Shown here: piece by piece, positions 1 to 64,000 of the stretch
Layout of the letters: each line of letters opens with the position of its first letter
How positions within the stretch are numbered: the stretch's first letter is position 1
Source of the DNA: Aminobacter sp. AP02
GTDB taxonomy: Bacteria > Pseudomonadota > Alphaproteobacteria > Rhizobiales > Rhizobiaceae
NCBI RefSeq assembly: GCF_003148805.1
Contig: NZ_QGGX01000008.1
Coordinates: forward strand, 62,001 to 126,000
Direction: 5' to 3'
DNA: 64,000 bases
Made by a program: the position numbers and the translations under genes
The notes under the pieces: generated by a model
Told to the model about the DNA's origin: nothing
The model's input: only the letters and a program-made list of their open reading frames with translations
Database searches by the model: none

Positions 1-364
1 GCGAATAGACGCCGACGCTGTCGATGAACCAGTGCCCGATGGTCCCTTGCTGAAGGACAAGGATCGGCTCGAAGACAGGGTGCGGCGCTTCCTCCTCGGC
101 GAAGGACGGCTCCACGACGTGGCCGATCACCAGGCCTGCAATCTCGCCGTCGACTTCGGCCAGGCTGGCATTCTTCCAGCCGGCGCGGTCGTCGTCGCAG
201 CGCAGCTGGTTGCGGCCGTGTTCAAGCGCAGTCTGCGTCGAACCGTCGAGCACCGCGCCGTACCAGAGCCAGGAAGCAAGGCCGTGCGACGACAGGTCGA
301 CGAGGATGGCAATCTCCGCGGCATCGCGCCGATCGGCCCTGCGGATGATAATGTCGCCCGCCAA
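1..364 (-). CDS. GNAT family N-acetyltransferase (partial, cut by window edge)
   Basis: Reading the minus strand from a TTG at 364 gives 121 open residues beginning LAGDIIIRRADRRDAAEIA. This is the usual opening of a GNAT acetyltransferase (a beta strand, then RxAxxxDAxxI). It continues to WFIDSVGVYS at the window edge, which matches the strand just before the acetyl-CoA-binding loop, so the catalytic C-terminus lies outside. TTG is chosen because a TAG in the same frame lies only one codon upstream, and a GGAG sits 9 nt before the TTG. The TAG is the stop of the SGNH hydrolase gene, so both genes share a frame and are almost certainly cotranscribed. The substrate cannot be told. Confidence 0.75.
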   Translation of the reverse strand, partial: MAGDIIIRRADRRDAAEIAILVDLSSHGLASWLWYGAVLDGSTQTALEHGRNQLRCDDDRAGWKNASLAEVDGEIAGLVIGHVVEPSFAEEEAPHPVFEPILVLQQGTIGHWFIDSVGVYS

Positions 365-367
365 GTT

Positions 368-1006
368 CTAGAGCTCCAGCATCACGCGCACGATGGGCGC
401 TATGGCGTGCCCAATCGCGCGGGTATTTTCGGCATCGAGATGAACGCCATCAAGCGGCGTGGTTTCCGCCACCGATCCGGCATCGAAGAAGCCGCAGCCA
501 ACCTCGTCCGCGAGCGCGGCATAGAGCGGCGCGAGTTCTTTGGAGGCCGCGTCGCCGCCTGCGAACATTTCCTTGAACTCGGCATTGGCTGTACGGCTGA
601 CCACCGGCGGCGAAACCAGCAGAATTCCAGGTGCCGGGTATCCCATACCGTGGTCGTAGGCGCGAACGATCGATACAAGTCGCGCCATGCCTTGTTTGGC
701 CGCCAGCGGATTGCCGTGGATCCACGGCTTCATGTCATTTGCGCCGAGCATGATGACGACTAGATCGAGCGGCGCATGCGTGCCCAGGATCGTCGGCAAT
801 AGCCGTGCACCGTTGCGGTCGGTGGCGGCCAAGCTGTCATCGAAGGCCGTCGTACGGCCGTTAAGGCCCTCGGCGATGACACTGACGCCGTCGCCCAGTT
901 CCTTTTGCAGGACGCTCGTCCAGCGATCCTCGTAGTGATGACGCCCCGGGCCGGCCGCATCATAGCCCCAGGTGAGCGAGTCGCCGTAGCAAAGCACAGT
1001 TTTCAT
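368..1006 (-). CDS. SGNH/GDSL-family hydrolase (arylesterase-like)
   Basis: This is a 212-residue protein starting MKTVLCYGDSLTWGYD. GDSLTWG is block I of the SGNH hydrolases, with nucleophile Ser10. VIMLGANDMK is the block III GxND element, and DGVHLDAEN near the end supplies the catalytic Asp and His. Length and layout match cytoplasmic GDSL lipases/arylesterases; no signal peptide is seen. A longer reading (to 1120) is possible, but its first 38 residues run through the intergenic palindrome and look non-coding. It lies 49 nt after pdhC and 3 nt before the GNAT gene. The natural ester substrate is unknown, and a role in pyruvate metabolism should not be assumed from the position. Confidence 0.85.
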   Translation of the reverse strand: MKTVLCYGDSLTWGYDAAGPGRHHYEDRWTSVLQKELGDGVSVIAEGLNGRTTAFDDSLAATDRNGARLLPTILGTHAPLDLVVIMLGANDMKPWIHGNPLAAKQGMARLVSIVRAYDHGMGYPAPGILLVSPPVVSRTANAEFKEMFAGGDAASKELAPLYAALADEVGCGFFDAGSVAETTPLDGVHLDAENTRAIGHAIAPIVRVMLEL

Positions 1007-1023
1007 GATTGAAGTCCTCGACT

Positions 1024-1044
1024 CCCCTCCCTTGTGGGGAGGGG
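1024..1044. repeat. GC-rich palindrome between pdhC and the SGNH gene
   Basis: The arms CCCCTCCC (1024-1031) and GGGAGGGG (1037-1044) flank a 5-base loop. The stem is perfect for 8 bp and has no T tract, so it does not look like a classic terminator. It resembles the short CCCCTCC-TTGTG-GGGAGGGG type of intergenic palindrome common in rhizobial genomes; that likeness is from memory. I noticed no second copy in this window. Confidence 0.5.
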
Positions 1045-1055
1045 AAATGGGGGAA

Positions 1056-2423
1056 CTACACCAGCATGCCCATCGGGTTTTCGATGAAGCGCTTGAAGGC
1101 CGAGAGAAGCTCGGCGCCAAGCGCGCCGTCGACGGCGCGGTGGTCGGTCGACAGCGTCACCGACATCACGTTGGCGATCTTGATCTCGCCGTTCTTGACA
1201 ACCGCCCGCTCCTCACCCGCGCCGACAGCCAGGATGGTGGCGTGCGGCGGGTTGATGACGGCCGAGAAGTCCTTGATGCCGAACATGCCGAGGTTGGACA
1301 CCGCACTGGAGCCGCCCTGATATTCTTCGGGCTTGAGCTTGCGGTTGCGCGCCCGACCGGCCATGTCCTTCATCTCGTTGGAGATGACCGACAAGGTCTT
1401 GATGTCGGCCTTGCGGATGATCGGGGTGATCAGGCCGCCCGGGATCGACACTGCCACGCCGACATCGGCATGCTTGTGCTTGACCATCGCCTGGTCCGTC
1501 CACGACACATTGGCGTCGGGCACAGCTGTCAGGGCCAGCGCCATCGCCTTGATGATCATGTCGTTGACCGACAGCTTGTAGGCCGGCACGTCGCCCTTTT
1601 CGGTCTTGCGCACCGGAGCCGCAGCGTTGAGCTGGGCGCGAAGCGCCAGCAGCGCGTCGATCTCGCAGTCGAGCGTCAGGTAGAAGTGCGGGATGGTGCT
1701 CTTGGCCTCGACAAGACGGCGCGCGATGGTCTTGCGCATGTTGTCGTGCGGGATGAGCTCGTAGCTGCCTTCTTCGAACAGCTTGAGCACCTGGTCGTCC
1801 GACATGCCCTTGGCAGCAGGAGCCGAAGCCGGCGCACCGGCAGGGGCCTTGGCCGCAGGAGCCGCCGTTGCGCCGCCACCCGAGATCGCGGCCTCGACGT
1901 CGGCCTTGACGACACGGCCATGCGGGCCGGTGCCGGTGACAGCCGAAAGGTCGACGCCGGAATCCTTGGCGATGCGGCGGGCGAGCGGGGATGCGAAGGT
2001 GCGGCCGTCAGCGGCAGAACCGTTGGCAGCAGCGGCGGCAGGCTTTGCAGCCGGAGCAGCGGCAACCGGTGCGGCAGCAGGAGCCGCTGGTGCGGCCGCC
2101 GCGGCAGGTGCTTCCGCCTTGGCAGGCTCTGCCTTGGCCGGGGCGGCATCGCCGCCCTTGGCCGCGGCAGCGACATCCTCGCCGTCGCCGGCAAGAATGG
2201 CGATCAGCGCGTTGACCTTGACGCCTTCGGTGCCGGCCGGAACCAGCAGCTTGGCGACGGTGCCTTCATCGACGGATTCGACTTCCATCGTCGCCTTGTC
2301 GGTCTCGATCTCGGCGATCACGTCGCCGGGCGAAACCTTGTCGCCTTCCTTGACCAGCCACTTGGCCAGATTGCCCTCTTCCATCGTCGGCGAAAGGGCA
2401 GGCATGGTGATATTGATCGGCAT
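1056..2423 (-). CDS. pdhC: Pyruvate dehydrogenase E2, dihydrolipoamide acetyltransferase
   Basis: E2 of the pyruvate dehydrogenase complex, 455 residues, moves the acetyl group from E1 to coenzyme A. Residues 1-80 form one lipoyl domain with the lipoylated Lys43 in [10 protein letters not shown]. An Ala/Pro-rich flexible linker spans about 85-145. A peripheral-subunit-binding domain follows ([17 protein letters not shown], about 145-182). The C-terminal catalytic domain ends with [10 protein letters not shown] (His428, Asp432). The start [17 protein letters not shown] is chosen because that is where the lipoyl fold begins; a far longer open frame upstream only runs through pdhB. It sits 17 nt behind pdhB in the pdhABC operon. 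Confidence 0.97.
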
Positions 2424-2440
2424 GGTGTCCTCCCGCCCCG

Positions 2441-3805
2441 TCAGCGATACGTGACTGCTTTGACCGCCTCGATCACTTCGCCGACATTCGGCAGAGCGAG
2501 CTTTTCGAGATTGGCGGCGTAAGGCATCGGCACGTCCTTGCCGGCGATGGTGATGACAGGCGCATCGAGGTGATCGAAGGCGCGCTGCGACACCTGATTG
2601 GCGATGTGGTCGCCGACAGAGGACTGCGGAAAGCCCTCTTCGACCACGATCAGCCTGTTGGTCTTCTTGACCGAGGCGATGATGGTATCGAAGTCGAGCG
2701 GACGGATGGTGCGCAGATCGATGATCTCGGCGTCGATGCCCATGCCGCGCAACTCGGCCTCGGCCTTGATCGCGTAGGTCATGCCGATGCCGAACGACAC
2801 GATGGTGACGTCCTTGCCGGTCTTGTGGATGCGCGCCTTGCCGATCGGCAGCACGAAATCGTCGAGCTTCGGCACATCGAAAGAGTGACCGTAGAGGATT
2901 TCGTTCTCGAGGAAGATGACCGGGTTCGGATCGCGGATCGCTGCCTTGAGCAGGCCCTTGGCGTCGGCTGCCGAGTACGGCATCACCACCTTGAGCCCCG
3001 GAATGTGGCTGTACCATGCGGCATAGCACTGCGAGTGCTGGGCAGCGACGCGGGCAGCCGCACCGCTGGGGCCACGAAAGACGATCGGCGCGCCCATCTG
3101 GCCGCCAGACATGTAGAGCGTCTTGGCTGCCGAGTTGACGATCTGGTCGATCGCCTGCATGGCGAAGTTGAAAGTCATGAACTCGACGATCGGCTTGAGG
3201 CCGGCCATCGCGGCACCGACGCCGACGCCGGCAAACCCGTGCTCGGTGATCGGGGTGTCGACGACGCGACGCGGGCCGAACTCCTGTAGCAGGCCTTGCG
3301 TGATCTTGTAGGCGCCCTGGTACTCGGCAACCTCCTCACCCATGATGAAGACATCCCCATCGCGGCGCATCTCTTCGGCCATGGCATCGCGCAGCGCTTC
3401 GCGCACCGTCGTCGAGACCATTTCGGTGCCGGCGGGGATGTCGGGATCGGCAGCGACTTCGGTCTTCGGAGCAGCCGCGACCGGAGCAGCAGCAGCCGGA
3501 GCAGCGGCAGGTGCCTCGACCTTGGCGGGAGTTGCTCCCTTGCCGATGTCGGCAGCACTTTCGCCGTCCTGCAAGAGCACGGCGATCGGCGTGTTGACCT
3601 TGACGCCTTCGGTACCGGCGGCGATCAGCAGTTTGCCCAAAACGCCTTCGTCGACGGCTTCCACTTCCATGGTCGCCTTGTCGGTTTCGATTTCGGCGAT
3701 AACGTCACCGGCGGCGACCTTGTCGCCCTCGTTCTTCAACCACTTGGACAGATTGCCCTCTTCCATCGTCGGCGAGAGCGCAGGCATGAGAATTTCGATC
3801 GGCAT
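2441..3805 (-). CDS. pdhB: Pyruvate dehydrogenase E1 beta with N-terminal lipoyl domain
   Basis: Beta subunit of the heterotetrameric E1, 454 residues. Unlike most E1-beta proteins it begins with a complete lipoyl domain ([17 protein letters not shown], Lys43 in [10 protein letters not shown]), then an Ala/Pro linker to about residue 125. A transketolase-type pyrimidine-binding domain and C-terminal domain follow ([44 protein letters not shown]). The extra lipoyl domain is a known alphaproteobacterial trait. It is very similar to the one at the start of pdhC, which suggests duplication within the operon. It lies 14 nt after pdhA. Confidence 0.97.
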
Positions 3806-3819
3806 GTTCGCGCCCTCCC

Positions 3820-4863
3820 TTAGATCAGAATGTCGGTCCAGAGCTCGGAAGCATCCGGCTCGGGATCGGTCTGGGCGAAGTCAGCGGCGTCAGCCACAAT
3901 GTCGCGAACATCCTTGTCGACCGCCTTGAGATCGTCCTCGCTCGCCCACTTCTTGGCGATGAGGCGTGCCTTGACCTGTTCGATCGGGTCGTGCTCGGAG
4001 CGCATCTTCTGCACTTCGTCCTTGGAGCGGTACTTCGCCGGGTCGGACATGGAGTGGCCGCGATAACGGTAGGTCTCCATCTCGAGGATGATCGGGCCGT
4101 TGCCCGAACGGCACCATTCGGTGGCAAGATCGCCAGCGGCCTTGACCGCGCGCACGTCCATGCCGTCGACCTTGATGCCCGGAATCTTGAAGGAAACGCC
4201 GCGCTGCGAGAAATCGGTCTCGGCCGAAGCGCGCGTAACGGCGGTGCCCATGGCGTAGCGGTTGTTTTCGATGACGTAGATCACCGGCAGCTTCCACAGC
4301 GCGGCCATGTTGAAGCTCTCGTAGACCTGGCCCTGATTGGCAGCGCCGTCGCCGAAATAGGTCACCGAGACATTGGGGTTCTCGCGGTAGCGGTTGGCGA
4401 AGGCCAGACCCGTGCCGAGCGACACCTGGGCGCCGACGATGCCGTGGCCGCCGTAAAAGTGCTTTTCCTTGGAGAACATGTGCATGGAGCCGCCCTTGCC
4501 TTTCGACAAGCCGCCCCGACGCCCGGTCAGTTCCGCCATGACGCCGCGCGCCGACAGACCCATGGCAAGCATGTGGCCATGGTCGCGATAGGCGGTGATC
4601 ATCTGGTCGCCTTCAATCAGCGACATCTGCAGGCCGGTAACAACCGCTTCCTGGCCGATATAGAGATGGCAGAAGCCGCCGATGAAGCCCATGCCGTAGA
4701 GCTGGCCGGCCTTTTCCTCGAAGCGGCGGATCAGAAGCATCTCGCGATAGGCGGCGAGATCCTGTTCCTTGGTAAAATCGACCGGCTTGGGCGTTACCGG
4801 CGCTGATAGGGATTTTGTGTCAGATTTAGATTTGGCAGGCGCTTTTTTGGCTGCGGTGGCCAT
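3820..4863 (-). CDS. pdhA: Pyruvate dehydrogenase E1 alpha
   Basis: Alpha subunit of E1, 347 residues, thiamine-diphosphate-dependent decarboxylation of pyruvate. The first 25 or so residues are a Lys/Ala/Ser-rich tail typical of rhizobial homologues. The core holds [20 protein letters not shown], the cofactor motif [13 protein letters not shown]...IENN, and the phosphorylation-loop-like [16 protein letters not shown]. It is the first gene of pdhA-pdhB-pdhC. A GGGAG stands 5 nt before the ATG. The 174-nt gap upstream holds the promoter and an imperfect palindrome. Confidence 0.97.
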
Positions 4864-4898
4864 GCATCACTCCCTAGTGGCGTCTCTTTGCGGACAAT

Positions 4899-4924
4899 GA
4901 GGAGATCATGCATAATCTCTCCTC
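4899..4924 (-). promoter_or_regulatory. Imperfect palindrome in the pdhA leader
   Basis: GAGGAGA (4899-4905) pairs with TCTCCTC (4918-4924) around a 12-base AT-rich centre that includes ATGCAT. It lies 36 nt before the pdhA start, so it would be in the 5' leader or act as an operator. The rest of 4864-5037 shows no gene. No factor can be assigned. Confidence 0.3.
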
Positions 4925-5037
4925 TCCATGACCGAAACGCTAGCATGTAGAATGACGCCGCGCCATGCGGAAAAATGCATAGCTGGCATGCGGTTAAGCA
5001 CCTAAAAACGTTGGATTTCTTGTTGATTAACTGATCT

Positions 5038-5367
5038 TCAGTTAATGCGACGCTGGGATGGCCGCATTATGGTCAGCTCATCTGCATGGGACATATTGAG
5101 GGCGTTTCGCGCCTGCTCGTCAAGCATGTCCTTCTCCAATGAGCCGTCATGCAACATCTGCACGCGCCGCTCGACAGACATGCGCTGAGCCCTGACAGCA
5201 TCCAGCCGAGCCTGCAGCTCGACCGCGCGCGCTTCGAGCCGGTACTTGGAATAGATGCCGAATTCACCGTGATAGGCATGAAAGCCGAAATAGGACAGGA
5301 ACATCGCCGCCAATGCAGGGACGATCAAGCGCCCGGTTTTTCTCTGCTTGTGCTGGCGTGTCCACAT
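5038..5367 (-). CDS. Septum formation initiator family protein (FtsB/DivIC-like)
   Basis: This is a 109-residue bitopic membrane protein: a short basic N-terminus (MWTRQHKQRKTGR), one transmembrane helix (about 14-30, LIVPALAAMFLSYFGFHAYHG), then a coiled-coil stretch (about 40-75, YRLEARAVELQARLDAVRAQR) and a short tail. This is the layout of FtsB/DivIC, which links FtsQ and FtsL in the divisome. Position between eno and pdhA is conserved in alphaproteobacteria. It is probably transcribed separately from eno, because a strong terminator lies between them. The call rests on architecture and context, since FtsB sequences are poorly conserved. Confidence 0.85.
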   Translation of the reverse strand: MWTRQHKQRKTGRLIVPALAAMFLSYFGFHAYHGEFGIYSKYRLEARAVELQARLDAVRAQRMSVERRVQMLHDGSLEKDMLDEQARNALNMSHADELTIMRPSQRRIN

Positions 5368-5453
5368 GGTCAGAACCTCTTTCAGGTTCTTGTCGCTCCA
5401 TTGTGCTTAATGGACGGTTACGGACAATCCGCCGGAGGCTCCGCGACAACAAA

Positions 5454-5477
5454 AAAGGCGGGAAACATCCCGCCTTT
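5454..5477 (-). terminator. Rho-independent terminator of eno
   Basis: AAAGGCGGGA (5454-5463), loop AACA, TCCCGCCTTT (5468-5477). On the minus strand the 10-bp stem is followed by a T6 run. It lies 24 nt after the eno stop. Confidence 0.85.
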
Positions 5478-5501
5478 CCAGTTCGTCGATTTTTGAAAGG
5501 A

Positions 5502-6884
<1,383 letters not shown>

Positions 6885-7004
6885 TCATCCACCGGATTCA
6901 CTTTCGGCAAAGCGCTGTCACCATAATTCATCCTGCCGGGCAGGCTTTGGCCACACTTTCGGGTAAACTGTGCCTGCGCGGGGCGAAACAGAGGGAGTTT
7001 CGCC

Positions 7005-7127
7005 ATGTCCGAGTTGAGTGGTATCTTGAGTTTGTTTTTCATCGCCGCGGCATTCCTGACCTCTTGCGACAGTCAACCGCCCCCTCAGGGGGCGTCGCAG
7101 GTGCGGATCATTCCGACGCCCAGGTAG
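7005..7127 (+). CDS. Small putative lipoprotein, 40 residues
   Basis: An ATG at 7005 opens 40 codons: a hydrophobic stretch LSLFFIAAAFLTSC, with Cys21 in a lipobox-like L-T-S-C, then a short Pro/Gln-rich tail ending IIPTPR. A strong ribosome site (GAGGGAG) ends 7 nt before the ATG, and a terminator begins 17 nt after the TAG, which supports a real short transcript. Small envelope lipoproteins of this size (entericidin-like) are common in rhizobia. One caveat is that the n-region has no Lys or Arg, unusual for a signal peptide. I do not recognise a named family. Confidence 0.6.
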   Translation: MSELSGILSLFFIAAAFLTSCDSQPPPQGASQVRIIPTPR

Positions 7128-7144
7128 CTGCCGGCACAAAAAAA

Positions 7145-7169
7145 GCCCCGCTACACGCGGGGCTTTTTT
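7145..7169. terminator. Bidirectional terminator between the small lipoprotein and PRC-barrel genes
   Basis: GCCCCGC (7145-7151), loop TACAC, GCGGGGC (7157-7163), then T6 on the plus strand. A seven-A run before the stem gives a U tract on the minus strand. It serves convergent transcripts. Confidence 0.9.
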
Positions 7170-7183
7170 CCAGATGCACAGGC

Positions 7184-7549
7184 TCAGTGCCAGTACGGCT
7201 CGACGTGGTAGTGCTGAAAGGACGCGTCACGTGCCAGGCGACCGTCATCTTCGGTCAATTCGCTGATCGAATAGGCAGGCGCAGCCTTGAGCTGATCCTT
7301 GGAGAACGGGACGACATAGCCGCCGCGGCCCTTGTCGTAGTCCAGCGTTGACCATGGAATGGCGTGGTACTTTTCTCCGATGCCAAGAAAGCCACCGAAT
7401 CCGATGACAGCGAACATGATGCCGTTGGACATCTTGTCGAGCATGACATCTTCTATCGTCCCGATCGTTTCGCCGGCGGTATTGTAAACATTTGTGCCGA
7501 TTACGCGCGATGCGGGGATAGCCTCGGTATGACCGGTATGGGTCGTCAT
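7184..7549 (-). CDS. PRC-barrel domain protein
   Basis: A 121-residue protein with one PRC-barrel domain (about residues 12-85: ASRVIGTNVYNTAGETIGTI, EDVMLDKMSNGIMFAVIGFG, YHAIPWSTLDYD). The C-terminus is polar and ends HYHVEPYWH. There is no signal peptide or membrane segment. PRC-barrel proteins of this kind are abundant in rhizobia, where they are often linked to stress; the molecular role is unknown. It stands alone, with a terminator 21 nt after its stop. Confidence 0.85.
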   Translation of the reverse strand: MTTHTGHTEAIPASRVIGTNVYNTAGETIGTIEDVMLDKMSNGIMFAVIGFGGFLGIGEKYHAIPWSTLDYDKGRGGYVVPFSKDQLKAAPAYSISELTEDDGRLARDASFQHYHVEPYWH

Positions 7550-7642
7550 TATCCTGCTCCTCGTTAGCTGTGGATGCAGGGGTAACGCTCCCTCAAAGCG
7601 TAGGTTCCAAACTTCCTGACGATGCGGGAAGCCGACCAGTGC

Positions 7643-7846
7643 TCAGTCCGTGAGGATGAACGTCACCTTCATGTTGACGCGGTAGGCGACGATCTTGCCG
7701 TTTTCGACGACGACCTTCTGGTCCTGAATCCAGGCACCCTCGACATTCTTCAGGGTCTTGGACGCGCGGGCGATGCCATCTTCAATGGCGTCCTTGAAGC
7801 TCTTTGTCGACGAGGCGGTGATTTCCGTAACGCGGGCAACAGTCAT
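7643..7846 (-). CDS. Dodecin family flavin-binding protein
   Basis: A 67-residue protein, exactly dodecin-sized: MTVARVTEITASSTKSFKDA, then IEDGIARASKTLKNVEGAWI, ending YRVNMKVTFILTD. Dodecins form hollow 12-mers that store and protect riboflavin or FAD. The start is fixed by the ribosome site GGAGGAG 5 nt upstream; the longer open frame to 7930 has no dodecin likeness in its extra 28 residues. It is monocistronic, on the same strand as kdsA, with two hairpins between them. Confidence 0.92.
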   Translation of the reverse strand: MTVARVTEITASSTKSFKDAIEDGIARASKTLKNVEGAWIQDQKVVVENGKIVAYRVNMKVTFILTD

Positions 7847-7929
7847 AGGACTCCTCCTGCCGAAACGCTCAGTCACGGAAGGAAGACTACGCCCAGCACC
7901 TGCCGGGCTCAAGCACCGTAGCAGAGTCA

Positions 7930-7951
7930 CTGCGCGCCAGAAGGCGCGCAG
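7930..7951 (-). terminator. Hairpin downstream of kdsA
   Basis: CTGCGCGCC (7930-7938), loop AGAA, GGCGCGCAG (7943-7951); a perfect 9-bp stem with a tetraloop but no clear U tract. With the next hairpin it probably ends or stabilises the kdsA mRNA. Confidence 0.5.
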
Positions 7952-7960
7952 ATGCAGCTC

Positions 7961-7979
7961 AAGGGCTGTGTTAGCCCTT
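7961..7979 (-). terminator. Second hairpin, overlapping the kdsA stop
   Basis: AAGGGCT (7961-7967) pairs with AGCCCTT (7973-7979) around GTGTT; the loop contains the kdsA stop codon. It forms a tandem pair with the hairpin at 7930-7951. Confidence 0.4.
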
Positions 7980-8804
7980 GGCGATACGGTCGAACGCCAT
8001 CAAGCGCTCGAGCAAGGCCGGCATGTCCTTGAACGGAACCATGTTGGGGCCATCCGATGACGTCGAGTTGTCGGGATCCTCATGCGTTTCGATGAACACG
8101 CCTGCAACGCCAACGGCAACGGCTGCACGCGCCAGCGTTTCGACGAAACGGCGCTCTCCGCCCGAAGTTGCGCCCTGCCCGCCCGGCTGCTGCACCGAGT
8201 GGGTGGCATCGAAGATTACGGGCGCGCCCATGTCGGCCATGATTGGCAGGCCGCGCATGTCGGAGACCAGCGTGTTGTAGCCGAAGGACGTGCCACGCTC
8301 GGTCACCAGCACGTTGGCATTGCCCGAACCGGTGACCTTGGCGATGACGTTCTTCATGTCCCAGGGCGCCAGGAACTGGCCCTTCTTGACGTTGACGACC
8401 TTGCCCGTCTTTGCGGCGGCGATGAGCAGATCGGTCTGGCGGCTGAGGAAGGCCGGGATCTGCAGCACGTCGACCACTTCGCCAACGATCGCGCACTGCT
8501 CTTCGGTATGGACGTCGGTGATGACGGTGACGCCGAGTTCCTTGCGCAGGTCGGCGAAGGCAGGCAACGCCGCGTCGAGACCCGCACCGCGCGTGCTCGA
8601 CAGCGAGCTGCGGTTGGCTTTGTCGAAACTCGACTTGTAGACGAAGCCGATGCCGAGCTTGAGGGTAAGTTCCTTAAGCTTGCCGGCCATGTCGAAGGCG
8701 TGCTGGCGCGATTCGAACTGGCACGGGCCAGCTATCAGCGAAAGCGGCGCATCATTGGCGAAGAGGGTCTTGCCGACCGTCACATTTGCATTCGGCTTGT
8801 TCAT
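7971..8804 (-). CDS. kdsA: 3-deoxy-8-phosphooctulonate (Kdo-8-P) synthase
   Basis: Condenses phosphoenolpyruvate with arabinose 5-phosphate to Kdo-8-phosphate, for the LPS inner core; 277 residues. It shows [52 protein letters not shown] and [12 protein letters not shown]. Cys28 in AGPC stands where metal-dependent (class II) KdsA enzymes have their metal-binding Cys and the metal-independent class has Asn, so this enzyme is probably metal-dependent. It overlaps the upstream VOC gene by 4 nt (ATGA). Confidence 0.97.
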
Positions 8805-9661
8805 CTCTGTTCCTCGAATATGAAAATAGCACCCTGCCCCGGTGCCGCAGGTACCACCAGGCGCTTGCCGTCTAGATCGTACTCGATGGCGTGCCTTGCA
8901 AGGAGCGCATGCGCTGCTGCCAGGTCGTCGACGGCAAAGACGATGGCGTCGAGCTGGATGTTGCTGGCGTCCGTCTTGGCGCCAACGACGAAGTCGGCAT
9001 TAGCGAGCGGCACCTTGAGGCCACCGGAGATGCCTTCTGCCTTGCTGCGCGCAATCGTCGCCAGGTAGGCGGCAGCTGCCGAAGTGCCGGCGCTTGCGTG
9101 GATGGCCAGCATGCGACGCACGCCATTGGCATGGACCTCCAGCGCGCTACGGTCAACCTTGGGTGCATTGGCGCGCTCGCAACCGAAGAAGAAGGCGCCG
9201 TCCGCATTGTCAGGCTCTGCCGTGAAGGCAAGCCGGAACGAGGCAATGTCGGCGCGGCCGCTGGCATCGACGAACGGCCGGCAGAAATCGAGGCGCGGAC
9301 CGGCGGAGACGCCTGCCTTGACGAATTCGCGGTGGTCGGCGTCAGCTTCGTCGGCGGCGAAAACGACAGCGGAAAAGCCCTCGTCCCCATGGGCTGCGCG
9401 GAAAGAGCGGTCGCGAGCCACGAAGACGTTGTTTTCCGAGACGGCACGATCCGCAGCCAAGGCGTCACCGACAGCCAGCGGCTCCATGAAGGTGCCGTCG
9501 CCAAGGTAGATGCAGCAATTGACCGTACCGAAGGGGTGCACGCCCTCTGGTGACACGGTGAAACCAAGCGAAGACAGGCGCGCGCGCGCAACAGCCAGGC
9601 TTACGGTCGGCAAGACGACGTGATCGAGGGCGCGGGGCCCACTCTGGACATTGTTGGTCAT
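8801..9661 (-). CDS. VOC/glyoxalase-like domain protein
   Basis: A 286-residue cytoplasmic protein. [20 protein letters not shown] and [20 protein letters not shown] are the first beta-alpha-beta module of a vicinal-oxygen-chelate fold. A second module appears near the end ([20 protein letters not shown]). It resembles the glyoxalase-like domain family found next to kdsA in rhizobia. The 4-nt overlap with kdsA implies coupled translation, but no LPS function is known. The reaction and metal use cannot be told from sequence. Confidence 0.75.
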
Positions 9662-9709
9662 GAGCCAGCGCTGTGCCTCAATTCAGCGATTTTCGCAAGG
9701 AGAAGCCCC

Positions 9710-10255
9710 TCAAAGCCCCGCAACCATGTCGCCGAGCCGGCGCACGGTGTTCCAGTTGCGCGACGTGCCGATTCCGCCGGCACGCTTGGGCGTCATCGCG
9801 CCGAGCAGCCGCGACGAAGCGGTGTTGCGCGAGAAATAGAGCCAGATGTCGCCGTCGACCGCCATGAGCTTTTCGTCTTCGGCGGCGCAAGCACGGAGCC
9901 GCTCGATGACATCAGCCGTCACCGGCTCGCGCATCACACGGACGCCGACCTGATCGGCGTGAAGCTCGGCTTCCCTGGGAAACGGATTGGCCGCGACGAG
10001 CGTCCGCCACGCCGCGGCATCGCGGACGACGATGTCGACATGCTTGCCAAATTTTGGCGCAAACGCCGCTTCGAGCTCGCGCTCCAGCGTTGCAACCGTC
10101 TTGCCTTCAGCCTCAAAGACGAGATTGCCCGTCGCGACCAAAGTGCGCGGGTTTTCAAGGCCGAGTTCCGTCGCCATGTCGCGCAGGTCGGACATCACAA
10201 CCCGCCGCCCTTCACCCAGAACGATACTGTAGAGCAGCGCGACATAGGTGGTCAT
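9710..10255 (-). CDS. DUF1697 family protein
   Basis: A 181-residue protein starting MTTYVALLYSIVLGEGRRVVMSDLRDMA, with the DUF1697 pattern ALLRSINVGGxxxVxMxxLR in a diverged form. Later come LENPRTLVATGNLVFEAEG and NWNTVRRLGDMV, the last being the family's NWNT element. It has no signal peptide. DUF1697 proteins are widespread and of unknown function. The N-terminal SIVLGEGRR departs from the usual SINVGG. It lies between pyrG (61 nt) and the VOC gene (48 nt). Confidence 0.85.
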   Translation of the reverse strand: MTTYVALLYSIVLGEGRRVVMSDLRDMATELGLENPRTLVATGNLVFEAEGKTVATLERELEAAFAPKFGKHVDIVVRDAAAWRTLVAANPFPREAELHADQVGVRVMREPVTADVIERLRACAAEDEKLMAVDGDIWLYFSRNTASSRLLGAMTPKRAGGIGTSRNWNTVRRLGDMVAGL

Positions 10256-10316
10256 GACCGAGGCATGACCACGGCAGGTTTGCGCGCCAACGGTGTCACG
10301 CCGGCGCGCATGCCAA

Positions 10317-11945
10317 TCAGACGAGCCGGCTCTGTTCGACGGCAGCCTCGATAAAGCTCGCGAACAACGGATGCGGGTCGAGCGGACGGCTCTTCAGCTC
10401 CGGATGGTACTGGACGCCGATGAACCAGGGATGGTCGGGATATTCGACCGTCTCGGGCAGCACGCCGTCGGGCGACATGCCAGCGAAGACCAGTCCGCAC
10501 TCTTCGAGGCGGTCCTTGTAGTCGATATTCACCTCATAGCGGTGGCGGTGACGCTCGGAGATGTCGGTGTCGCCGTAGATCTCGGCGATCTTCGAGCCTT
10601 CGGTGAGCTTAGCGTCGAACGCGCCGAGACGCATCGTGCCGCCGAGATCGCCCGACGCCCTGCGCTTCTCCAGCATGTTGCCCTTGAGCCATTCGGTCAT
10701 CAGACCGACGACCGGCTCCTTGGTCGAGCCGAACTCGGTCGACGAAGCGTTCTCGATGCCGGCAAGCGACCGGGCGGCCTCGATGCAGGCCATCTGCATG
10801 CCGAAGCAGATGCCGAAATACGGCACCTTGCGCTCACGGGCGAACTTGGCCGCCAGGATCTTGCCTTCCGAACCGCGCTCGCCGAAGCCGCCGGGAACCA
10901 GGATGCCGTGGACCTTTTCGAGGAACGGTGCCGGGTCTTCCTTCTCGAAGACCTCGCTCTCGATCCAGTCGAGCTTGACCTTGACGTTGTTGGCCAGGCC
11001 GCCATGCGACAGCGCTTCGATAAGCGACTTATAGGCATCCTTGAGGCCGGTGTATTTGCCGACCACCGCGATGGTGACTTCGCCTTCGGGATTGTGGATG
11101 AGTTGCGAGACGTTCTGCCAGGCATCGAGACGCGGCTTGGGCGCGGGGTCGATACCGAACGCAGCCAGCACTTCCGAATCGAGACCTTCCTTATGGTAGG
11201 CCAGCGGCACGTCGTAGATATGGCCGACGTCGAGCGCCTGGATCACAGCCGATTCGCGGACATTGCAGAACAGCGACAGCTTGCGGCGCTCTTCCTTGGG
11301 GATGTTGCGGTCGGCGCGAACCAGAAGGATGTCCGGTGCGATACCGATCGAGCGCAGTTCCTTGACCGAATGCTGGGTCGGCTTGGTCTTCAGTTCGCCA
11401 GCCGTCGGGATGTAAGGCATCAGCGTCAGATGGACATAGACCGCATTGTTACGCGGCAGATCGTTGCCAAGCTGGCGGATCGCTTCGAGGAACGGCATCG
11501 CTTCGATGTCGCCGACAGTGCCACCGATCTCGCACAGCACGAAGTCGAACTCGTCATTGCCGTCGAGGATGAAGTTCTTGATCTCGTCGGTGACGTGCGG
11601 AATGACCTGCACCGTCGCGCCGAGGTAGTCGCCGCGCCGCTCGCGTTCGATGATGTTCTTGTAGATGCGGCCGGTGGTGATGTTGTCGCTCTGGTTCGCC
11701 GAACGGCCGGTGAAGCGTTCGTAGTGACCGAGATCGAGATCGGTTTCCGCCCCGTCATCGGTCACGAAGACCTCACCATGCTGGTAAGGTGACATCGTTC
11801 CGGGATCGACGTTCAGATACGGATCGAGTTTACGGATGCGCACGCGATATCCGCGTGCTTGCAGAAGAGCCCCGAGGGCCGCTGCGGCTATGCCTTTTCC
11901 AAGGGAAGAGACCACGCCGCCGGTAATGAAAACATATCGCGCCAT
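10317..11945 (-). CDS. pyrG: CTP synthase
   Basis: Aminates UTP to CTP using glutamine; 542 residues, the usual length. The N-terminal synthetase domain opens [18 protein letters not shown] and carries [20 protein letters not shown]. The C-terminal class-I glutaminase has the nucleophile Cys in [13 protein letters not shown] and the catalytic His-Glu in QYHPEL. An ATG three codons upstream (11954) is also possible; neither has a clear ribosome site, and MARYVF is the family start. The position between secG and kdsA is conserved in alphaproteobacteria, although an L,D-transpeptidase gene separates it from secG here. Confidence 0.97.
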
Positions 11946-12060
11946 GGGATTCATCGCTTAACGCGGCCAAATCGATTCCGCCAGAGAAAAATCCGCCGCG
12001 TCGGACTTTTCCCTATATGGCTGTTCATTGTTGCTGCCGGGCAGGCCGTGCAAACAAAAA

Positions 12061-12080
12061 GGCCGGCGCGACCGCCGGCC
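12061..12080 (-). terminator. Terminator of the L,D-transpeptidase gene
   Basis: GGCCGGCG (12061-12068), loop CGAC, CGCCGGCC (12073-12080), preceded on the plus strand by AACAAAAA, which gives the U tract on the minus strand. It lies 24 nt after the stop. Confidence 0.85.
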
Positions 12081-12104
12081 AACTTCGAGCGTTGTTGAAA
12101 CGCT

Positions 12105-13202
12105 TTACATGACGATGACTTCAGAGCCCATCTTCACGCGATTGTAGAGGTCCATGACATGATCATTGACCATTCGGAAGCACCCGTTCGAAGAATTCGT
12201 GCCGATCGTCTGCGGCTGATTGGTACCATGGATACGGATATGGGTATCCTTCTTGCCCTGGTAAAGGTAGATGGCGCGCGCACCGAGCGGATTTTCCGGC
12301 CCGCCGTTCATGCCGTCCTTGTAGCGCCCGTACTTCTGGGGCTCGCGTTCCTGCATATCCTTGGTCGGAATCCAGCGCGGCCATTCCTGCTTGTCGCCGA
12401 TGGTGGCCTTGCCCTTGAACTCCAGCCCCTCGCGGCCGACCGCAATCGCATAGCGACGAGCGGTCGACGATGATTCGACCAGATAGAGATAGCGCGCGCC
12501 GGTATCGACCACGATCTGTCCGCGCTCATAGCCCGAGAACGTCACTTCCTGCGGCTCGTAGTCGGCCTTCACCTTGAACTGCTTGTTGGCCTGCTTGGCC
12601 TGCAGGACGGCGTCGAGGGCACGCGTCTGCGGCAGCATCGACTGCTGTGGCGCAGTGCTGCCACCGAAGATGCCGGCGAGCAGACCGGCCTGCTGAGGCT
12701 TGGCCTGCACTTCGCTGCGCAGTTCGCCACTGTTGCCGGTCGAAGCAACCGTGAGTGCATCGGGCGTAAGTGGTGCTACCGGCTGCAGCAGTTCGACAGG
12801 CTGGACGGGCTTGGGCAACGCAGGTGCAACCTCGGCAACCTGGGTTGCTGCCCTTTCGGTCTTCTTCAACCGGGCGAGTTCGCGCGCCTTGTCGGCCTTT
12901 TCCTTGGCCGCAGCCCGCATCGCCATCTTCTTGGCTTCGAGCATCTTGAGGCGGGCGAGTTCCTTGTCGGCCTTGATCTTGGCTTCGAGGTCCTTGATTC
13001 GCGCCAAATCTTCTTCGGTCGGCTTCTTCTTTTTCTTGAGAAGCTTGAGTTCCGCGGCGTCGCTCTTGGCGGCGACCAAAACGACATCGCTTGCACCCAC
13101 AAATTGTGGTGCCGCTGCCGTGCCGGCCGAGGTGGCGGCAAAGGCTGTCGAACTCATGAAAGTAGCGCAAAGACCAGCAAGAAGGATGCGGCGGAGCTGC
13201 AT
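12105..13202 (-). CDS. Periplasmic L,D-transpeptidase (YkuD domain)
   Basis: A 365-residue exported enzyme of the YkuD family, which makes 3-3 peptidoglycan cross-links or anchors proteins to the wall. The signal peptide is MQLRRILLAGLCATFMSSTAFA. A Lys/Ala/Glu-rich, probably coiled-coil region covers about 40-110. The YkuD domain fills the last 140 residues, with HIRIHGTNQ and the catalytic SSNGCFRM (Cys341). The start was chosen at the signal peptide; the longer frame to 13397 adds 65 residues that do not look coding. Rhizobial walls are rich in 3-3 cross-links, so a structural role is plausible. Confidence 0.92.
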   Translation of the reverse strand: MQLRRILLAGLCATFMSSTAFAATSAGTAAAPQFVGASDVVLVAAKSDAAELKLLKKKKKPTEEDLARIKDLEAKIKADKELARLKMLEAKKMAMRAAAKEKADKARELARLKKTERAATQVAEVAPALPKPVQPVELLQPVAPLTPDALTVASTGNSGELRSEVQAKPQQAGLLAGIFGGSTAPQQSMLPQTRALDAVLQAKQANKQFKVKADYEPQEVTFSGYERGQIVVDTGARYLYLVESSSTARRYAIAVGREGLEFKGKATIGDKQEWPRWIPTKDMQEREPQKYGRYKDGMNGGPENPLGARAIYLYQGKKDTHIRIHGTNQPQTIGTNSSNGCFRMVNDHVMDLYNRVKMGSEVIVM

Positions 13203-13372
13203 GGCGAGGGATCCCGAACGTTCAACGCAAATTTTCGCGCGACAAACGCGCGGTGCCCCCCAAAGGCGCCCCCGCCGAAATGCCGCAAGCCCGCTAATAT
13301 CGATTAGCCGGAGATGCCTCAAGGGAGGCACCACCGGTGAATTGATCGAATTGTAATTATCGATGCAGCATT

Positions 13373-13409
13373 TGCCGCAACTGTGTTCAAACAACAACAG
13401 GTTGCGGCA
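13373..13409 (-). terminator. Hairpin downstream of secG
   Basis: TGCCGCAAC (13373-13381) pairs perfectly with GTTGCGGCA (13401-13409) around a 19-base loop, starting 12 nt after the secG stop. There is no U tract, so it may be a weak terminator or a 3' stabiliser. The rest of 13203-13421 holds no gene that I can support. Confidence 0.5.
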
Positions 13410-13421
13410 GAGGCTTAATAC

Positions 13422-13898
13422 TTAGTTAGGAACTTGCGGTGCTGCCGGGGCAGTAGCGCCGCCTGCGGCGGGCTGCTCGGTGCCCGGAGCGGCTGGCGCA
13501 GTGGCAGGTGCGGCCGGCTGCGCTGCGCTCGGAGCAGCAGGAGCGGCGGAATCAGTTGCAGGCGCAGCAGCGCCAGGTGCAGGCGTGGTCGAACCGCCGA
13601 GCTGATCGAGAACGCCCTTGCCGCCAGTCGTGCCACTTTGGGTGGTCGGCGCGCGATCAAGGATATCGGTCGGCTTTGCTCCATAGCGGGCAACGATCGA
13701 CAATGTCAGCGACGTCACGAAAAACACGGTCGCCAGGATAGCGGTTGCACGGGTCAGCGCGTTGGCCGCGCCGCGTGCGGTCATGAAGCCCGAACCACCA
13801 CCGATGCCGAGGCCACCGCCTTCAGAGCGCTGCAGGAGCACAACGCCAACAAGGGCGAGCACGACCATCAAGTGAATGACGATGAGGACGGTTTCCAT
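13422..13898 (-). CDS. secG: Preprotein translocase subunit SecG
   Basis: Small inner-membrane subunit of the SecYEG channel; 158 residues. It has two transmembrane helices (METVLIVIHLMVVLALVGVV and about 52-72), joined by the SecG-typical LLQRSEGGGLGIGGGSGF and the RGAANALTRATAILATVFF segment. The last 75 or so residues are a low-complexity Ala/Pro/Gly tail absent from E. coli SecG (110 residues) but common in rhizobial homologues. It lies in the conserved order tpiA-secG. Confidence 0.95.
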   Translation of the reverse strand: METVLIVIHLMVVLALVGVVLLQRSEGGGLGIGGGSGFMTARGAANALTRATAILATVFFVTSLTLSIVARYGAKPTDILDRAPTTQSGTTGGKGVLDQLGGSTTPAPGAAAPATDSAAPAAPSAAQPAAPATAPAAPGTEQPAAGGATAPAAPQVPN

Positions 13899-14054
13899 TG
13901 CGCTTCCTGGGATCTTTCCTGACGGGGACTTGCCGCGCGCCGAAGCGCCCGGCCTTCCGGAGGCGGCTCAATACAATGCTTTCTAGGCATTTCCAAGCCC
14001 GCCGGCCGAATATGGGGTGACACGCTGCCTTTGCAACGGTTACGCTGGGTGAAA

Positions 14055-14819
14055 TCAGAGCTTGCGATAGGCTTCGGCAATGCCAAGGAAGTCGGCTGCC
14101 TTGAGGCTGGCGCCACCGACCAGCGCGCCGTCGACATTGGCGACTGCCAGCAATTCGACGGCGTTGGACGGCTTTACCGATCCACCATAGAGAATGCGCA
14201 TCTTGCCAGCCGCCGCACCCAGCTTCTCCGCCAGGCGCGCACGGATATGCGCATGCGCCTCGGCCACGTCGGCCACGGTCGGCGTCAAGCCGGTGCCTAT
14301 CGCCCAGACTGGTTCGTAGGCAATGATCGCATTTGCCGGTGTCGCCGTCGTCGGCACCGAGCCTTCGATCTGGCGCGACAGCACCGACAAGGTTGCGCCG
14401 CTTTCGCGCTCGGCATGGGTCTCGCCAATGCAAATGACGGCGACTAGCCCGGCGCGCCATGCCGCTTCAGCCTTGGCACGAACCACAGCGTCGGTTTCAC
14501 CATGGTCGGTGCGGCGTTCCGAATGCCCGACAATGACGTGGCTCGCGCCGGCGTCCTTCAGCATTTCCGACGACACGTCGCCCGTGTGGGCACCACTTTC
14601 CTTTGCGTGGCAATCCTGACCGCCAGCCTTGACTGGCGAGCGGTGGAGAATTTCAGCCGCACGTGACAGAAGCGTCGCCGGAACACACAAGAGTGCTTCA
14701 GTCTCGGCGTCGAGGCCGCTCATGAAACCGCCGGCGATGTTGCGCAATTCGTTGAGCGAAGCACTGGTGCCGTTCATTTTCCAGTTACCTGCAACGAGTG
14801 GGCGTATTCCTGGCGTCAT
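14055..14819 (-). CDS. tpiA: Triosephosphate isomerase
   Basis: Interconverts dihydroxyacetone phosphate and glyceraldehyde 3-phosphate; 254 residues. It has the N-terminal GNWKMNG (catalytic Lys), VIVGHSERR (catalytic His), [11 protein letters not shown] (catalytic Glu) and the phosphate loop [20 protein letters not shown] before the ATG at 14819 fixes the start; the longer frame to 14885 is rejected. It is divergent from ppiD across 146 nt that must hold both promoters. Confidence 0.97.
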
Positions 14820-14965
14820 GTACTCTTCCCTCGAAATCGATGTTCGTTCGGGCAACCTCACTACCAAAAACAGGCCACAAAGCAATCGACAGTGGCCCTG
14901 AAGGGCGCTATTGCGCTTCGTTCATGCAGGCGCATGCGGAAATGCGCGTATACGGGATCTGATAC

Positions 14966-16864
14966 ATGCTGGAATCGATGCGAAGTGCTGCCGGTACCTG
15001 GGTTGCTAAGCTGCTGCTTCTGCTGCTCGTCGTCAGCTTCGCGATCTGGGGTATCTCAGGGCGTATGCTGAACCAGTTCGGTGGCGACAAGGTGGTGACT
15101 GCCGGCGGCACGTCCGTTTCAGGCGTCGAATATCGCCTCGCCTATGACCGTCAGCTCAATGTCATGTCGCAGCAATTCGGTCAGCGCCTGACCCGCGACC
15201 AGGCGAACGCGCTCGGTATCGACAACCAGGTGCTGTCGCAATTGGTCGCAGGTGCCGTGCTCGACGAGCAGGCCCGCAAGCTTGGCCTCGGCCTGTCCAA
15301 GGACCGCCTTGCCCAGTTGACCTGGGACGATCCGACCTTCCGCGGCCCCGATGGCCAGTTCGACCGCCAGGCCTTCGAATACATCCTGCGCCAAATCGGC
15401 ATGCGCCCAGAGGATTACCTCAAGAACCGCGCCCAGGTCGCCGTCCGCCAGCAGATCGTCGAAGCCGTTTCCGATGGTCTTGTCGCCCCTGACACCTTCC
15501 TGCGCGCTGTGGCGCTGTATCGCGGCGAAGACCGCACCATCGACTATCTGCCTCTGCCAAAATCGTTGGTGGAGCCTATCGCGGCACCGAGCGACGAAGT
15601 TCTGAAGGCGTGGTTTGAGGAAAACAAGAAGAACTACGCCGCGCCGGAATTCCGCAAGCTGAGCTACGTCAAGCTCGAGCCGGAAGACATCATGGATGTC
15701 GCGTCGATCACTGACGAGCAGGTTCGCCAGGACTACGACAAGAACAAATCGCACTTTACCACTGCCGAGACGCGCAAGATCGATCAGTTGGTTCTCGCCA
15801 ACGCCGAGGCAGCCAAGGCCGCTTCCGACGCCATCAAGGCAGGCGCGACCTTCGACAAGGTCGTTGCCGATCAGGGCAAGACTGCGGCCGACGTCACGCT
15901 CGGCACGCTGACCAAGGAACAGATTGCCGACAAGGCTGTCGCCGAGGCGGCTTTCGCGCTGCAGGCAAACCAGGTCAGCGATGTCGTCCAGGGCGCTTTC
16001 GGCCCGGTGCTGGTGCGCGTCAGCGAGATCACGCCACAGACGGTGAAGACGCTCGATGAGGTCAAGGACCAGATCCGCAAGGAACTCGCCCTCGCCGAGG
16101 CTAATCGTATCCTGCTCGACGTGCATGATTCCTACGAGGACGCCCGCGCTGGCGGCGACACGATGCAGGCGGCGGCCGACAAGCTGAAGCTCAAGGTGGT
16201 GACGATCGACGCCATCGATCGCGCCGGCCAAGACGCCGAAGGTACCGTCATCAGCACGCTGCCGGATTCGCGCAACCTGATCCAGGCGGCCTTCGAAGCC
16301 GAAGCCGGCGCTGAAAACCCGCCGCTCAACCTCGGCTCCAACGGCTTCGTGTTCTATGAGGTCGTGGATGTGACGCCGGCACGTGACCGCACGCTCGATG
16401 AAGTACGGGCAAAGGTGGTCGCCGACTGGACCGCAGCGGAAGCCACGAAACGTCTTCAGGACAAGGCGAACGAACTTGAAAAACGCCTTAAGGACGGCAC
16501 CGCGCTGGATGTCATCGCAGGCGAACTGAAGCTCGAAAAACAGACCAAGCGCGGCCTCAAGCGCGAAACCGACGACGCCGATTTCGGCCGTGAGGGTGCG
16601 GCGGCGATGTTCGCCATGGGCCAGGGTGGAACTGGCGTCATTGCAGCACCGGCCGGCGATGCGCAGATCCTGTTCAAGGTCGCGGAAGTGTTCGAACCCG
16701 CCGGAGCGGACAAGAGTGCCGTGCCAGAGGACGCGCAGAAGACCTTTGCCTCCGGCATGTCGGACGACCTGCTCGACCAGCTCGTCGCCCAGCTTCAGGG
16801 TGAATATCAGGCCACCATCGACCGGGAGGCAATCACCCGGGCACTTGCGGTGGGAACGCCATGA
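14966..16864 (+). CDS. ppiD: Membrane-anchored periplasmic peptidyl-prolyl isomerase (PpiD/SurA-type)
   Basis: A 632-residue chaperone anchored by one N-terminal helix (about 12-32, [20 protein letters not shown]) with its bulk in the periplasm. A SurA-like N-terminal domain covers about 35-180. The parvulin region is about 255-365 ([56 protein letters not shown]), followed by a second diverged PPIase-like segment. The architecture is that of PpiD, which assists proteins leaving the Sec channel. It overlaps trpD by 4 nt (ATGA), an old alphaproteobacterial arrangement. Confidence 0.92.
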
Positions 16865-17871
16865 GCGCACTGAAGCCGCATATAGCAAAGGTAGCTTCGG
16901 GCGCCCCCCTCACCTTCGAGGAGGCCCGAGAGGCTTTCGACATCATCATGTCGGGCGAAGCGACGCCCGGCCAGATTGGCGGCTTCCTGATGGCGCTGCG
17001 CGTGCGCGGCGAGACAGTCAGCGAGATTTCAGGCGCCGTTGCCACCATGCGCGACAAGATGCTTCGCGTCGAAGCGCCTGCCGATGCCATCGATATCGTC
17101 GGCACCGGCGGCGACGGTTCGCACAGCGTCAACATCTCGACCGCTTCGGCCTTCGTCATTGCGGGTGCCGGCGTGCCGGTCGCCAAGCACGGCAATCGCG
17201 GTCTGTCATCGCTGACCGGTGCTGCTGATGTGCTCACCGCGCTCGGGGTCAACATCGACCTGTCCCCCGAGGCGATCGGCCGTTGCATCCACCAGGCAGG
17301 CGTCGGCTTCATGTTCGCCCCGGCGCATCATCCGGCGATGAAACATGTCGGCGCGACCCGCGTCGAACTCGGCACCCGGACCATCTTCAACCTGCTCGGT
17401 CCGCTTTCCAATCCAGCCGGCGTCAATCGCCAACTCGTTGGCGTGTTCTCCCCTGAATGGGTCGAACCTGTAGCTGCAACGCTGAAGGAACTCGGCGCCC
17501 AGCACGTGTGGGTGGTGCATGGCGACGGCTATGACGAGATCACGACCACTGGCGAGACTCACATCGCGGCACTCACCAATGGCAGCATCAGCACGTTCAC
17601 GCTGACGCCCGAGCAGGTTGGGCTTGCGCGCCATACACGCGAAGAGTTGCGCGGGGGCGATTCCGCCTACAATGCTGCGGCTCTGCGCGGCGTTCTCGAA
17701 GGCGCCAAAGGCGCCTACCGGGACACTGTATTGATGAATGCCGGTGCCGGGCTTGTCGTCGCCGACAAGGCGGCAAGCCTCGAGGACGGCGTTGCACTGG
17801 CCGCCGAGTCGATCGACAGCGGTAGGGCGCTTGGTGTGCTCGGTCGTCTGGTCAGCGTTTCGAACGGATAA
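16861..17871 (+). CDS. trpD: Anthranilate phosphoribosyltransferase
   Basis: Second step of tryptophan synthesis, joining anthranilate to PRPP; 336 residues. It carries the PRPP loop [52 protein letters not shown] and [10 protein letters not shown]. It starts inside the ppiD stop (ATGA) and is followed after 3 nt by trpC. No anthranilate synthase gene is present; rhizobia usually keep a fused trpEG elsewhere. Confidence 0.97.
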
Positions 17872-17874
17872 GTT

Positions 17875-18675
17875 ATGGCAGATATCCTGCGCCGCATCGA
17901 AGCCTACAAGCGCGACGAGATCGCAGCAGCCAAGGCGCTGCTGCCGCTCGTCGAGGTCAAGGCACGGGCCCGCGACGCATCCCAGCCGCGCGGGTTTCTT
18001 GCCGCCCTTGAGGCCAAGCGCCGCGACAACCGCTTCGGCCTTATCGCCGAGATCAAGAAGGCAAGCCCGTCGAAGGGGCTGATCCGTCCCGATTTCGACC
18101 CACCAGCACTGGCTCACGCCTATGCCGAAGGCGGCGCGGCCTGCCTGTCGGTCTTGACCGATACACCATCCTTCCAGGGTGCTCCCGAATTCCTGACCGC
18201 GGCTCGCTGTGCTTGCGCCCTGCCCGCTCTGCGCAAGGATTTCATGTTCGAGCCTTACCAGGTGCATGAAGCCCGCGCCTGGGGTGCGGACGCCATCCTC
18301 ATCATCATGGCAAGCCTCAGCGACGACGACGCCAAGCGGCTTGAGGACACGGCCTTCGAGCACGGGATGGACGTCCTCGTCGAAGTGCACGACGAGGAAG
18401 AAACCGAGCGCGCACTAAAGCTCTCTTCGCGCCTGCTCGGCATCAACAACCGCAACCTGCGCACCTTCGAGGTCAGTCTCGACACCTCCGAGCGGCTTGC
18501 CCCCATGGTCCCGGCCGATCGTCTTCTGGTCGGGGAAAGCGGTATCTTCACGCACGCCGATTGCCTGCGCCTGGAAAAATCCGGCATTGGCAGCTTCCTC
18601 GTCGGAGAAAGCCTGATGCGGCAGGCCGATGTGGCAGCCGCCACACGAGCGCTTCTCAACGGCGCGGCCATCTGA
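17875..18675 (+). CDS. trpC: Indole-3-glycerol phosphate synthase
   Basis: Ring-closing step of tryptophan synthesis; 266 residues, a monofunctional enzyme not fused to TrpF. It starts [20 protein letters not shown]. The TIM-barrel landmarks are [63 protein letters not shown] and VGESGI. It is packed between trpD (3 nt) and moaC (1 nt). Confidence 0.97.
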
Positions 18676-18676
18676 C

Positions 18677-19159
18677 ATGGCAACCACCCTCACCCACATC
18701 GGCGCTACCGGCGAAGCCAACATGGTCGATGTCGGCGACAAGGCCGAGACCACGCGCACCGCAATCGCCGAAGGCTGTGTCAGCATGCGCGCCGAAACCC
18801 TGGCGTTGATCCTTTCGGGCAATGCCAAGAAGGGCGACGTACTTGGCACCGCGCGCATCGCAGGCATCATGGCTGCCAAGCGCACCCATGAACTCGTGCC
18901 CCTCTGCCATCCCATCCTGCTGACCAAGGTTTCGGTCGAGATCGAAGCGGACGAGGCCCTGCCCGGCCTTCGCGTGACAGCGCTTGCGCGCGTCACCGGC
19001 AAGACAGGCGTCGAGATGGAAGCGCTGACCGCCGCATCGGTCGCTTGCCTCACCATCTACGACATGGCCAAGGCTGCCGACCGCGCCATGGTGATTTCCG
19101 GCATCAGGCTGGTCGAGAAGACCGGCGGCAAGTCGGGCGACTACAAGGCAGGCGCGTAG
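18677..19159 (+). CDS. moaC: Cyclic pyranopterin monophosphate synthase
   Basis: Works with MoaA in the first step of molybdenum cofactor synthesis; 160 residues. Motifs: [35 protein letters not shown] and the active-site helix [20 protein letters not shown], then KTGGKSG. The start at 18677 lies 1 nt after the trpC stop; the longer frame from 18629 is not MoaC-like. moaA is not in this window. It is probably cotranscribed with trpC and moeA. Confidence 0.97.
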
Positions 19160-20365
19160 ATGGCCCTGCTGCCCGTCGCCGATGCGCTCGGACGCCTGCT
19201 CGATGGCGCCGAACCCAGAGCCGTGGAAACGGTCGGCCTCGGCGAAGCCTCAGGGCGCGTGCTCGCAAGCCCGTTGTATGCCCTGCGCACCCAACCCCCA
19301 TTCGATGCCTCGGCCATGGACGGATATGCCGTCCGCGCAGACGATATCGCGTCGCTGCCGGCGCGATTGAAGGTCGTAGGGACCGCAGCCGCAGGAAGAC
19401 AGTTCAGCGGTGCGATTGCGCAAGGCGAGAGCGTGCGCATCTTCACCGGCGCGCCTGTGCCACAAGGTGCTGATACCGTCGTTATCCAGGAAAACGTCCG
19501 CGATCTCGGCAATGGCGAGGTCGAAGTGCTGGAGCCAGCTGTGCTTGGACGCAACATCCGCGCCAAGGGCCTCGATTTCAAACAGGGCGATCTCATTCTC
19601 GACACCGGGCGCTTGCTTGATCCGGCAGCCCTATCGCTCATCGCTGCCGCCAATCATCCCGAGATGTCAGTCGTCCGCGCGCCGCTGGTCGCCATCATCG
19701 CCACCGGAGACGAACTGTTGCCGCCCGGCAGCAACCCCGGTCCCGACCAGATCATCGCGTCCAACGCCTACGGCGTCGCCGCGATCGTTCGCTCGGTAGG
19801 CGCACGCGTGCTAGACCTCGGCATCGCAGCCGACCGCAATGACGCGATCTCGACACTCGTCACCCAGGCCCTCGATGCCGAGGCCGACGTCATCGTCACC
19901 CTCGGCGGCGCTTCGGTCGGCGACCACGACCTGATCCATGGCGTCTTGACCGGACTCGGCATGGATCTCGACTTCTGGAAGATAGCCATGCGCCCCGGCA
20001 AGCCGCTGATGTTCGGCCGCCTTGGCAAGACGCGCTGCGTCGGCCTGCCCGGCAATCCAGTAGCGAGCCTGATCTGCTCGCATATCTTCCTGAAGCCGCT
20101 GTTGGCGAAGCTTGGCGGTCGGCCTTACTCGCCCGATATCCGCAACGGCATCCTCGACACAGCCGTTGCGGCCAACGATTTGCGTCAGGATTTCGTCCGT
20201 GCCGTGGCGCGCGAGACGCCGGACGGCCTCATCGTCACGCCATACATGGTTCAGGATTCGTCGATGCTACGCACGCTCGCCGACGCCAATTGCGCCCTTA
20301 TGCGCGAACCCTTCGCACCGGCAGCCGAATCTGGCAGTGCCTGCCAGGTAATGATGCTGCGCTGA
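19160..20365 (+). CDS. moeA: Molybdopterin molybdenumtransferase
   Basis: Inserts molybdate into adenylylated molybdopterin, the last common step of cofactor synthesis; 401 residues. It has RTQPPFDASAMDGYAVRADD, the MoCF-domain motifs IATGDELLPPG and LGGASVGDHD, and the conserved CVGLPGNPVAS. The ATG follows the moaC stop directly with no gap. It ends the ppiD-trpD-trpC-moaC-moeA run; lexA follows after 107 nt with its own promoter. Confidence 0.97.
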   Translation: MALLPVADALGRLLDGAEPRAVETVGLGEASGRVLASPLYALRTQPPFDASAMDGYAVRADDIASLPARLKVVGTAAAGRQFSGAIAQGESVRIFTGAPVPQGADTVVIQENVRDLGNGEVEVLEPAVLGRNIRAKGLDFKQGDLILDTGRLLDPAALSLIAAANHPEMSVVRAPLVAIIATGDELLPPGSNPGPDQIIASNAYGVAAIVRSVGARVLDLGIAADRNDAISTLVTQALDAEADVIVTLGGASVGDHDLIHGVLTGLGMDLDFWKIAMRPGKPLMFGRLGKTRCVGLPGNPVASLICSHIFLKPLLAKLGGRPYSPDIRNGILDTAVAANDLRQDFVRAVARETPDGLIVTPYMVQDSSMLRTLADANCALMREPFAPAAESGSACQVMMLR

Positions 20366-20401
20366 ACAACACAGCGCGTCCCCTTCACGAAATATAAACA
20401 G

Positions 20402-20430
20402 TTGCGGAACACAACTGGAACAGATAGTGT
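20402..20430 (+). promoter_or_regulatory. Candidate lexA promoter (-35 TTGCGG, -10 TAGTGT)
   Basis: TTGCGG at 20402-20407 and TAGTGT at 20425-20430 are exactly 17 nt apart. The first LexA operator fills the spacer, so bound repressor would block RNA polymerase. The hexamers are weak matches; the call rests mainly on spacing and the operator. Confidence 0.5.
20407..20421 (+). promoter_or_regulatory. LexA (SOS) operator GAAC-N7-GAAC
   Basis: GAAC-ACAACTG-GAAC is a perfect match, on the opposite strand, to the alphaproteobacterial SOS box GTTC-N7-GTTC. It lies 51 nt before the lexA ATG, as expected for autoregulation. Confidence 0.85.
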
Positions 20431-20432
20431 TT

Positions 20433-20447
20433 GTTCTGGGTTTGTTT
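20433..20447 (+). promoter_or_regulatory. Second, degenerate LexA operator (GTTC-N7-GTTT)
   Basis: GTTC-TGGGTTT-GTTT differs from the consensus at one base. It lies 11 nt after the first box and just past the candidate -10, which fits a two-site arrangement. Confidence 0.55.
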
Positions 20448-20472
20448 TTCTTCTGATTCCTCGGGGGTGGCG

Positions 20473-21189
20473 ATGCTGACGCGCAAACAACACGAGCTTC
20501 TGCTGTTCATCCACGAGCGTTTGAAAGAGACGGGCATCCCCCCATCTTTCGACGAAATGAAGGAAGCGCTCGACCTCGCCTCCAAATCCGGCATCCATCG
20601 CCTGATCACGGCACTGGAGGAGCGTGGCTTCATCCGACGCCTGCCAAATCGTGCACGCGCACTCGAAGTGCTGCGCATGCCCGATTCGATTGCGCCTGGC
20701 CTCAACGCGGCGCGAAAGTTCTCGCCCAGCGTCATCGAAGGCAGTCTCGGCCGTCGGCCTGAGCCTTCGCGCTCGATGTCGGCGGGTAACGACGACGACG
20801 CCGGTTCGGCCGTCACCATCCCGGTGATGGGTCGTATCGCCGCCGGCGTGCCGATCGACGCGATCCAGCACAAGACCCATTCCATTACCGTTCCGCCGGA
20901 TATGATCATGGGCGGCGAGCATTACGCGCTCGAGGTCAAGGGCGACTCGATGATCGAGGCTGGCATCTTTGACGGCGATACGGTCGTCATCCGCAGTTCG
21001 ACCACCGCCAATCCCGGTGAGATCATCGTGGCACTTGTCGACGATGAGGAAGCGACCCTCAAGCGATTCCGTCGCAAGGGCGCCTCGATCGCGCTCGAAG
21101 CAGCCAATCCGGCCTACGAAACGCGCATCTTCGGGCCCGACAGGGTCAAGGTACAAGGCAAGCTTGTCGGACTTATCCGCCGCTATTGA
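20473..21189 (+). CDS. lexA: LexA repressor
   Basis: Self-cleaving repressor of the SOS response; 238 residues. The N-terminal winged helix ([40 protein letters not shown]) is followed by a long linker typical of alphaproteobacteria. The S24 protease domain has the Ala-Gly cleavage site in [10 protein letters not shown], the nucleophile Ser in [11 protein letters not shown], and the general-base Lys in [10 protein letters not shown]. The ATG at 20473 is chosen over the longer frame from 20431, which would start inside the operators. It converges with comEC. Confidence 0.97.
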
Positions 21190-21252
21190 TTTTTGCACAG
21201 CGGGGTCGAGCCTGCCTGCCCAGCCATAGGGTGGGACCTGCCTGAATTTCGG

Positions 21253-23721
21253 CTATTTGGCCGAGATCGCGGCTTTCGGCGTTTTGGGGCGTTTGTCTGT
21301 GTGCTGGTAGGGCGCCAGCCCCCTCGCCTCGCGTGAGAATGCGCGCTGCATGTGCCATGGACGATATGGTTCGGGCACGGCGTGACGGATCTCGATTTCT
21401 TGGCGTTTGTTGTCCGTTGTCGGCTTCAGGAATATCGCCGCACTGCCCAGACGCGCGAGCTCTCGGCTGGTGAGCACGGTTGCATCTGATCTTGGGCAAG
21501 TGTCGTTTGCGGTGGCGTCGTTCACGACAATGAGGTCAGCGTTTGCGCAAACGCGCCGGGCGGCCATTACATCCTCCGCATGCACGATCAATCCGGCCGA
21601 CGTGTGTTGAACCTGACAAAGGCCGCCGCTGCAGACAAATGCAGCCTCGTTGGCACTGCCGTTTGGATTGCCGGATTTGACAGCGCCTTTCGCATCAGTG
21701 CGAAGAGGTCCGACGAGTTCCTCTGCGACCAGTGCGCGCATCCAGTTGTCGACCGTGAACTCATTTGGCCGGGAACGATTGACGGCAAGCCTTTTGTCCG
21801 CCGTTGGCACCCCCACCAGGCGGCCATCCTCGGAGACGAGGCCGACAGGTGTTTCGGTTTCCATCAGCGTCAGAATTCCAAGGGCCGCAAATGGCAAGGC
21901 GGCGGCACGCAGCCACGTCGTGGCTATTGATGCGATGACCAATGCGGCGGTGATGAGGACGACAGCTTCCGCGGAGACCAGCCCGACTGCATCGACGGGC
22001 GACCTCTCGGAAAACCACTTTGAGAGTTCGATCATGGCCTTCAGACCGACACCCATAGTATCGAGGAATAGGCCGTCGAGGCCCAATGGCATGAAGATGC
22101 CGGCCAAGACCGCAAACGGCATCACCAAGACGGAGACGATCGGCATGACAGCGAGATTGGCGACAAGGCTGAGCGGCGAGACTCGCTGGAAATGCCAGGC
22201 GCCGAAGACGCTGGTGGCAAGGCCTGCGATCAGCGAGGTAGCAATGAGCCCGATCGCAACAGTTGCAAGCCAGCGCCACAATTTCGACGGCAGCGACCTT
22301 TGCACGAGAGGTTGAGCTTGCTCCTCCCGCCTATCCGACCACCAGGCATAGGCGCCGACAAGTGCGGCTGTTGCCGCAAACGACATCTGGAAGCTCGGGC
22401 CAACCACCTCATGCGGCGAGATTACGATGACGACGATCGCCGAGATCGCCAGATTGCGCATGGTGAGTGCCGCACGATCGAACAGCACGGCGGTCAGCAT
22501 CACGGCCAGCATGATGAAACTGCGTTGTGCCGCGACCTCGGCACCAGAGATGAACAGATAGCCGCCCGTCGAGACCAAGGCAGCGCTCGCAGCGTATTTC
22601 TTGACCGGCCAACGTGATGCGAAGGTAGGAAAGCCAGCGAGGGCAAGCCGCATCAACACCATGACAGTACCCGCGACCATCGCCATATGCAGGCCCGAGA
22701 TCGAAATGATGTGGTAGAGGCCGGTGCGCCGCAGCGCCTCGTTGATATCCTCGGGAATGCCGCCGCGCACACCGACCACCAGCGCTGCCGCTATTTCGCC
22801 TTCGGCTCCACCGATCCGGTCCCGAATGCGCTGGGCAATCTCTTCACGCACGTTCTCTATCGAAGCAAAGGCTCGATCGCTGGCCGACGGCGGCTGTGTT
22901 GAGGCGGCAAGGTCCGGCCCCTTCATGAAGAAGCCACTGGCGCCAATGCCGTCGAAGTAGCTTTCGAAGGAAAAATCATAGCTGCCAGGTCGCACCGGGC
23001 CCGAAGGCGGCATGAGGCGGACATAGCCGGTCACCTGCGCCCCCGCGACCACGCCTTCTGGAACCTTGCGCGCGGTCAGCCTCACGCGCTCCGGGGCATA
23101 GCGCAAAACCGGACGCGCGGTTGCGAGGACATCAAGCGTCAACCGTACCCGGCCATTGTCGAGATGGTCGAGTCCGATGACCCGACCGGTGATCCCAGTC
23201 GATATTTCGGCCCCTAGCATCCTGGTTGCCATTCCAGCCGTTTCAAGCTTTGCCAGCGTCATGCCGAGCAGGCAGGTCGCAGCGGCGGCAAGCCCGTAAT
23301 GGACCAACCTGTGCGAACGCATGACGAAGGCGAGCGAGCCCACGACTGCGAAAGCGATCATCAGCGGTGCGATCGCCGGTTCAACCCGCAGGGCAAAATA
23401 GATAAGCGCGCCGATAGCCAGAAACACCGGAATCAACAGAAAGGCGGCTCCACGGTCGAGTTCGGTTTGGATTGCGGAAAGTGCTGATCGCCCGTTGATC
23501 CGGTGGCGAACCAGAAGTCGTGCCCATCGATGCCGCCGTGGCAAGTGAGACGACGCGCCGGTCGCTGCGATTGCGACCTCCGCCGTGGCTGTGTCGGCTG
23601 CTGGAGTTCTGGGCTTCGCCCATGCCACGGGAAGCAAGGACGAGGCTGCCAGCAAGCTGCGCTCGCTGGCCTCAGCCACCGGATTGTTACCGGCCTGCCC
23701 CTCCCGCACGTGCTCGCCCAT
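21253..23721 (-). CDS. comEC: ComEC/Rec2-type DNA uptake channel protein
   Basis: An 822-residue polytopic inner-membrane protein. The order is a long N-terminus (to about 90), paired membrane helices, the DUF4131/OB-like segment (about 180-270, [20 protein letters not shown]), then the Competence domain (about 300-620) with [20 protein letters not shown]. The C-terminal soluble part falls where ComEC normally has a metallo-beta-lactamase-like nuclease domain, but no HxHxDH motif is visible. ComEC carries single-stranded DNA across the inner membrane during transformation. The start is uncertain, because the first 90 or so residues have no family match. Confidence 0.88.
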
Positions 23722-23830
23722 CGGGCCTGCCCCTTGCGCCCCAGACCTTCTATGCTACATCAACGCCACCGAAACGCCATGCGCCGCCGGTCTCCGGCCG
23801 GGCGACGCCATGCCTCCCTTGGAATTTGCT

Positions 23831-25252
23831 ATGTCCGTCGTGACCCGCTTCGCCCCCTCGCCCACCGGCTACCTGCATATCGGTGGCGCGCGCACCGCGC
23901 TATTCAACTGGCTCTATTCCCGTCACACCGGCGGCAAGATGCTGCTGCGCATCGAAGACACCGACCGCGAGCGCTCGACCGATGCCGCAACAGCAGCGAT
24001 CCTCGAAGGCCTGACCTGGCTTGGCCTGACATGGGAAGGCGAGCCGATCTCCCAGTTCGAGCGTGCGCCGCGCCATCGCGAGGTCGCGGAAGAACTCGTG
24101 CGTTTGGGCAAGGCCTATTATTGCTATGCTTCTCAGGAAGAGCTCACCGAAATGCGGGAGAAGGCGCGCGCCGAGGGGCGGCCGCCGCGCTATGACGGCC
24201 GCTGGCGCGACCGCGACCCGTCCGAGGCACCCGCCGGCGTCAAGCCGGTCATCCGCATCAAGGCGCCGACCGAAGGCGAAACACTTGTGCGCGACCGCGT
24301 GCAGGGCGACGTGCGCTTTCCCAACAAGGATCTCGACGATTTCATCATCCTGCGCTCGGACGGTGTGCCGACCTACATGCATGCGGTCGTCGTCGACGAT
24401 CACGACATGGGCGTCACCCACATCATCCGCGGCGACGACCACCTGACCAACGCCGCGCGCCAGACGGTCATTTATGTCGCCATGGGCTGGGACGTGCCTG
24501 TGATGGCGCATATCCCGCTGATCCACGGTGCCGACGGCGCCAAGCTGTCCAAGCGTCACGGCGCGCTCGGCGTTGATGCCTATCGCGCCATGGGCTACCT
24601 GCCTGAAGCGCTGCTCAACTATCTCGCCCGCCTCGGATGGAGCCATGGCGACGACGAGGTGATGAGCATCGAAGACATGATCCGCTGGTTCGAGATCGAG
24701 GACGTCAACAAGGGGGCCGCCCGCTTCGACTTCGCCAAGCTCGAGGCGCTGAACGGCGTCCACATGCGCCAGATGGATGACAGCAAGCTGTTCGACATCT
24801 TTGTTGCCACATTGCCCTACCTGCCGGGTGGCGACGCGATCCTCAGCAAGCTCGACGACAAACGCACGGCGCAGCTGATTGCAGCCATGCCTGGTCTCAA
24901 GGAGCGCGCCAAGACGCTGATCGAGTTGGCGGAGGGTGCAGCCTTCCTGTTTGCCGAACGGCCGTTGGCCTTGGACGAGAAGGCTGCCAGCCTGCTGGCT
25001 GGTCCGGCCAAGGACATCCTCAAGGGCGCCCATGCGGCCCTTTCGACGGTGGCTGACGCGGATTGGAACGCGGCCTCCGCCGAGGCTGCAATCCGCGAGT
25101 TTGCCGGTCGCGAGAATGTGAAATTGGGCGGAGTCGCCCAGCCTTTGCGTGCCGCTTTGACAGGCAAAAGCACCTCCCCGGGGGTGTTCGATGTGTTGGC
25201 TGTTCTGGGCCGCGACGAAAGTCTGGGCCGCATTTCCGATCAAATCGATTAG
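23831..25252 (+). CDS. gltX: Glutamyl-tRNA synthetase
   Basis: Class I aminoacyl-tRNA synthetase, 473 residues. It has the HIGH-type motif in [21 protein letters not shown] and the KMSKS-type motif [14 protein letters not shown], with [11 protein letters not shown] and [15 protein letters not shown] between. [12 protein letters not shown] is the correct start; an 82-residue upstream extension runs across the divergent comEC promoter region. Most rhizobia carry two gltX paralogues, one charging tRNA-Gln for transamidation; which one this is cannot be told here. Confidence 0.96.
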
Positions 25253-25435
25253 GTCAGCAGTGCTTTCCTAGTTTTGCATTGAAATGAGGCTGTTGCGGTG
25301 CAACATTGCGGCAACAGGTCAATTTGAAAGCAGCGGGGAAGCTGGGAAGCGTGTTCGAGCGTTCCGGGCCTATTGGTTGCCTTGTTATGACGATTGCGCC
25401 GCGTGAAGCGGCAACTCAGCACTAAGGAGTATGCG

Positions 25436-26725
<1,290 letters not shown>

Positions 26726-26743
26726 ACGCAGCTGCCAACTCAG

Positions 26744-26777
26744 ATACGCCCGCCAAGTTCTTGCTTGGCGGGCGTAT
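26744..26777. terminator. Shared terminator of gltA and lpxB
   Basis: ATACGCCCGCCAAG (26744-26757) pairs perfectly over 14 bp with CTTGGCGGGCGTAT (26764-26777) around TTCTTG. It begins 19 nt after gltA and ends one base before the lpxB stop. T runs are short on both sides. Confidence 0.8.
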
Positions 26778-26778
26778 T

Positions 26779-27942
26779 TCATTTCAAGATGTGTTTGAGA
26801 ACCGCTTCGGCGGCAAGCTCGCCCGAAGGCCGCTCTGTCGCCAGGCGGCGGGCGATTTCGGCAAAGCCCTCCTTCTGCCAGCGCCGCAGGCCGCTGTCGT
26901 CGAACAGGCCCTCGACATAACGCGCCATCCATTGTGGCCGCACATACTGGTTGTAGTTTTCCTGGATGACGGGGCGGTCTGCGATCAGATTGGGCAGAGC
27001 AGCGCTCCACACAGTGATCAGGCTTTGAACCGCGCGCATGAACGTATCGAGCTTGTAGGAAGACAGCATCGGCACGCCGGCAAGCGCAAGCTCCAGAGAC
27101 ACGGTTCCCGATGCGATCAAGGCCGCATCGGCCTCGCCGAATGCCTGCCACTTGTGCTGCTTGTCGAGGATGATCTCGGGCTTTTGCGCCCAACCGGAAA
27201 CGGCTTCTTCGACCATGCCGGCAACATGTGGCACGGTTGGCAAAAGCAAGCGCATCCGGTGGCCACGGGCGCGCAGGATCGACACAGTCTCGCCGAACGG
27301 CCCGATCAGGCCGCGGACTTCGCTGCGGCGCGACCCAGGCAGCAGCAGCAGTGTTTTTTCGCGACCGGGCGCAAGCGTGCCTTTGCCTTCCTGCATCGCC
27401 GCGGCAATCGCTATTCCGGGATCTGTCGCCAGGCGGTGGCCAACGAAGGTACCATGCGGGCCGCCGAGGCGCGCGAGTTCATCCGGCTCGAACGGCAGGA
27501 TGCACAGTATCTCGTCGACATGTGGCTTCATGGCCTTGGCACGCCCTGGCCGCCAGGCCCAGACGCTCGGGCATATGTAGTGAACGATCGGGACCTTGGG
27601 GTCGAGCGCGCGAACCTTCTTGGCAACCCGCAACGAAAAATCAGGGCTGTCGATGGTGATCAGGCAGTCCGGCTGCTCCTTGGCGACAAAGCGCGCTGTC
27701 TCACCAATGCGCCGCAACAGGCGCGGCAGATCGCGGATGACCGCCGTCAGCCCCATAAGTGCGATTTCGCCGGCATCGAACAGGGGCGAAAGACCGAGTT
27801 CCTGCAGATGACGACCACCGGTGCCAACCAGCTTGACGTCGCGCCCAGTCAGCCGCTGCAGCGCCTGCACCAGGTCGGCTCCCAGAAGGTCGCCCGACTC
27901 CTCACCTGCGACAACGGCTATCTTGAGCGGTGGCAAGCTCAT
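26779..27942 (-). CDS. lpxB: Lipid-A-disaccharide synthase
   Basis: Joins UDP-2,3-diacylglucosamine and lipid X into the lipid A disaccharide; 387 residues, a GT19 glycosyltransferase. Motifs: KIAVVAGEESGDLLGADLVQ, GTGGRHLQELGLSPLFD, HYICPSVWAWRPGRAKAMKP, LLPGSRRSEV and ASGTVSLELALAGVPML. It is the last gene of the lipid A run and overlaps lpxI by 4 nt. Confidence 0.96.
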   Translation of the reverse strand: MSLPPLKIAVVAGEESGDLLGADLVQALQRLTGRDVKLVGTGGRHLQELGLSPLFDAGEIALMGLTAVIRDLPRLLRRIGETARFVAKEQPDCLITIDSPDFSLRVAKKVRALDPKVPIVHYICPSVWAWRPGRAKAMKPHVDEILCILPFEPDELARLGGPHGTFVGHRLATDPGIAIAAAMQEGKGTLAPGREKTLLLLPGSRRSEVRGLIGPFGETVSILRARGHRMRLLLPTVPHVAGMVEEAVSGWAQKPEIILDKQHKWQAFGEADAALIASGTVSLELALAGVPMLSSYKLDTFMRAVQSLITVWSAALPNLIADRPVIQENYNQYVRPQWMARYVEGLFDDSGLRRWQKEGFAEIARRLATERPSGELAAEAVLKHILK

Positions 27943-28832
27943 GTGTTGTTTCCCTTGCCAGTGAGGCCGACGACAAACAGGCCCAACCTGTCCGCGCGTT
28001 CGACCATCTCGCCAAAATCAAGCACAAGCGAGCGGCCTGCCTCGACTCCAATTCCAGCAAGGCCTGCCGCGTGGGCTGCTTCGACCGTCGCGGGGCCTAT
28101 GGTTGGCAGATCGGCGCGAAGTTCCTGGTGCGGCTTGGCGCATTTGACCAGAACGCCGCGTTTGCGGCCGGCGATGCGTCCATTGTTGCGCAGGTCGCGA
28201 ACGCGTTCGAGCAGAAGGTCGGTGCCCTCTATGCCTTCCAGGGCAATAGCTCGTCCGCCGATGGCGACCGCGGCCTGCCCGACATCGAGTGCGCCGATGG
28301 CATGGGCGGCCTCCAGGCCGGCATACAGGTCGACCCAATCACCCTTCTGAGGCTTATGGGTGCCCATTGCTCCTTCGACCGCCAACAGTTCCGGCACGAT
28401 TTGATGGGCACCGACAACCTTGATGCCGTAGTCCTCAAACGTATTGACCAATATGCGCAACAACCCGTCGTCACCGCGCGCGAGGGCAGTCAGAGCACGC
28501 GGCAGCAGGCGAAACAACATCAGGCTCGGACGGATCGCGCGCAGTCTCGGCCGACGACTGACACCGCCGGCGAGCACGACATGCGTGACGCCCTTCTGCC
28601 TGAGAAGCGGCAGCAGCGAAGGAAATTGCTCGATAGCGAGCACTTCACCCTCATAGCCCGTCAGGCTGGTGCCAGAGTCAGTCTCACCATCGAGGCGGAC
28701 CACAAAGGGCTGATGGCCGGAATGGGCAAGGGTGTCTGCGACGTTGACCGGTAACCGGCCGCTGCCTGCGACGACAGCGACACGGTCAGTCGCGGAAAGG
28801 TTTATCTTCTTTCCGCACTCAGCTTTCGTCAT
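27939..28832 (-). CDS. lpxI: UDP-2,3-diacylglucosamine pyrophosphatase LpxI (DUF1009)
   Basis: Hydrolyses UDP-2,3-diacylglucosamine to lipid X, the step done by LpxH in E. coli; LpxI replaces it in alphaproteobacteria. It has 297 residues: VAVVAGSGRLPVNVADTLAH at the N-terminus, GGVSRRPRLRAIRP in the middle, and the C-terminal domain with LLERVRDLRNNGRIAG and LPTIGPATVEAAHAAGLAGI. The chosen ATG gives a 14-nt overlap with lpxA, and its stop overlaps lpxB by 4 nt. A start 20 codons earlier (28892) is open but would sit deep in lpxA. Confidence 0.93.
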   Translation of the reverse strand: MTKAECGKKINLSATDRVAVVAGSGRLPVNVADTLAHSGHQPFVVRLDGETDSGTSLTGYEGEVLAIEQFPSLLPLLRQKGVTHVVLAGGVSRRPRLRAIRPSLMLFRLLPRALTALARGDDGLLRILVNTFEDYGIKVVGAHQIVPELLAVEGAMGTHKPQKGDWVDLYAGLEAAHAIGALDVGQAAVAIGGRAIALEGIEGTDLLLERVRDLRNNGRIAGRKRGVLVKCAKPHQELRADLPTIGPATVEAAHAAGLAGIGVEAGRSLVLDFGEMVERADRLGLFVVGLTGKGNNT

Positions 28833-29655
28833 CGGCGGCGTCGTCGGAGACGGCGTTGCGGATCGGCGGAACGGTGAAGTGCCGCTTGCCACGTGCCTGG
28901 ATGAAATCCAGAACGTCGCGAACGATCGCCGACCCGGCGAATTCGCGCTCGACGGCCGGGATGTTTTCGGCCACCGATCGAGCGGGATCGAAGATCATCT
29001 TGTAGGCCTTGCGCAGGGCAAAGATTTCCGCGCGCGGCAAACCCGAGCGCTTCATGCCGATGATATTGAGGCCGCGCAATTTAGCGCGATTCCCCATCAC
29101 CATGCCGTAAGGGATGATGTCGCCGTCAATGATGGCAGCACCACCGGCAAAGGCATGATGCCCGATACGCGTCATCTGGTGGACAGCGGCAAGTCCGCCA
29201 ATCGTGACGTTGTTGCCGACCTCGACATGGCCACCCAGTGTTGCGACGTTTGCCATGGTGACATTGTCGCCAACGATGCAGTCATGCGCGATGTGCGCAT
29301 AGGCCAAAAACAGTCCGTTGTCGCCAACAGTGGTCTCGCCGCGGCTGGTGTCGGTGCCGACATGCATCGTCACGCCTTCGCGGATGGTGCAGTTCTTGCC
29401 GATGACGAGCGTCGTGCGGCCGCCCTTGTGCTTGTTGTTCTGCGGTGCCGCGCCGAGTGTTGCCTGCGGGAAGACCTTGCAGCCTTCGCCCACCGTCGTT
29501 GCGCCCATCACAGCAACATGGCTGATCAAGTCGACCCGGTCGCCGATGACGGCGTCGGCACTGACGTGGCAGAATGGCCCGATCCGAACACCGGCGCCCA
29601 GCTTGGCACCAGCTTCTACGACGGCGGCGGGATGAATGAATGTTTCGGTCTGCAT
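28819..29655 (-). CDS. lpxA: UDP-N-acetylglucosamine acyltransferase
   Basis: First step of lipid A synthesis, 3-O-acylation of UDP-GlcNAc; 278 residues. Left-handed beta-helix hexapeptide repeats fill the first 190 residues (IHPAAVVEAGAKLGAGVRIG, IGDRVDLISHVAVMGATTVG, GGHVEVGNNVTIGGLAAVHQ), and GMVMGNRAKLRGLNIIGMKR precedes the C-terminal helical domain. The ATG at 29655 is preferred to the TTG one codon upstream. It lies 12 nt behind fabZ. Confidence 0.96.
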   Translation of the reverse strand: MQTETFIHPAAVVEAGAKLGAGVRIGPFCHVSADAVIGDRVDLISHVAVMGATTVGEGCKVFPQATLGAAPQNNKHKGGRTTLVIGKNCTIREGVTMHVGTDTSRGETTVGDNGLFLAYAHIAHDCIVGDNVTMANVATLGGHVEVGNNVTIGGLAAVHQMTRIGHHAFAGGAAIIDGDIIPYGMVMGNRAKLRGLNIIGMKRSGLPRAEIFALRKAYKMIFDPARSVAENIPAVEREFAGSAIVRDVLDFIQARGKRHFTVPPIRNAVSDDAADDES

Positions 29656-29667
29656 CAACGTTCTAGC

Positions 29668-30132
29668 TTATTCCTTGGGCACCATCATCGCCGCAACCTC
29701 GGCTTCCGCCACCGTGACTCCGTCGACGCGCGCGTCGCAGGCAAATTTCAGGATGTTGCCGCGCTTCTTGATCTTCTTGACGTGGATTCTCAGCTGGTCG
29801 CCCGGAACGACCGGTTTACGGAATTTTGCGCCGTCTACAGTCATCAAATAGACCAGCGACGGCGTTTCGTCGATAACGAGCCGCAGGCAGATAGCCCCGG
29901 CTGTCTGGGCCATCGCTTCGATGATCAGCACCCCCGGCATGACCGGATGCGCGGGGAAATGGCCCTGAAAATGCGGCTCGTTGACGGTGACGTTCTTGAT
30001 GCCAACCGCCGAGTCGTCGCCATCGATCTCGACGATACGATCGATCAAAAGAAACGGGTAGCGGTGTGGAAGTATCTTGAAGAGGCCCTGGATATCGACG
30101 GCTTCGAGCGTCCTGGTTGCCTGGTCAGTCAT
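29668..30132 (-). CDS. fabZ: (3R)-hydroxyacyl-ACP dehydratase FabZ
   Basis: Dehydration step of fatty-acid elongation; 154 residues, a hotdog fold. It has [20 protein letters not shown], the catalytic His in [23 protein letters not shown] and the Glu in the same helix. It lies between lpxD (8-nt overlap) and lpxA, the standard arrangement, which ties hydroxyacyl-ACP use in lipid A to elongation. Confidence 0.97.
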
Positions 30133-31183
30133 TGCGCCCGCCCTCCTTTGGTTTTCCCTTGGCCAACTTCTTCAGCAATGCGAATTCGCGCATTGCCTCT
30201 TTCATCGGCTTGGCCGGATAGCCGGCCCAAACCTCGCCCGCGGGCACGTCATGCATGAAGCCGCTGCGCGCCGCCAGTTGTGCGCCAGCGCCGATCGTCA
30301 AATGATCGGCAAGGCCGACGCCTCCGCCCATCATGACGTTGTCGCCAACGACGACGGAGCCCGAAATACCCGTAAGGCCAGCAATGACGCAATTGCGGCC
30401 AATGCGCACGTTGTGGGCAATCTGGACCAGATTGTCGATCTTGGTGTTCTCGCCGATGACGGTATCCGCCATCGCCCCACGATCGACAGTCGAATTGGCG
30501 CCGATCTCGACATTGTCCTGGATGATCACGCGTCCGATCTGCGGAATGCGTTCGGGTCCACGCGCGCCGCCCGCGAAACCAAATCCATCCTGGCCGATGC
30601 GAGCACCCGCATGGATGATGACGCCATTGCCGATCAGCGCATACTGGATCGAGCAATGTGGGCCGATGTAGCAATCACGCCCGACCTGCGACGAGCGTCC
30701 GATCACCGCATTTGCAGCTATGACGGTGCCACTGCCAACAGCGGCATTGGCGCCGATGACAGCACCTGCTTCGACCACCGCACCCGCTTCGACGTGAGCC
30801 GACGGATCGATATGAGCGAAGGGGGAAACGCCTGAAACACCCGTCACGCCGACAGGGCGTTCAGCCTCGGGATAAAGCAGCCGGCCGATGCGCGCGAAGG
30901 CCTGCTGCGGACGCGGTGTGATCAGAACGGCAATGCCGTCCGGTACCATGCCTGCAACGTCAGGCGTACAAAGCACAGCCGCAGCTACCAGAGTCGCCAG
31001 TGGCTTTGCGTTGCGCTTGCCGTCGACAAACACCAGCGCGCCATCGCCGCCACTGCTCGCGGCAGCAATGGTTGTAAGCGTGATGGGAGAATGCTTATGG
31101 TCGACGAGCGTCGCGCCGGTAAGGTCGGCCACCTCGCCTACCGTATAGTGGCGTGACGGCACAAAGAATACCGGATCCGTCAT
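30125..31183 (-). CDS. lpxD: UDP-3-O-acylglucosamine N-acyltransferase
   Basis: Third step of lipid A synthesis; 352 residues. The N-terminal uridine-binding domain (about 1-100, [16 protein letters not shown]) is followed by hexapeptide beta-helix repeats ([60 protein letters not shown]) and a C-terminal helix. It follows bamA directly; the skp/ompH gene that separates the two in E. coli is absent. Confidence 0.96.
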
Positions 31184-31215
31184 AAAATGCTGTTCCAGCC
31201 AAGCCGGGCAACCGT

Positions 31216-31240
31216 CTTCCGGGCCAGTATGGCCCGGAAG
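31216..31240 (-). other. Intercistronic hairpin between bamA and lpxD
   Basis: CTTCCGGGCC (31216-31225), loop AGTAT, GGCCCGGAAG (31231-31240); a perfect 10-bp stem 15 nt after the bamA stop with no U tract. It may stabilise bamA mRNA or reduce read-through. Confidence 0.55.
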
Positions 31241-31255
31241 TATCGTACCACGCGA

Positions 31256-33631
31256 TTAGAAGCGGGTCGAAATGCCGAAGTTGAATTCCTGCGTATTGTC
31301 GGTGTCCTGCTTGGCCACCGGCACCGCATAGTCGATACGCAGCGGGCCGAACGGCGACGCCCAGAGCAGGCCGATACCCACGGAAGCGCGCCACTGCATG
31401 TCGGTCGAAGTACCGAAATTGACCGGCGGGGTCGTTTCGATCTTGCTTCCGTAAAGCGTTGCGGCATCCGCGAACACCGCACCACGCAAGCCGAAGCTCT
31501 CGGGAACGACGGGGATCGGGAACTGCGCCTCGGCAGTGGCATTGAAGTAAGTCGTGCCGCCAAGGTGCTCGCCGGTTGCCGTATCAACCGGGCCGATGCC
31601 GTTGTACTCGAAACCGCGGATCATGCGATCGTTGTTCTTGAACTGGTCGAACACACGCAGACCATCGTCGCCGAAGCCCTGAACATGACCGCCGCCAGCC
31701 GAAAGAAGGGCAACAATATCAAGCTCTTCCGACAGAGTCTGATAGTAGGTACCGCGACCGGAGACCTTCACGAACTTGGCGTCGCCGCCCAGACCTGCCA
31801 CTTCGGTGGTGAAGTTGGCATAGATACCAGCGTGCGGGCTCTTCATGTCGTCGATGGTGTTGTAGACAAGCGTGCCGCTGACCGACGACTTGATCCACGG
31901 GCTGTCCGCGACACCGTCAAGGATAGCGATAGAGACGTTACACCTGGATGGGTCGTACGCGCCGCTGGAGTTCACGCAGTCGTCGGAGAGGTTATACTCC
32001 TCCTTCGAAATGTTGTAGGCCAGCTGCGTCGAGACGTTGTCGGTGATCGGAAGGCCGAAGCGGATCGTGCCACCGGTGATGTCGCTGTCGTAGTGATCGT
32101 AGTTACGCGTCTGGCGATAGATGTCGAAGCCAGCAGCAATACGGCGACCGAGGAAATATGGCTCGGTGAACGAGAAGCTGTAGTCACGCGAGTTCTTGCC
32201 GCCGCCGGCCGAGAACTTGATGAACTGGCCACGGCCGAGGAAGTTGCGCTCCGTGATCGAGCCTTCGATCGACGGTCCGGCATTGTCGCCGCCTGTCGAG
32301 TAACCAGCGCCAATCGAGAACTCGCCGGTCGACTTCTCGACCAGATCGACAACAAGCACAACCTGATCGGGCTGCGAGCCGGGAGCCGTCGAAACTTCGA
32401 CCTTCTCAAAGAAGTTCAGCGCTTCGAGACGCTTCTTCGCGCGCTGGATCAAAACCTGGTTGAAGGCATCGCCTTCGCTGACGTCGAATTCACGGCGGAT
32501 GACGAAGTCGCGGGTGCGCTCGTTGCCACGGATTTCGATGCGCTCGACGTAAGCCTTGGCACCCTGGTCGACCGTATAGACGACGTTGATGGTGCGCGAC
32601 TCGAAGTTGCGGTCACCGCGCGGCGTCACCTTGGCGAAGGCATAACCCTTGCCTGCGACATTCTCGGTGATGGCAATGATCGAGTCTTCGACATTCTTGG
32701 CGTTGTAGACATCGCCCTTGCGGGTTTCGACCAGCGACTGCAGCTGGGCGCCATCAATCTCGGCGATCGTGCTCTCGACCGAAACGTCACCGAACGTGTA
32801 ACGCTGACCTTCATCAACGGTGATCGTGATCGTGTACTGGTTGGTCGCCTCATCGAGTTCGCCAAAGGCGGACACGACCTGGAAATCAGCATAACCGCGA
32901 TTGAAATAGAAGCGACGCAGCGCTTCCTCATCGGCGCGCAGACGGTCTTCGTCATAGATGTCGTCACGCAACATGAACGACAGGACCGAGGAACGCTTGG
33001 TCGAGATGACATCCGAGAGACGACGATCGCCAAAAGCGGAGTTGCCGACGAAATTGATCGCCGCGATCTTGGTGCGACCGCCTTCATTGATCTCGAACAC
33101 CACGTTGACGCGGTTTTCGCCGAGATCCATGACCTTGGTGCCGACAGTGACGTCGTCGCGGCCAACGCGCTTGTATGCTTCTTTGATCGTCGCTGCGTCA
33201 GCATCGAGCGCTGCCTGCGAAAACGCGCCGCGCGGCTTGAGCTGAACTGCGCCGCTAAGCTGCGCGTCCTTGAGCTTCTTGTTGCCCTGGAACAGCACCT
33301 GGTTGACGACCTGGTACTCGGAAACCTGGACCACCAGCGTCGAGCCGACCTGGTTGATTCGAACGTCGGAGAACAGGCCGCTGCCGAACAGTGCCTTCAC
33401 GGCGTCGTCGATGTCGGTGTTCGAAAACGACTTGCCTGGCTTGATGGTGATGTAATTACGAACAGTGTCCGCATCGACGCGCTGATTGCCGCGAACTTCG
33501 ATCCGATTGACCACCGCCGCCTGAGCGGCAGACACGGCAACAAACTGAACCGCCACTGCTCCCGGTACGGCCAGCGCGGCGGAAAGAGCTACCGCGGACG
33601 CGGCGCTCGCAAACTTAAATGCTGCCTTCAT
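31256..33631 (-). CDS. bamA: Outer-membrane protein assembly factor BamA
   Basis: Essential Omp85 protein that inserts beta-barrels into the outer membrane; 791 residues. A signal peptide (MKAAFKFASAASAVALSAAL...) is cleaved near AQA-AVV at about 42. POTRA domains follow to about 400 (VNRIEVRGNQRVDADTVRNY opens the first). The beta-barrel then ends in the outer-membrane signature GISTRF with a terminal Phe. The start was moved from 33730 to the signal peptide (AAGGG 5 nt upstream). It sits behind rseP across 220 nt. Confidence 0.97.
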   Translation of the reverse strand: MKAAFKFASAASAVALSAALAVPGAVAVQFVAVSAAQAAVVNRIEVRGNQRVDADTVRNYITIKPGKSFSNTDIDDAVKALFGSGLFSDVRINQVGSTLVVQVSEYQVVNQVLFQGNKKLKDAQLSGAVQLKPRGAFSQAALDADAATIKEAYKRVGRDDVTVGTKVMDLGENRVNVVFEINEGGRTKIAAINFVGNSAFGDRRLSDVISTKRSSVLSFMLRDDIYDEDRLRADEEALRRFYFNRGYADFQVVSAFGELDEATNQYTITITVDEGQRYTFGDVSVESTIAEIDGAQLQSLVETRKGDVYNAKNVEDSIIAITENVAGKGYAFAKVTPRGDRNFESRTINVVYTVDQGAKAYVERIEIRGNERTRDFVIRREFDVSEGDAFNQVLIQRAKKRLEALNFFEKVEVSTAPGSQPDQVVLVVDLVEKSTGEFSIGAGYSTGGDNAGPSIEGSITERNFLGRGQFIKFSAGGGKNSRDYSFSFTEPYFLGRRIAAGFDIYRQTRNYDHYDSDITGGTIRFGLPITDNVSTQLAYNISKEEYNLSDDCVNSSGAYDPSRCNVSIAILDGVADSPWIKSSVSGTLVYNTIDDMKSPHAGIYANFTTEVAGLGGDAKFVKVSGRGTYYQTLSEELDIVALLSAGGGHVQGFGDDGLRVFDQFKNNDRMIRGFEYNGIGPVDTATGEHLGGTTYFNATAEAQFPIPVVPESFGLRGAVFADAATLYGSKIETTPPVNFGTSTDMQWRASVGIGLLWASPFGPLRIDYAVPVAKQDTDNTQEFNFGISTRF

Positions 33632-33765
33632 TGGCCCTTGTAACCTTTTTCTCGAAGTCCCCACGGCGAGAAAACCGGACGTCGCGGTAAATTTCCCGTA
33701 CCGTATTAACCGGATTTTCCCTACACGCAAGGCTTCTAGTTAATTTGTATTTACTTACCTTGCGA

Positions 33766-33785
33766 GCGTGACTTTCGCGTCACGC
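33766..33785 (-). other. Hairpin in the rseP-bamA gap
   Basis: GCGTGAC (33766-33772) pairs with GTCACGC (33779-33785) around TTTCGC. It lies 66 nt after the rseP stop and 134 nt before bamA. It lacks a U tract. The rest of 33632-33851 has no gene and probably carries a bamA promoter. Confidence 0.45.
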
Positions 33786-33851
33786 ATATCGTCCCGGATG
33801 GTAAACGCCCCCTCAACAGGACCCTTGTCCGTCCAAAATTTCTTCATGATT

Positions 33852-34988
33852 TCAGCAACCAAACAAATCGTTCCAGAAAACGAAACCCATAAAAGCAAGA
33901 ACCAGAATCATCCCCACGCGGTATATCGCTTCCATCGCCCGCTCGGAAACAGGGCGCCGGATCACAGCCTCTACCGCATAGAATGCGAGGTGGCCGCCGT
34001 CCAGCGGCGGAATCGGCAGAAGGTTAAGAAAACCGATCCCGACAGACAAGAGCGCCACGAGTTGGACCAGCCATACAAAGCCCATCTGAGCCGCCTTGCC
34101 GGCCATGTCGGCGATCTTCACCGGTCCGCCGAGCTGGCACTTGTCCTCGCGACCGACAACGAACCGCTTGAGGAACTGCCCCGTGCGCTCGATGATGTGC
34201 CCCGTCTCGGACACCGCCTGAACGAAGGCGCCGCCAGGGCTGTAGCTGATCAGCCGCGGCTGTCCCAACTCCTCGTTGTTGACCACGCCGATGACGGCGA
34301 CCTTGACCGAATTGCCGAGCGCATCTTTCTGCTCCACCAACTCCGGCGTTGCCGTGACGGTGACGTCCTTACCGTCGCGCAACATCACGAAAGTAATGGG
34401 ATCGCCGCCACGGCCCGAAACTAGGCGCTGAACGTCGGAGAAGGTTTCCACCGGGCTGCCGTCGACGCTGACGAATCGGTCGCCCGGCTGAATGCCGGCA
34501 TTCGCCGCTGGACTTGCCGCACGAACCTCGGCGACCGTCGGCTCCATGACATAGCGGCCATAGGCCGAAAACATCACCGTGAAGACGGCAATCGTCAGAA
34601 GGAAGTTGAACAAAGGGCCGGCAACCACAGTCGCGGCACGCTTCCAGACCGGCTGGGTGTGAAAGGCGACCTTGCGTTCATCGGGACTGAGATGGTCGTC
34701 CTCGGCTCCCGGCGCGGAGGTAACATTCATGTCGCCGACGAATTTGACATAGCCGCCCAGAGGGATCGCGCAAAGCTTCCAGCGCGTGCCGCGGCGGTCG
34801 TTGAAACCCAGCAACTCGGGCCCGAAGCCGATCGAAAAGGCCTTCACCCCGATCCCACACCAGCGACCGACGAGATAGTGGCCCATCTCATGCACGAACA
34901 CGACGATGGTGAGCACGAACAGGAACGGCACAATGGTGCCGATCAACAGACCGTCAGTACTCAGGAAGCCGGGTATATACTCGTTCAA
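33852..34988 (-). CDS. rseP: Site-2 intramembrane zinc protease RseP
   Basis: Cleaves membrane-bound anti-sigma factors and signal-peptide remnants; 378 residues. The zinc motif is HEMGH (33-37) in the first membrane helix. A single PDZ domain covers about 130-215 (VRAASPAANAGIQPGDRFVS). The third zinc ligand is in NLLPIPPLDGGHL near residue 325. The start is TTG (34988), with GAGGG 6 nt upstream and no ATG before the first helix. It lies between cdsA and bamA, the common proteobacterial order. Confidence 0.95.
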   Translation of the reverse strand: MNEYIPGFLSTDGLLIGTIVPFLFVLTIVVFVHEMGHYLVGRWCGIGVKAFSIGFGPELLGFNDRRGTRWKLCAIPLGGYVKFVGDMNVTSAPGAEDDHLSPDERKVAFHTQPVWKRAATVVAGPLFNFLLTIAVFTVMFSAYGRYVMEPTVAEVRAASPAANAGIQPGDRFVSVDGSPVETFSDVQRLVSGRGGDPITFVMLRDGKDVTVTATPELVEQKDALGNSVKVAVIGVVNNEELGQPRLISYSPGGAFVQAVSETGHIIERTGQFLKRFVVGREDKCQLGGPVKIADMAGKAAQMGFVWLVQLVALLSVGIGFLNLLPIPPLDGGHLAFYAVEAVIRRPVSERAMEAIYRVGMILVLAFMGFVFWNDLFGC

Positions 34989-35066
34989 ATCAAGCCCTCA
35001 ACCAGATCGAGCCTCAAGTGAGGCACCGTGCCTTGCCCGAGGCTTGCGACCCCGTGCTGCGGTCGC

Positions 35067-35909
35067 TCAGGCCGGAAACAGTCCTTGCGCCGGATGATTG
35101 GCCGAGCCCGACATCCAGCCGATGACGTATAGGGCAAACGCCGCCGCGACAAGCCCATCGACCCGATCCATCACGCCGCCGTGGCCGGGTATGAGCGAAC
35201 CCGAATCCTTGTAACCATGTCGGCGCTTGACCCAGGATTCGAAAAGATCTCCCGCCTGCGAGATTATCGAGAGCGCCAAGGCAACGATTGCCAGGGCAAA
35301 GAGATTGCCAGCCCCAAGGACACTCGCAAGCAGAAGTCCTGCCACGACGCCGCCGATCGCCCCGCCAAGCGCTCCGCTGCGGGTCTTGCCGGGCGAGATT
35401 GCAGGCGCAAGCTTAGGTCCGCCGATCCTGCGGCCGACGAAATAGGCGAAGATGTCGGTCGCCCAGACAACCGCGAACAGAAACAGGATGGCGATCAGGC
35501 CGGCTGCGTCATTGCCGCGCAGCAGCGCCAGAGACAGGCCGGAGAGCGCAGCGTAGCCAAATCCGGTGGCTTCCCAGGCCGCTTCACCGCGTAGCCGACC
35601 CACGACCCACAGAATCACCGCAAAGACAGCAGTGAGGCCGATCAGCACAAGCGCCGGCACTCCAGCGACCAGGGCACCTGCAAACAGCAAGATCGCCACT
35701 TCGGGCAGCATGGCAAGACCACCCATGGGCGAGCCCGCATCGCTCTTCGGTCGCGACATGCGCGACCACTCGTAGAATATGGCAAGGGCAATGGCCGCCG
35801 ACAGCAGCCTGAACGGCATGCCGCCGAGCCAGGTCAGGAGCAGCACCGCCGCCGCGAGCACGATCGCCGAAATTGTCCGGAGCTGGAGATTACTCATGTC
35901 AGTGGTCAC
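35067..35909 (-). CDS. cdsA: Phosphatidate cytidylyltransferase
   Basis: Makes CDP-diacylglycerol, the precursor of all phospholipids; 280 residues with about eight membrane helices. The family signature is present near the end: [20 protein letters not shown], then GVMDRVDGL. The GTG at 35909 overlaps the uppS stop (GTGA); an ATG four codons later (35897) is equally possible, and neither has a good ribosome site. Confidence 0.95.
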
Positions 35910-36625
35910 GAAGCGACGTCGCGCGCAGCAAGCCCGCCAAAGCGGCGTTCTCGGCCGGTATACTCGTGCAAGGCCTCGCTCAGATGCTCGCGAGTAAAGT
36001 CCGGCCAGTAGCAGGGCAGGAAAACAAGTTCGCTGTACGCCGACTGCCAGGGCAAGAAATTGGATAGCCGAATTTCGCCGCTGGTACGAATCACCAGATC
36101 GGGATCAGGGATCCCCGATGTGTCGAGCTCTTCGGCGAACAGTTCCGGCGTGATCGCTTCGCTGGTGATCTCGCCACGCTTGACCGCTTCGGCGAGCCTG
36201 CGCGCCGCGCGCGCGATCTCGTCGCGCCCACCATAGTTGAATGCGATGACCAAGGTCAGGGATTCGTTGGCGGCAGTCAGCGTTTCAGCTTCCTCCAGCA
36301 GGGAACGGATGTCGGGCTGCAACGTCGCGCGATCACCAATGATGCGAACACGCACACCGCTGTTGTGGAGCTCGGCCAAGTCGCGGCGAATGAAGATCTT
36401 GAGCAGCCCCATGAGGTCGGTGACCTCGGACTTCGGCCGCGACCAATTTTCCGACGAAAACGCGTAGACCGTCAGCCAAGAAATGCCAAGGTCCGCAGCC
36501 GCACGGACGGTGCGGCGCAGCGCCTCGACCCCGGCACGGTGCCCCGCAACGCGCGGCAGGCCGCGAGCTTTCGCCCAGCGACCGTTACCGTCCATGATGA
36601 TCGCGACATGCGCGGGCGTAGTCAT
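35906..36625 (-). CDS. uppS: Undecaprenyl (isoprenyl) diphosphate synthase
   Basis: Makes the C55 lipid carrier for peptidoglycan and polysaccharides; 239 residues. Motifs: [20 protein letters not shown] (catalytic Asp), [24 protein letters not shown] and the C-terminal [20 protein letters not shown] with YSELVF. Typical UppS has SGExRxSNFLxWQ, which is intact. It lies 29 nt behind frr. Confidence 0.96.
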
Positions 36626-36654
36626 CCGTTCGCTTCCGGGCCAGACAGTGGCCG

Positions 36655-37209
36655 CTAGACCTGCATGATCTCGGCTTCTTTTCCTGCAAGCAAGCTGTCT
36701 ATCTGGCTGATCGTGTCGTCGGTCAGCTTCTGCACCTTGTCGGACTGGACGCGCTGGTCATCCTGGCTGATATCGCCATCCTTCTCGGCCTTCTTGAGCG
36801 CGTCCATGCCGTCACGGCGCACGTGGCGCGCGGCGACCTTCGCGTTCTCGGCATAGGTGTGGGCGATCTTGACCAGTTCCTTGCGGCGCTGCTCGTTGAG
36901 TTCCGGCAGCGGAATGCGCAGGTTGGTGCCGTCAACGATCGGATTGAAGCCAAGGTTCGATTCGCGGATCGCGCGATCGACAGCGCCGACCATCGACTTG
37001 TCCCACACCGAGACCGAGATCATGCGCGGCTCCGGCACCGACACCGTCGCAACCTGGTTGAGCGGCATGGACGATCCGTAGGCCTGGACATGGATCGGGT
37101 CGAGCAGGTTGCTCGAGGCGCGGCCCGTGCGCAGCGAAGCAAGATCGTGCTTGAAGGCGTTGATAGCGCCTTCCATGCGGCGCTGAAGATCGCTGTAATC
37201 CGTGCTCAT
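36655..37209 (-). CDS. frr: Ribosome recycling factor
   Basis: Splits the post-termination ribosome with EF-G; 184 residues, the usual length. Motifs: [60 protein letters not shown] and [22 protein letters not shown] 7 nt before the ATG at 37209 rules out the longer frame to 37251. Confidence 0.97.
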
Positions 37210-37253
37210 TGCAGTCTCCTTGGTCTCGAAGTCTCGGGACCGTCGTTCCAATG

Positions 37254-37976
37254 TCAGGCGTCCGCAACAACCGTGCAGCGACCGCCACCTTTCAATATTT
37301 CGCCGAACCCGCCTTTTTCATGGATCGAATAGACGATTATCGGAATGTTGTTTTCGCGCGCAAGAGCAATCGCTGCCGTGTCCATGATCGACAGGCCTTT
37401 TGTGATGACTTCTGCATGGGTAATGCGCTCGAAGCGGGTCGCGTCGGGATCCTTCTTCGGATCGGCCGAGTAGACGCCGTCGACCTGCGTGCCCTTGAAC
37501 AGCGCATCCGCGCCGATTTCGGCTGCGCGAAGAGCTGCGGCCGAATCGGTGGTGAAGAACGGATTTCCCGTACCGCCCGCGAAGATCACAACCTTGCCCG
37601 CATCCATATACGCGGTTGCCTGGCGCTGCGAGAAGCTTTCGCAAAGCTCCGGCATGGCGATGGCCGAAAGGACGACCGCATCGACGCCGAGCTTGACGAG
37701 TGACGTGCGCAAAGCCAGCGAATTGATGACGGTCGCGAGCATGCCCATGTGGTCGCCGGTGACCCGGTCGCCGCCCTTGGAGGCAACTGCCACGCCGCGG
37801 AAGATGTTACCGCCGCCAATAACGACGCCAACCTCGACGCCAAGCGCCCTCGCCTCGGCGATATCGGATGCGATGCGGTCGACAACCGAAACGTCGATGC
37901 CGAAATGCTGCTCGCCCATCAGGGCTTCACCCGACGCCTTAAGCAGTACGCGCCGGTAGAGCGGCTTGTCGGTCAT
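37254..37976 (-). CDS. pyrH: UMP kinase
   Basis: Phosphorylates UMP to UDP; 240 residues, an amino-acid-kinase fold. It starts [20 protein letters not shown]. It has [31 protein letters not shown], the nucleotide loop [20 protein letters not shown], and [17 protein letters not shown]. It lies between tsf and frr, the conserved order. Confidence 0.97.
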
Positions 37977-38014
37977 GGGTTCCTCGCGGCAATTGAAGTT
38001 GGGTTCCGATACAC

Positions 38015-38046
38015 GAAGGGCGCCGCGATGTCACGCGGCGCCCTTC
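38015..38046 (-). terminator. Strong hairpin between tsf and pyrH
   Basis: GAAGGGCGCCGCG (38015-38027), loop ATGTCA, CGCGGCGCCCTTC (38034-38046); a perfect 13-bp stem 37 nt after the tsf stop. No U tract follows on the minus strand, so partial termination or mRNA processing is more likely than a full stop. Confidence 0.6.
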
Positions 38047-38083
38047 GGCTATCCTCAGGAAGCGCTTGATGCAGCGCTACTTT

Positions 38084-39004
38084 TTAGCCCTTAACGGCAG
38101 CAGCAACTTCAGCTGCGAAGTCGCTCTCTTCCTTCTCGATGCCTTCACCGAGCGCGAAGCGGACGTAGCCGCTGATCTTTGCCGGCGCACCGATCTGCTT
38201 TTCGGCATCCTTCAGTGCTGCCTCGACGGTAAGGTCGGGGTTGAGCACGAACGCCTGCTTGAGCAGCACGACTTCCTCGTAGAACTTGCGCATGCGGCCT
38301 TCGACCATCTTTTCGATGATGTTTTCCGGCTTGCCCGACTGGCGTGCCTGATCAGCGAAGATCGCCTTTTCACGCTCGACAGCCGAAGCGTCGACTTCAT
38401 CGGGCGTCAGTGCCAGCGGGTTGGTAGCTGCGACATGCATGGCGACCTGACGCGCGAAGGCGCGGGCCGCATCGTGGTTGCCGGCGGTCTCGATGGCGAC
38501 CAGAACGCCGAGCTTGCCGAGATTGTCGGCAACAGCGTTGTGGACGTAGGTGGCGACGACGCCTTCAGAAACCGAAAGCTTGACCGAGCGGCGGAAGCTC
38601 ATGTTTTCGCCGATGGTGCCGACAGCATCCTTGATGGTGTCAGCGACCGTCTTGTCCGAACCCGGATACTTCGCAGCGGCAACCGCGTCGGTATCGCCAT
38701 AAGCAAGAGCGACCTTGGCGACGTTGGCGACGATTTCCTGGAAGGCCGCGTTGCGGGCAACGAAGTCGGTTTCCGAATTGACTTCGACGACAACTGCTTC
38801 GCGCACGCCGGCATCGACGCCGACCAGGCCCTCGGCGGCGGTGCGGCTGGCCTTCTTGTCGGCCTTGGAGATACCCTTCTTGCGCAGCCAGTCGACCGCA
38901 GCTTCCATGTCGCCGCCGGTCTCGGTGAGAGCCGCCTTACAATCCATCATGCCCGCGCCGCTAAGTTCGCGGAGTTCTTTAACCTGTGCTGCCGAAATGC
39001 TCAT
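38084..39004 (-). CDS. tsf: Elongation factor Ts
   Basis: Nucleotide exchange factor for EF-Tu; 306 residues. It has the N-terminal UBA-like domain with [40 protein letters not shown], the core [16 protein letters not shown], and CLLKQ-like [16 protein letters not shown] near the end. It follows rpsB across a hairpin, the universal rpsB-tsf arrangement. Confidence 0.97.
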
Positions 39005-39096
39005 TGTGGCCTCTTTGCTTCAAAATGCGCGAGCGCACCACCGAGGGTTCGATGATGCGCCGAACGCCGGCGCTAGTTGCGCCCAATCCTGAAAAG

Positions 39097-39118
39097 GAAG
39101 GCCGGTTGCCCGGCCTTC
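39097..39118 (-). terminator. Attenuator-like hairpin between rpsB and tsf
   Basis: GAAGGCCGG (39097-39105), loop TTGC, CCGGCCTTC (39110-39118), followed on the minus strand by CTTTTC. It begins 4 nt after the rpsB stop. A partial terminator here would set the S2 to EF-Ts ratio. Confidence 0.65.
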
Positions 39119-39122
39119 GCGA

Positions 39123-39905
39123 TTACGCCTGGGGCGTTTCGGTCGTCGGAGCCGCATCGAGCGCAGGCTCGACCGGGACTTCGGCCGATGCGCCGATGTC
39201 GACGCCGAGCGCGCCCTGCTGGCGTGCGATACCGTCGATCGCTGCCTTTGCAACCAGATCGCAGTAGAGCTGGATGGCGCGGGCGGCGTCGTCATTGCCG
39301 GGGATCGGGAAGTCGATCTTGTCCGGATCGCAGTTGGAGTCGATGATCGCGACAACCGGAATGCCAAGACGCTTGGCTTCCTGGATGGCGATTGCTTCCT
39401 TGTTGGTGTCGATGACGAACATCAGGTCCGGCGTCGAGCCCATGTCCTTGATGCCGCCGAGGGCCTTGTCCAGCTTCTCGCGCTCGCGCTCGAGGTTCAG
39501 GCGCTCCTTCTTGGTGAAGCCCTGGGCTTCGCCAGCGAGCAGCTCGTCGAGCTTGCGCAGGCGCTGGATCGAGTTCGAGATCGTCTTCCAGTTGGTCAGC
39601 ATGCCGCCGAGCCAACGCGAGTTGACGTAATACTGAGCCGAACGCTGGGCAGCGTCAGCAACGATGTCCGAAGCCTGACGCTTGGTGCCGACGAAGAGAA
39701 CACGGCCGCCGCGCGAAACGGTGTCCGAAATCTGCTTCAGCGCCTGGTGCAGCAGCGGCACGGTCTGGCTGAGGTCGATGATGTGGATGTTGTTGCGGGC
39801 GCCATAGATGTAAGGCGCCATCTTCGGGTTCCAGCGGTGGGTCTGGTGGCCGAAGTGAGAACCAGCTTCAAGAAGCTGGCGCATGCTGAAATCAGGCAGA
39901 GCCAT
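39123..39905 (-). CDS. rpsB: 30S ribosomal protein S2
   Basis: Small-subunit protein S2; 260 residues. It starts [20 protein letters not shown]. It has [39 protein letters not shown] and [20 protein letters not shown]. The last 35 or so residues are an acidic Ala/Pro/Thr-rich tail typical of alphaproteobacterial S2. It is first in the rpsB-tsf-pyrH-frr run. Confidence 0.98.
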
Positions 39906-40036
39906 TCTCTATTTCCTTTTCCGGTTAGCCTCCACGGACCATGACGCTCTTTGCGAGATTGCTCGAAACGCCACCGGGCGGTCTCAGCCGGATTTCTCCC
40001 GGTCGGAAACCAAAGTCCGTGTGTGGAATGCGGCGG

Positions 40037-40065
40037 CATATAAACGCATTGCCCGCCCTGCGCAA
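40037..40065 (-). promoter_or_regulatory. Candidate rpsB promoter (-35 TTGCGC, -10 TATATG)
   Basis: On the minus strand TTGCGC (40065-40060) and TATATG (40042-40037) are exactly 17 nt apart. Transcription would start near 40030 and give a leader of about 125 nt. This 295-nt gap between rpsB and the DUF4031 gene holds no gene that I can support. Confidence 0.5.
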
Positions 40066-40200
40066 CCCCGAGACCGGGCCAACATCGGCACAAACCGAGG
40101 CTTTCTGCGCCTCAGCGCCGCATAACGATGGATGCAGGCATTCAGCGCCGAGATTCCGGCACTTGCAATCCAGTCCTCGATTCTAGTGACCGGAACGAAT

Positions 40201-40542
40201 TCAGCTACCGGCCGCCCAACGCGACATGCCGGGCTCTTCCCGCACCGGCTCCGCCACGGGCTTGGGTTCGCGGCGCTTGAAATTGCGGACACGTACCCGG
40301 CGGAACACAGCCACGATCTCGTCGCGGCTGCATTCGATAGCGCCCAGGCGCACGGCCCTGTCGCGCTCGAACCCAGTGATGTCATAGTGCGGGGCAGATG
40401 TTTTCGGCGGCCCCTGGTAGGACGACCGCTTCAGTCCAAGCTGGGCGGCAAAGCGATGCAACTGGTCAGTGTCGTCGGCGAGCAGGTGGCACCAGCGATG
40501 GCCCACCCACTTCCAGATTGCCGCATCGACATAAACAGCCAC
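40201..40542 (-). CDS. DUF4031 domain protein
   Basis: A 113-residue protein with a GTG start: AVYVDAAIWKWVGHRWCHLL, then ADDTDQLHRFAAQLGLKRSS and YQGPPKTSAPHYDITGFERD. This is the DUF4031 pattern (a short VYVD strand, a cHLxAD segment and a HYD motif). The function is unknown. The last 25 or so residues are a basic Pro/Glu tail. It starts 9 nt after the eipB stop, so the two genes are probably cotranscribed. Confidence 0.8.
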   Translation of the reverse strand: MAVYVDAAIWKWVGHRWCHLLADDTDQLHRFAAQLGLKRSSYQGPPKTSAPHYDITGFERDRAVRLGAIECSRDEIVAVFRRVRVRNFKRREPKPVAEPVREEPGMSRWAAGS

Positions 40543-40551
40543 GGCGCGCGC

Positions 40552-41379
40552 TTACGGCTTGCAATTGCCTTGCGGCACGGGAAACAGCGCCAGATTGACC
40601 AGTTTGCCAGTCATCGAGAAGTCGCCATAATCCATGACCAGGTCCCGCGTCAGGCCGTTCTCGTGCAGCTTGAAGCTGATGCGATACTCAGGCACTTCCT
40701 CGCCGCCGCCCTTGCTCTCGTCAAAATAGGCGATGTCGACAGGCCAGTACTTGTCCTTGGCAAGCCCGGCAAGCGCGGGAATCTCGGGATCTGTCTTGGG
40801 CGCTTCGCTCTTCTTGCCAACGATGACGGTCGTGGTCATCACCTTGTCGGCATCTTCCGAACCATCGAACAGGCTGGTTTCATAGAAGGTCTCGCCCTTC
40901 TCTGCCTTGTTGATCAGTTCGACCAGATGCTGGGTCGGAAACTGGGTCTTGGCCAGATCGACGGAACCGGCCTCCGGCTTTTCCAGCGACACCTTGAGCC
41001 CGTTTTCCGAGCGCGTCGCCGTGCCCTTGACCTCGCGATCGAGATTTTGGTCGACAAAGGACTTTGTGACGAAGGAGAAGGTCTTGCCTTCGCCATCCTC
41101 GAAGGTGGTCGTTTGCTGATCGGTCAACTGGGTGTTTTCGTTGGTCGCGATCCTGGTCACGAAGCGGAACTTGACCGTGTAGCCTTCGCAAGCCGAACCG
41201 TTGAACTCATAGACCATGCGACCGGAAAGGCCGGTGATTCCGGACTTGTCCGACGCTTGATCGAGCACAAGGTCGTAGACCGCGCGATGAGGTGCGAGCA
41301 CTGGTGCAGCAAATGCCGGCGCCAAGGGCAGCACCGAGGTGGACAGGGTAGCGAGAAGGACAAGGCGCGTTGCGCGCAT
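40552..41379 (-). CDS. eipB: Periplasmic envelope integrity protein EipB (DUF1849)
   Basis: A 275-residue exported protein: signal peptide MRATRLVLLATLSTSVLPLA...AFA, then a beta-spiral fold recognised as DUF1849 (APHRAVYDLVLDQASDKSGI, GRMVYEFNGSACEGYTVKFR). Two cysteines remain in the mature protein, Cys64 and Cys273. They match the pair that forms the disulfide closing the barrel in Brucella EipB. EipB is a conserved Rhizobiales periplasmic protein that maintains envelope integrity together with TPR proteins. It is divergent from ridA across 143 nt. Confidence 0.88.
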   Translation of the reverse strand: MRATRLVLLATLSTSVLPLAPAFAAPVLAPHRAVYDLVLDQASDKSGITGLSGRMVYEFNGSACEGYTVKFRFVTRIATNENTQLTDQQTTTFEDGEGKTFSFVTKSFVDQNLDREVKGTATRSENGLKVSLEKPEAGSVDLAKTQFPTQHLVELINKAEKGETFYETSLFDGSEDADKVMTTTVIVGKKSEAPKTDPEIPALAGLAKDKYWPVDIAYFDESKGGGEEVPEYRISFKLHENGLTRDLVMDYGDFSMTGKLVNLALFPVPQGNCKP

Positions 41380-41522
41380 ACACTGGCTCCGATCGGTGCG
41401 GCCACGGCAGGCCGCCTTGAATGATGGTCCACCTTAAAAAAAGTCGTGGCGGAAGCGAGGCAAACATAGCACTTTCGGCGCAACCTCACCTACCACCCGA
41501 GACTCAGAGATAAGGAAAGACG

Positions 41523-41987
41523 ATGGGCGAAACAATCGAAAAGCGGCTAAGCGATCTCGGGATCACCCTGCCCGCTGCCGCAGCGCCGGCCGCCAATTAC
41601 GTGCCGTTCATGGCAAGTGGCAATTTCGTCTTTACCGCAGGCCAGTTGCCGCTCAAGGACGGCAAGCTCATCGCAACCGGCCTGCTTGGCCGCGAAGTCG
41701 ACGTTGCGGCAGGCAAGGAAGCGGCCAAGCAGTGCGCCGTCAACATCCTGGCCCAGGCAAAGGCGGCTCTTGGCGACCTGGAAAAAATCCGGCGCCTGGT
41801 CAAGATCACCGTCTTCGTTGCTTCTACGGCAGATTTCACCGAACAACACCTCGTCGCCAACGGTGCCTCCGATTTCCTGGTCGCCGCCATTGGCGAACGT
41901 GGCAAACATGCACGCTCAGCCGTCGGCGTTGCCGCGCTGCCGCTGAACGCGGCGGTCGAAATCGAAGCCATCATCGAAACCGAGTGA
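41523..41987 (+). CDS. RidA family protein
   Basis: A 154-residue member of the YjgF/YER057c/UK114 family: ITLPAAAAPAANYVPFMASG, VFTAGQLPLKDGKLIATGLL, and the conserved Arg in GKHARSAVGVAALPLNAAVE. Family members hydrolyse reactive enamine/imine intermediates. This is the longer type (about 150 residues) rather than the classic 128-residue RidA, so the substrate may differ. The glycerophosphodiesterase gene follows with no gap. Confidence 0.9.
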   Translation: MGETIEKRLSDLGITLPAAAAPAANYVPFMASGNFVFTAGQLPLKDGKLIATGLLGREVDVAAGKEAAKQCAVNILAQAKAALGDLEKIRRLVKITVFVASTADFTEQHLVANGASDFLVAAIGERGKHARSAVGVAALPLNAAVEIEAIIETE

Positions 41988-42722
41988 ATGTCCATGACCG
42001 ATCTCTCATGGCTGACTGCCCGGCCAATTGCCCATCGCGGCCTGCATGACCTCAACAAGACCTGCTGGGAAAACACGCTTTCGGCATTCGAACGGGCGGC
42101 CCAACGCGGCTTTGCCATCGAATGCGACGTGCATTTGAGCGCCGATGGAGATGTCGTTGTCTTTCACGACGATGTGCTGAAGCGGCTGACCGGCACGGAC
42201 GGCTATATCTGGCAGCGCACGGCGGGTGAACTTGCGGCCCTTCGTATTGGCGGCACCGCAGATCATGTGCCGACGCTCGCCGAACTGCTCAGGCTCGTCG
42301 ACGGACGCGTGCCGCTTGTGATCGAACTCAAGGGGATTCCCGGGCATGATGACGGCCTCGTCGCCAAGGTCGGCGCGGCCCTCAAGGGCTATGACGGCAA
42401 GGTGGCGATCATGTCCTTCGACCACTGGCTGATCCGCGATTTTGCCAAGCATGCGGCTGGAATCCCTGCCGGTCTGACCGCATCGGGCGACCAGGACCAC
42501 GAGCTGGAAGCTCATTTTTCCATGCTCGCGCACGGCATTTCCTTCGTCTCCTATAGCGTGATGCATCTGCCGAACCGCTTCATCGGCTTCGTGCGCGAGA
42601 AACTCGCCATGCCTGTCATCACCTGGACGGTGCGCGACCAGGATGCGGTGAAGCGGACTTTCGCCCATGGCGACCAGATGACGTTCGAGGGATTTGATCC
42701 CGGTGCGACGCCTGTGGCGTAA
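41988..42722 (+). CDS. Glycerophosphodiester phosphodiesterase family protein
   Basis: A 244-residue cytoplasmic TIM-barrel enzyme: IAHRGLHDLNKTCWENTLSA, FAIECDVHLSADGDVVVFHD (the HRG, E-x-D and H-D catalytic elements) and VPLVIELKG. It probably hydrolyses glycerophosphodiesters to glycerol 3-phosphate and an alcohol. It directly abuts ridA and is followed after 39 nt by the FemAB-like gene, so one transcript is likely. Confidence 0.9.
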   Translation: MSMTDLSWLTARPIAHRGLHDLNKTCWENTLSAFERAAQRGFAIECDVHLSADGDVVVFHDDVLKRLTGTDGYIWQRTAGELAALRIGGTADHVPTLAELLRLVDGRVPLVIELKGIPGHDDGLVAKVGAALKGYDGKVAIMSFDHWLIRDFAKHAAGIPAGLTASGDQDHELEAHFSMLAHGISFVSYSVMHLPNRFIGFVREKLAMPVITWTVRDQDAVKRTFAHGDQMTFEGFDPGATPVA

Positions 42723-42761
42723 GGCCTTGCATCGCCTGCTATCGTGCGTAAGTAACAACGC

Positions 42762-43967
42762 ATGAGCACTGCGAATGAAGCTGGAGCGAAGAGTGCGGAT
42801 GGCGGCTATTCCGTCCGCGTCGTGTCAAGCATCAGCGAATTCGGCCGCAACGAATGGAACGGGCTTGTCGGGACCTCAAAACGCGCGCCAGGAACGTCTT
42901 ATAACCCATTTGTATCCTTTGACTTTCTGAGCATCCTCGAGGAGTCCGGCTGCGCCGTACGCAAGACCGGCTGGCAGGGGCATCACCTCAGGCTTGAGAG
43001 CCCCGATGGCAAATTCCTTGGCGCTCTACCCTGTTTCGCCAAGTCGCACAGCCAGGGCGAATATGTCTTCGACCACGGTTGGGCTGACGCCTTCGAACGC
43101 GCCGGCGGACGCTACTACCCCAAGCTACAATGTTCGATCCCTTTCACGCCAGCGACGGGGCCCCGGCTGCTGACATCAGGCAGCGCGGATGCGGACAGGA
43201 CATGGTCGGCCCTGGCGACAGCGCTCAGAAGTATCGCGGACGGAGTGGGCGTGTCGTCGGCGCATGTGACCTTCGCCGAAGCGGAGGAAGTCGCCGTTCT
43301 CGAAGCCACTGGTTTCCTGCGCCGTACCGACCAGCAGTTCCACTTCTTCAACGAAGGCTTTGGAAGCTATGAGGATTTTCTCGCAACCCTTGCCTCGCGC
43401 AAACGCAAGGCGCTGAAGAAAGAACGGCGCGAGGCACTTGCAGACGACATTTCCATCGAGCGGCTGACCGGCAAGGAAATCACCGAAGCCCACTGGGACG
43501 ACTTTTTCGCCTTCTACATGGACACTGGCGGCCGCAAATGGGGCCGCCCCTACCTCAACCGCACATTCTTCTCGTTGGTGGGCGAGCGCATGGCCGACGA
43601 CGTGCTGCTGGTCATGGCGAAGCGCGGCCGTCGCTACATCGCCGGGGCCATCAACTTCATCGGCTCCGACACACTCTACGGCCGCAACTGGGGCTGCATC
43701 GAGGACCATCCCTTCCTGCATTTCGAAGTCTGCTATCATCAGGCCATCGACTTCGCCATCGAACGCAAGCTGAGGGTCGTCGAGGCAGGTGCCCAGGGCG
43801 AACACAAGCTCGCGCGTGGCTACAGACCAGTCACCACCCAGTCGGCGCACTACATCGTACATCCCGGGCTCAGGCGGGCGATTGCCGAGTATCTGGAGCG
43901 TGAGCGGCGGGAAGTTGCTCAGATCGGCGAATATCTCGAAGATCACGGCCCGTTCCGCCGCGACTGA
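42762..43967 (+). CDS. FemAB-like/GNAT acyltransferase (DUF482 family)
   Basis: A 401-residue protein of the peptidogalycan biosynthesis/DUF482 family, an acyl-CoA-N-acyltransferase fold. Landmarks: GTSYNPFVSFDFLSILEESG, VFDHGWADAFERAGGRYYPK, KLQCSIPFTPATGPRLL, SRKRKALKKERREAL, and RVVEAGAQGEHKLARGYRP near the end. The substrate is unknown; FemAB relatives add amino acids to peptidoglycan. It has no signal peptide. Its end meets the convergent SMR gene 7 nt away. Confidence 0.88.
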   Translation: MSTANEAGAKSADGGYSVRVVSSISEFGRNEWNGLVGTSKRAPGTSYNPFVSFDFLSILEESGCAVRKTGWQGHHLRLESPDGKFLGALPCFAKSHSQGEYVFDHGWADAFERAGGRYYPKLQCSIPFTPATGPRLLTSGSADADRTWSALATALRSIADGVGVSSAHVTFAEAEEVAVLEATGFLRRTDQQFHFFNEGFGSYEDFLATLASRKRKALKKERREALADDISIERLTGKEITEAHWDDFFAFYMDTGGRKWGRPYLNRTFFSLVGERMADDVLLVMAKRGRRYIAGAINFIGSDTLYGRNWGCIEDHPFLHFEVCYHQAIDFAIERKLRVVEAGAQGEHKLARGYRPVTTQSAHYIVHPGLRRAIAEYLERERREVAQIGEYLEDHGPFRRD

Positions 43968-43974
43968 ACGGCGC

Positions 43975-44304
43975 TCAGTGCGCGACCGACTTCGAAAACA
44001 GATTGATGACGATGACGCCGGCCATGATCAAGCCAATGCCCAGCAGGGCCGGCAAATCGAGCGATTGGCGGAACCAGACCCAGGCGATGGCTGTGATGAA
44101 GACGATACCCGCGCCCGACCACATCGCATAAACGATGCCGACCGGCACCACTTTGAGGACCAGGGACAAGAAATAGAATGCGGCGGCATAGCCTGCGACA
44201 GTGACGAGCGAAGGCAACAGCCTGGTAAACCCGTGCGTTTCCTTCAGTGCTGTCGTGGCGACGACTTCGAACGCCACCGCTATGATCAGATAGATGTAAG
44301 TCAA
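43975..44304 (-). CDS. Small multidrug resistance (SMR) family transporter
   Basis: A 109-residue protein with four membrane helices: MTYIYLIIAVAFEVVATTAL with the essential Glu13, then LVTVAGYAAAFYFLSLVLKV and PVGIVYAMWSGAGIVFITAI. It is EmrE-like, a proton antiporter of cationic drugs or guanidinium-type compounds. The start is TTG, fixed by AGGAGGAG 5 nt upstream. It stands alone between convergent and divergent neighbours. Confidence 0.92.
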   Translation of the reverse strand: MTYIYLIIAVAFEVVATTALKETHGFTRLLPSLVTVAGYAAAFYFLSLVLKVVPVGIVYAMWSGAGIVFITAIAWVWFRQSLDLPALLGIGLIMAGVIVINLFSKSVAH

Positions 44305-44390
44305 CTCAACTCCTCCTGGCCCCGCAGCTTGACGTCGGCGGCGTCAGCGCCGAAACATCGATCACGAAACCGCAGCAAACGGGATAGGCC

Positions 44391-44822
44391 ATGTCGAGCA
44401 CCGCGTACGATCCAAACAACATCTTTGCCAAGATCCTGCGCGGCGAAATCCCCTCGCACCGGGTCTACGAGGACGAGTCGGTCGTGGCGTTCATGGATGT
44501 GATGCCGCAGGGCACAGGCCATACGCTGGTTGTACCCAAGGCACCGTCGCGCAACCTGCTCGATGCCGAACCCGCAGCGCTCGGCCAGCTCGCCATCGCC
44601 GTCCAGAAGCTGGCCCGGGCGGTCAAGGCCGCTTTTGTGGCGGACGGCGTGACGGTCCTGCAGTTCAACGAACCCGCATCCGGGCAGACGGTCTACCATC
44701 TGCACGTGCACGTCATTCCGCGCTTCGAAGGCGTTCCGCTCAAGCCGCATACAGGCGATATGGAAAAGCCCGACGTGCTGGCGGCGAATGCGGACAAGAT
44801 CAGGGCAGTACTGAAAGGCTGA
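44391..44822 (+). CDS. HIT family (histidine triad) nucleotide hydrolase
   Basis: A 143-residue protein: NIFAKILRGEIPSHRVYEDE, AFMDVMPQGTGHTLVVPKAP and the histidine triad YHLHVHVIPRF. It is HinT-like and probably hydrolyses nucleoside phosphoramidates or similar substrates. It converges with the PAP2 gene only 5 nt away, with no terminator between. Confidence 0.95.
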   Translation: MSSTAYDPNNIFAKILRGEIPSHRVYEDESVVAFMDVMPQGTGHTLVVPKAPSRNLLDAEPAALGQLAIAVQKLARAVKAAFVADGVTVLQFNEPASGQTVYHLHVHVIPRFEGVPLKPHTGDMEKPDVLAANADKIRAVLKG

Positions 44823-44827
44823 GTTCG

Positions 44828-45949
44828 TCAGGCTGGCGCGCCACGGGGTTGGGACTGGACTGCACGCCGCATCGCGGCATTGCCCGTCAAATAGCCGGCG
44901 AGCTTCCAAAGCAAGACAACGCCGATGACGGAGACGTAGGCGTCAATTGCATAGTGCCAGCCGAGATGAATGGATCCGATGAAGATCGTCAGTCCGAAAA
45001 TTGCGGTGGCTACGGCCAGCCAACGATTGACATGACGAGCAGCCAAGAAAAGCAGCACGCACATCGCGTTGTGGATAGAGGGCATTGCTGAAATACCGGA
45101 AATGACCGTCGCAGTGTCGTCCACGTAGGCGCTCCAGAGTACCTCTCGCACCTGCATTGTGGTCAAGCCCCAGGCACTGTCAGTCCGCACCAGATTTTGT
45201 ACCAAATCGGTGAAGTGTGACGGACCACCGTAGACCCGATCATAGTAGATAGGACCAACGGAAGAGAACGCAGTCGCGCAGACGATCCCCAAGATGGCCC
45301 AAACAAGGACATAAGTGAGCAGGAACTGATGGCGAATGCCAAATCGATCGGGCATGCCAACCACGGCGGCTGTTGGTACAAAGACCGCAATAAACCAAAG
45401 ATAATAGATCCGGTCGATGATGACGGTAACTCCGCCATATTCAAAAAAATGGCCTACGATCCGCCAAGGGTCGACGCCAAAATGTACGAAACGATCGACA
45501 CGTTGGAACAGTTCGTCAGCCGCGTAGGGGTGAAAAACCGGGATACTGGATTTGAACTGGCTGAAAGTGTTCATCACCAAGGCCAAAGCGACGATAGCTG
45601 GTGCGACGACCGCAAAATTTCTCCAGGTAAATATCTCGGACCACAGATATTCGAAGCTTTTCGACAAGGACCGCGTGCGGATTGTCTCGGGCACCAGATA
45701 AAGACATATCGCGATCGCGCACGAAACAACAAATACACGCAAGCTCTGCAGCGACGTGTTCGACATCACGACCAAGGCATTTGGCAGAAACAGTAGCCGA
45801 GCAACCACAACTATCGACGCGGCCACCAGGAACACTCCCTGGACGCGCCAGTTCGTCTTGAAAAAGCCCACCAATCCGGGGGTATCGTTCGTTCTCAACC
45901 AATAGGCTTGAGACATGGGGAAGCGGACGTCGGCGCTCCGCTCATCCAT
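44828..45949 (-). CDS. PAP2-family integral membrane phosphatase/transferase (downstream of pair)
   Basis: A 373-residue protein with about nine to ten membrane helices. The active-site elements are ISAMPSIHNAM (PSxH) and SIHLGWHYAIDAY (HxxxxD), as in the PAP2_3 group that includes inositol-phosphorylceramide synthase-like enzymes. The usual first motif (KxxxxxxRP) is not evident. The start at 45949 forms TGATG with the stop of the upstream PAP2 gene, implying coupled translation; an ATG at 45916 is also open. It probably acts on a lipid phosphate at the outer face of the inner membrane; the substrate is unknown. Confidence 0.8.
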   Translation of the reverse strand: MDERSADVRFPMSQAYWLRTNDTPGLVGFFKTNWRVQGVFLVAASIVVVARLLFLPNALVVMSNTSLQSLRVFVVSCAIAICLYLVPETIRTRSLSKSFEYLWSEIFTWRNFAVVAPAIVALALVMNTFSQFKSSIPVFHPYAADELFQRVDRFVHFGVDPWRIVGHFFEYGGVTVIIDRIYYLWFIAVFVPTAAVVGMPDRFGIRHQFLLTYVLVWAILGIVCATAFSSVGPIYYDRVYGGPSHFTDLVQNLVRTDSAWGLTTMQVREVLWSAYVDDTATVISGISAMPSIHNAMCVLLFLAARHVNRWLAVATAIFGLTIFIGSIHLGWHYAIDAYVSVIGVVLLWKLAGYLTGNAAMRRAVQSQPRGAPA

Positions 45950-46917
45950 CAGACAGTCAACTCCGAAGCGGAGCGTCCAGCGCTGCACATTTCCAGCAGC
46001 TTTTTTGCTAACCGCCAAGCAACAAGCGCCACAACAATCCCTCCGAGCGCATCGGCAAGGTGGTGCCCCCCATCAATGGGGGTTGAAAGGATCACCGCGA
46101 CATTGATGGCGAGCACGGGCCAGAACCAGAACCGCACTCGCGCAAAAGCTAGAATGATCAGAACTGAAAGCGTGCAATGGTAAGACGGGAAGGCAATGAG
46201 CCCACGCGGTTCGTCTAGTGAAATGAACCTTGCCAGGCCATTGCGAAGATCGAAAAACGCCTGCTTGTATTCGAGATCCACGATCGGATTGTTCAACATC
46301 ATGAATTCGGCCGGTGGGCGAACCGTTGCCAGTGCCCCGGCGGCCGGCAGCACGGCCGAAATCACGATGCAGATCAGGGCACCAAACATCACAGCAAGGA
46401 CAAACCGCTGAACTCGTTCGACCTGCCCAACCAGCCCCAGTGCAACAACAGTTAGGGCCACTTGGGTCAACGTCGTGACATAGACCAGCGACGATAGCGT
46501 ACCGAGCCAGGGCCTCTGATTGACGAAGCCGACATATGACAGCCAGTCAAAACCCAAGGCACCATCGATGACAGTCAGTTGGTCGTCGACCAATGGCAGG
46601 TTGATTGACGTCATCAGGATGCTGAGGACCGCCGCCGCTGCGGAAAACACCAGCAAGACGGCCGTTTCGGTGCAAAGAACCTCAAACCGCTTCATCGGAC
46701 GCTTGACGCGGTAAAACCACGCAATCGCCACGAGCAAGCCCGTGATCGCGCCGACAGTCAACGTGCTGGGAATGTCGAACTCAAAATCGGTTCCGGCAAT
46801 CCACACGAAGTCGATCACGACAATGGCAACAACTATGGCGACCTTCACCGCAAGCTGCGTGCCAAGACCGGCGACCAACGAAGGCACCCGCGTCGACGTC
46901 GAATATGTTTCAGCCAT
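45949..46917 (-). CDS. PAP2-family integral membrane phosphatase/transferase (upstream of pair)
   Basis: A 322-residue protein with about eight to nine membrane helices. The catalytic elements are LIAFPSYHCTLSVL (PSxH) and TPIDGGHHLADALGG (HxxxD). It shares its layout with the next gene but is clearly diverged from it. Both genes look less GC-rich than their neighbours by eye, a possible sign of transfer. In this orientation it is the first gene of a two-gene operon; 46918-47023 upstream holds no gene. Confidence 0.8.
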   Translation of the reverse strand: MAETYSTSTRVPSLVAGLGTQLAVKVAIVVAIVVIDFVWIAGTDFEFDIPSTLTVGAITGLLVAIAWFYRVKRPMKRFEVLCTETAVLLVFSAAAAVLSILMTSINLPLVDDQLTVIDGALGFDWLSYVGFVNQRPWLGTLSSLVYVTTLTQVALTVVALGLVGQVERVQRFVLAVMFGALICIVISAVLPAAGALATVRPPAEFMMLNNPIVDLEYKQAFFDLRNGLARFISLDEPRGLIAFPSYHCTLSVLIILAFARVRFWFWPVLAINVAVILSTPIDGGHHLADALGGIVVALVAWRLAKKLLEMCSAGRSASELTV

Positions 46918-47023
46918 GCCCTCGCCCCTTGCCCGGCAAGAAGGTTAGGAAACAGCCGTTAAGTTGACGTGAATCGCCGAGCTCTCAACCTGGCCGTGGC
47001 CTCCGCTGACCGCACAATCACCT

Positions 47024-47374
47024 TCAATGCGAAAGCCACATCCCCGCCAGCAAGACCACTTCGGCTGCGATGATGCCGACCAATATCTTCCGCCGGAGGC
47101 AGAGGTAGGCAAGAAAACCGCACGCGGCGGCACCGACGCGCAGGGCAAGTGTCGTATCTGCAAGCGCCCCACTGGGAAATACGATCAAATTGCCAATGAC
47201 GGCGGCCACGAGTGCGGTGGCGAGCGCACGCACCAGTACGAGCAGATCCGAGTCCTCGGAAATACGGTCCCCTAGATAGACACCGAGGAAACGCCAGGCG
47301 TCGGTCGCAAGCCAACCGCCGATCAGGATGAACAGGAACGGCCACCACCAGGACTCGACCGCATCGAAAGTCAT
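47024..47374 (-). CDS. azlD: AzlD family branched-chain amino acid exporter subunit
   Basis: A 116-residue protein with three to four membrane helices: WWPFLFILIGGWLATDAWRF, SDLLVLVRALATALVAAVIG and AACGFLAYLCLRRKILVGII. It pairs with AzlC, as small AzlD subunits do in branched-chain amino acid efflux. The ATG at 47374 sits in the azlC stop (ATGA); a longer out-of-family frame to 47542 is rejected. Confidence 0.88.
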   Translation of the reverse strand: MTFDAVESWWWPFLFILIGGWLATDAWRFLGVYLGDRISEDSDLLVLVRALATALVAAVIGNLIVFPSGALADTTLALRVGAAACGFLAYLCLRRKILVGIIAAEVVLLAGMWLSH

Positions 47375-48117
47375 GCCGTCGCCCTTCGACGCGAAAGGCG
47401 GTGAAAGGCGCAGGCCACTCCTCCGCCGATGAGCCCTGCGCCGAGCAGATCGAACCCGGGCACCACCAAGTGCAGAGCCGGGCCAAGAATGAGCCCGAGT
47501 ACCATAGCCACATGCCCTGCCCGCTCGCGCGCCGAGCCCCACAACGAGGTCAGGAAATACATCGGCGTGAGCAGGAAGAGTGCGGCCGAGACCGCAGGCG
47601 GCAAGCTGTCAGCGACGAGATAGACCACAGCGGCCACGCCCATGTTGAACAGCACCAGCGTCGAACCGAGCCCGGCATAGTAGCTCGTGCGCAGCTCCCG
47701 CGGGATGCCACGCAGCCGCTCCATAGCCAGCACCCAGGAGGTCACGGCAACGAAATGCGAAAGGAAATAGAGCACCCAGCGCGGCGTTTTCGGCCCGCGA
47801 AGCTCGGGCACGAGCGCGACGACCATGGGCGTCAGCCGGATCGAAGACAGCGCGACGGCAAAGGCCGCGGCAGGCAGCGACGCTCCCGACAGGATCGCGC
47901 CGATCAGTACGACCTTGGCCGGCAGAGCCCAGACCATGCCAACCATGAACACGGTCTGCGCAAGTGTCAGCCCTGCCTCCTTGGCAAGCCCGGCAAAGCC
48001 AATGAAGGCACTGGCGAGGATCAAGCCCGGGATCGAGAACGCAGCTCCCACGCCCCGCAGATACCATAGGCGGCGCATCGAAAAATCAGGGGATGAGGAC
48101 GCGTCGTCAGCAAGCAT
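47371..48117 (-). CDS. azlC: AzlC family branched-chain amino acid exporter subunit
   Basis: A 248-residue polytopic membrane protein of the AzlC/YgaZ family: GVGAAFSIPGLILASAFIGF, AGLTLAQTVFMVGMVWALPA, SIRLTPMVVALVPELRGPKT and YFLTSLWG. AzlC-AzlD pairs export branched-chain amino acids. The ATG at 48117 is chosen; a GTG at 48135 is also open. A 191-nt divergent gap separates it from the diguanylate cyclase gene. Confidence 0.88.
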   Translation of the reverse strand: MLADDASSSPDFSMRRLWYLRGVGAAFSIPGLILASAFIGFAGLAKEAGLTLAQTVFMVGMVWALPAKVVLIGAILSGASLPAAAFAVALSSIRLTPMVVALVPELRGPKTPRWVLYFLSHFVAVTSWVLAMERLRGIPRELRTSYYAGLGSTLVLFNMGVAAVVYLVADSLPPAVSAALFLLTPMYFLTSLWGSARERAGHVAMVLGLILGPALHLVVPGFDLLGAGLIGGGVACAFHRLSRRRATA

Positions 48118-48308
48118 TGCCGACGCGCATAGCACGGGTTCCCGGCCAAGTCAGCGCTTCTGTCTAGCTGCGCGACAGACTTGCGCGTGTGCCTACTGCC
48201 TGCGTCATAACGATATATGCCGACGACCGAGCAAGGTGGCATTTTTGCGGTTTACCCATGGCGAATGTGCAGGTAGGCGTTGATGTGGGACGCGAGGAAC
48301 AGTCACAC

Positions 48309-49559
48309 ATGACAGGTGCATTTCTGCTCGTTTTGCAGGCGCTCATCTACCTGGCAACGATGGCGGCGGTGTTCCACTCACGCCACAGATTCGGCATCGG
48401 AATCTTCTTCTGCGTGCTTGGGGTGATGCACTTCCTCGAGACCTATCTCGCCGCGATTTTCTTTGTTCAACTGCCCTTCGGCTTGATCTCGCCCGGCTCG
48501 ACGGTGATGTTTTCCGGCAAGCTGATGATGTTCCTGCTGCTTTACATCAAGGAGGACGCGGAGACGGTCCGTCAGCCGATCTACGGGCTCCTGATCGGCA
48601 ATTGCTTGATGGTTGCCCTGGCCTCGATCCTGCGCCTGTACGGCGATGTCGCGGAACTGCCCGGCTACCGGCCGGACCTGACCTTTCTCGACGACATGGG
48701 CGTGCTGATGATCTGGGGCACTGCGTTGCTTTTCCTGGACAGCATCGCACTCATCCTGATCTACGAAAAGCTCGGGCAGCGCATCGCCAACACGCTGTTC
48801 AAACGCATTTTCCTCAGCGCAGCCCTAGTGCTCTCCTTCGATCAGCTGCTGTTTTTTTTCGGACTTCACCTCGTATCGGGCGTACCGATCAGCGCACTCT
48901 ACGGCGGCTGGATCGCAAAAATGGCGGCAGCCGCGCTCTACAGCGCGATGCTCGTGGTCTATCTTCGCTTCATCGAAACCAGGCCGGCACTGCCGGGTCC
49001 AGAGCCATTGCTCAAGGTCTTCGACCGCCTGACTTTCCGTCACCGCTACGAGGACCTGCTTGAGAAAACCGGCAAGGATATGCTGACCGGCACGAGCGAC
49101 CGCGGCCAATTCGAGACGGTGGCCCAGTCGCTGATCGACCGCGCGCTGACCGACCGCAAGCCGATAAGCCTGCTGATGATCGACATCGATCATTTCAAGA
49201 GCATCAACGACCAGTACGGACATGTGGCGGGAGACAAGGTGCTCAAGGATGTGGCGCGCTCGCTAGCGGGCTCATTGCGCAGCGGCGATCGTCTGTTCCG
49301 CTATGGAGGTGAAGAGTTTGTCGCCGTGTGCCAGGATTTGAATGCCGGCGATGCCACAGTTTTGGCAGAACGCCTTCGCGTCGCGGTCGAGGCCACCGAC
49401 CTTGCCGAGCCCGGTCTGCGTACCACCGTCAGCATCGGCGTGACCACTGCAGACAGCGGGCCAATTTCGGTCGAACAGATGATCAGGGACGCAGATACCT
49501 GGCTGTACACGGCAAAACGGCTGGGCCGAAACCGGGTCGAGAGCGCGATCGTCGACTGA
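48309..49559 (+). CDS. Membrane diguanylate cyclase (GGDEF)
   Basis: A 416-residue enzyme. Six to seven membrane helices fill the first 235 residues and probably sense a signal; the GGDEF domain follows. The active-site loop is RYGGEEF (GGEEF at 333-337), and the product-inhibition site RSGD stands exactly five residues before it (324-327). It should therefore make cyclic di-GMP from two GTP and be feedback-inhibited. No EAL domain is present. The start at 48309 has GAGGAA 9 nt upstream; starts at 48258 and 48189 are open but lack ribosome sites. Confidence 0.9.
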   Translation: MTGAFLLVLQALIYLATMAAVFHSRHRFGIGIFFCVLGVMHFLETYLAAIFFVQLPFGLISPGSTVMFSGKLMMFLLLYIKEDAETVRQPIYGLLIGNCLMVALASILRLYGDVAELPGYRPDLTFLDDMGVLMIWGTALLFLDSIALILIYEKLGQRIANTLFKRIFLSAALVLSFDQLLFFFGLHLVSGVPISALYGGWIAKMAAAALYSAMLVVYLRFIETRPALPGPEPLLKVFDRLTFRHRYEDLLEKTGKDMLTGTSDRGQFETVAQSLIDRALTDRKPISLLMIDIDHFKSINDQYGHVAGDKVLKDVARSLAGSLRSGDRLFRYGGEEFVAVCQDLNAGDATVLAERLRVAVEATDLAEPGLRTTVSIGVTTADSGPISVEQMIRDADTWLYTAKRLGRNRVESAIVD

Positions 49560-49587
49560 TCGCCGCAACATGATGACGGCATAAAAA

Positions 49588-49607
49588 GAGCCCCGTTTCC
49601 GGGGCTC
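49588..49607. terminator. Bidirectional terminator between the diguanylate cyclase gene and clpA
   Basis: GAGCCCCG (49588-49595), loop TTTC, CGGGGCTC (49600-49607). An A5 run before the stem gives the U tract for clpA on the minus strand; the plus-strand side has CTTCTTTC. Confidence 0.85.
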
Positions 49608-49619
49608 CTTCTTTCAAAA

Positions 49620-52091
49620 TCAACCCTTGCGGGGAAGTTGCGGAACCAGGCTGCGCTTGCCGCCGTCCTTGCCCTTGGTGTCGGGCTTGGACTTCGAAGC
49701 CACGACCTTCTTGGCGACAGGCTTCTTGGCGGTCGTCTTCTTGAGCTTCGGACGGTCGGCCGGGTCTTCCTTCTTAGGCTTCACCGGCACTTCGTCGGCC
49801 AGTGTCTCGAGTTTCAGGCCGGTCTCGCCGGTTTCCTTCTTCTCGACGGTGACACGCACCGTGCCGCCCTTCTTGAGCTTCCCGAACAGCACTTCGTCGG
49901 CCAGCGGCTTCTTGATGTGCTCCTGGATCACGCGACCGAGCGGGCGAGCGCCCATGCGTTCGTCGTAACCCTTCTCGGCGAGCCAGGCGATGGCATCCGG
50001 CGACAGGTCGAAGGTCACGCCACGCTCCGAAAGCTGCGCTTCCAGCTGCATGACGAACTTCTGCACGACCTGATGCACCACCGGCACCGGCAGCGAGCCG
50101 AACGGGATGATGGCGTCGAGGCGGTTGCGGAACTCCGGCGTGAACAGCCGGTTGATCGCCTCGACATCGTCGCCTTCGCGCTTGGTCGACCCGAATCCGA
50201 TCGCCGCGCGCTGCGCGTCCGACGCGCCCGCATTGGTGGTCATGATCAGGATGACGTTGCGGAAGTCGATCTGCTTGCCGTTGTGGTCGGTCAGCTTGCC
50301 GTGGTCCATGACCTGCAACAGGATGTTGAACAGGTCGGGATGGGCCTTTTCGACCTCGTCGAGCAGCAGCACGCAGTGCGGATGCTGGTCGACACCGTCA
50401 GTCAGCAGTCCGCCCTGATCGAAGCCGACATAGCCGGGAGGCGCGCCGATCAGGCGGCTGACTGTGTGACGCTCCATGTATTCGGACATGTCGAAGCGGA
50501 TCAGTTCGACACCCAGCGACAAGGCCAGTTGCTTCGCCACCTCGGTCTTGCCGACGCCGGTCGGGCCCGAGAACAGGTAGGAGCCGATCGGCTTTTCCGG
50601 TTCGCGCAGGCCGGCGCGTGCCAGCTTGATCGCCGAGGTAAGCGCCGTGATCGCCGTGTCCTGACCGTAGACGACTCGCTGCAGTTCAACCTCGAGGCCG
50701 GCCAGCACCTTCTCGTCGTCGGCGGAGACGGTCTTCGGCGGGATTCGCGCCATGGTGGCGATCGTCGCTTCGATCTCCTTGATGCCGATCGTCTTCTTGC
50801 GCTTGTTTTCGGGCAGCAGCATCTGCGAGGCACCCGTCTCGTCGATCACGTCGATCGCCTTGTCGGGCAACTTGCGGTCATTGATGTAGCGCGCCGAAAG
50901 CTCGACAGCGGCCTTGATCGCCTCGTTGGTGAACTTCACCTTGTGGAAGTTCTCATAGTAGGGCTTGAGGCCCTTCATGATCTCGATGGCATCGTCGACC
51001 GTCGGCTCGTTGACGTCGATCTTCTGGAAACGACGCACCAGCGCCCTGTCCTTTTCGAAAAACTGACGGAACTCCTTGTAGGTGGTCGAGCCAATGCAGC
51101 GAATGGCACCCGAAGACAGCGCAGGCTTCAGCAGGTTGGACGCATCCATCGCGCCGCCCGACGTCGCGCCAGCACCGATCACGGTGTGGATCTCGTCGAT
51201 GAACAGCACCGCTCCCGGATACTCCTCGAGTTCCTTGACGACCTGCTTCAGTCGTTCCTCGAAATCGCCGCGATAGCGCGTGCCGGCAAGCAACGTGCCC
51301 ATGTCGAGCGCGAAGATCGTGGCATCCAGAAGCACTTCCGGCACATCGCCTTCGACGATACGCTTGGCCAGGCCCTCTGCGATCGCCGTCTTGCCCACAC
51401 CTGGATCGCCGACATAGAGCGGATTGTTCTTGGAACGGCGGCACAGCACCTGGATGGTGCGGTTGATCTCGGATTCACGGCCGATCAGCGGATCGATCTT
51501 GCCTGCGCGAGCCTTGGCATTGAGATTGACGCAGTAGGCCGTGAGCGCGTCCTGCTGCTTCTTGTTCTTGCCGCCCTCTTCGTTCGATTCGCCGTTGGGG
51601 CCGTGCTGTTCTTCATCAGCACCGCGCGGCGCACGGTTCTCGGTGGCGCCGGGGCGCTTGGCGATGCCATGGGAAATGTAGTTGACCGCGTCGTAGCGGG
51701 TCATCTGCTGTTCCTGCAGGAAATAGGCTGCATGGCTCTCGCGCTCGGCAAAGATCGCCACGAGCACGTTGGCACCGGACACTTCCTCGCGTCCGGACGA
51801 TTGCACATGGATCACGGCGCGCTGGATAACGCGCTGAAAACCGGCGGTCGGCTTGGAATCCTCGTCATAGCCTGTGACGAGATTATCGAGCTCGGTGTCG
51901 ATGTAGGTGAGCACGGTCTGCTTGAGCTCGTCGAGATCGACGTTGCAGGCGCGCATGACAGCCGCCGCCTCATTGTCGTCGATGAGGGCGAGCAGCAGAT
52001 GTTCGAGCGTCGCATATTCATGGTGACGCTCATTGGCGAGCGTCAGCGCCTGATGCAGCGCCTTTTCGAGGCCTTGGGAGAAAGCCGGCAT
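49620..52091 (-). CDS. clpA: ATP-dependent Clp protease ATP-binding subunit ClpA
   Basis: AAA+ unfoldase that feeds substrates, including N-degron proteins delivered by ClpS, into ClpP; 823 residues. The N-domain begins [20 protein letters not shown]. The first AAA module has [13 protein letters not shown] and the second [13 protein letters not shown], with the Walker B region [16 protein letters not shown]. The ClpP-binding IGF loop is present ([10 protein letters not shown]). The last 65 or so residues form a Lys/Ala/Pro-rich tail missing from E. coli ClpA (758 residues). It lies 8 nt behind clpS. Confidence 0.97.
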
Positions 52092-52099
52092 TCAATACC

Positions 52100-52429
52100 T
52101 CACTTCTTCTCCATCACGCATTGCAGCGGATGCTGGTTCTGTCTGGCGAAATCCATGACCTGGGACACTTTGGTCTCGGCCACTTCGAAGGTGTAGATCC
52201 CGCATTCGCCGACGCCATGGTTATGAACGTGCAACATGATACGGGTAGCGGCCTCCCTGTCCTTCTGGAAGAAGCGTTCGAGCACATGCACGACGAATTC
52301 CATCGGGGTGTAGTCGTCGTTGAGGATGAGCACCCGATATAGGCTCGGCCGCTTGGTCTTGGTCTTTGTCCGGGTGATGACGGCCGTGCCACGGCCTGGA
52401 CCGTTGCCTCCCTCGTCACCGTTCTGCAT
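52100..52429 (-). CDS. clpS: ATP-dependent Clp protease adaptor ClpS
   Basis: Adaptor that binds N-degron residues and docks on the ClpA N-domain; 109 residues from the ATG at 52429. The core is [20 protein letters not shown] with the binding-pocket NDD, then [20 protein letters not shown] and [17 protein letters not shown] flexible Gly/Lys/Thr-rich N-terminal segment precedes it. A GTG at 52501 would add 24 residues and is possible. The clpS-clpA order is standard. Confidence 0.95.
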
Positions 52430-52626
52430 CCGCGCCACATCAAGCTTCGTGGCTTCCAAGCCGGTCGTCAATCTGGTTCTGCCCTTCGTCAATTCCGACA
52501 CACTTCGTCATGTAGGTGTCATCAGATGGATTTTAAGCCCTTCTTGCGTGCTGACAATATGGCGAGCGAGCTAGCAGGGCCCGATTTGGCATAAACGTGA
52601 AGCGCTTATGCAAAGAAAAACAAAAA

Positions 52627-52652
52627 ACCCGGCTGCGCGGGCGCAACCGGGT
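52627..52652 (-). terminator. Terminator of the phasin gene
   Basis: ACCCGG (52627-52632) pairs with CCGGGT (52647-52652), with inner pairing of TGCG and CGCA. The A-rich run before it (AAAGAAAAACAAAAAA) gives a long U tract on the minus strand. It lies 50 nt after the phasin stop. The remainder of 52430-52702 holds no gene that I can support. Confidence 0.8.
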
Positions 52653-52702
52653 CTCGTTCGACGGGTCTTTCGACCCAGCCCCCTGAAATGGAGGGTCAGC
52701 CG

Positions 52703-53032
52703 TTACTTCGCCTTGGCGACGAGCGACTCGAAAGGCTTGTAAGCGTCCTTGGCCAGCTCGGCATAAAGCTCACCGAGCTTGGTCGCCTCGGCGACGAAAC
52801 CCTCATAGGCCTGCTTGGCGTAATCGGTCTGAATTTCGACGGCCTTTTCGAGCGACTTGACGCCGAGCAGCTTTTCGAAGGTAGCGGCACCGGTCTCGAA
52901 GCTCTTCTTGGTGTAGTCGGTCGTCTCGGTAGCGATCGCCTGGGCACCCTTGGAGAGCGAGGCAAAGCTCTTCAGGCCGGTGTCGACGAATTCCTTGCCG
53001 TATTTGCTGAAATCTTCATAGGTCTGGGTCAT
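52703..53032 (-). CDS. Phasin family protein
   Basis: A 109-residue amphipathic helical protein: YEDFSKYGKEFVDTGLKSFA, SLSKGAQAIATETTDYTKKS, FETGAATFEKLLGVKSLEKA, and VEIQTDYAKQAYEGFVAEAT. This is the phasin_2 pattern, proteins that coat polyhydroxybutyrate granules. AAGGATG 5 nt before the ATG at 53032 excludes the longer frame to 53158. Two TGC-N3-GCA palindromes lie upstream, where a PhaR-type repressor could bind. Confidence 0.93.
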   Translation of the reverse strand: MTQTYEDFSKYGKEFVDTGLKSFASLSKGAQAIATETTDYTKKSFETGAATFEKLLGVKSLEKAVEIQTDYAKQAYEGFVAEATKLGELYAELAKDAYKPFESLVAKAK

Positions 53033-53074
53033 CGCTACATCCTTTCGGGTTGGGAGCGCTGCGCTATGCGATTG

Positions 53075-53107
53075 TGCGATGCAGCCTAGATATTGTGCAG
53101 CGCACAA
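53075..53107 (-). promoter_or_regulatory. Tandem TGC-N3-GCA operator-like sites before the phasin gene
   Basis: TGC-GAT-GCA at 53075-53083 and TTGTGC-AGC-GCACAA at 53093-53107 (core 53096-53104). Their centres are 21 bp apart, two helical turns, on the same DNA face. TGC-rich inverted sites are the known targets of PhaR, the repressor of phasin genes. The PhaR assignment is inference. Confidence 0.5.
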
Positions 53108-53304
53108 GATGTCAACTGACCCTGCGTTACCCCTAGGCTCGTGAGGCAACCGCCCCATTCGCTAAAGTTCGACTAAAGACCCAGCAAAAGTGTGAACGAG
53201 CCGGTTACCATAAACCTATTGGTAACGCTGTGACCCTACTGTGCGTGGATACGGGGCAGGAACCTTTGCCGCCCTTCATGCAACAATAATTCAAGGGTGT
53301 AACA

Positions 53305-54792
53305 GTGCGTCAAGCGTTGCCGGGCAAAGTCCTAAAGTCGGCTATCTCCATCAAATCGTTTATGGTTTTTACCCTCGCCGCGGCCATTGGCCTGGCGTCG
53401 GCCGCCCCTACCTCGGCGGCGAAAGACAGCAGATACGCAGCGATCGTCGTCGACGCGAATACAGGCGAGACGCTGCACTCATCCAATGCGGATTCCCGGC
53501 GCTATCCGGCGTCGCTGACCAAGATGATGACGCTCTATTTGACCTTCGAGGCGCTGTCCAAAGGCCGGATTCAGAAAGACTCCAAGGTCGTGTTCTCCAA
53601 GAATGCCGCCGCTGAGCCTCCGACCAAGATTGGCGTGAAGGCCGGCGGATCGATCTCGGTTGAATCGGCAATCCTGTCGCTCATCACCCGTTCGGCCAAT
53701 GATTCGGCGACTGCGCTCGCTGAAATGATCGGCGGCTCGGAAGCGGACTTCGCCCGCATGATGACGGCAAAGGCGCGCAGCCTCGGCATGAACGGCACCG
53801 TCTTCCGCAACGCCAACGGCCTGCCCAATACCGCTCAATTCACCACGGCGCGCGACATGGCCAAGCTCGGCATCGCGCTGCGCGAGCATTTCCCGCAATA
53901 CTATGGCTACTTCTCGACCCGCAGCTTCGCCTTCGGCCGGCAGCGCATCGCCAACCACAACCGCCTGCTCGGCCGCATCAAGGGCGTCGACGGCATCAAG
54001 ACCGGCTATACCCGGGCTTCGGGCTTCAATTTGGTTTCGTCGGTGCAGGACGGCAACCGCCGCGTCGTTGCTGTCGTCATGGGTGGAACCAGCGGTGCAA
54101 GCCGCGACAATCAGATGGCTGAGCTGCTCAAGACCTACATTCCGCAAGCCTCCAAGCGCGGCGGCGGTGGCGACCTGATCGCCAAGACCGATACCCCCGC
54201 TTTGATGGCAAAGCTGCCCAAGAGCAATGCGCCGACGCCGGACATCCGCCCCGTGGCTGCAGAAATCGAAGTTGCCGACGCATCGGCGGACGAAGCAGTG
54301 GCAACCGACGATGCGGTAGCAGTAGCTGCAGTCGCCATTCCCGCGCCAAAGCCGGTCATCGGGCTTGCAGCGCAGCCTAAGATCGCCATGGCCTCCGCCG
54401 AGCGTTTTGGCGGCAAGCTTCCTTTCCAGATCCGCAAGGCCAAGGATAGCGTGCCCGCCGCCTCCGACGCCGGCGTCGAACAGGCATATGCAGCGCCGGC
54501 CCCTGCTGTTGCCGCACTCGACCAGATGAAGACCGCATCGCTTCCTTCCGGCTGGGCCATCCAGGTAGCCTCCTCGCCCAGCGAAGGCGAAGCTCGTGCC
54601 CTGCTCGATAAGACCGCCAAGCAGGTGCCCGCGGTTCTGGCCGACGCCTCCGGCTTCACCGTGCCCTTCGAAAAGGGCGGCGTCACCTACTTCCGCGCCC
54701 GCTTTGCCGGCTTTGAAACCAAGGACTCCGCCTGGAATGCCTGCAACGCGCTGAAGAAGAAGAAGATCGCCTGCTACGCCATCGCGCAATAG
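53305..54792 (+). CDS. D-alanyl-D-alanine carboxypeptidase with C-terminal SPOR domain
   Basis: A 495-residue penicillin-binding protein of the PBP5/6 type: GTG start with AAGGG 8 nt upstream, then an N-terminal signal segment (about 12-39). The active site is SLTK (Ser70, Lys73), SAN, and KTGYT. It removes the terminal D-Ala of peptidoglycan stem peptides. Instead of the PBP5 C-terminal beta domain and amphipathic anchor there is a 150-residue Ala/Val-rich linker and a SPOR domain (GWAIQVASSPSEGEARALLD to the end), which binds denuded glycan at septa. No downstream partner; it converges with the J-protein gene. Confidence 0.93.
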   Translation: MRQALPGKVLKSAISIKSFMVFTLAAAIGLASAAPTSAAKDSRYAAIVVDANTGETLHSSNADSRRYPASLTKMMTLYLTFEALSKGRIQKDSKVVFSKNAAAEPPTKIGVKAGGSISVESAILSLITRSANDSATALAEMIGGSEADFARMMTAKARSLGMNGTVFRNANGLPNTAQFTTARDMAKLGIALREHFPQYYGYFSTRSFAFGRQRIANHNRLLGRIKGVDGIKTGYTRASGFNLVSSVQDGNRRVVAVVMGGTSGASRDNQMAELLKTYIPQASKRGGGGDLIAKTDTPALMAKLPKSNAPTPDIRPVAAEIEVADASADEAVATDDAVAVAAVAIPAPKPVIGLAAQPKIAMASAERFGGKLPFQIRKAKDSVPAASDAGVEQAYAAPAPAVAALDQMKTASLPSGWAIQVASSPSEGEARALLDKTAKQVPAVLADASGFTVPFEKGGVTYFRARFAGFETKDSAWNACNALKKKKIACYAIAQ

Positions 54793-54835
54793 GCGCTTTG
54801 CCACCTCCTGGAAAAGTCTTGTGTCGAAGGAGAGT

Positions 54836-55531
54836 TTAATGATGATCGGAGAGAAGGACGTCCTTGGCTTCGTTGATCCTCGCCGCGAGGAACGACGAGC
54901 CTCCGAGATCGGGATGCAGGCGCTGAATCAGTCGTCGATGGGCCTTGCGGACGTCCGCCGCGGCGGCCCCCGCTTCAAGACCAAGGACCTTGTAGGCCTC
55001 CTCCTTAGTCATGGCGCCAGAACTTGGCGCAACACCCTGCCCGTTGTCACGGTCAGGCTGCGCGTCTTCGCGCCAGACGGGAAACCGGCCGTCAAGATAG
55101 GTCTCAAGTAGCTGGCGGCTTTCCGGATCTCCGGAAAGCTCCTGATACAAAGCCTTCACCTCGGTAAGGCCGAGCGAAGCAAGCGACTTGCCCTCCTGGC
55201 GGCCAGCCAGGACAAAACCTTGCAGCCCCCCGGTATCGTGGTCCAGTTCCATTTCGAGCGCTGCGGTGCGTACCGTCGATCGCCGCCCAGGCGTCCGGGT
55301 AGCCGATCCGCTCCTTCTGCTTGCGACATACCAAGCTAATGCCGCTGAGATCAGGCCACCCCCGACCGACGCCCGTCCCAACAGCAGCAGTACCAGGCCG
55401 ACAATCCCGAGCATCAGGGGTCCCGCGACCTTCAGCGCACGGGCAAGCTGTGTAGCGTCGGCACGCAGGAATGCCGCGATCGCCAAAGCCGAAAAAAGCA
55501 GGATCGCTGCGATGGCGGCGAAGATTGTCAT
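54836..55531 (-). CDS. Membrane-anchored J-domain protein (Tim14/Pam18-like)
   Basis: A 231-residue protein with two N-terminal membrane segments (about 1-22 and 35-62), a polar middle region, and a C-terminal J domain (about 170-231). The domain holds EEAYKVLGLEAGAAAADVRK, the catalytic HPD at 206-208, and the ending GSSFLAARINEAKDVLL. HPDxGGSxFLAxxINEAKDxL is closely like mitochondrial Tim14/Pam18, as is the order membrane anchor then J domain. It should stimulate DnaK at the inner membrane. It overlaps the upstream VWA gene by 4 nt. Confidence 0.88.
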   Translation of the reverse strand: MTIFAAIAAILLFSALAIAAFLRADATQLARALKVAGPLMLGIVGLVLLLLGRASVGGGLISAALAWYVASRRSGSATRTPGRRSTVRTAALEMELDHDTGGLQGFVLAGRQEGKSLASLGLTEVKALYQELSGDPESRQLLETYLDGRFPVWREDAQPDRDNGQGVAPSSGAMTKEEAYKVLGLEAGAAAADVRKAHRRLIQRLHPDLGGSSFLAARINEAKDVLLSDHH

Positions 55532-56259
55532 GGCGCCTTGCCGCTCCTCAAATGCTCTATCATCAGGATATCCTCCGGACGCCCCCTTGCCTCCAGCGCC
55601 TTGATGCCGCCGGTGGCAAACACCGCGACCGCTGACAGCAGCTTGGACAAGGTCGCTGCGGCTCTACGATCGAAGCGGAACCAGGCACCCTTCGACAGCC
55701 GAGCGATCTCCTTGAAGGCCCGTTCGGCCCCTGCGTCGTGCCCTTCCTGAAAGACGAAGGCCGGCACGCCAAGCAAGCCAAGTCTGCCAGCTTTCTCAGC
55801 CAGTTCGTCGATGTTTTCCTCCATCGCATCGCCGATATAGACCAGCGCATCGACCTTGGCGCTTGCAGTCTCTTTGAGCGCATGCGCCAGAACCTTGCCG
55901 ACCTGCGTCTCGCCGCTGCGGCACTGGATTGATGTCATCAGTTGCTTGAGGGAGCCTGTCTCGGCAACGAATCTTGACGCGCGGCATTCGCCGAGCCCAC
56001 GGAAGTAGACCAATTGTACGTTCAGCCGACCGGTCTTGCCGACGGCGTCGAACATCTGGCCCTGCACCTCGCAAGCGAGGTCCCACGTCGGTTGGCGGCT
56101 CATCGTGGCATCGAGCGCAAGGATCAGGCGACCATTGCCCTTGCCGGTCGCAAGGGCGCGCGCCTGACGCACGAAAGCATCAATCGCCTTGGCATCCGAT
56201 CGTCGATCGGCCGGCGGACGATTTGTTGAGGTAACCGGTGGCTTGCTGTCGTCGCTCAT
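55528..56259 (-). CDS. VWA domain protein coupled to the J-protein
   Basis: A 243-residue cytoplasmic protein made almost wholly of one von Willebrand A domain. The metal site seems intact: LALDATMS (DxTxS), the Thr in SGETQVGKVLAHALKE, and the Asp in YIGDAMEENIDE. No signal peptide or membrane helix is seen. The ATG at 56259 is preferred to the TTG two codons upstream. It overlaps the J-protein gene by 4 nt (ATGA), so the two are made together. VWA proteins often hold partners in multiprotein complexes, frequently with AAA+ or chaperone partners. The function is unknown. Confidence 0.8.
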   Translation of the reverse strand: MSDDSKPPVTSTNRPPADRRSDAKAIDAFVRQARALATGKGNGRLILALDATMSRQPTWDLACEVQGQMFDAVGKTGRLNVQLVYFRGLGECRASRFVAETGSLKQLMTSIQCRSGETQVGKVLAHALKETASAKVDALVYIGDAMEENIDELAEKAGRLGLLGVPAFVFQEGHDAGAERAFKEIARLSKGAWFRFDRRAAATLSKLLSAVAVFATGGIKALEARGRPEDILMIEHLRSGKAP

Positions 56260-56325
56260 CAGCAATCAAGATGTGGCGGCGCGCGTCAGCTTGCAAGCCC
56301 GACATTGCGGGCTGCTAAGTTCGAG

Positions 56326-56763
56326 TTAGAGCAGGCCGAGTTCAGCCAGCTCCAGTCGCAGTTTCGGCGGCATTTCGGCAAGAGTCGAATTGCCTTGACC
56401 AAGATCGGCGGGTGCGTCGGCTGGTTTGAGATAGCGCCAGCCCTGGAACGCCCGACGCGGCTGCCAATCGGTGCGCACGACCGTCGGGTCCAAGATGAGA
56501 TGGCAACGCGAAATGCCTTCGGCATCGGTAAACGGGCGGATTTCGAGCAGGCGCTGGCGGCACTGGACGTTGCCCTTGATCACCCAATAGAGCGAACCGC
56601 CGTCGGTCAGCTCGCCACCACGGGTCGGCACCATGCGAGTGGTATGGAACTGCTCGGCGGGCTCGCCGGCGCGGCGGCGCTCATCGAGGCGAAAAGTGAT
56701 CCATTCCTCAAGGTCTTCGACGCTGTCGCAGCCGACGCAGAGTTTTATCAGGTTCAATGACAT
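56326..56763 (-). CDS. DUF1489 family protein
   Basis: A 145-residue protein of a family almost limited to alphaproteobacteria: LNLIKLCVGCDSVEDLEEWI, FHTTRMVPTRGGELTDGGSL, YWVIKGNVQCRQRLLEI and RRAFQGWRYLKPADAPADLG. The cysteines (C9, C12 in CVGC) are a possible metal pair. The function is unknown. It lies 66 nt before the VWA gene on the same strand, so the three genes may form one operon. Confidence 0.88.
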   Translation of the reverse strand: MSLNLIKLCVGCDSVEDLEEWITFRLDERRRAGEPAEQFHTTRMVPTRGGELTDGGSLYWVIKGNVQCRQRLLEIRPFTDAEGISRCHLILDPTVVRTDWQPRRAFQGWRYLKPADAPADLGQGNSTLAEMPPKLRLELAELGLL

Positions 56764-56785
56764 GGCCTGAAAACTAGCGCCTCAG

Positions 56786-56806
56786 GCCGGCGCATTCAAC
56801 GCCGGC
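56786..56806 (-). terminator. Hairpin between the TonB receptor gene and DUF1489 gene
   Basis: GCCGGCG (56786-56792) pairs with CGCCGGC (56800-56806) around CATTCAA, 97 nt after the receptor stop. It has no U tract and is a weak terminator at best. Nothing else was seen in 56764-56902. Confidence 0.35.
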
Positions 56807-56902
56807 GGCCGTTTTGCACAAGCGAGGTTGTTGTGCCAGCCTGCGCGAGAGAAAAGGCGAACGGACCTGGGACCTGACGATCCGCTCGAAAATGATCCTG
56901 AC

Positions 56903-59623
56903 CTAGAACTTGGCAGTCAGCCCTGCCCATGCCGTCCGCCCGGGACCGGGCATTTCGCCCAAACCCAACGGGTCGACATAATATTGATCGGTCAGGTTCT
57001 CGACCCTGAAGTTGGCCGTGACGTTGTCATTGATCTTGTACTCTGCGAACACGTCGACCAGCGTGTAGGGCTCCCACTTCACCTGCGCAATGAACGGGGC
57101 CGCACCACCGATACCATTATCGTGCCCGATCGTACGTGGCCCGGTATGAACGACACGTCCGCCGACAGTAAGCCTGTCATCGAACAGCTGCTGCGAAAGT
57201 GTGAGGCTCAGTGAGTACTGAGGAGGAACCTGGTTCGTGGCGTAGTCTGCGTATAGGGATCGATTGTTGCAGGTATCCGCTGTCGGGCAAAACGATACGT
57301 CGGTGTAGTAGTTCGCTCCGAACTCCGCCGAGAACCCACCCTTCCCGTAGCGCCCCGACAACTCGATTCCCTGGAATTTGGCGGCATAGATGTTCTCGGT
57401 GAACAGGCCGGTCCACAACGATCCTTCGTAGTTGATCAGCCGCATTTGCCTCGACACGTAGTCCTTGACGGTGTTGTCGAAGAAGGCAGCCTTCAGCCTG
57501 AACTCGTCGTCGGCGCTTATGAGTCCGTTTCGATCGACATTGACCCCGAACTCCCAATTGTGGGCGCGCTCGGGCCGCAGTCCGGCCATGACGAATGTAT
57601 AGCCGATACTGGCCGATTCAGTGAGGCTGGGCATGCGAAGACCCTCGGTATAGCGGCCAAATAGCTGCACTCCATCCAGAGGCGTCACCTCCACACCGAA
57701 TGAGGGAACCACACCGCTGCCACTGCGTCTGTCGGTCTGCCCAGGATAGCTCTTGACCGGCGTGTCCGAGAGATCGGAACGATCCTGGGTCGCATAAGCC
57801 TGGTACCTCAATCCACCGTCAAAGGTCATCCAGTCGGTGGGACTCCATTCGGATTTCACGAATGCGGCTGCTTCCTTGCGGGTGCCATTGCGTGGTCCGA
57901 ATGGCTTTTCGAGTATGCGGGTGAATCTGGTGGGCTCGGCGTCCTCATCCAGATACGACGCCCCGTAGTCGCAAGACAGATCGCCCACCGAACTATGGAA
58001 ACGCGAGGTGTTGGTAATGTCGCCGCCCCACATCAAGGTGTCGCTGCCAACGAGAACGCGTGTTCGAACCGGATTGGGAAGCCCCAGTGGTTTGGTGTCG
58101 CTGAAACCGGCGTTCGTTGGATTTCGCAGCGCTGCCGAAGACACGAACATGTTCGCGCGCAGATCGATATGATCATTGTCCGAAGGTTTCCAACGGTATC
58201 GGGCCGTTCCGCTGTCGGTAGATGCGGTCGAGAGCCAGCTCTGGGTTGGCTGGTAGCCGGGGCCAACCATGGAAGATGCCCGTGCCTCCCCGTGCTCACT
58301 TCTGAAGCCGGTGTATGACAGCTCAAGATTGTGGTCTTCGGCAAAGGCAAATTTGCCCTTCGCCAGCCAGGATTTTGTATCCGAAGAGGAGTTCAGGACC
58401 TTCTCGCCGGCCCGATACGCGGTGAGGCCGAGGTTCTTGTAGTATGTCGAATACGGATAGCAGAACTTTCCGTAGCCTGGGTATTCCGCGCAGATCTCGC
58501 CCGGCCCCAGGTTGCCGCTGCTTCGCGCGGACGGCCCATTGGCGCCGGCATAGTAGTTCCCGCTTTTGCGCGCGGCGTATGCGGCAACTACCTCGAAATT
58601 CTCGCCGCGCCCCGCAGCGGCGACGCTGCCGTAGCCTCTCGTGGGCTCAAGAAATGCGGGGCGGTCCAGTCCCTTTGGGCTCGACCTCGGATGCGTGGCG
58701 AAACTTGCCGGATAGAACACGATGCCGCCGGCGTCCCCCCTGACCGGCGATTCGGACGAGTTGGTCCCCGCTCCACCCTTGAGGCGGACGCCGAAACTCT
58801 TACCATCGTCAAGAATGTCGTCCGCCGAGATGGTGCTCATGCTGACCGAACCTCCGATCCCGCCTCCCGGAGCGGAGGATGGACCCTTCTCGATCTTGAT
58901 CCCTCCGATCAGGTCAGGGTCGATGTAGGTGCGGTTTCCGACGCCCTGGTAGCCCTGGTACACGGTCGTCGAGTTTGTCGCGCCGTCGACGGTGACGTTG
59001 ACGCGGCCCATGCCCTGCATGCCGCGGATGTTGATGTCGACCGCGGCGCCGTTTCGGCTTTCGCCCGAAAGCACGCCCGGCGTGCCCCTGAAGATGTCGG
59101 CTGGGCTGGTTCCCCTGAAACGCTCGATGGACTGCTGTGAAATATAGGCGCTCGATCCCGGCGTAACATACGGCTCGTCTGCCGGATTGCCGGCCCCGCC
59201 AGTCACGTTGATGACATTGAGCACCAAGGAACCGTCGGTAGCCGCAGGTGAATGCGCCCCGGAAACGCGGTCGCTGATTGTCACCGTATTTGCACCTGAG
59301 AAGCTGTAGGTCAGTCCGGTGCCCGCGAGCAATCGTGCGACAGCTTCACGTGATGAGAATGAGCCGTTGAGCCCGGACGTCTGCTTTTGCGCCGTGAGCG
59401 AGCTTGGGTAGAGCAGATGGAGATTGGCCTGACGCGCCAGTGAAAGCAGGCCATTTTCCAACGACCCGGCTGCCACTGAAACGCGAACGGTGCCAGATTG
59501 TGCCGGAGCCGTTTGGCCGGTCTGGGCCAGCAGTGGCACGCTGAAGGCAAGCAGTGACACGCTAGCCAGCCCGACCTTTGCGACCTCACGGAACCCGACC
59601 CGCGACCTTTTCGAAAATAGCAT
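56903..59623 (-). CDS. STN-containing TonB-dependent receptor, haem/hemophore (HasR-like)
   Basis: A 906-residue outer-membrane receptor. A signal peptide (MLFSKRSRVGFREVAKVGLA... to about 34) is followed by an STN signalling domain (about 44-118), which marks a transducer that signals to an anti-sigma factor. A TonB-box-like LVLNVINVTGG lies near 133-143. The plug holds VDINIRGMQGMGRVNVTVDG and NRTYIDPDLIGGIKIEKGPS, the pattern of the HasR/haem receptor group. The barrel ends with AWAGLTAKF. GGGGG before the ATG at 59623 favours that start over a GTG at 59650. Haem specificity is inference; ferric siderophore is the alternative. Confidence 0.88.
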   Translation of the reverse strand: MLFSKRSRVGFREVAKVGLASVSLLAFSVPLLAQTGQTAPAQSGTVRVSVAAGSLENGLLSLARQANLHLLYPSSLTAQKQTSGLNGSFSSREAVARLLAGTGLTYSFSGANTVTISDRVSGAHSPAATDGSLVLNVINVTGGAGNPADEPYVTPGSSAYISQQSIERFRGTSPADIFRGTPGVLSGESRNGAAVDINIRGMQGMGRVNVTVDGATNSTTVYQGYQGVGNRTYIDPDLIGGIKIEKGPSSAPGGGIGGSVSMSTISADDILDDGKSFGVRLKGGAGTNSSESPVRGDAGGIVFYPASFATHPRSSPKGLDRPAFLEPTRGYGSVAAAGRGENFEVVAAYAARKSGNYYAGANGPSARSSGNLGPGEICAEYPGYGKFCYPYSTYYKNLGLTAYRAGEKVLNSSSDTKSWLAKGKFAFAEDHNLELSYTGFRSEHGEARASSMVGPGYQPTQSWLSTASTDSGTARYRWKPSDNDHIDLRANMFVSSAALRNPTNAGFSDTKPLGLPNPVRTRVLVGSDTLMWGGDITNTSRFHSSVGDLSCDYGASYLDEDAEPTRFTRILEKPFGPRNGTRKEAAAFVKSEWSPTDWMTFDGGLRYQAYATQDRSDLSDTPVKSYPGQTDRRSGSGVVPSFGVEVTPLDGVQLFGRYTEGLRMPSLTESASIGYTFVMAGLRPERAHNWEFGVNVDRNGLISADDEFRLKAAFFDNTVKDYVSRQMRLINYEGSLWTGLFTENIYAAKFQGIELSGRYGKGGFSAEFGANYYTDVSFCPTADTCNNRSLYADYATNQVPPQYSLSLTLSQQLFDDRLTVGGRVVHTGPRTIGHDNGIGGAAPFIAQVKWEPYTLVDVFAEYKINDNVTANFRVENLTDQYYVDPLGLGEMPGPGRTAWAGLTAKF

Positions 59624-59673
59624 TCCAGCCCCCAAAATAGACAGGGGCACCAGTCAACTGCGGCAAACCCCAC

Positions 59674-59689
59674 TGACTACTAAGAGTCA
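59674..59689 (-). promoter_or_regulatory. Palindrome before the TonB receptor gene
   Basis: TGACT-ACTAAG-AGTCA is a perfect 5-bp inverted repeat with a 6-base spacer in the 111-nt gap between fecR-like and receptor genes. It resembles the TGA-N9-TCA box upstream of the sigma gene but with N10, so it is at best a diverged operator. Confidence 0.3.
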
Positions 59690-59734
59690 AAAAGGGGGTG
59701 CCTCCTGACGTCGGCAGAGAAATTTTCTTGTCTG

Positions 59735-60682
59735 TTAGCGGGAGCGAACCACGACGATCATCCCTGTCAAGTAGTTCAGACGCACCGGCAGGCTTTGCTC
59801 CAGGCTCCGAAGCGCCTTGTCTGTATCATCCAGATCAAAAACGCCGCTGACACGCAGCATCGCAGCTTGTTCGCCGAGAACCAGCAGTGAGCCGTAGCGG
59901 TAGCGTTCCAGCGTTGCAAGCACATCGCGCAACGGCGCTCCGGAAAAGACGAGCTTGTTGTCTTTCCAGGCGACGGCGTTGGCGACATCGATGCGCCGCA
60001 CCGACAATGCACCTTCTTCCGACAGACTTGCCATGTCGCCGGCCTTCAACACCGTATGTTCGGCGCCGCTGCGAACCTCCACGGCGCCCTCCTCGACCTG
60101 CACGTCACCATGGACACCAGAGGACCTGAACGCGAACCGCGTGCCGATGGCAATTGCCGTCATCGTGTCGTCAGCGACGACAAACGGCCGGTCGGGATTT
60201 TTGGCCACGTCGAAGAAAGCCTCGCCGCGCAGCAATTCGACCCGGCGCTCGGGACCGGCAAAACGAACGGCAATCGCGCTATCGGTGTTGAGCGACACCA
60301 GCGTTCCGTCTTCCAACGTCACGTTCCGGACCTCGCCTACAGTCGTGTAGAAGTCGGCGCGGAGGCGATCCACCAAGCCCAGGTGGACAAACATGGCCGC
60401 CAGACCCGCGATCAGGCAAAGGCCGGCAATGTTGGCGATTACCGCACCGCGCGCCGGCCGCAGCTTGTGGAGACGCCGCCGCGCGATCGGAAGATGCTCC
60501 AGGTCCGCCCAAAGCCCCTTGAACTCCTCATAGGCGATCAGGTGAGCGGGATCCTTGGTCAGCCACGCGCGGAAGTCGCTTCGATCTTGATCGGTCGCGT
60601 CGCTGGACTGCAGTCGCGCAACCCAGCCAGCGGCCTCTTCCTCGATCTTGTCGTGCTTCGGTTTGCTGTCGTTGATCGCCAT
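59735..60682 (-). CDS. FecR-type anti-sigma factor
   Basis: A 315-residue single-pass inner-membrane regulator. The cytoplasmic N-terminus has the DUF4880 domain (EEEAAGWVARLQSSDATDQD, FRAWLTKDPAHLIAYEEFKG), which binds the sigma factor. One membrane helix spans about 80-103. The periplasmic FecR domain follows (YTTVGEVRNVTLEDGTLVSL, VELLRGEAFFDVAKNPDRPF), and then a C-terminal STN-binding part. The ATG at 60682 is chosen at the domain start; the longer frame to 60850 is not FecR-like. It lies between the sigma gene and the receptor gene. Confidence 0.93.
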   Translation of the reverse strand: MAINDSKPKHDKIEEEAAGWVARLQSSDATDQDRSDFRAWLTKDPAHLIAYEEFKGLWADLEHLPIARRRLHKLRPARGAVIANIAGLCLIAGLAAMFVHLGLVDRLRADFYTTVGEVRNVTLEDGTLVSLNTDSAIAVRFAGPERRVELLRGEAFFDVAKNPDRPFVVADDTMTAIAIGTRFAFRSSGVHGDVQVEEGAVEVRSGAEHTVLKAGDMASLSEEGALSVRRIDVANAVAWKDNKLVFSGAPLRDVLATLERYRYGSLLVLGEQAAMLRVSGVFDLDDTDKALRSLEQSLPVRLNYLTGMIVVVRSR

Positions 60683-60764
60683 TGCACGTCCCGCTTGGCA
60701 GAGCCTTCCCAGATGAGCAGAAGTTGGTATCGGGCGGCTCGTCGCATTCCTAGCCGACACCGCC

Positions 60765-61265
60765 CTAGAAGGAAATCTCGCCGCGCATCCTCCTGGTTTG
60801 CAGCAAGGCCCTGATGATGTGTCGTTCGACCATGTTGCGGCTGATGCCAAGTCTTGCCGCGATCTCGCCGTTAGACATGCCGTGTATACGGCTCAGGATG
60901 AAAACCTCCTGGCAACGCCTGGGCAGTTCCTCGATCGCCTTTGCCATCAGCAACAGGCACTGGCGCCCGTTGACGACACGTTCGGCATCCGGCGCATCGT
61001 CGGACAATTCGAGATCGGCAACATCGCAGCCACACAATACGGGATCCGTCCGAAATCGCTTGGAGGTCGACTGCGCGACCGATCTTGCGATCTGGAACAA
61101 ATAGGCCTGCGGGTTTTCAATCAGTGTCCTGGGAGCGACAACCATCAAGCGCAAGAAGGTTTCTTGCGCTGCGTCAGCAACATCCTCGCGGTTGGCCAGC
61201 CGCCGTTGGAAGAAACGCTTGAGACGTCCCTCCTCGCTGCGATGCAATTCCTCGATCGATGTCAT
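60765..61265 (-). CDS. ECF sigma factor, FecI type
   Basis: A 166-residue extracytoplasmic-function sigma factor: region 2 about 10-75 (LKRFFQRRLANREDVADAAQ, ETFLRLMVV, YLFQIARSVAQ) and region 4 about 105-160 (LPRRCQEVFILSRIHGMSNG, EIAARLGISRNMVERHIIRA). The order sigma, FecR-like, TonB receptor on one strand is the classical cell-surface-signalling cassette. ATGs at 61316 and a GTG at 61340 are in frame and possible; none has a good ribosome site. Confidence 0.92.
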   Translation of the reverse strand: MTSIEELHRSEEGRLKRFFQRRLANREDVADAAQETFLRLMVVAPRTLIENPQAYLFQIARSVAQSTSKRFRTDPVLCGCDVADLELSDDAPDAERVVNGRQCLLLMAKAIEELPRRCQEVFILSRIHGMSNGEIAARLGISRNMVERHIIRALLQTRRMRGEISF

Positions 61266-61395
61266 TTCATGACTTCGATCTCCGCGCGGGGAAATTAGAG
61301 ATGTATTTCCGCGCATGTCCGCATTGCTGCCGTAATCCACTCGCCCCGACCATGAGATGCCCCACCGATTCTGCCGCTTTCTACGGCAGATAAGT

Positions 61396-61410
61396 TGACA
61401 TATCTAGTCA
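61396..61410 (-). promoter_or_regulatory. Iron-responsive operator-like box TGA-N9-TCA before the sigma gene
   Basis: The 17-base palindrome TTGAC-N7-GTCAA (61395-61411) contains TGA-N9-TCA, the consensus of the iron-responsive operator bound by RirA in rhizobia. It lies 131 nt before the chosen sigma start, within a 271-nt gap that holds no gene. Binding by RirA is inference. Confidence 0.6.
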
Positions 61411-61536
61411 AGATATATGGTAAATTCTGGAGATGCCGGCTGCGACATAGGCAAGCCTTTGAAGCAGCCGGTGGCTATCGGATGCAGCCACGGTGTCGGA
61501 TGGTCGGTCGCGATAGGCGCCTGGAAGGGAAGTGTT

Positions 61537-62940
61537 TCAGCACTCCACAACGTTGACCGCGAGACCGCCAAGGCTGGTTTCCTTGTACTTCTCGCTCATG
61601 TCCATGCCGGTCTGGCGCATGGTTTCGATCGCCGCGTCGAGCGGCACGAAGTGCTTGCCGTCGCCCTTGATGGCGAGCGAGGCGGCGGTCACCGCCTTGA
61701 CCGCGCCAAGCGCATTGCGCTCGATGCACGGCACCTGGACCAGACCTCCGACCGGATCGCAGGTCATGCCGAGATGGTGCTCGAGCGCGATTTCGGCGGC
61801 ATTCTCGACCTGTTCGGGCGTGCCGCCCATGACAGCGCACAGGCCTGCCGCGGCCATTGCCGACGCCGAGCCGACCTCTCCTTGGCAGCCGACCTCGGCG
61901 CCCGAAATGGAGGCGTTGGTCTTGATGATGCCGCCGACAGCGGCAGCCGTAAGCAGGAAGTCGCGGATGCTGTCCTTGTCGGCTTCGACGTGGAAATGCA
62001 GCCAGTAGCGCAGCACAGCTGGCAGAGTACCCGCGGCGCCATTGGTCGGTGCGGTGACGACGCGTCCACCGGCGGCGTTCTCCTCGTTGACGGCCATGGC
62101 ATAGATCGACAGCCAGTCATTGGCGAGCAGCGGGTTGGGCCGGTTCTGGCTCCACTGCTCCTGCAACTTGTCGTGCAGCTGACGGGCCCGACGGCGCACC
62201 TTGAGGCCGCCCGGCATGATGCCGTCCTGCGACAGGCCTCGATCGATGCAGCGGGTCATCGCGTCCCAGACCGCGTCGAGACCAGCATCGAGGTCGACGC
62301 GCGGCATGTGGGTTTCTTCGTTGGCCCGCTTCATCTCGGCGATGGACAGCCCGCTGCGCGAGGCCATGGCCAGCATCTCGACGGCATTGGCGAACGGATA
62401 AGGCACGCGCTTGCCCGCCGCGGGCGCCGTGGACTTGGCCTTCATGCGTTGCAGCTCTTCTTCAGAAACGACGAAGCCGCCACCGATCGAGTAGTAGATG
62501 CGCTTGAGCAGCAGCCGGTCACTGGCGTCGTAGGCATAAAACGCCATGCCATTGGCGTGGCCGAGCAGCGGCGTCTTCTTGTCGAGCACCAGATCGGCAG
62601 CTGGATCGAAGCGATAGGACGGATGGCCCAGAGGTGAAACGTGCTTGTCGCGCACGATCTGCTCGACCAGTGCATCGGTCTGATCCGGGTCGACCGTCAC
62701 GGGCGTCAGGCCGCAAAGGCCAAGCATGACGGCGCGGTCGCTGCCGTGACCGACGCCTGTATATGCCAGCGAGCCATGCAGGCTCGCACCTACCCGGTCA
62801 ACCTTGACGCCCGCCGGACGCGGCCAGTCGCCACCCAAAATCTCGGCAAGAAACCGCGCGGCCGCCGTCATCGGGCCCATTGTGTGCGAACTCGACGGAC
62901 CAATGCCGATCTTGAACAGGTCGAATACCGAAAGAAACAA
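61537..62940 (-). CDS. sdaA: L-serine ammonia-lyase, iron-sulfur dependent
   Basis: Deaminates L-serine to pyruvate; 467 residues, a one-chain enzyme with alpha and beta domains. [13 protein letters not shown] near the N-terminus is the family signature. Cys352 ([12 protein letters not shown]), Cys394 and Cys405 ([13 protein letters not shown]) are the ligands of the [4Fe-4S] cluster. The last residue, Cys467, fits the C-terminal Cys that enters the active site in known structures. The start is TTG, with GGGAG 6 nt upstream. It is monocistronic; 62941-63139 carries its promoter and the terminator of the next gene. Confidence 0.96.
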
Positions 62941-63091
62941 ATCTCACTCCCTGCGACGGCGGCTTATGTCGCATATGTATATGATCATTCCGCCCTTTTC
63001 ACGCACTGAGCTAGACGCGATCCGACGCGGATTACTCAGCGCGCGACATTTGAAAAAACCTGGAACTTACGCAAGGCCACAATGCAAAAAA

Positions 63092-63109
63092 GCGCGGCCT
63101 GAGCCGCGC
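63092..63109 (-). terminator. Terminator of the 43-residue membrane peptide gene
   Basis: GCGCGGC (63092-63098), loop CTGA, GCCGCGC (63103-63109); on the minus strand the stem is followed by T6. It lies 30 nt after the stop at 63140. Confidence 0.85.
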
Positions 63110-63139
63110 CTTTTGTATCCAATCCCGAAGGGCTACTGA

Positions 63140-63271
63140 TCAGCCAGCCGTCACGATCGCCGCCTTTTCAGCGCCACCGCTTACCAGCCAGGCAAGAACG
63201 AGAAAAACCGCAAAGCCAATCACTGCCTTGGCCGTAAGGCCCCAGCAGGATTTCTGAACGCCGTCATCCAT
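63140..63271 (-). CDS. Small single-pass membrane protein, 43 residues
   Basis: From the ATG at 63271: a polar start MDDGVQKSCWGLTAK, one hydrophobic helix AVIGFAVFLVLAWLV, and a short tail ending AAIVTAG. A clean rho-independent terminator 30 nt downstream supports expression. A longer frame to 63424 is open, but its extra 51 residues look non-coding. No ribosome site is obvious, which lowers confidence. I do not recognise a family. Confidence 0.5.
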   Translation of the reverse strand: MDDGVQKSCWGLTAKAVIGFAVFLVLAWLVSGGAEKAAIVTAG

Positions 63272-63557
63272 GATGTATCGCAAAACCCTTGTGGTTCGGG
63301 GAGCAAGCGGCGTTTCCGCCCTCCAGATCGTCCCGAGTGGGAGTGCTGGATACGACTTTGCCGGCGTCTTCGCAACTGCAAAAAATGGCGAAAGCATGGC
63401 GAAATCTGCATGGCAGCCATGCACCCATCAATGTAATTTTAATCAAATCAGGCACTTATGCCAAATCGGCCGTTCACGCATTTTCAACACCTGTGACAAC
63501 ATCACGACGGGCGGACGCACTCGAAATGCGCGTGACAGCCATGTTAGTTTCCCATCG

Positions 63558-64000
63558 ATGATCAACGATTCCCTCTTCGCGACCGGCCCGTTGAGCGGCC
63601 TCGACATTGCGGCGCTCGCGTTCTTTCTTGCCGGCTGGGTCTTTCACGCCCTTGGTGCCGAGGGACACATCGTCAAGCGCCTGTCGCTGACGCGTGCAAT
63701 GAATGCCCAACGCACCGCATGGATGGCGACCATGGCGCGGCGCGAGGTTAGGATCGTCGATACCTCGATCATGAACGGACTGCAGCAAGGCACGGCCTTC
63801 TTTGCCTCAAGCTCGCTGATCGCCGTTGGCGGCTGCTTTGCGCTGCTTGGAGCCTCAGACCGGGTGCTCGCCATCTTGAGCGACGTGCCGCTCGCGGGGG
63901 CCACTGCGCGCCCGCTGTTTGAGATCAAGGTGATCGGCCTGATCATCATCCTTGCCTATTCGTTCTTCAAATTCGGCTGGGCCTACAGGCTGTTCAACTA
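63558..64000 (+). CDS. DUF599 family membrane protein (partial, cut by window edge)
   Basis: The ATG at 63558 opens a frame that runs off the window after 147 codons. It has a first membrane helix (LDIAALAFFLAGWVFHALGA), then RTAWMATMARREVRIVDTSI and MNGLQQGTAFFASSSLIAVG, the DUF599 hallmark. Two further helices follow, the last at ILAYSFFKFGWAYRLFNY. The function of DUF599 is unknown. The 286-nt gap before it (63272-63557) holds no other gene that I can support. Confidence 0.82.
   Translation, partial: MINDSLFATGPLSGLDIAALAFFLAGWVFHALGAEGHIVKRLSLTRAMNAQRTAWMATMARREVRIVDTSIMNGLQQGTAFFASSSLIAVGGCFALLGASDRVLAILSDVPLAGATARPLFEIKVIGLIIILAYSFFKFGWAYRLFN

Follow-up and report, generated by a model that had tools for sequence, protein, structure and literature searches.

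The window analysed here, a 64,000-nt stretch of one contig of Aminobacter sp. AP02, carries on its reverse strand a gene for a VWA-fold protein of 243 residues followed by a gene for a Tim14-like membrane J protein of 231 residues (Table 1). The VWA open reading frame spans 55528-56265(-) and opens at a TTG at 56265, with the ATG at 56259, the start already given by the first-pass annotation, as the preferred initiation codon. The VWA stop and the J start share the tetranucleotide ATGA (55531-55528), and a DUF1489 gene lies upstream on the same strand; the 4-nt overlap and the DUF1489 gene had been described in that annotation and were found as it placed them. Its further suggestion, that coupling causes the two proteins to be made in fixed ratio, is unsupported as a general claim because most relatives have a gap between the two genes (the median hit-to-hit gap from VWA to J is 42 nt); the 4-nt overlap itself is not conserved. 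Convergent with the J gene is a D-Ala-D-Ala carboxypeptidase gene (Peptidase_S11) with a C-terminal SPOR domain, at 53305-54792(+). On the other side, 56903-61340(-) holds, as judged by eye, a large outer-membrane-receptor-like reading frame together with reading frames ahead of it that resemble FecR-type anti-sigma and FecI-type sigma factors. As for a role in defence, no PADLOC match was found at E <= 0.01.

Table 1. Coordinates, in window numbering, of the features of the VWA-J locus
Feature	Position	Strand	Basis
DUF1489 gene	56326-56763	(-)	Pfam, 190 bits
VWA-fold protein, 243 aa	55528..56259	(-)	ORF, predicted structure, PDB fold matches
MIDAS D50-A-T52-M-S54	56098..56112	(-)	sequence alignment
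MIDAS T118	55906-55908	(-)	sequence alignment
MIDAS D144	55828-55830	(-)	sequence alignment
ATGA shared by the VWA stop and the J start, 4-nt overlap	55528..55531	(-)	sequence
Tim14-like membrane J protein, 231 aa	54836..55531	(-)	ORF, Pfam, profile match, predicted structure
Three predicted membrane helices (residues 2-23, 26-50, 54-75)	55307..55528	(-)	AlphaFold2 model
J-protein middle domain, residues 84-157	55061..55282	(-)	alignment and model
Middle-domain patch, residues 85-105 (S85, M94, L96, D97, G101, G105)	55217..55279	(-)	conserved with VWA, mostly decayed without
J domain, residues 174-230, without helix IV, C-terminal end of protein	54842..55012	(-)	Pfam, profile, model, fold
HPD motif (DnaK-contact motif of J domains)	54908..54916	(-)	sequence

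Judged by its sequence and predicted structure, the J domain is Tim14-like. The first-pass annotation had placed a C-terminal J domain behind membrane helices and had pointed to a Tim14-like segment in it, and both observations are borne out: Pfam DnaJ matches residues 179-226 (E 3.1e-7, 30.8 bits against a cut-off of 27.8), three helices are predicted ahead of it, the HPDLGGSSFLAARINEAKD segment is present, and the best PDB match of the J domain is Tim14. With a profile built from 24 relatives, yeast Tim14 scores 65.5 bits and the runner-up in the PDB reaches 32.9. Similarly, fold comparison of the J model returns Tim14 at the top (Z 10.4 over 68 residues, 35% identity), followed by a match at Z 8.4. 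The AlphaFold2 model has a mean pLDDT of 82.7, a low-confidence linker between the middle and J domains, and a pTM of 0.38, because of which the relative placement of its domains is unreliable; the J domain is modelled with helices at 176-183, 191-205 and 213-230 and no others. The fold search with the whole J model is dominated by J-domain matches and thus says little on the fold of the middle domain, a region for which Pfam returned no match. Across 139 non-redundant VWA-J pairs, HPD is kept in all 137 J proteins that have letters at that position, GG and then S or T follow it in nearly all of those aligned, and the median distance from HPD to the protein end is 26 residues. From the positive residues that follow helix 1 and helix 3, we infer that the J domain faces the cytoplasm.

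The J-domain phylogeny gives a similar picture. Nine ordinary J domains (DnaJ, CbpA-like, DjlA-like and others) fall on one side of a branch supported at 95/95, and yeast Tim14 sits among the alphaproteobacterial sequences, so that the window J domain groups with Tim14 and apart from DnaJ, CbpA and DjlA. The tree comprises 98 rows and 60 columns, its inner forks are mostly unresolved, and the longer helix II-III region of the DnaJ types may contribute to the split. For this tree 57 of the 64 VWA-associated rows were retained after thinning, and one sequence that lacks HPD (L197) was omitted. Tim14 appears there as sister to one VWA-type sequence (97/84), a placement that is not reliable.

The VWA partner is recognised by structure more readily than by family models. 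Its AlphaFold2 model (mean pLDDT 81.4, pTM 0.77) has a VWA fold and matches VWA chains in the PDB at Z 17-19, those of TFIIH, Rpn10 and BatB among them, the top one reaching Z 19.3 over 172 residues with an rmsd of 2.5; Foldseek returned 159 matches at E <= 0.001. Pfam gives only sub-cut-off similarity for the window protein (VWA_3, 14.9 bits against 27), and among 26 members of the group VWA_2 matches 15 (best E 0.00068) and VWA_CoxE weakly matches 5 (best E 0.0092). Since the Pfam VWA models miss the protein at their cut-offs, we call it a VWA-fold protein of a divergent subfamily and not a member of a Pfam family. The metal site is, as first proposed, intact: all five MIDAS residues (D50, T52, S54, T118 and D144) are invariant in 139/139 non-redundant VWAs. 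Fusions of the VWA with other domains were considered and dismissed, the long open frames (for example, 904 codons at L229) being read as out-of-frame upstream sequence. A distant VWA relative is also seen at L240:2-529 (G772), where it is cut by the contig end, and no J gene lies within the fetched 6 kb.

The VWA-J pair is strongly conserved. The first-pass annotation had named two outcomes that would overturn it, absence of the pair from relatives and a J domain that clusters with ordinary DnaJ/CbpA proteins; both were checked, and neither came about. Among 61 genomes (60 relatives plus that of the window), 38 have the VWA, and these 38 are also the ones that encode a full-length J protein (E below 1e-15); the two genes are adjacent in 36 of them (lists compared by eye), whereas in G052 and G054 they lie on separate contigs, and a further genome, G039, has only a short J form. 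Class-wide, the VWA is found in 138/385 alphaproteobacterial genomes and a Tim14-like J protein (E <= 1e-10) in 215/385, including every one of the 138 VWA genomes. With J places listed to about E 1e-30, J lies directly downstream on the same strand at 133/141 VWA places (130 genomes). Of the remaining eight, seven are genomes that keep both genes unlinked, on different contigs or far apart: G142, G257 and G350, from one family; G126, G340 and G418, from another; and G256, on two contigs. The eighth, G160, is doubtful and was set apart, since its short-form J lies on another contig and its assembly is 10% contaminated. It carries a stand-alone, diverged VWA with a stop in frame near a contig end (L205:4680-5285). 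In a phylum-wide sample the VWA was found in 33/398 genomes; three of these belong to one genus that the collection's taxonomy places outside the class, and the pair was present in both of the two that were read. Both genes are likewise kept side by side on plasmids of Azospirillum and Microvirga (L265-L267), three records in which the annotation says only "VWA domain-containing protein" and "DnaJ domain-containing protein". On these large plasmids galU lies beside VWA-J in Azospirillum, and an IS6 transposase within ~5 kb in Microvirga.

Of the 215 genomes that have a Tim14-like J protein, 77 lack the VWA; the J protein therefore works alone in many species, a point against the paired reading favoured below. 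From these 77 genomes, 28 were taken up, as were G039 (relatives set) and G160, and also G324, G411, G255 and G291 (the J matches of G411 and G291 are partial). In most of the VWA-less genomes taken up, the J protein is shorter and consists of a membrane segment and the J domain without the middle domain; a minority retain it. Of 32 VWA-less rows (one of which, L178 from G160, comes from a genome with a VWA), ten have a middle domain, and in the other 22 the alignment recognises none. In these ten proteins, the conservation of the middle domain was set against that of each protein's own J domain, with 64 VWA-associated proteins as reference. In 8/10 the middle domain falls 2.9-7.1 SD below the conservation predicted from the J domain, the ten rows not being independent, as a single family contributes three of them and a single genus two. 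The two without such decay are L195 (z -1.27) and L197 (z -0.77), the latter having also lost its HPD. This degenerate relative, at L197:4189-4860 (G255), lies beside galU with no VWA, and in lacking HPD it is like the J-like Tim16.

The decay is not spread evenly over the middle domain. In the long J proteins of VWA-less genomes, columns 87, 94, 96, 98, 99, 103 and 107 are often or mostly decayed, and columns 112-155 are largely kept; alignment columns 87-107 correspond to window residues 85-105, with D97 as the conserved acid. Column L98 is kept in 63/64 proteins with a VWA versus 2/10 without, column D99 in 61/64 versus 3/10, and the weakest column, G107, in 62/64 versus 6/10, with column P values that ignore kinship. 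We propose from this alignment that the patch at residues 85-105 is the VWA-binding face, although its decay could have causes other than VWA loss. Mean-field DCA on the 139 non-redundant VWA-J pairs gave inter-protein scores that do not stand out clearly from noise, with a top of 1.46 against tops of 0.97 to 1.39 in six random re-pairings; this top pair joins VWA column 26 to J column 91, in the middle domain.

Beyond the pair itself, the surroundings differ between lineages (gene names for the neighbours were taken from representatives and from the window's own copies). In 49 named loci, mostly from Hyphomicrobiales, the recurring neighbours are DUF1489 (38), the convergent S11 D-Ala-D-Ala carboxypeptidase (44), phasin (31), ClpS (35) and ClpA (35), and in this order the sequence S11 peptidase, then phasin, ClpS and ClpA, is conserved. 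Forty-one loci from other families have instead galU (28), ugd (27) and pgm (28) downstream, and in 20 of the 41 mipZ precedes VWA-J (the one scanned scores 370 bits with Pfam MipZ). Whether DUF1489, phasin, ClpS, ClpA and the S11 peptidase belong to the module was weighed and decided in the negative, as they are few or distant in other loci where VWA-J persists.

The mipZ linkage extends well beyond these loci. A MipZ search at 1e-50 was positive in 186/385 genomes, with mipZ places listed for 146 of the 186. Among the matches listed, mipZ lies directly upstream of the VWA gene, within 2.5 kb, in 50/69 VWA genomes, and the distance is within 300 nt at 42 places. In VWA-less genomes, again among the matches listed, the Tim14-like J gene is preceded by a same-strand mipZ in 9/9, at 75-1185 nt from the J-domain match, and in fetched DNA from other VWA-less J genomes the same is seen in 4/5 (the exception is G130), which makes 13/14 of the VWA-less J genomes with mipZ among those taken up. 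Four of these loci were measured (L285-L288, from G078, G302, G171 and G073), and the gap between mipZ and J is about -1 to +49 nt. Hence the long and the short J genes share one place, mipZ being upstream of J in VWA-less genomes as well. The mipZ-J order seems at least as old as mipZ-VWA-J, and the ancestral locus outside the window's own order appears to be mipZ-[vwa]-J-galU-ugd-pgm. Conversely, 14 mipZ loci from genomes without a Tim14-like J showed no J gene after mipZ (in two of them mipZ itself was missed by a simple motif scan). The window's own genome gave no mipZ match at 1e-50, its best reaching 45 bits; it has two Tim44-domain genes.

The reading that we favour, and hold to be rather probable, is that the J protein recruits DnaK at the membrane and that the VWA protein is its partner, using the metal site to bind the middle-domain patch. 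The J protein would be an alphaproteobacterial relative of mitochondrial Tim14/Pam18, held in the inner membrane by its N-terminal helices, with the C-terminal J domain on the cytoplasmic side, where HPD would stimulate DnaK. The soluble VWA protein would dock on the middle domain of the J protein, most likely with an acidic residue of the patch as a ligand of the MIDAS metal; D97 is the candidate, proposed because such sites usually bind an acidic ligand. Within the physical complex that we infer, the VWA could act as a substrate-selecting or regulatory subunit that determines the targets of DnaK at the membrane; this function would be analogous, not homologous, to that of Tim16 for Tim14. 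As for the client, our best guess from the neighbours (mipZ, galU, ugd and pgm, and in Hyphomicrobiales the D-Ala-D-Ala carboxypeptidase) is that they hint at one in the envelope or in division.

Another notion is that the VWA is simply one more product of a housekeeping locus transcribed as a unit, with no J partner, and that the linkage serves joint expression only. The neighbourhood is indeed conserved beyond the pair, with galU, ugd and pgm in 28, 27 and 28 of 41 loci and the S11 peptidase and DUF1489 in 44 and 38 of 49, and gene order alone can therefore persist. However, the neighbours change between taxonomic orders while VWA-J stays, both genes are kept in the seven genomes where they are unlinked, none of the 138 VWA genomes is without a Tim14-like J protein, and the middle-domain patch tracks the presence of the VWA; in the light of these results we regard mere co-expression as unlikely. 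About as improbable, in our judgement, is that VWA-J serves division or polarity directly by bringing DnaK to MipZ or FtsZ at the membrane. The position of mipZ would suit such a role, both directly upstream of the VWA gene (50/69 genomes among the matches listed, with 42 places within 300 nt) and upstream of J in 13/14 VWA-less J genomes with mipZ among those taken up, the four measured loci having gaps between about -1 and +49 nt. But the pair does not require mipZ, for the window's own genome carries it without a mipZ match at 1e-50, and many genomes have mipZ without the J protein, including those behind the 14 loci in which no J gene was seen.

Some VWA proteins pair with AAA+ ATPases in cofactor insertion, and the MIDAS, intact in 139/139 VWAs, together with the similarity to VWA_CoxE (5/26 members, best E 0.0092), could be taken to mean that VWA-J is a chaperone-assisted device for metal or cofactor insertion, the VWA being a chelatase-like or MoxR-type adaptor and DnaK replacing the AAA+ ATPase. 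That similarity is weak and confined to a minority, however, and neither a MoxR-type AAA+ gene nor a metalloenzyme was recognised among the recurring neighbours, which leaves an insertion device very improbable in our estimation.

Tim14 is essential for mitochondrial protein import, and we know of no settled account of the function of its bacterial relatives. A Tim14 relative from alphaproteobacteria (TimB of Caulobacter) has reportedly been published, and the window J protein belongs with the Tim14-type J domains. The present results suggest a two-part bacterial Hsp70 recruiter, made up of a membrane J protein and a VWA adaptor. The middle domain, the short form of VWA-less genomes and the mipZ link are additions beyond the first-pass annotation, and our literature searches, in which subscription papers were thinly covered, returned no description of a J plus VWA recruiter, of the middle domain or of the mipZ link. 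With a partner encoded next door in almost every case, a metal site that does not vary and a conserved neighbourhood that includes the division regulator mipZ, the system becomes testable at the bench on a few small proteins. A more tentative extension, which may well not hold, concerns the origin of the mitochondrial motor: the bacterial ancestor of Tim14 could have been, not an import factor, but a membrane DnaK-recruiter in a mipZ-linked locus for division and envelope, joined across much of the class by a metal-dependent VWA adaptor seated on a dedicated middle domain, and the import motor could have arisen once the old partners were lost and Tim16 and TIM23 gained. Bacteria, to our knowledge, have no TIM23.

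Among known systems, DjlA-type proteins combine a membrane anchor with a C-terminal J domain, as the window J protein does. The DjlA model hits the window J domain (E 1.1e-6), but its 28.4 bits fall far short of the cut-off of 162, and the DjlA-like protein of the same genome (L004) sits, at the end of a very long branch, among the ordinary J domains. Pairs of a VWA protein and a MoxR-type AAA+ ATPase are similar in having a soluble VWA with an intact MIDAS encoded beside the gene of an ATP-driven machine; unlike in those pairs, the partner here is a J protein, by its sequence a putative DnaK recruiter, and not an AAA+ ATPase. TimB of Caulobacter crescentus is an inner-membrane J protein that Clements et al. 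reportedly proposed in 2009 as a Tim14 relative. The short VWA-less J forms share the build of TimB, whereas a VWA partner, the middle domain and the mipZ linkage are not known to be features of it. Tim14 itself has one membrane helix, and its build is a membrane segment plus a J domain, as in those short forms. The window J protein is like mitochondrial Tim14/Pam18 and human DNAJC15/DNAJC19 in its N-terminal membrane anchor and in a C-terminal J domain without helix IV, and it has in common with Tim14/Pam18 the stretch HPD-x-GGS-xFLAx-INEAKD. A Trichomonas J domain has been tried in place of that of yeast Pam18 (PMC3174187). The window J protein differs from mitochondrial Pam18 proper, whose single membrane helix leaves the N-terminus outside, in having three predicted helices and an extra middle domain, and where Tim14/Pam18 forms a heterodimer with the J-like Tim16/Pam16 and docks to TIM23, the proposed partner here is a VWA protein.
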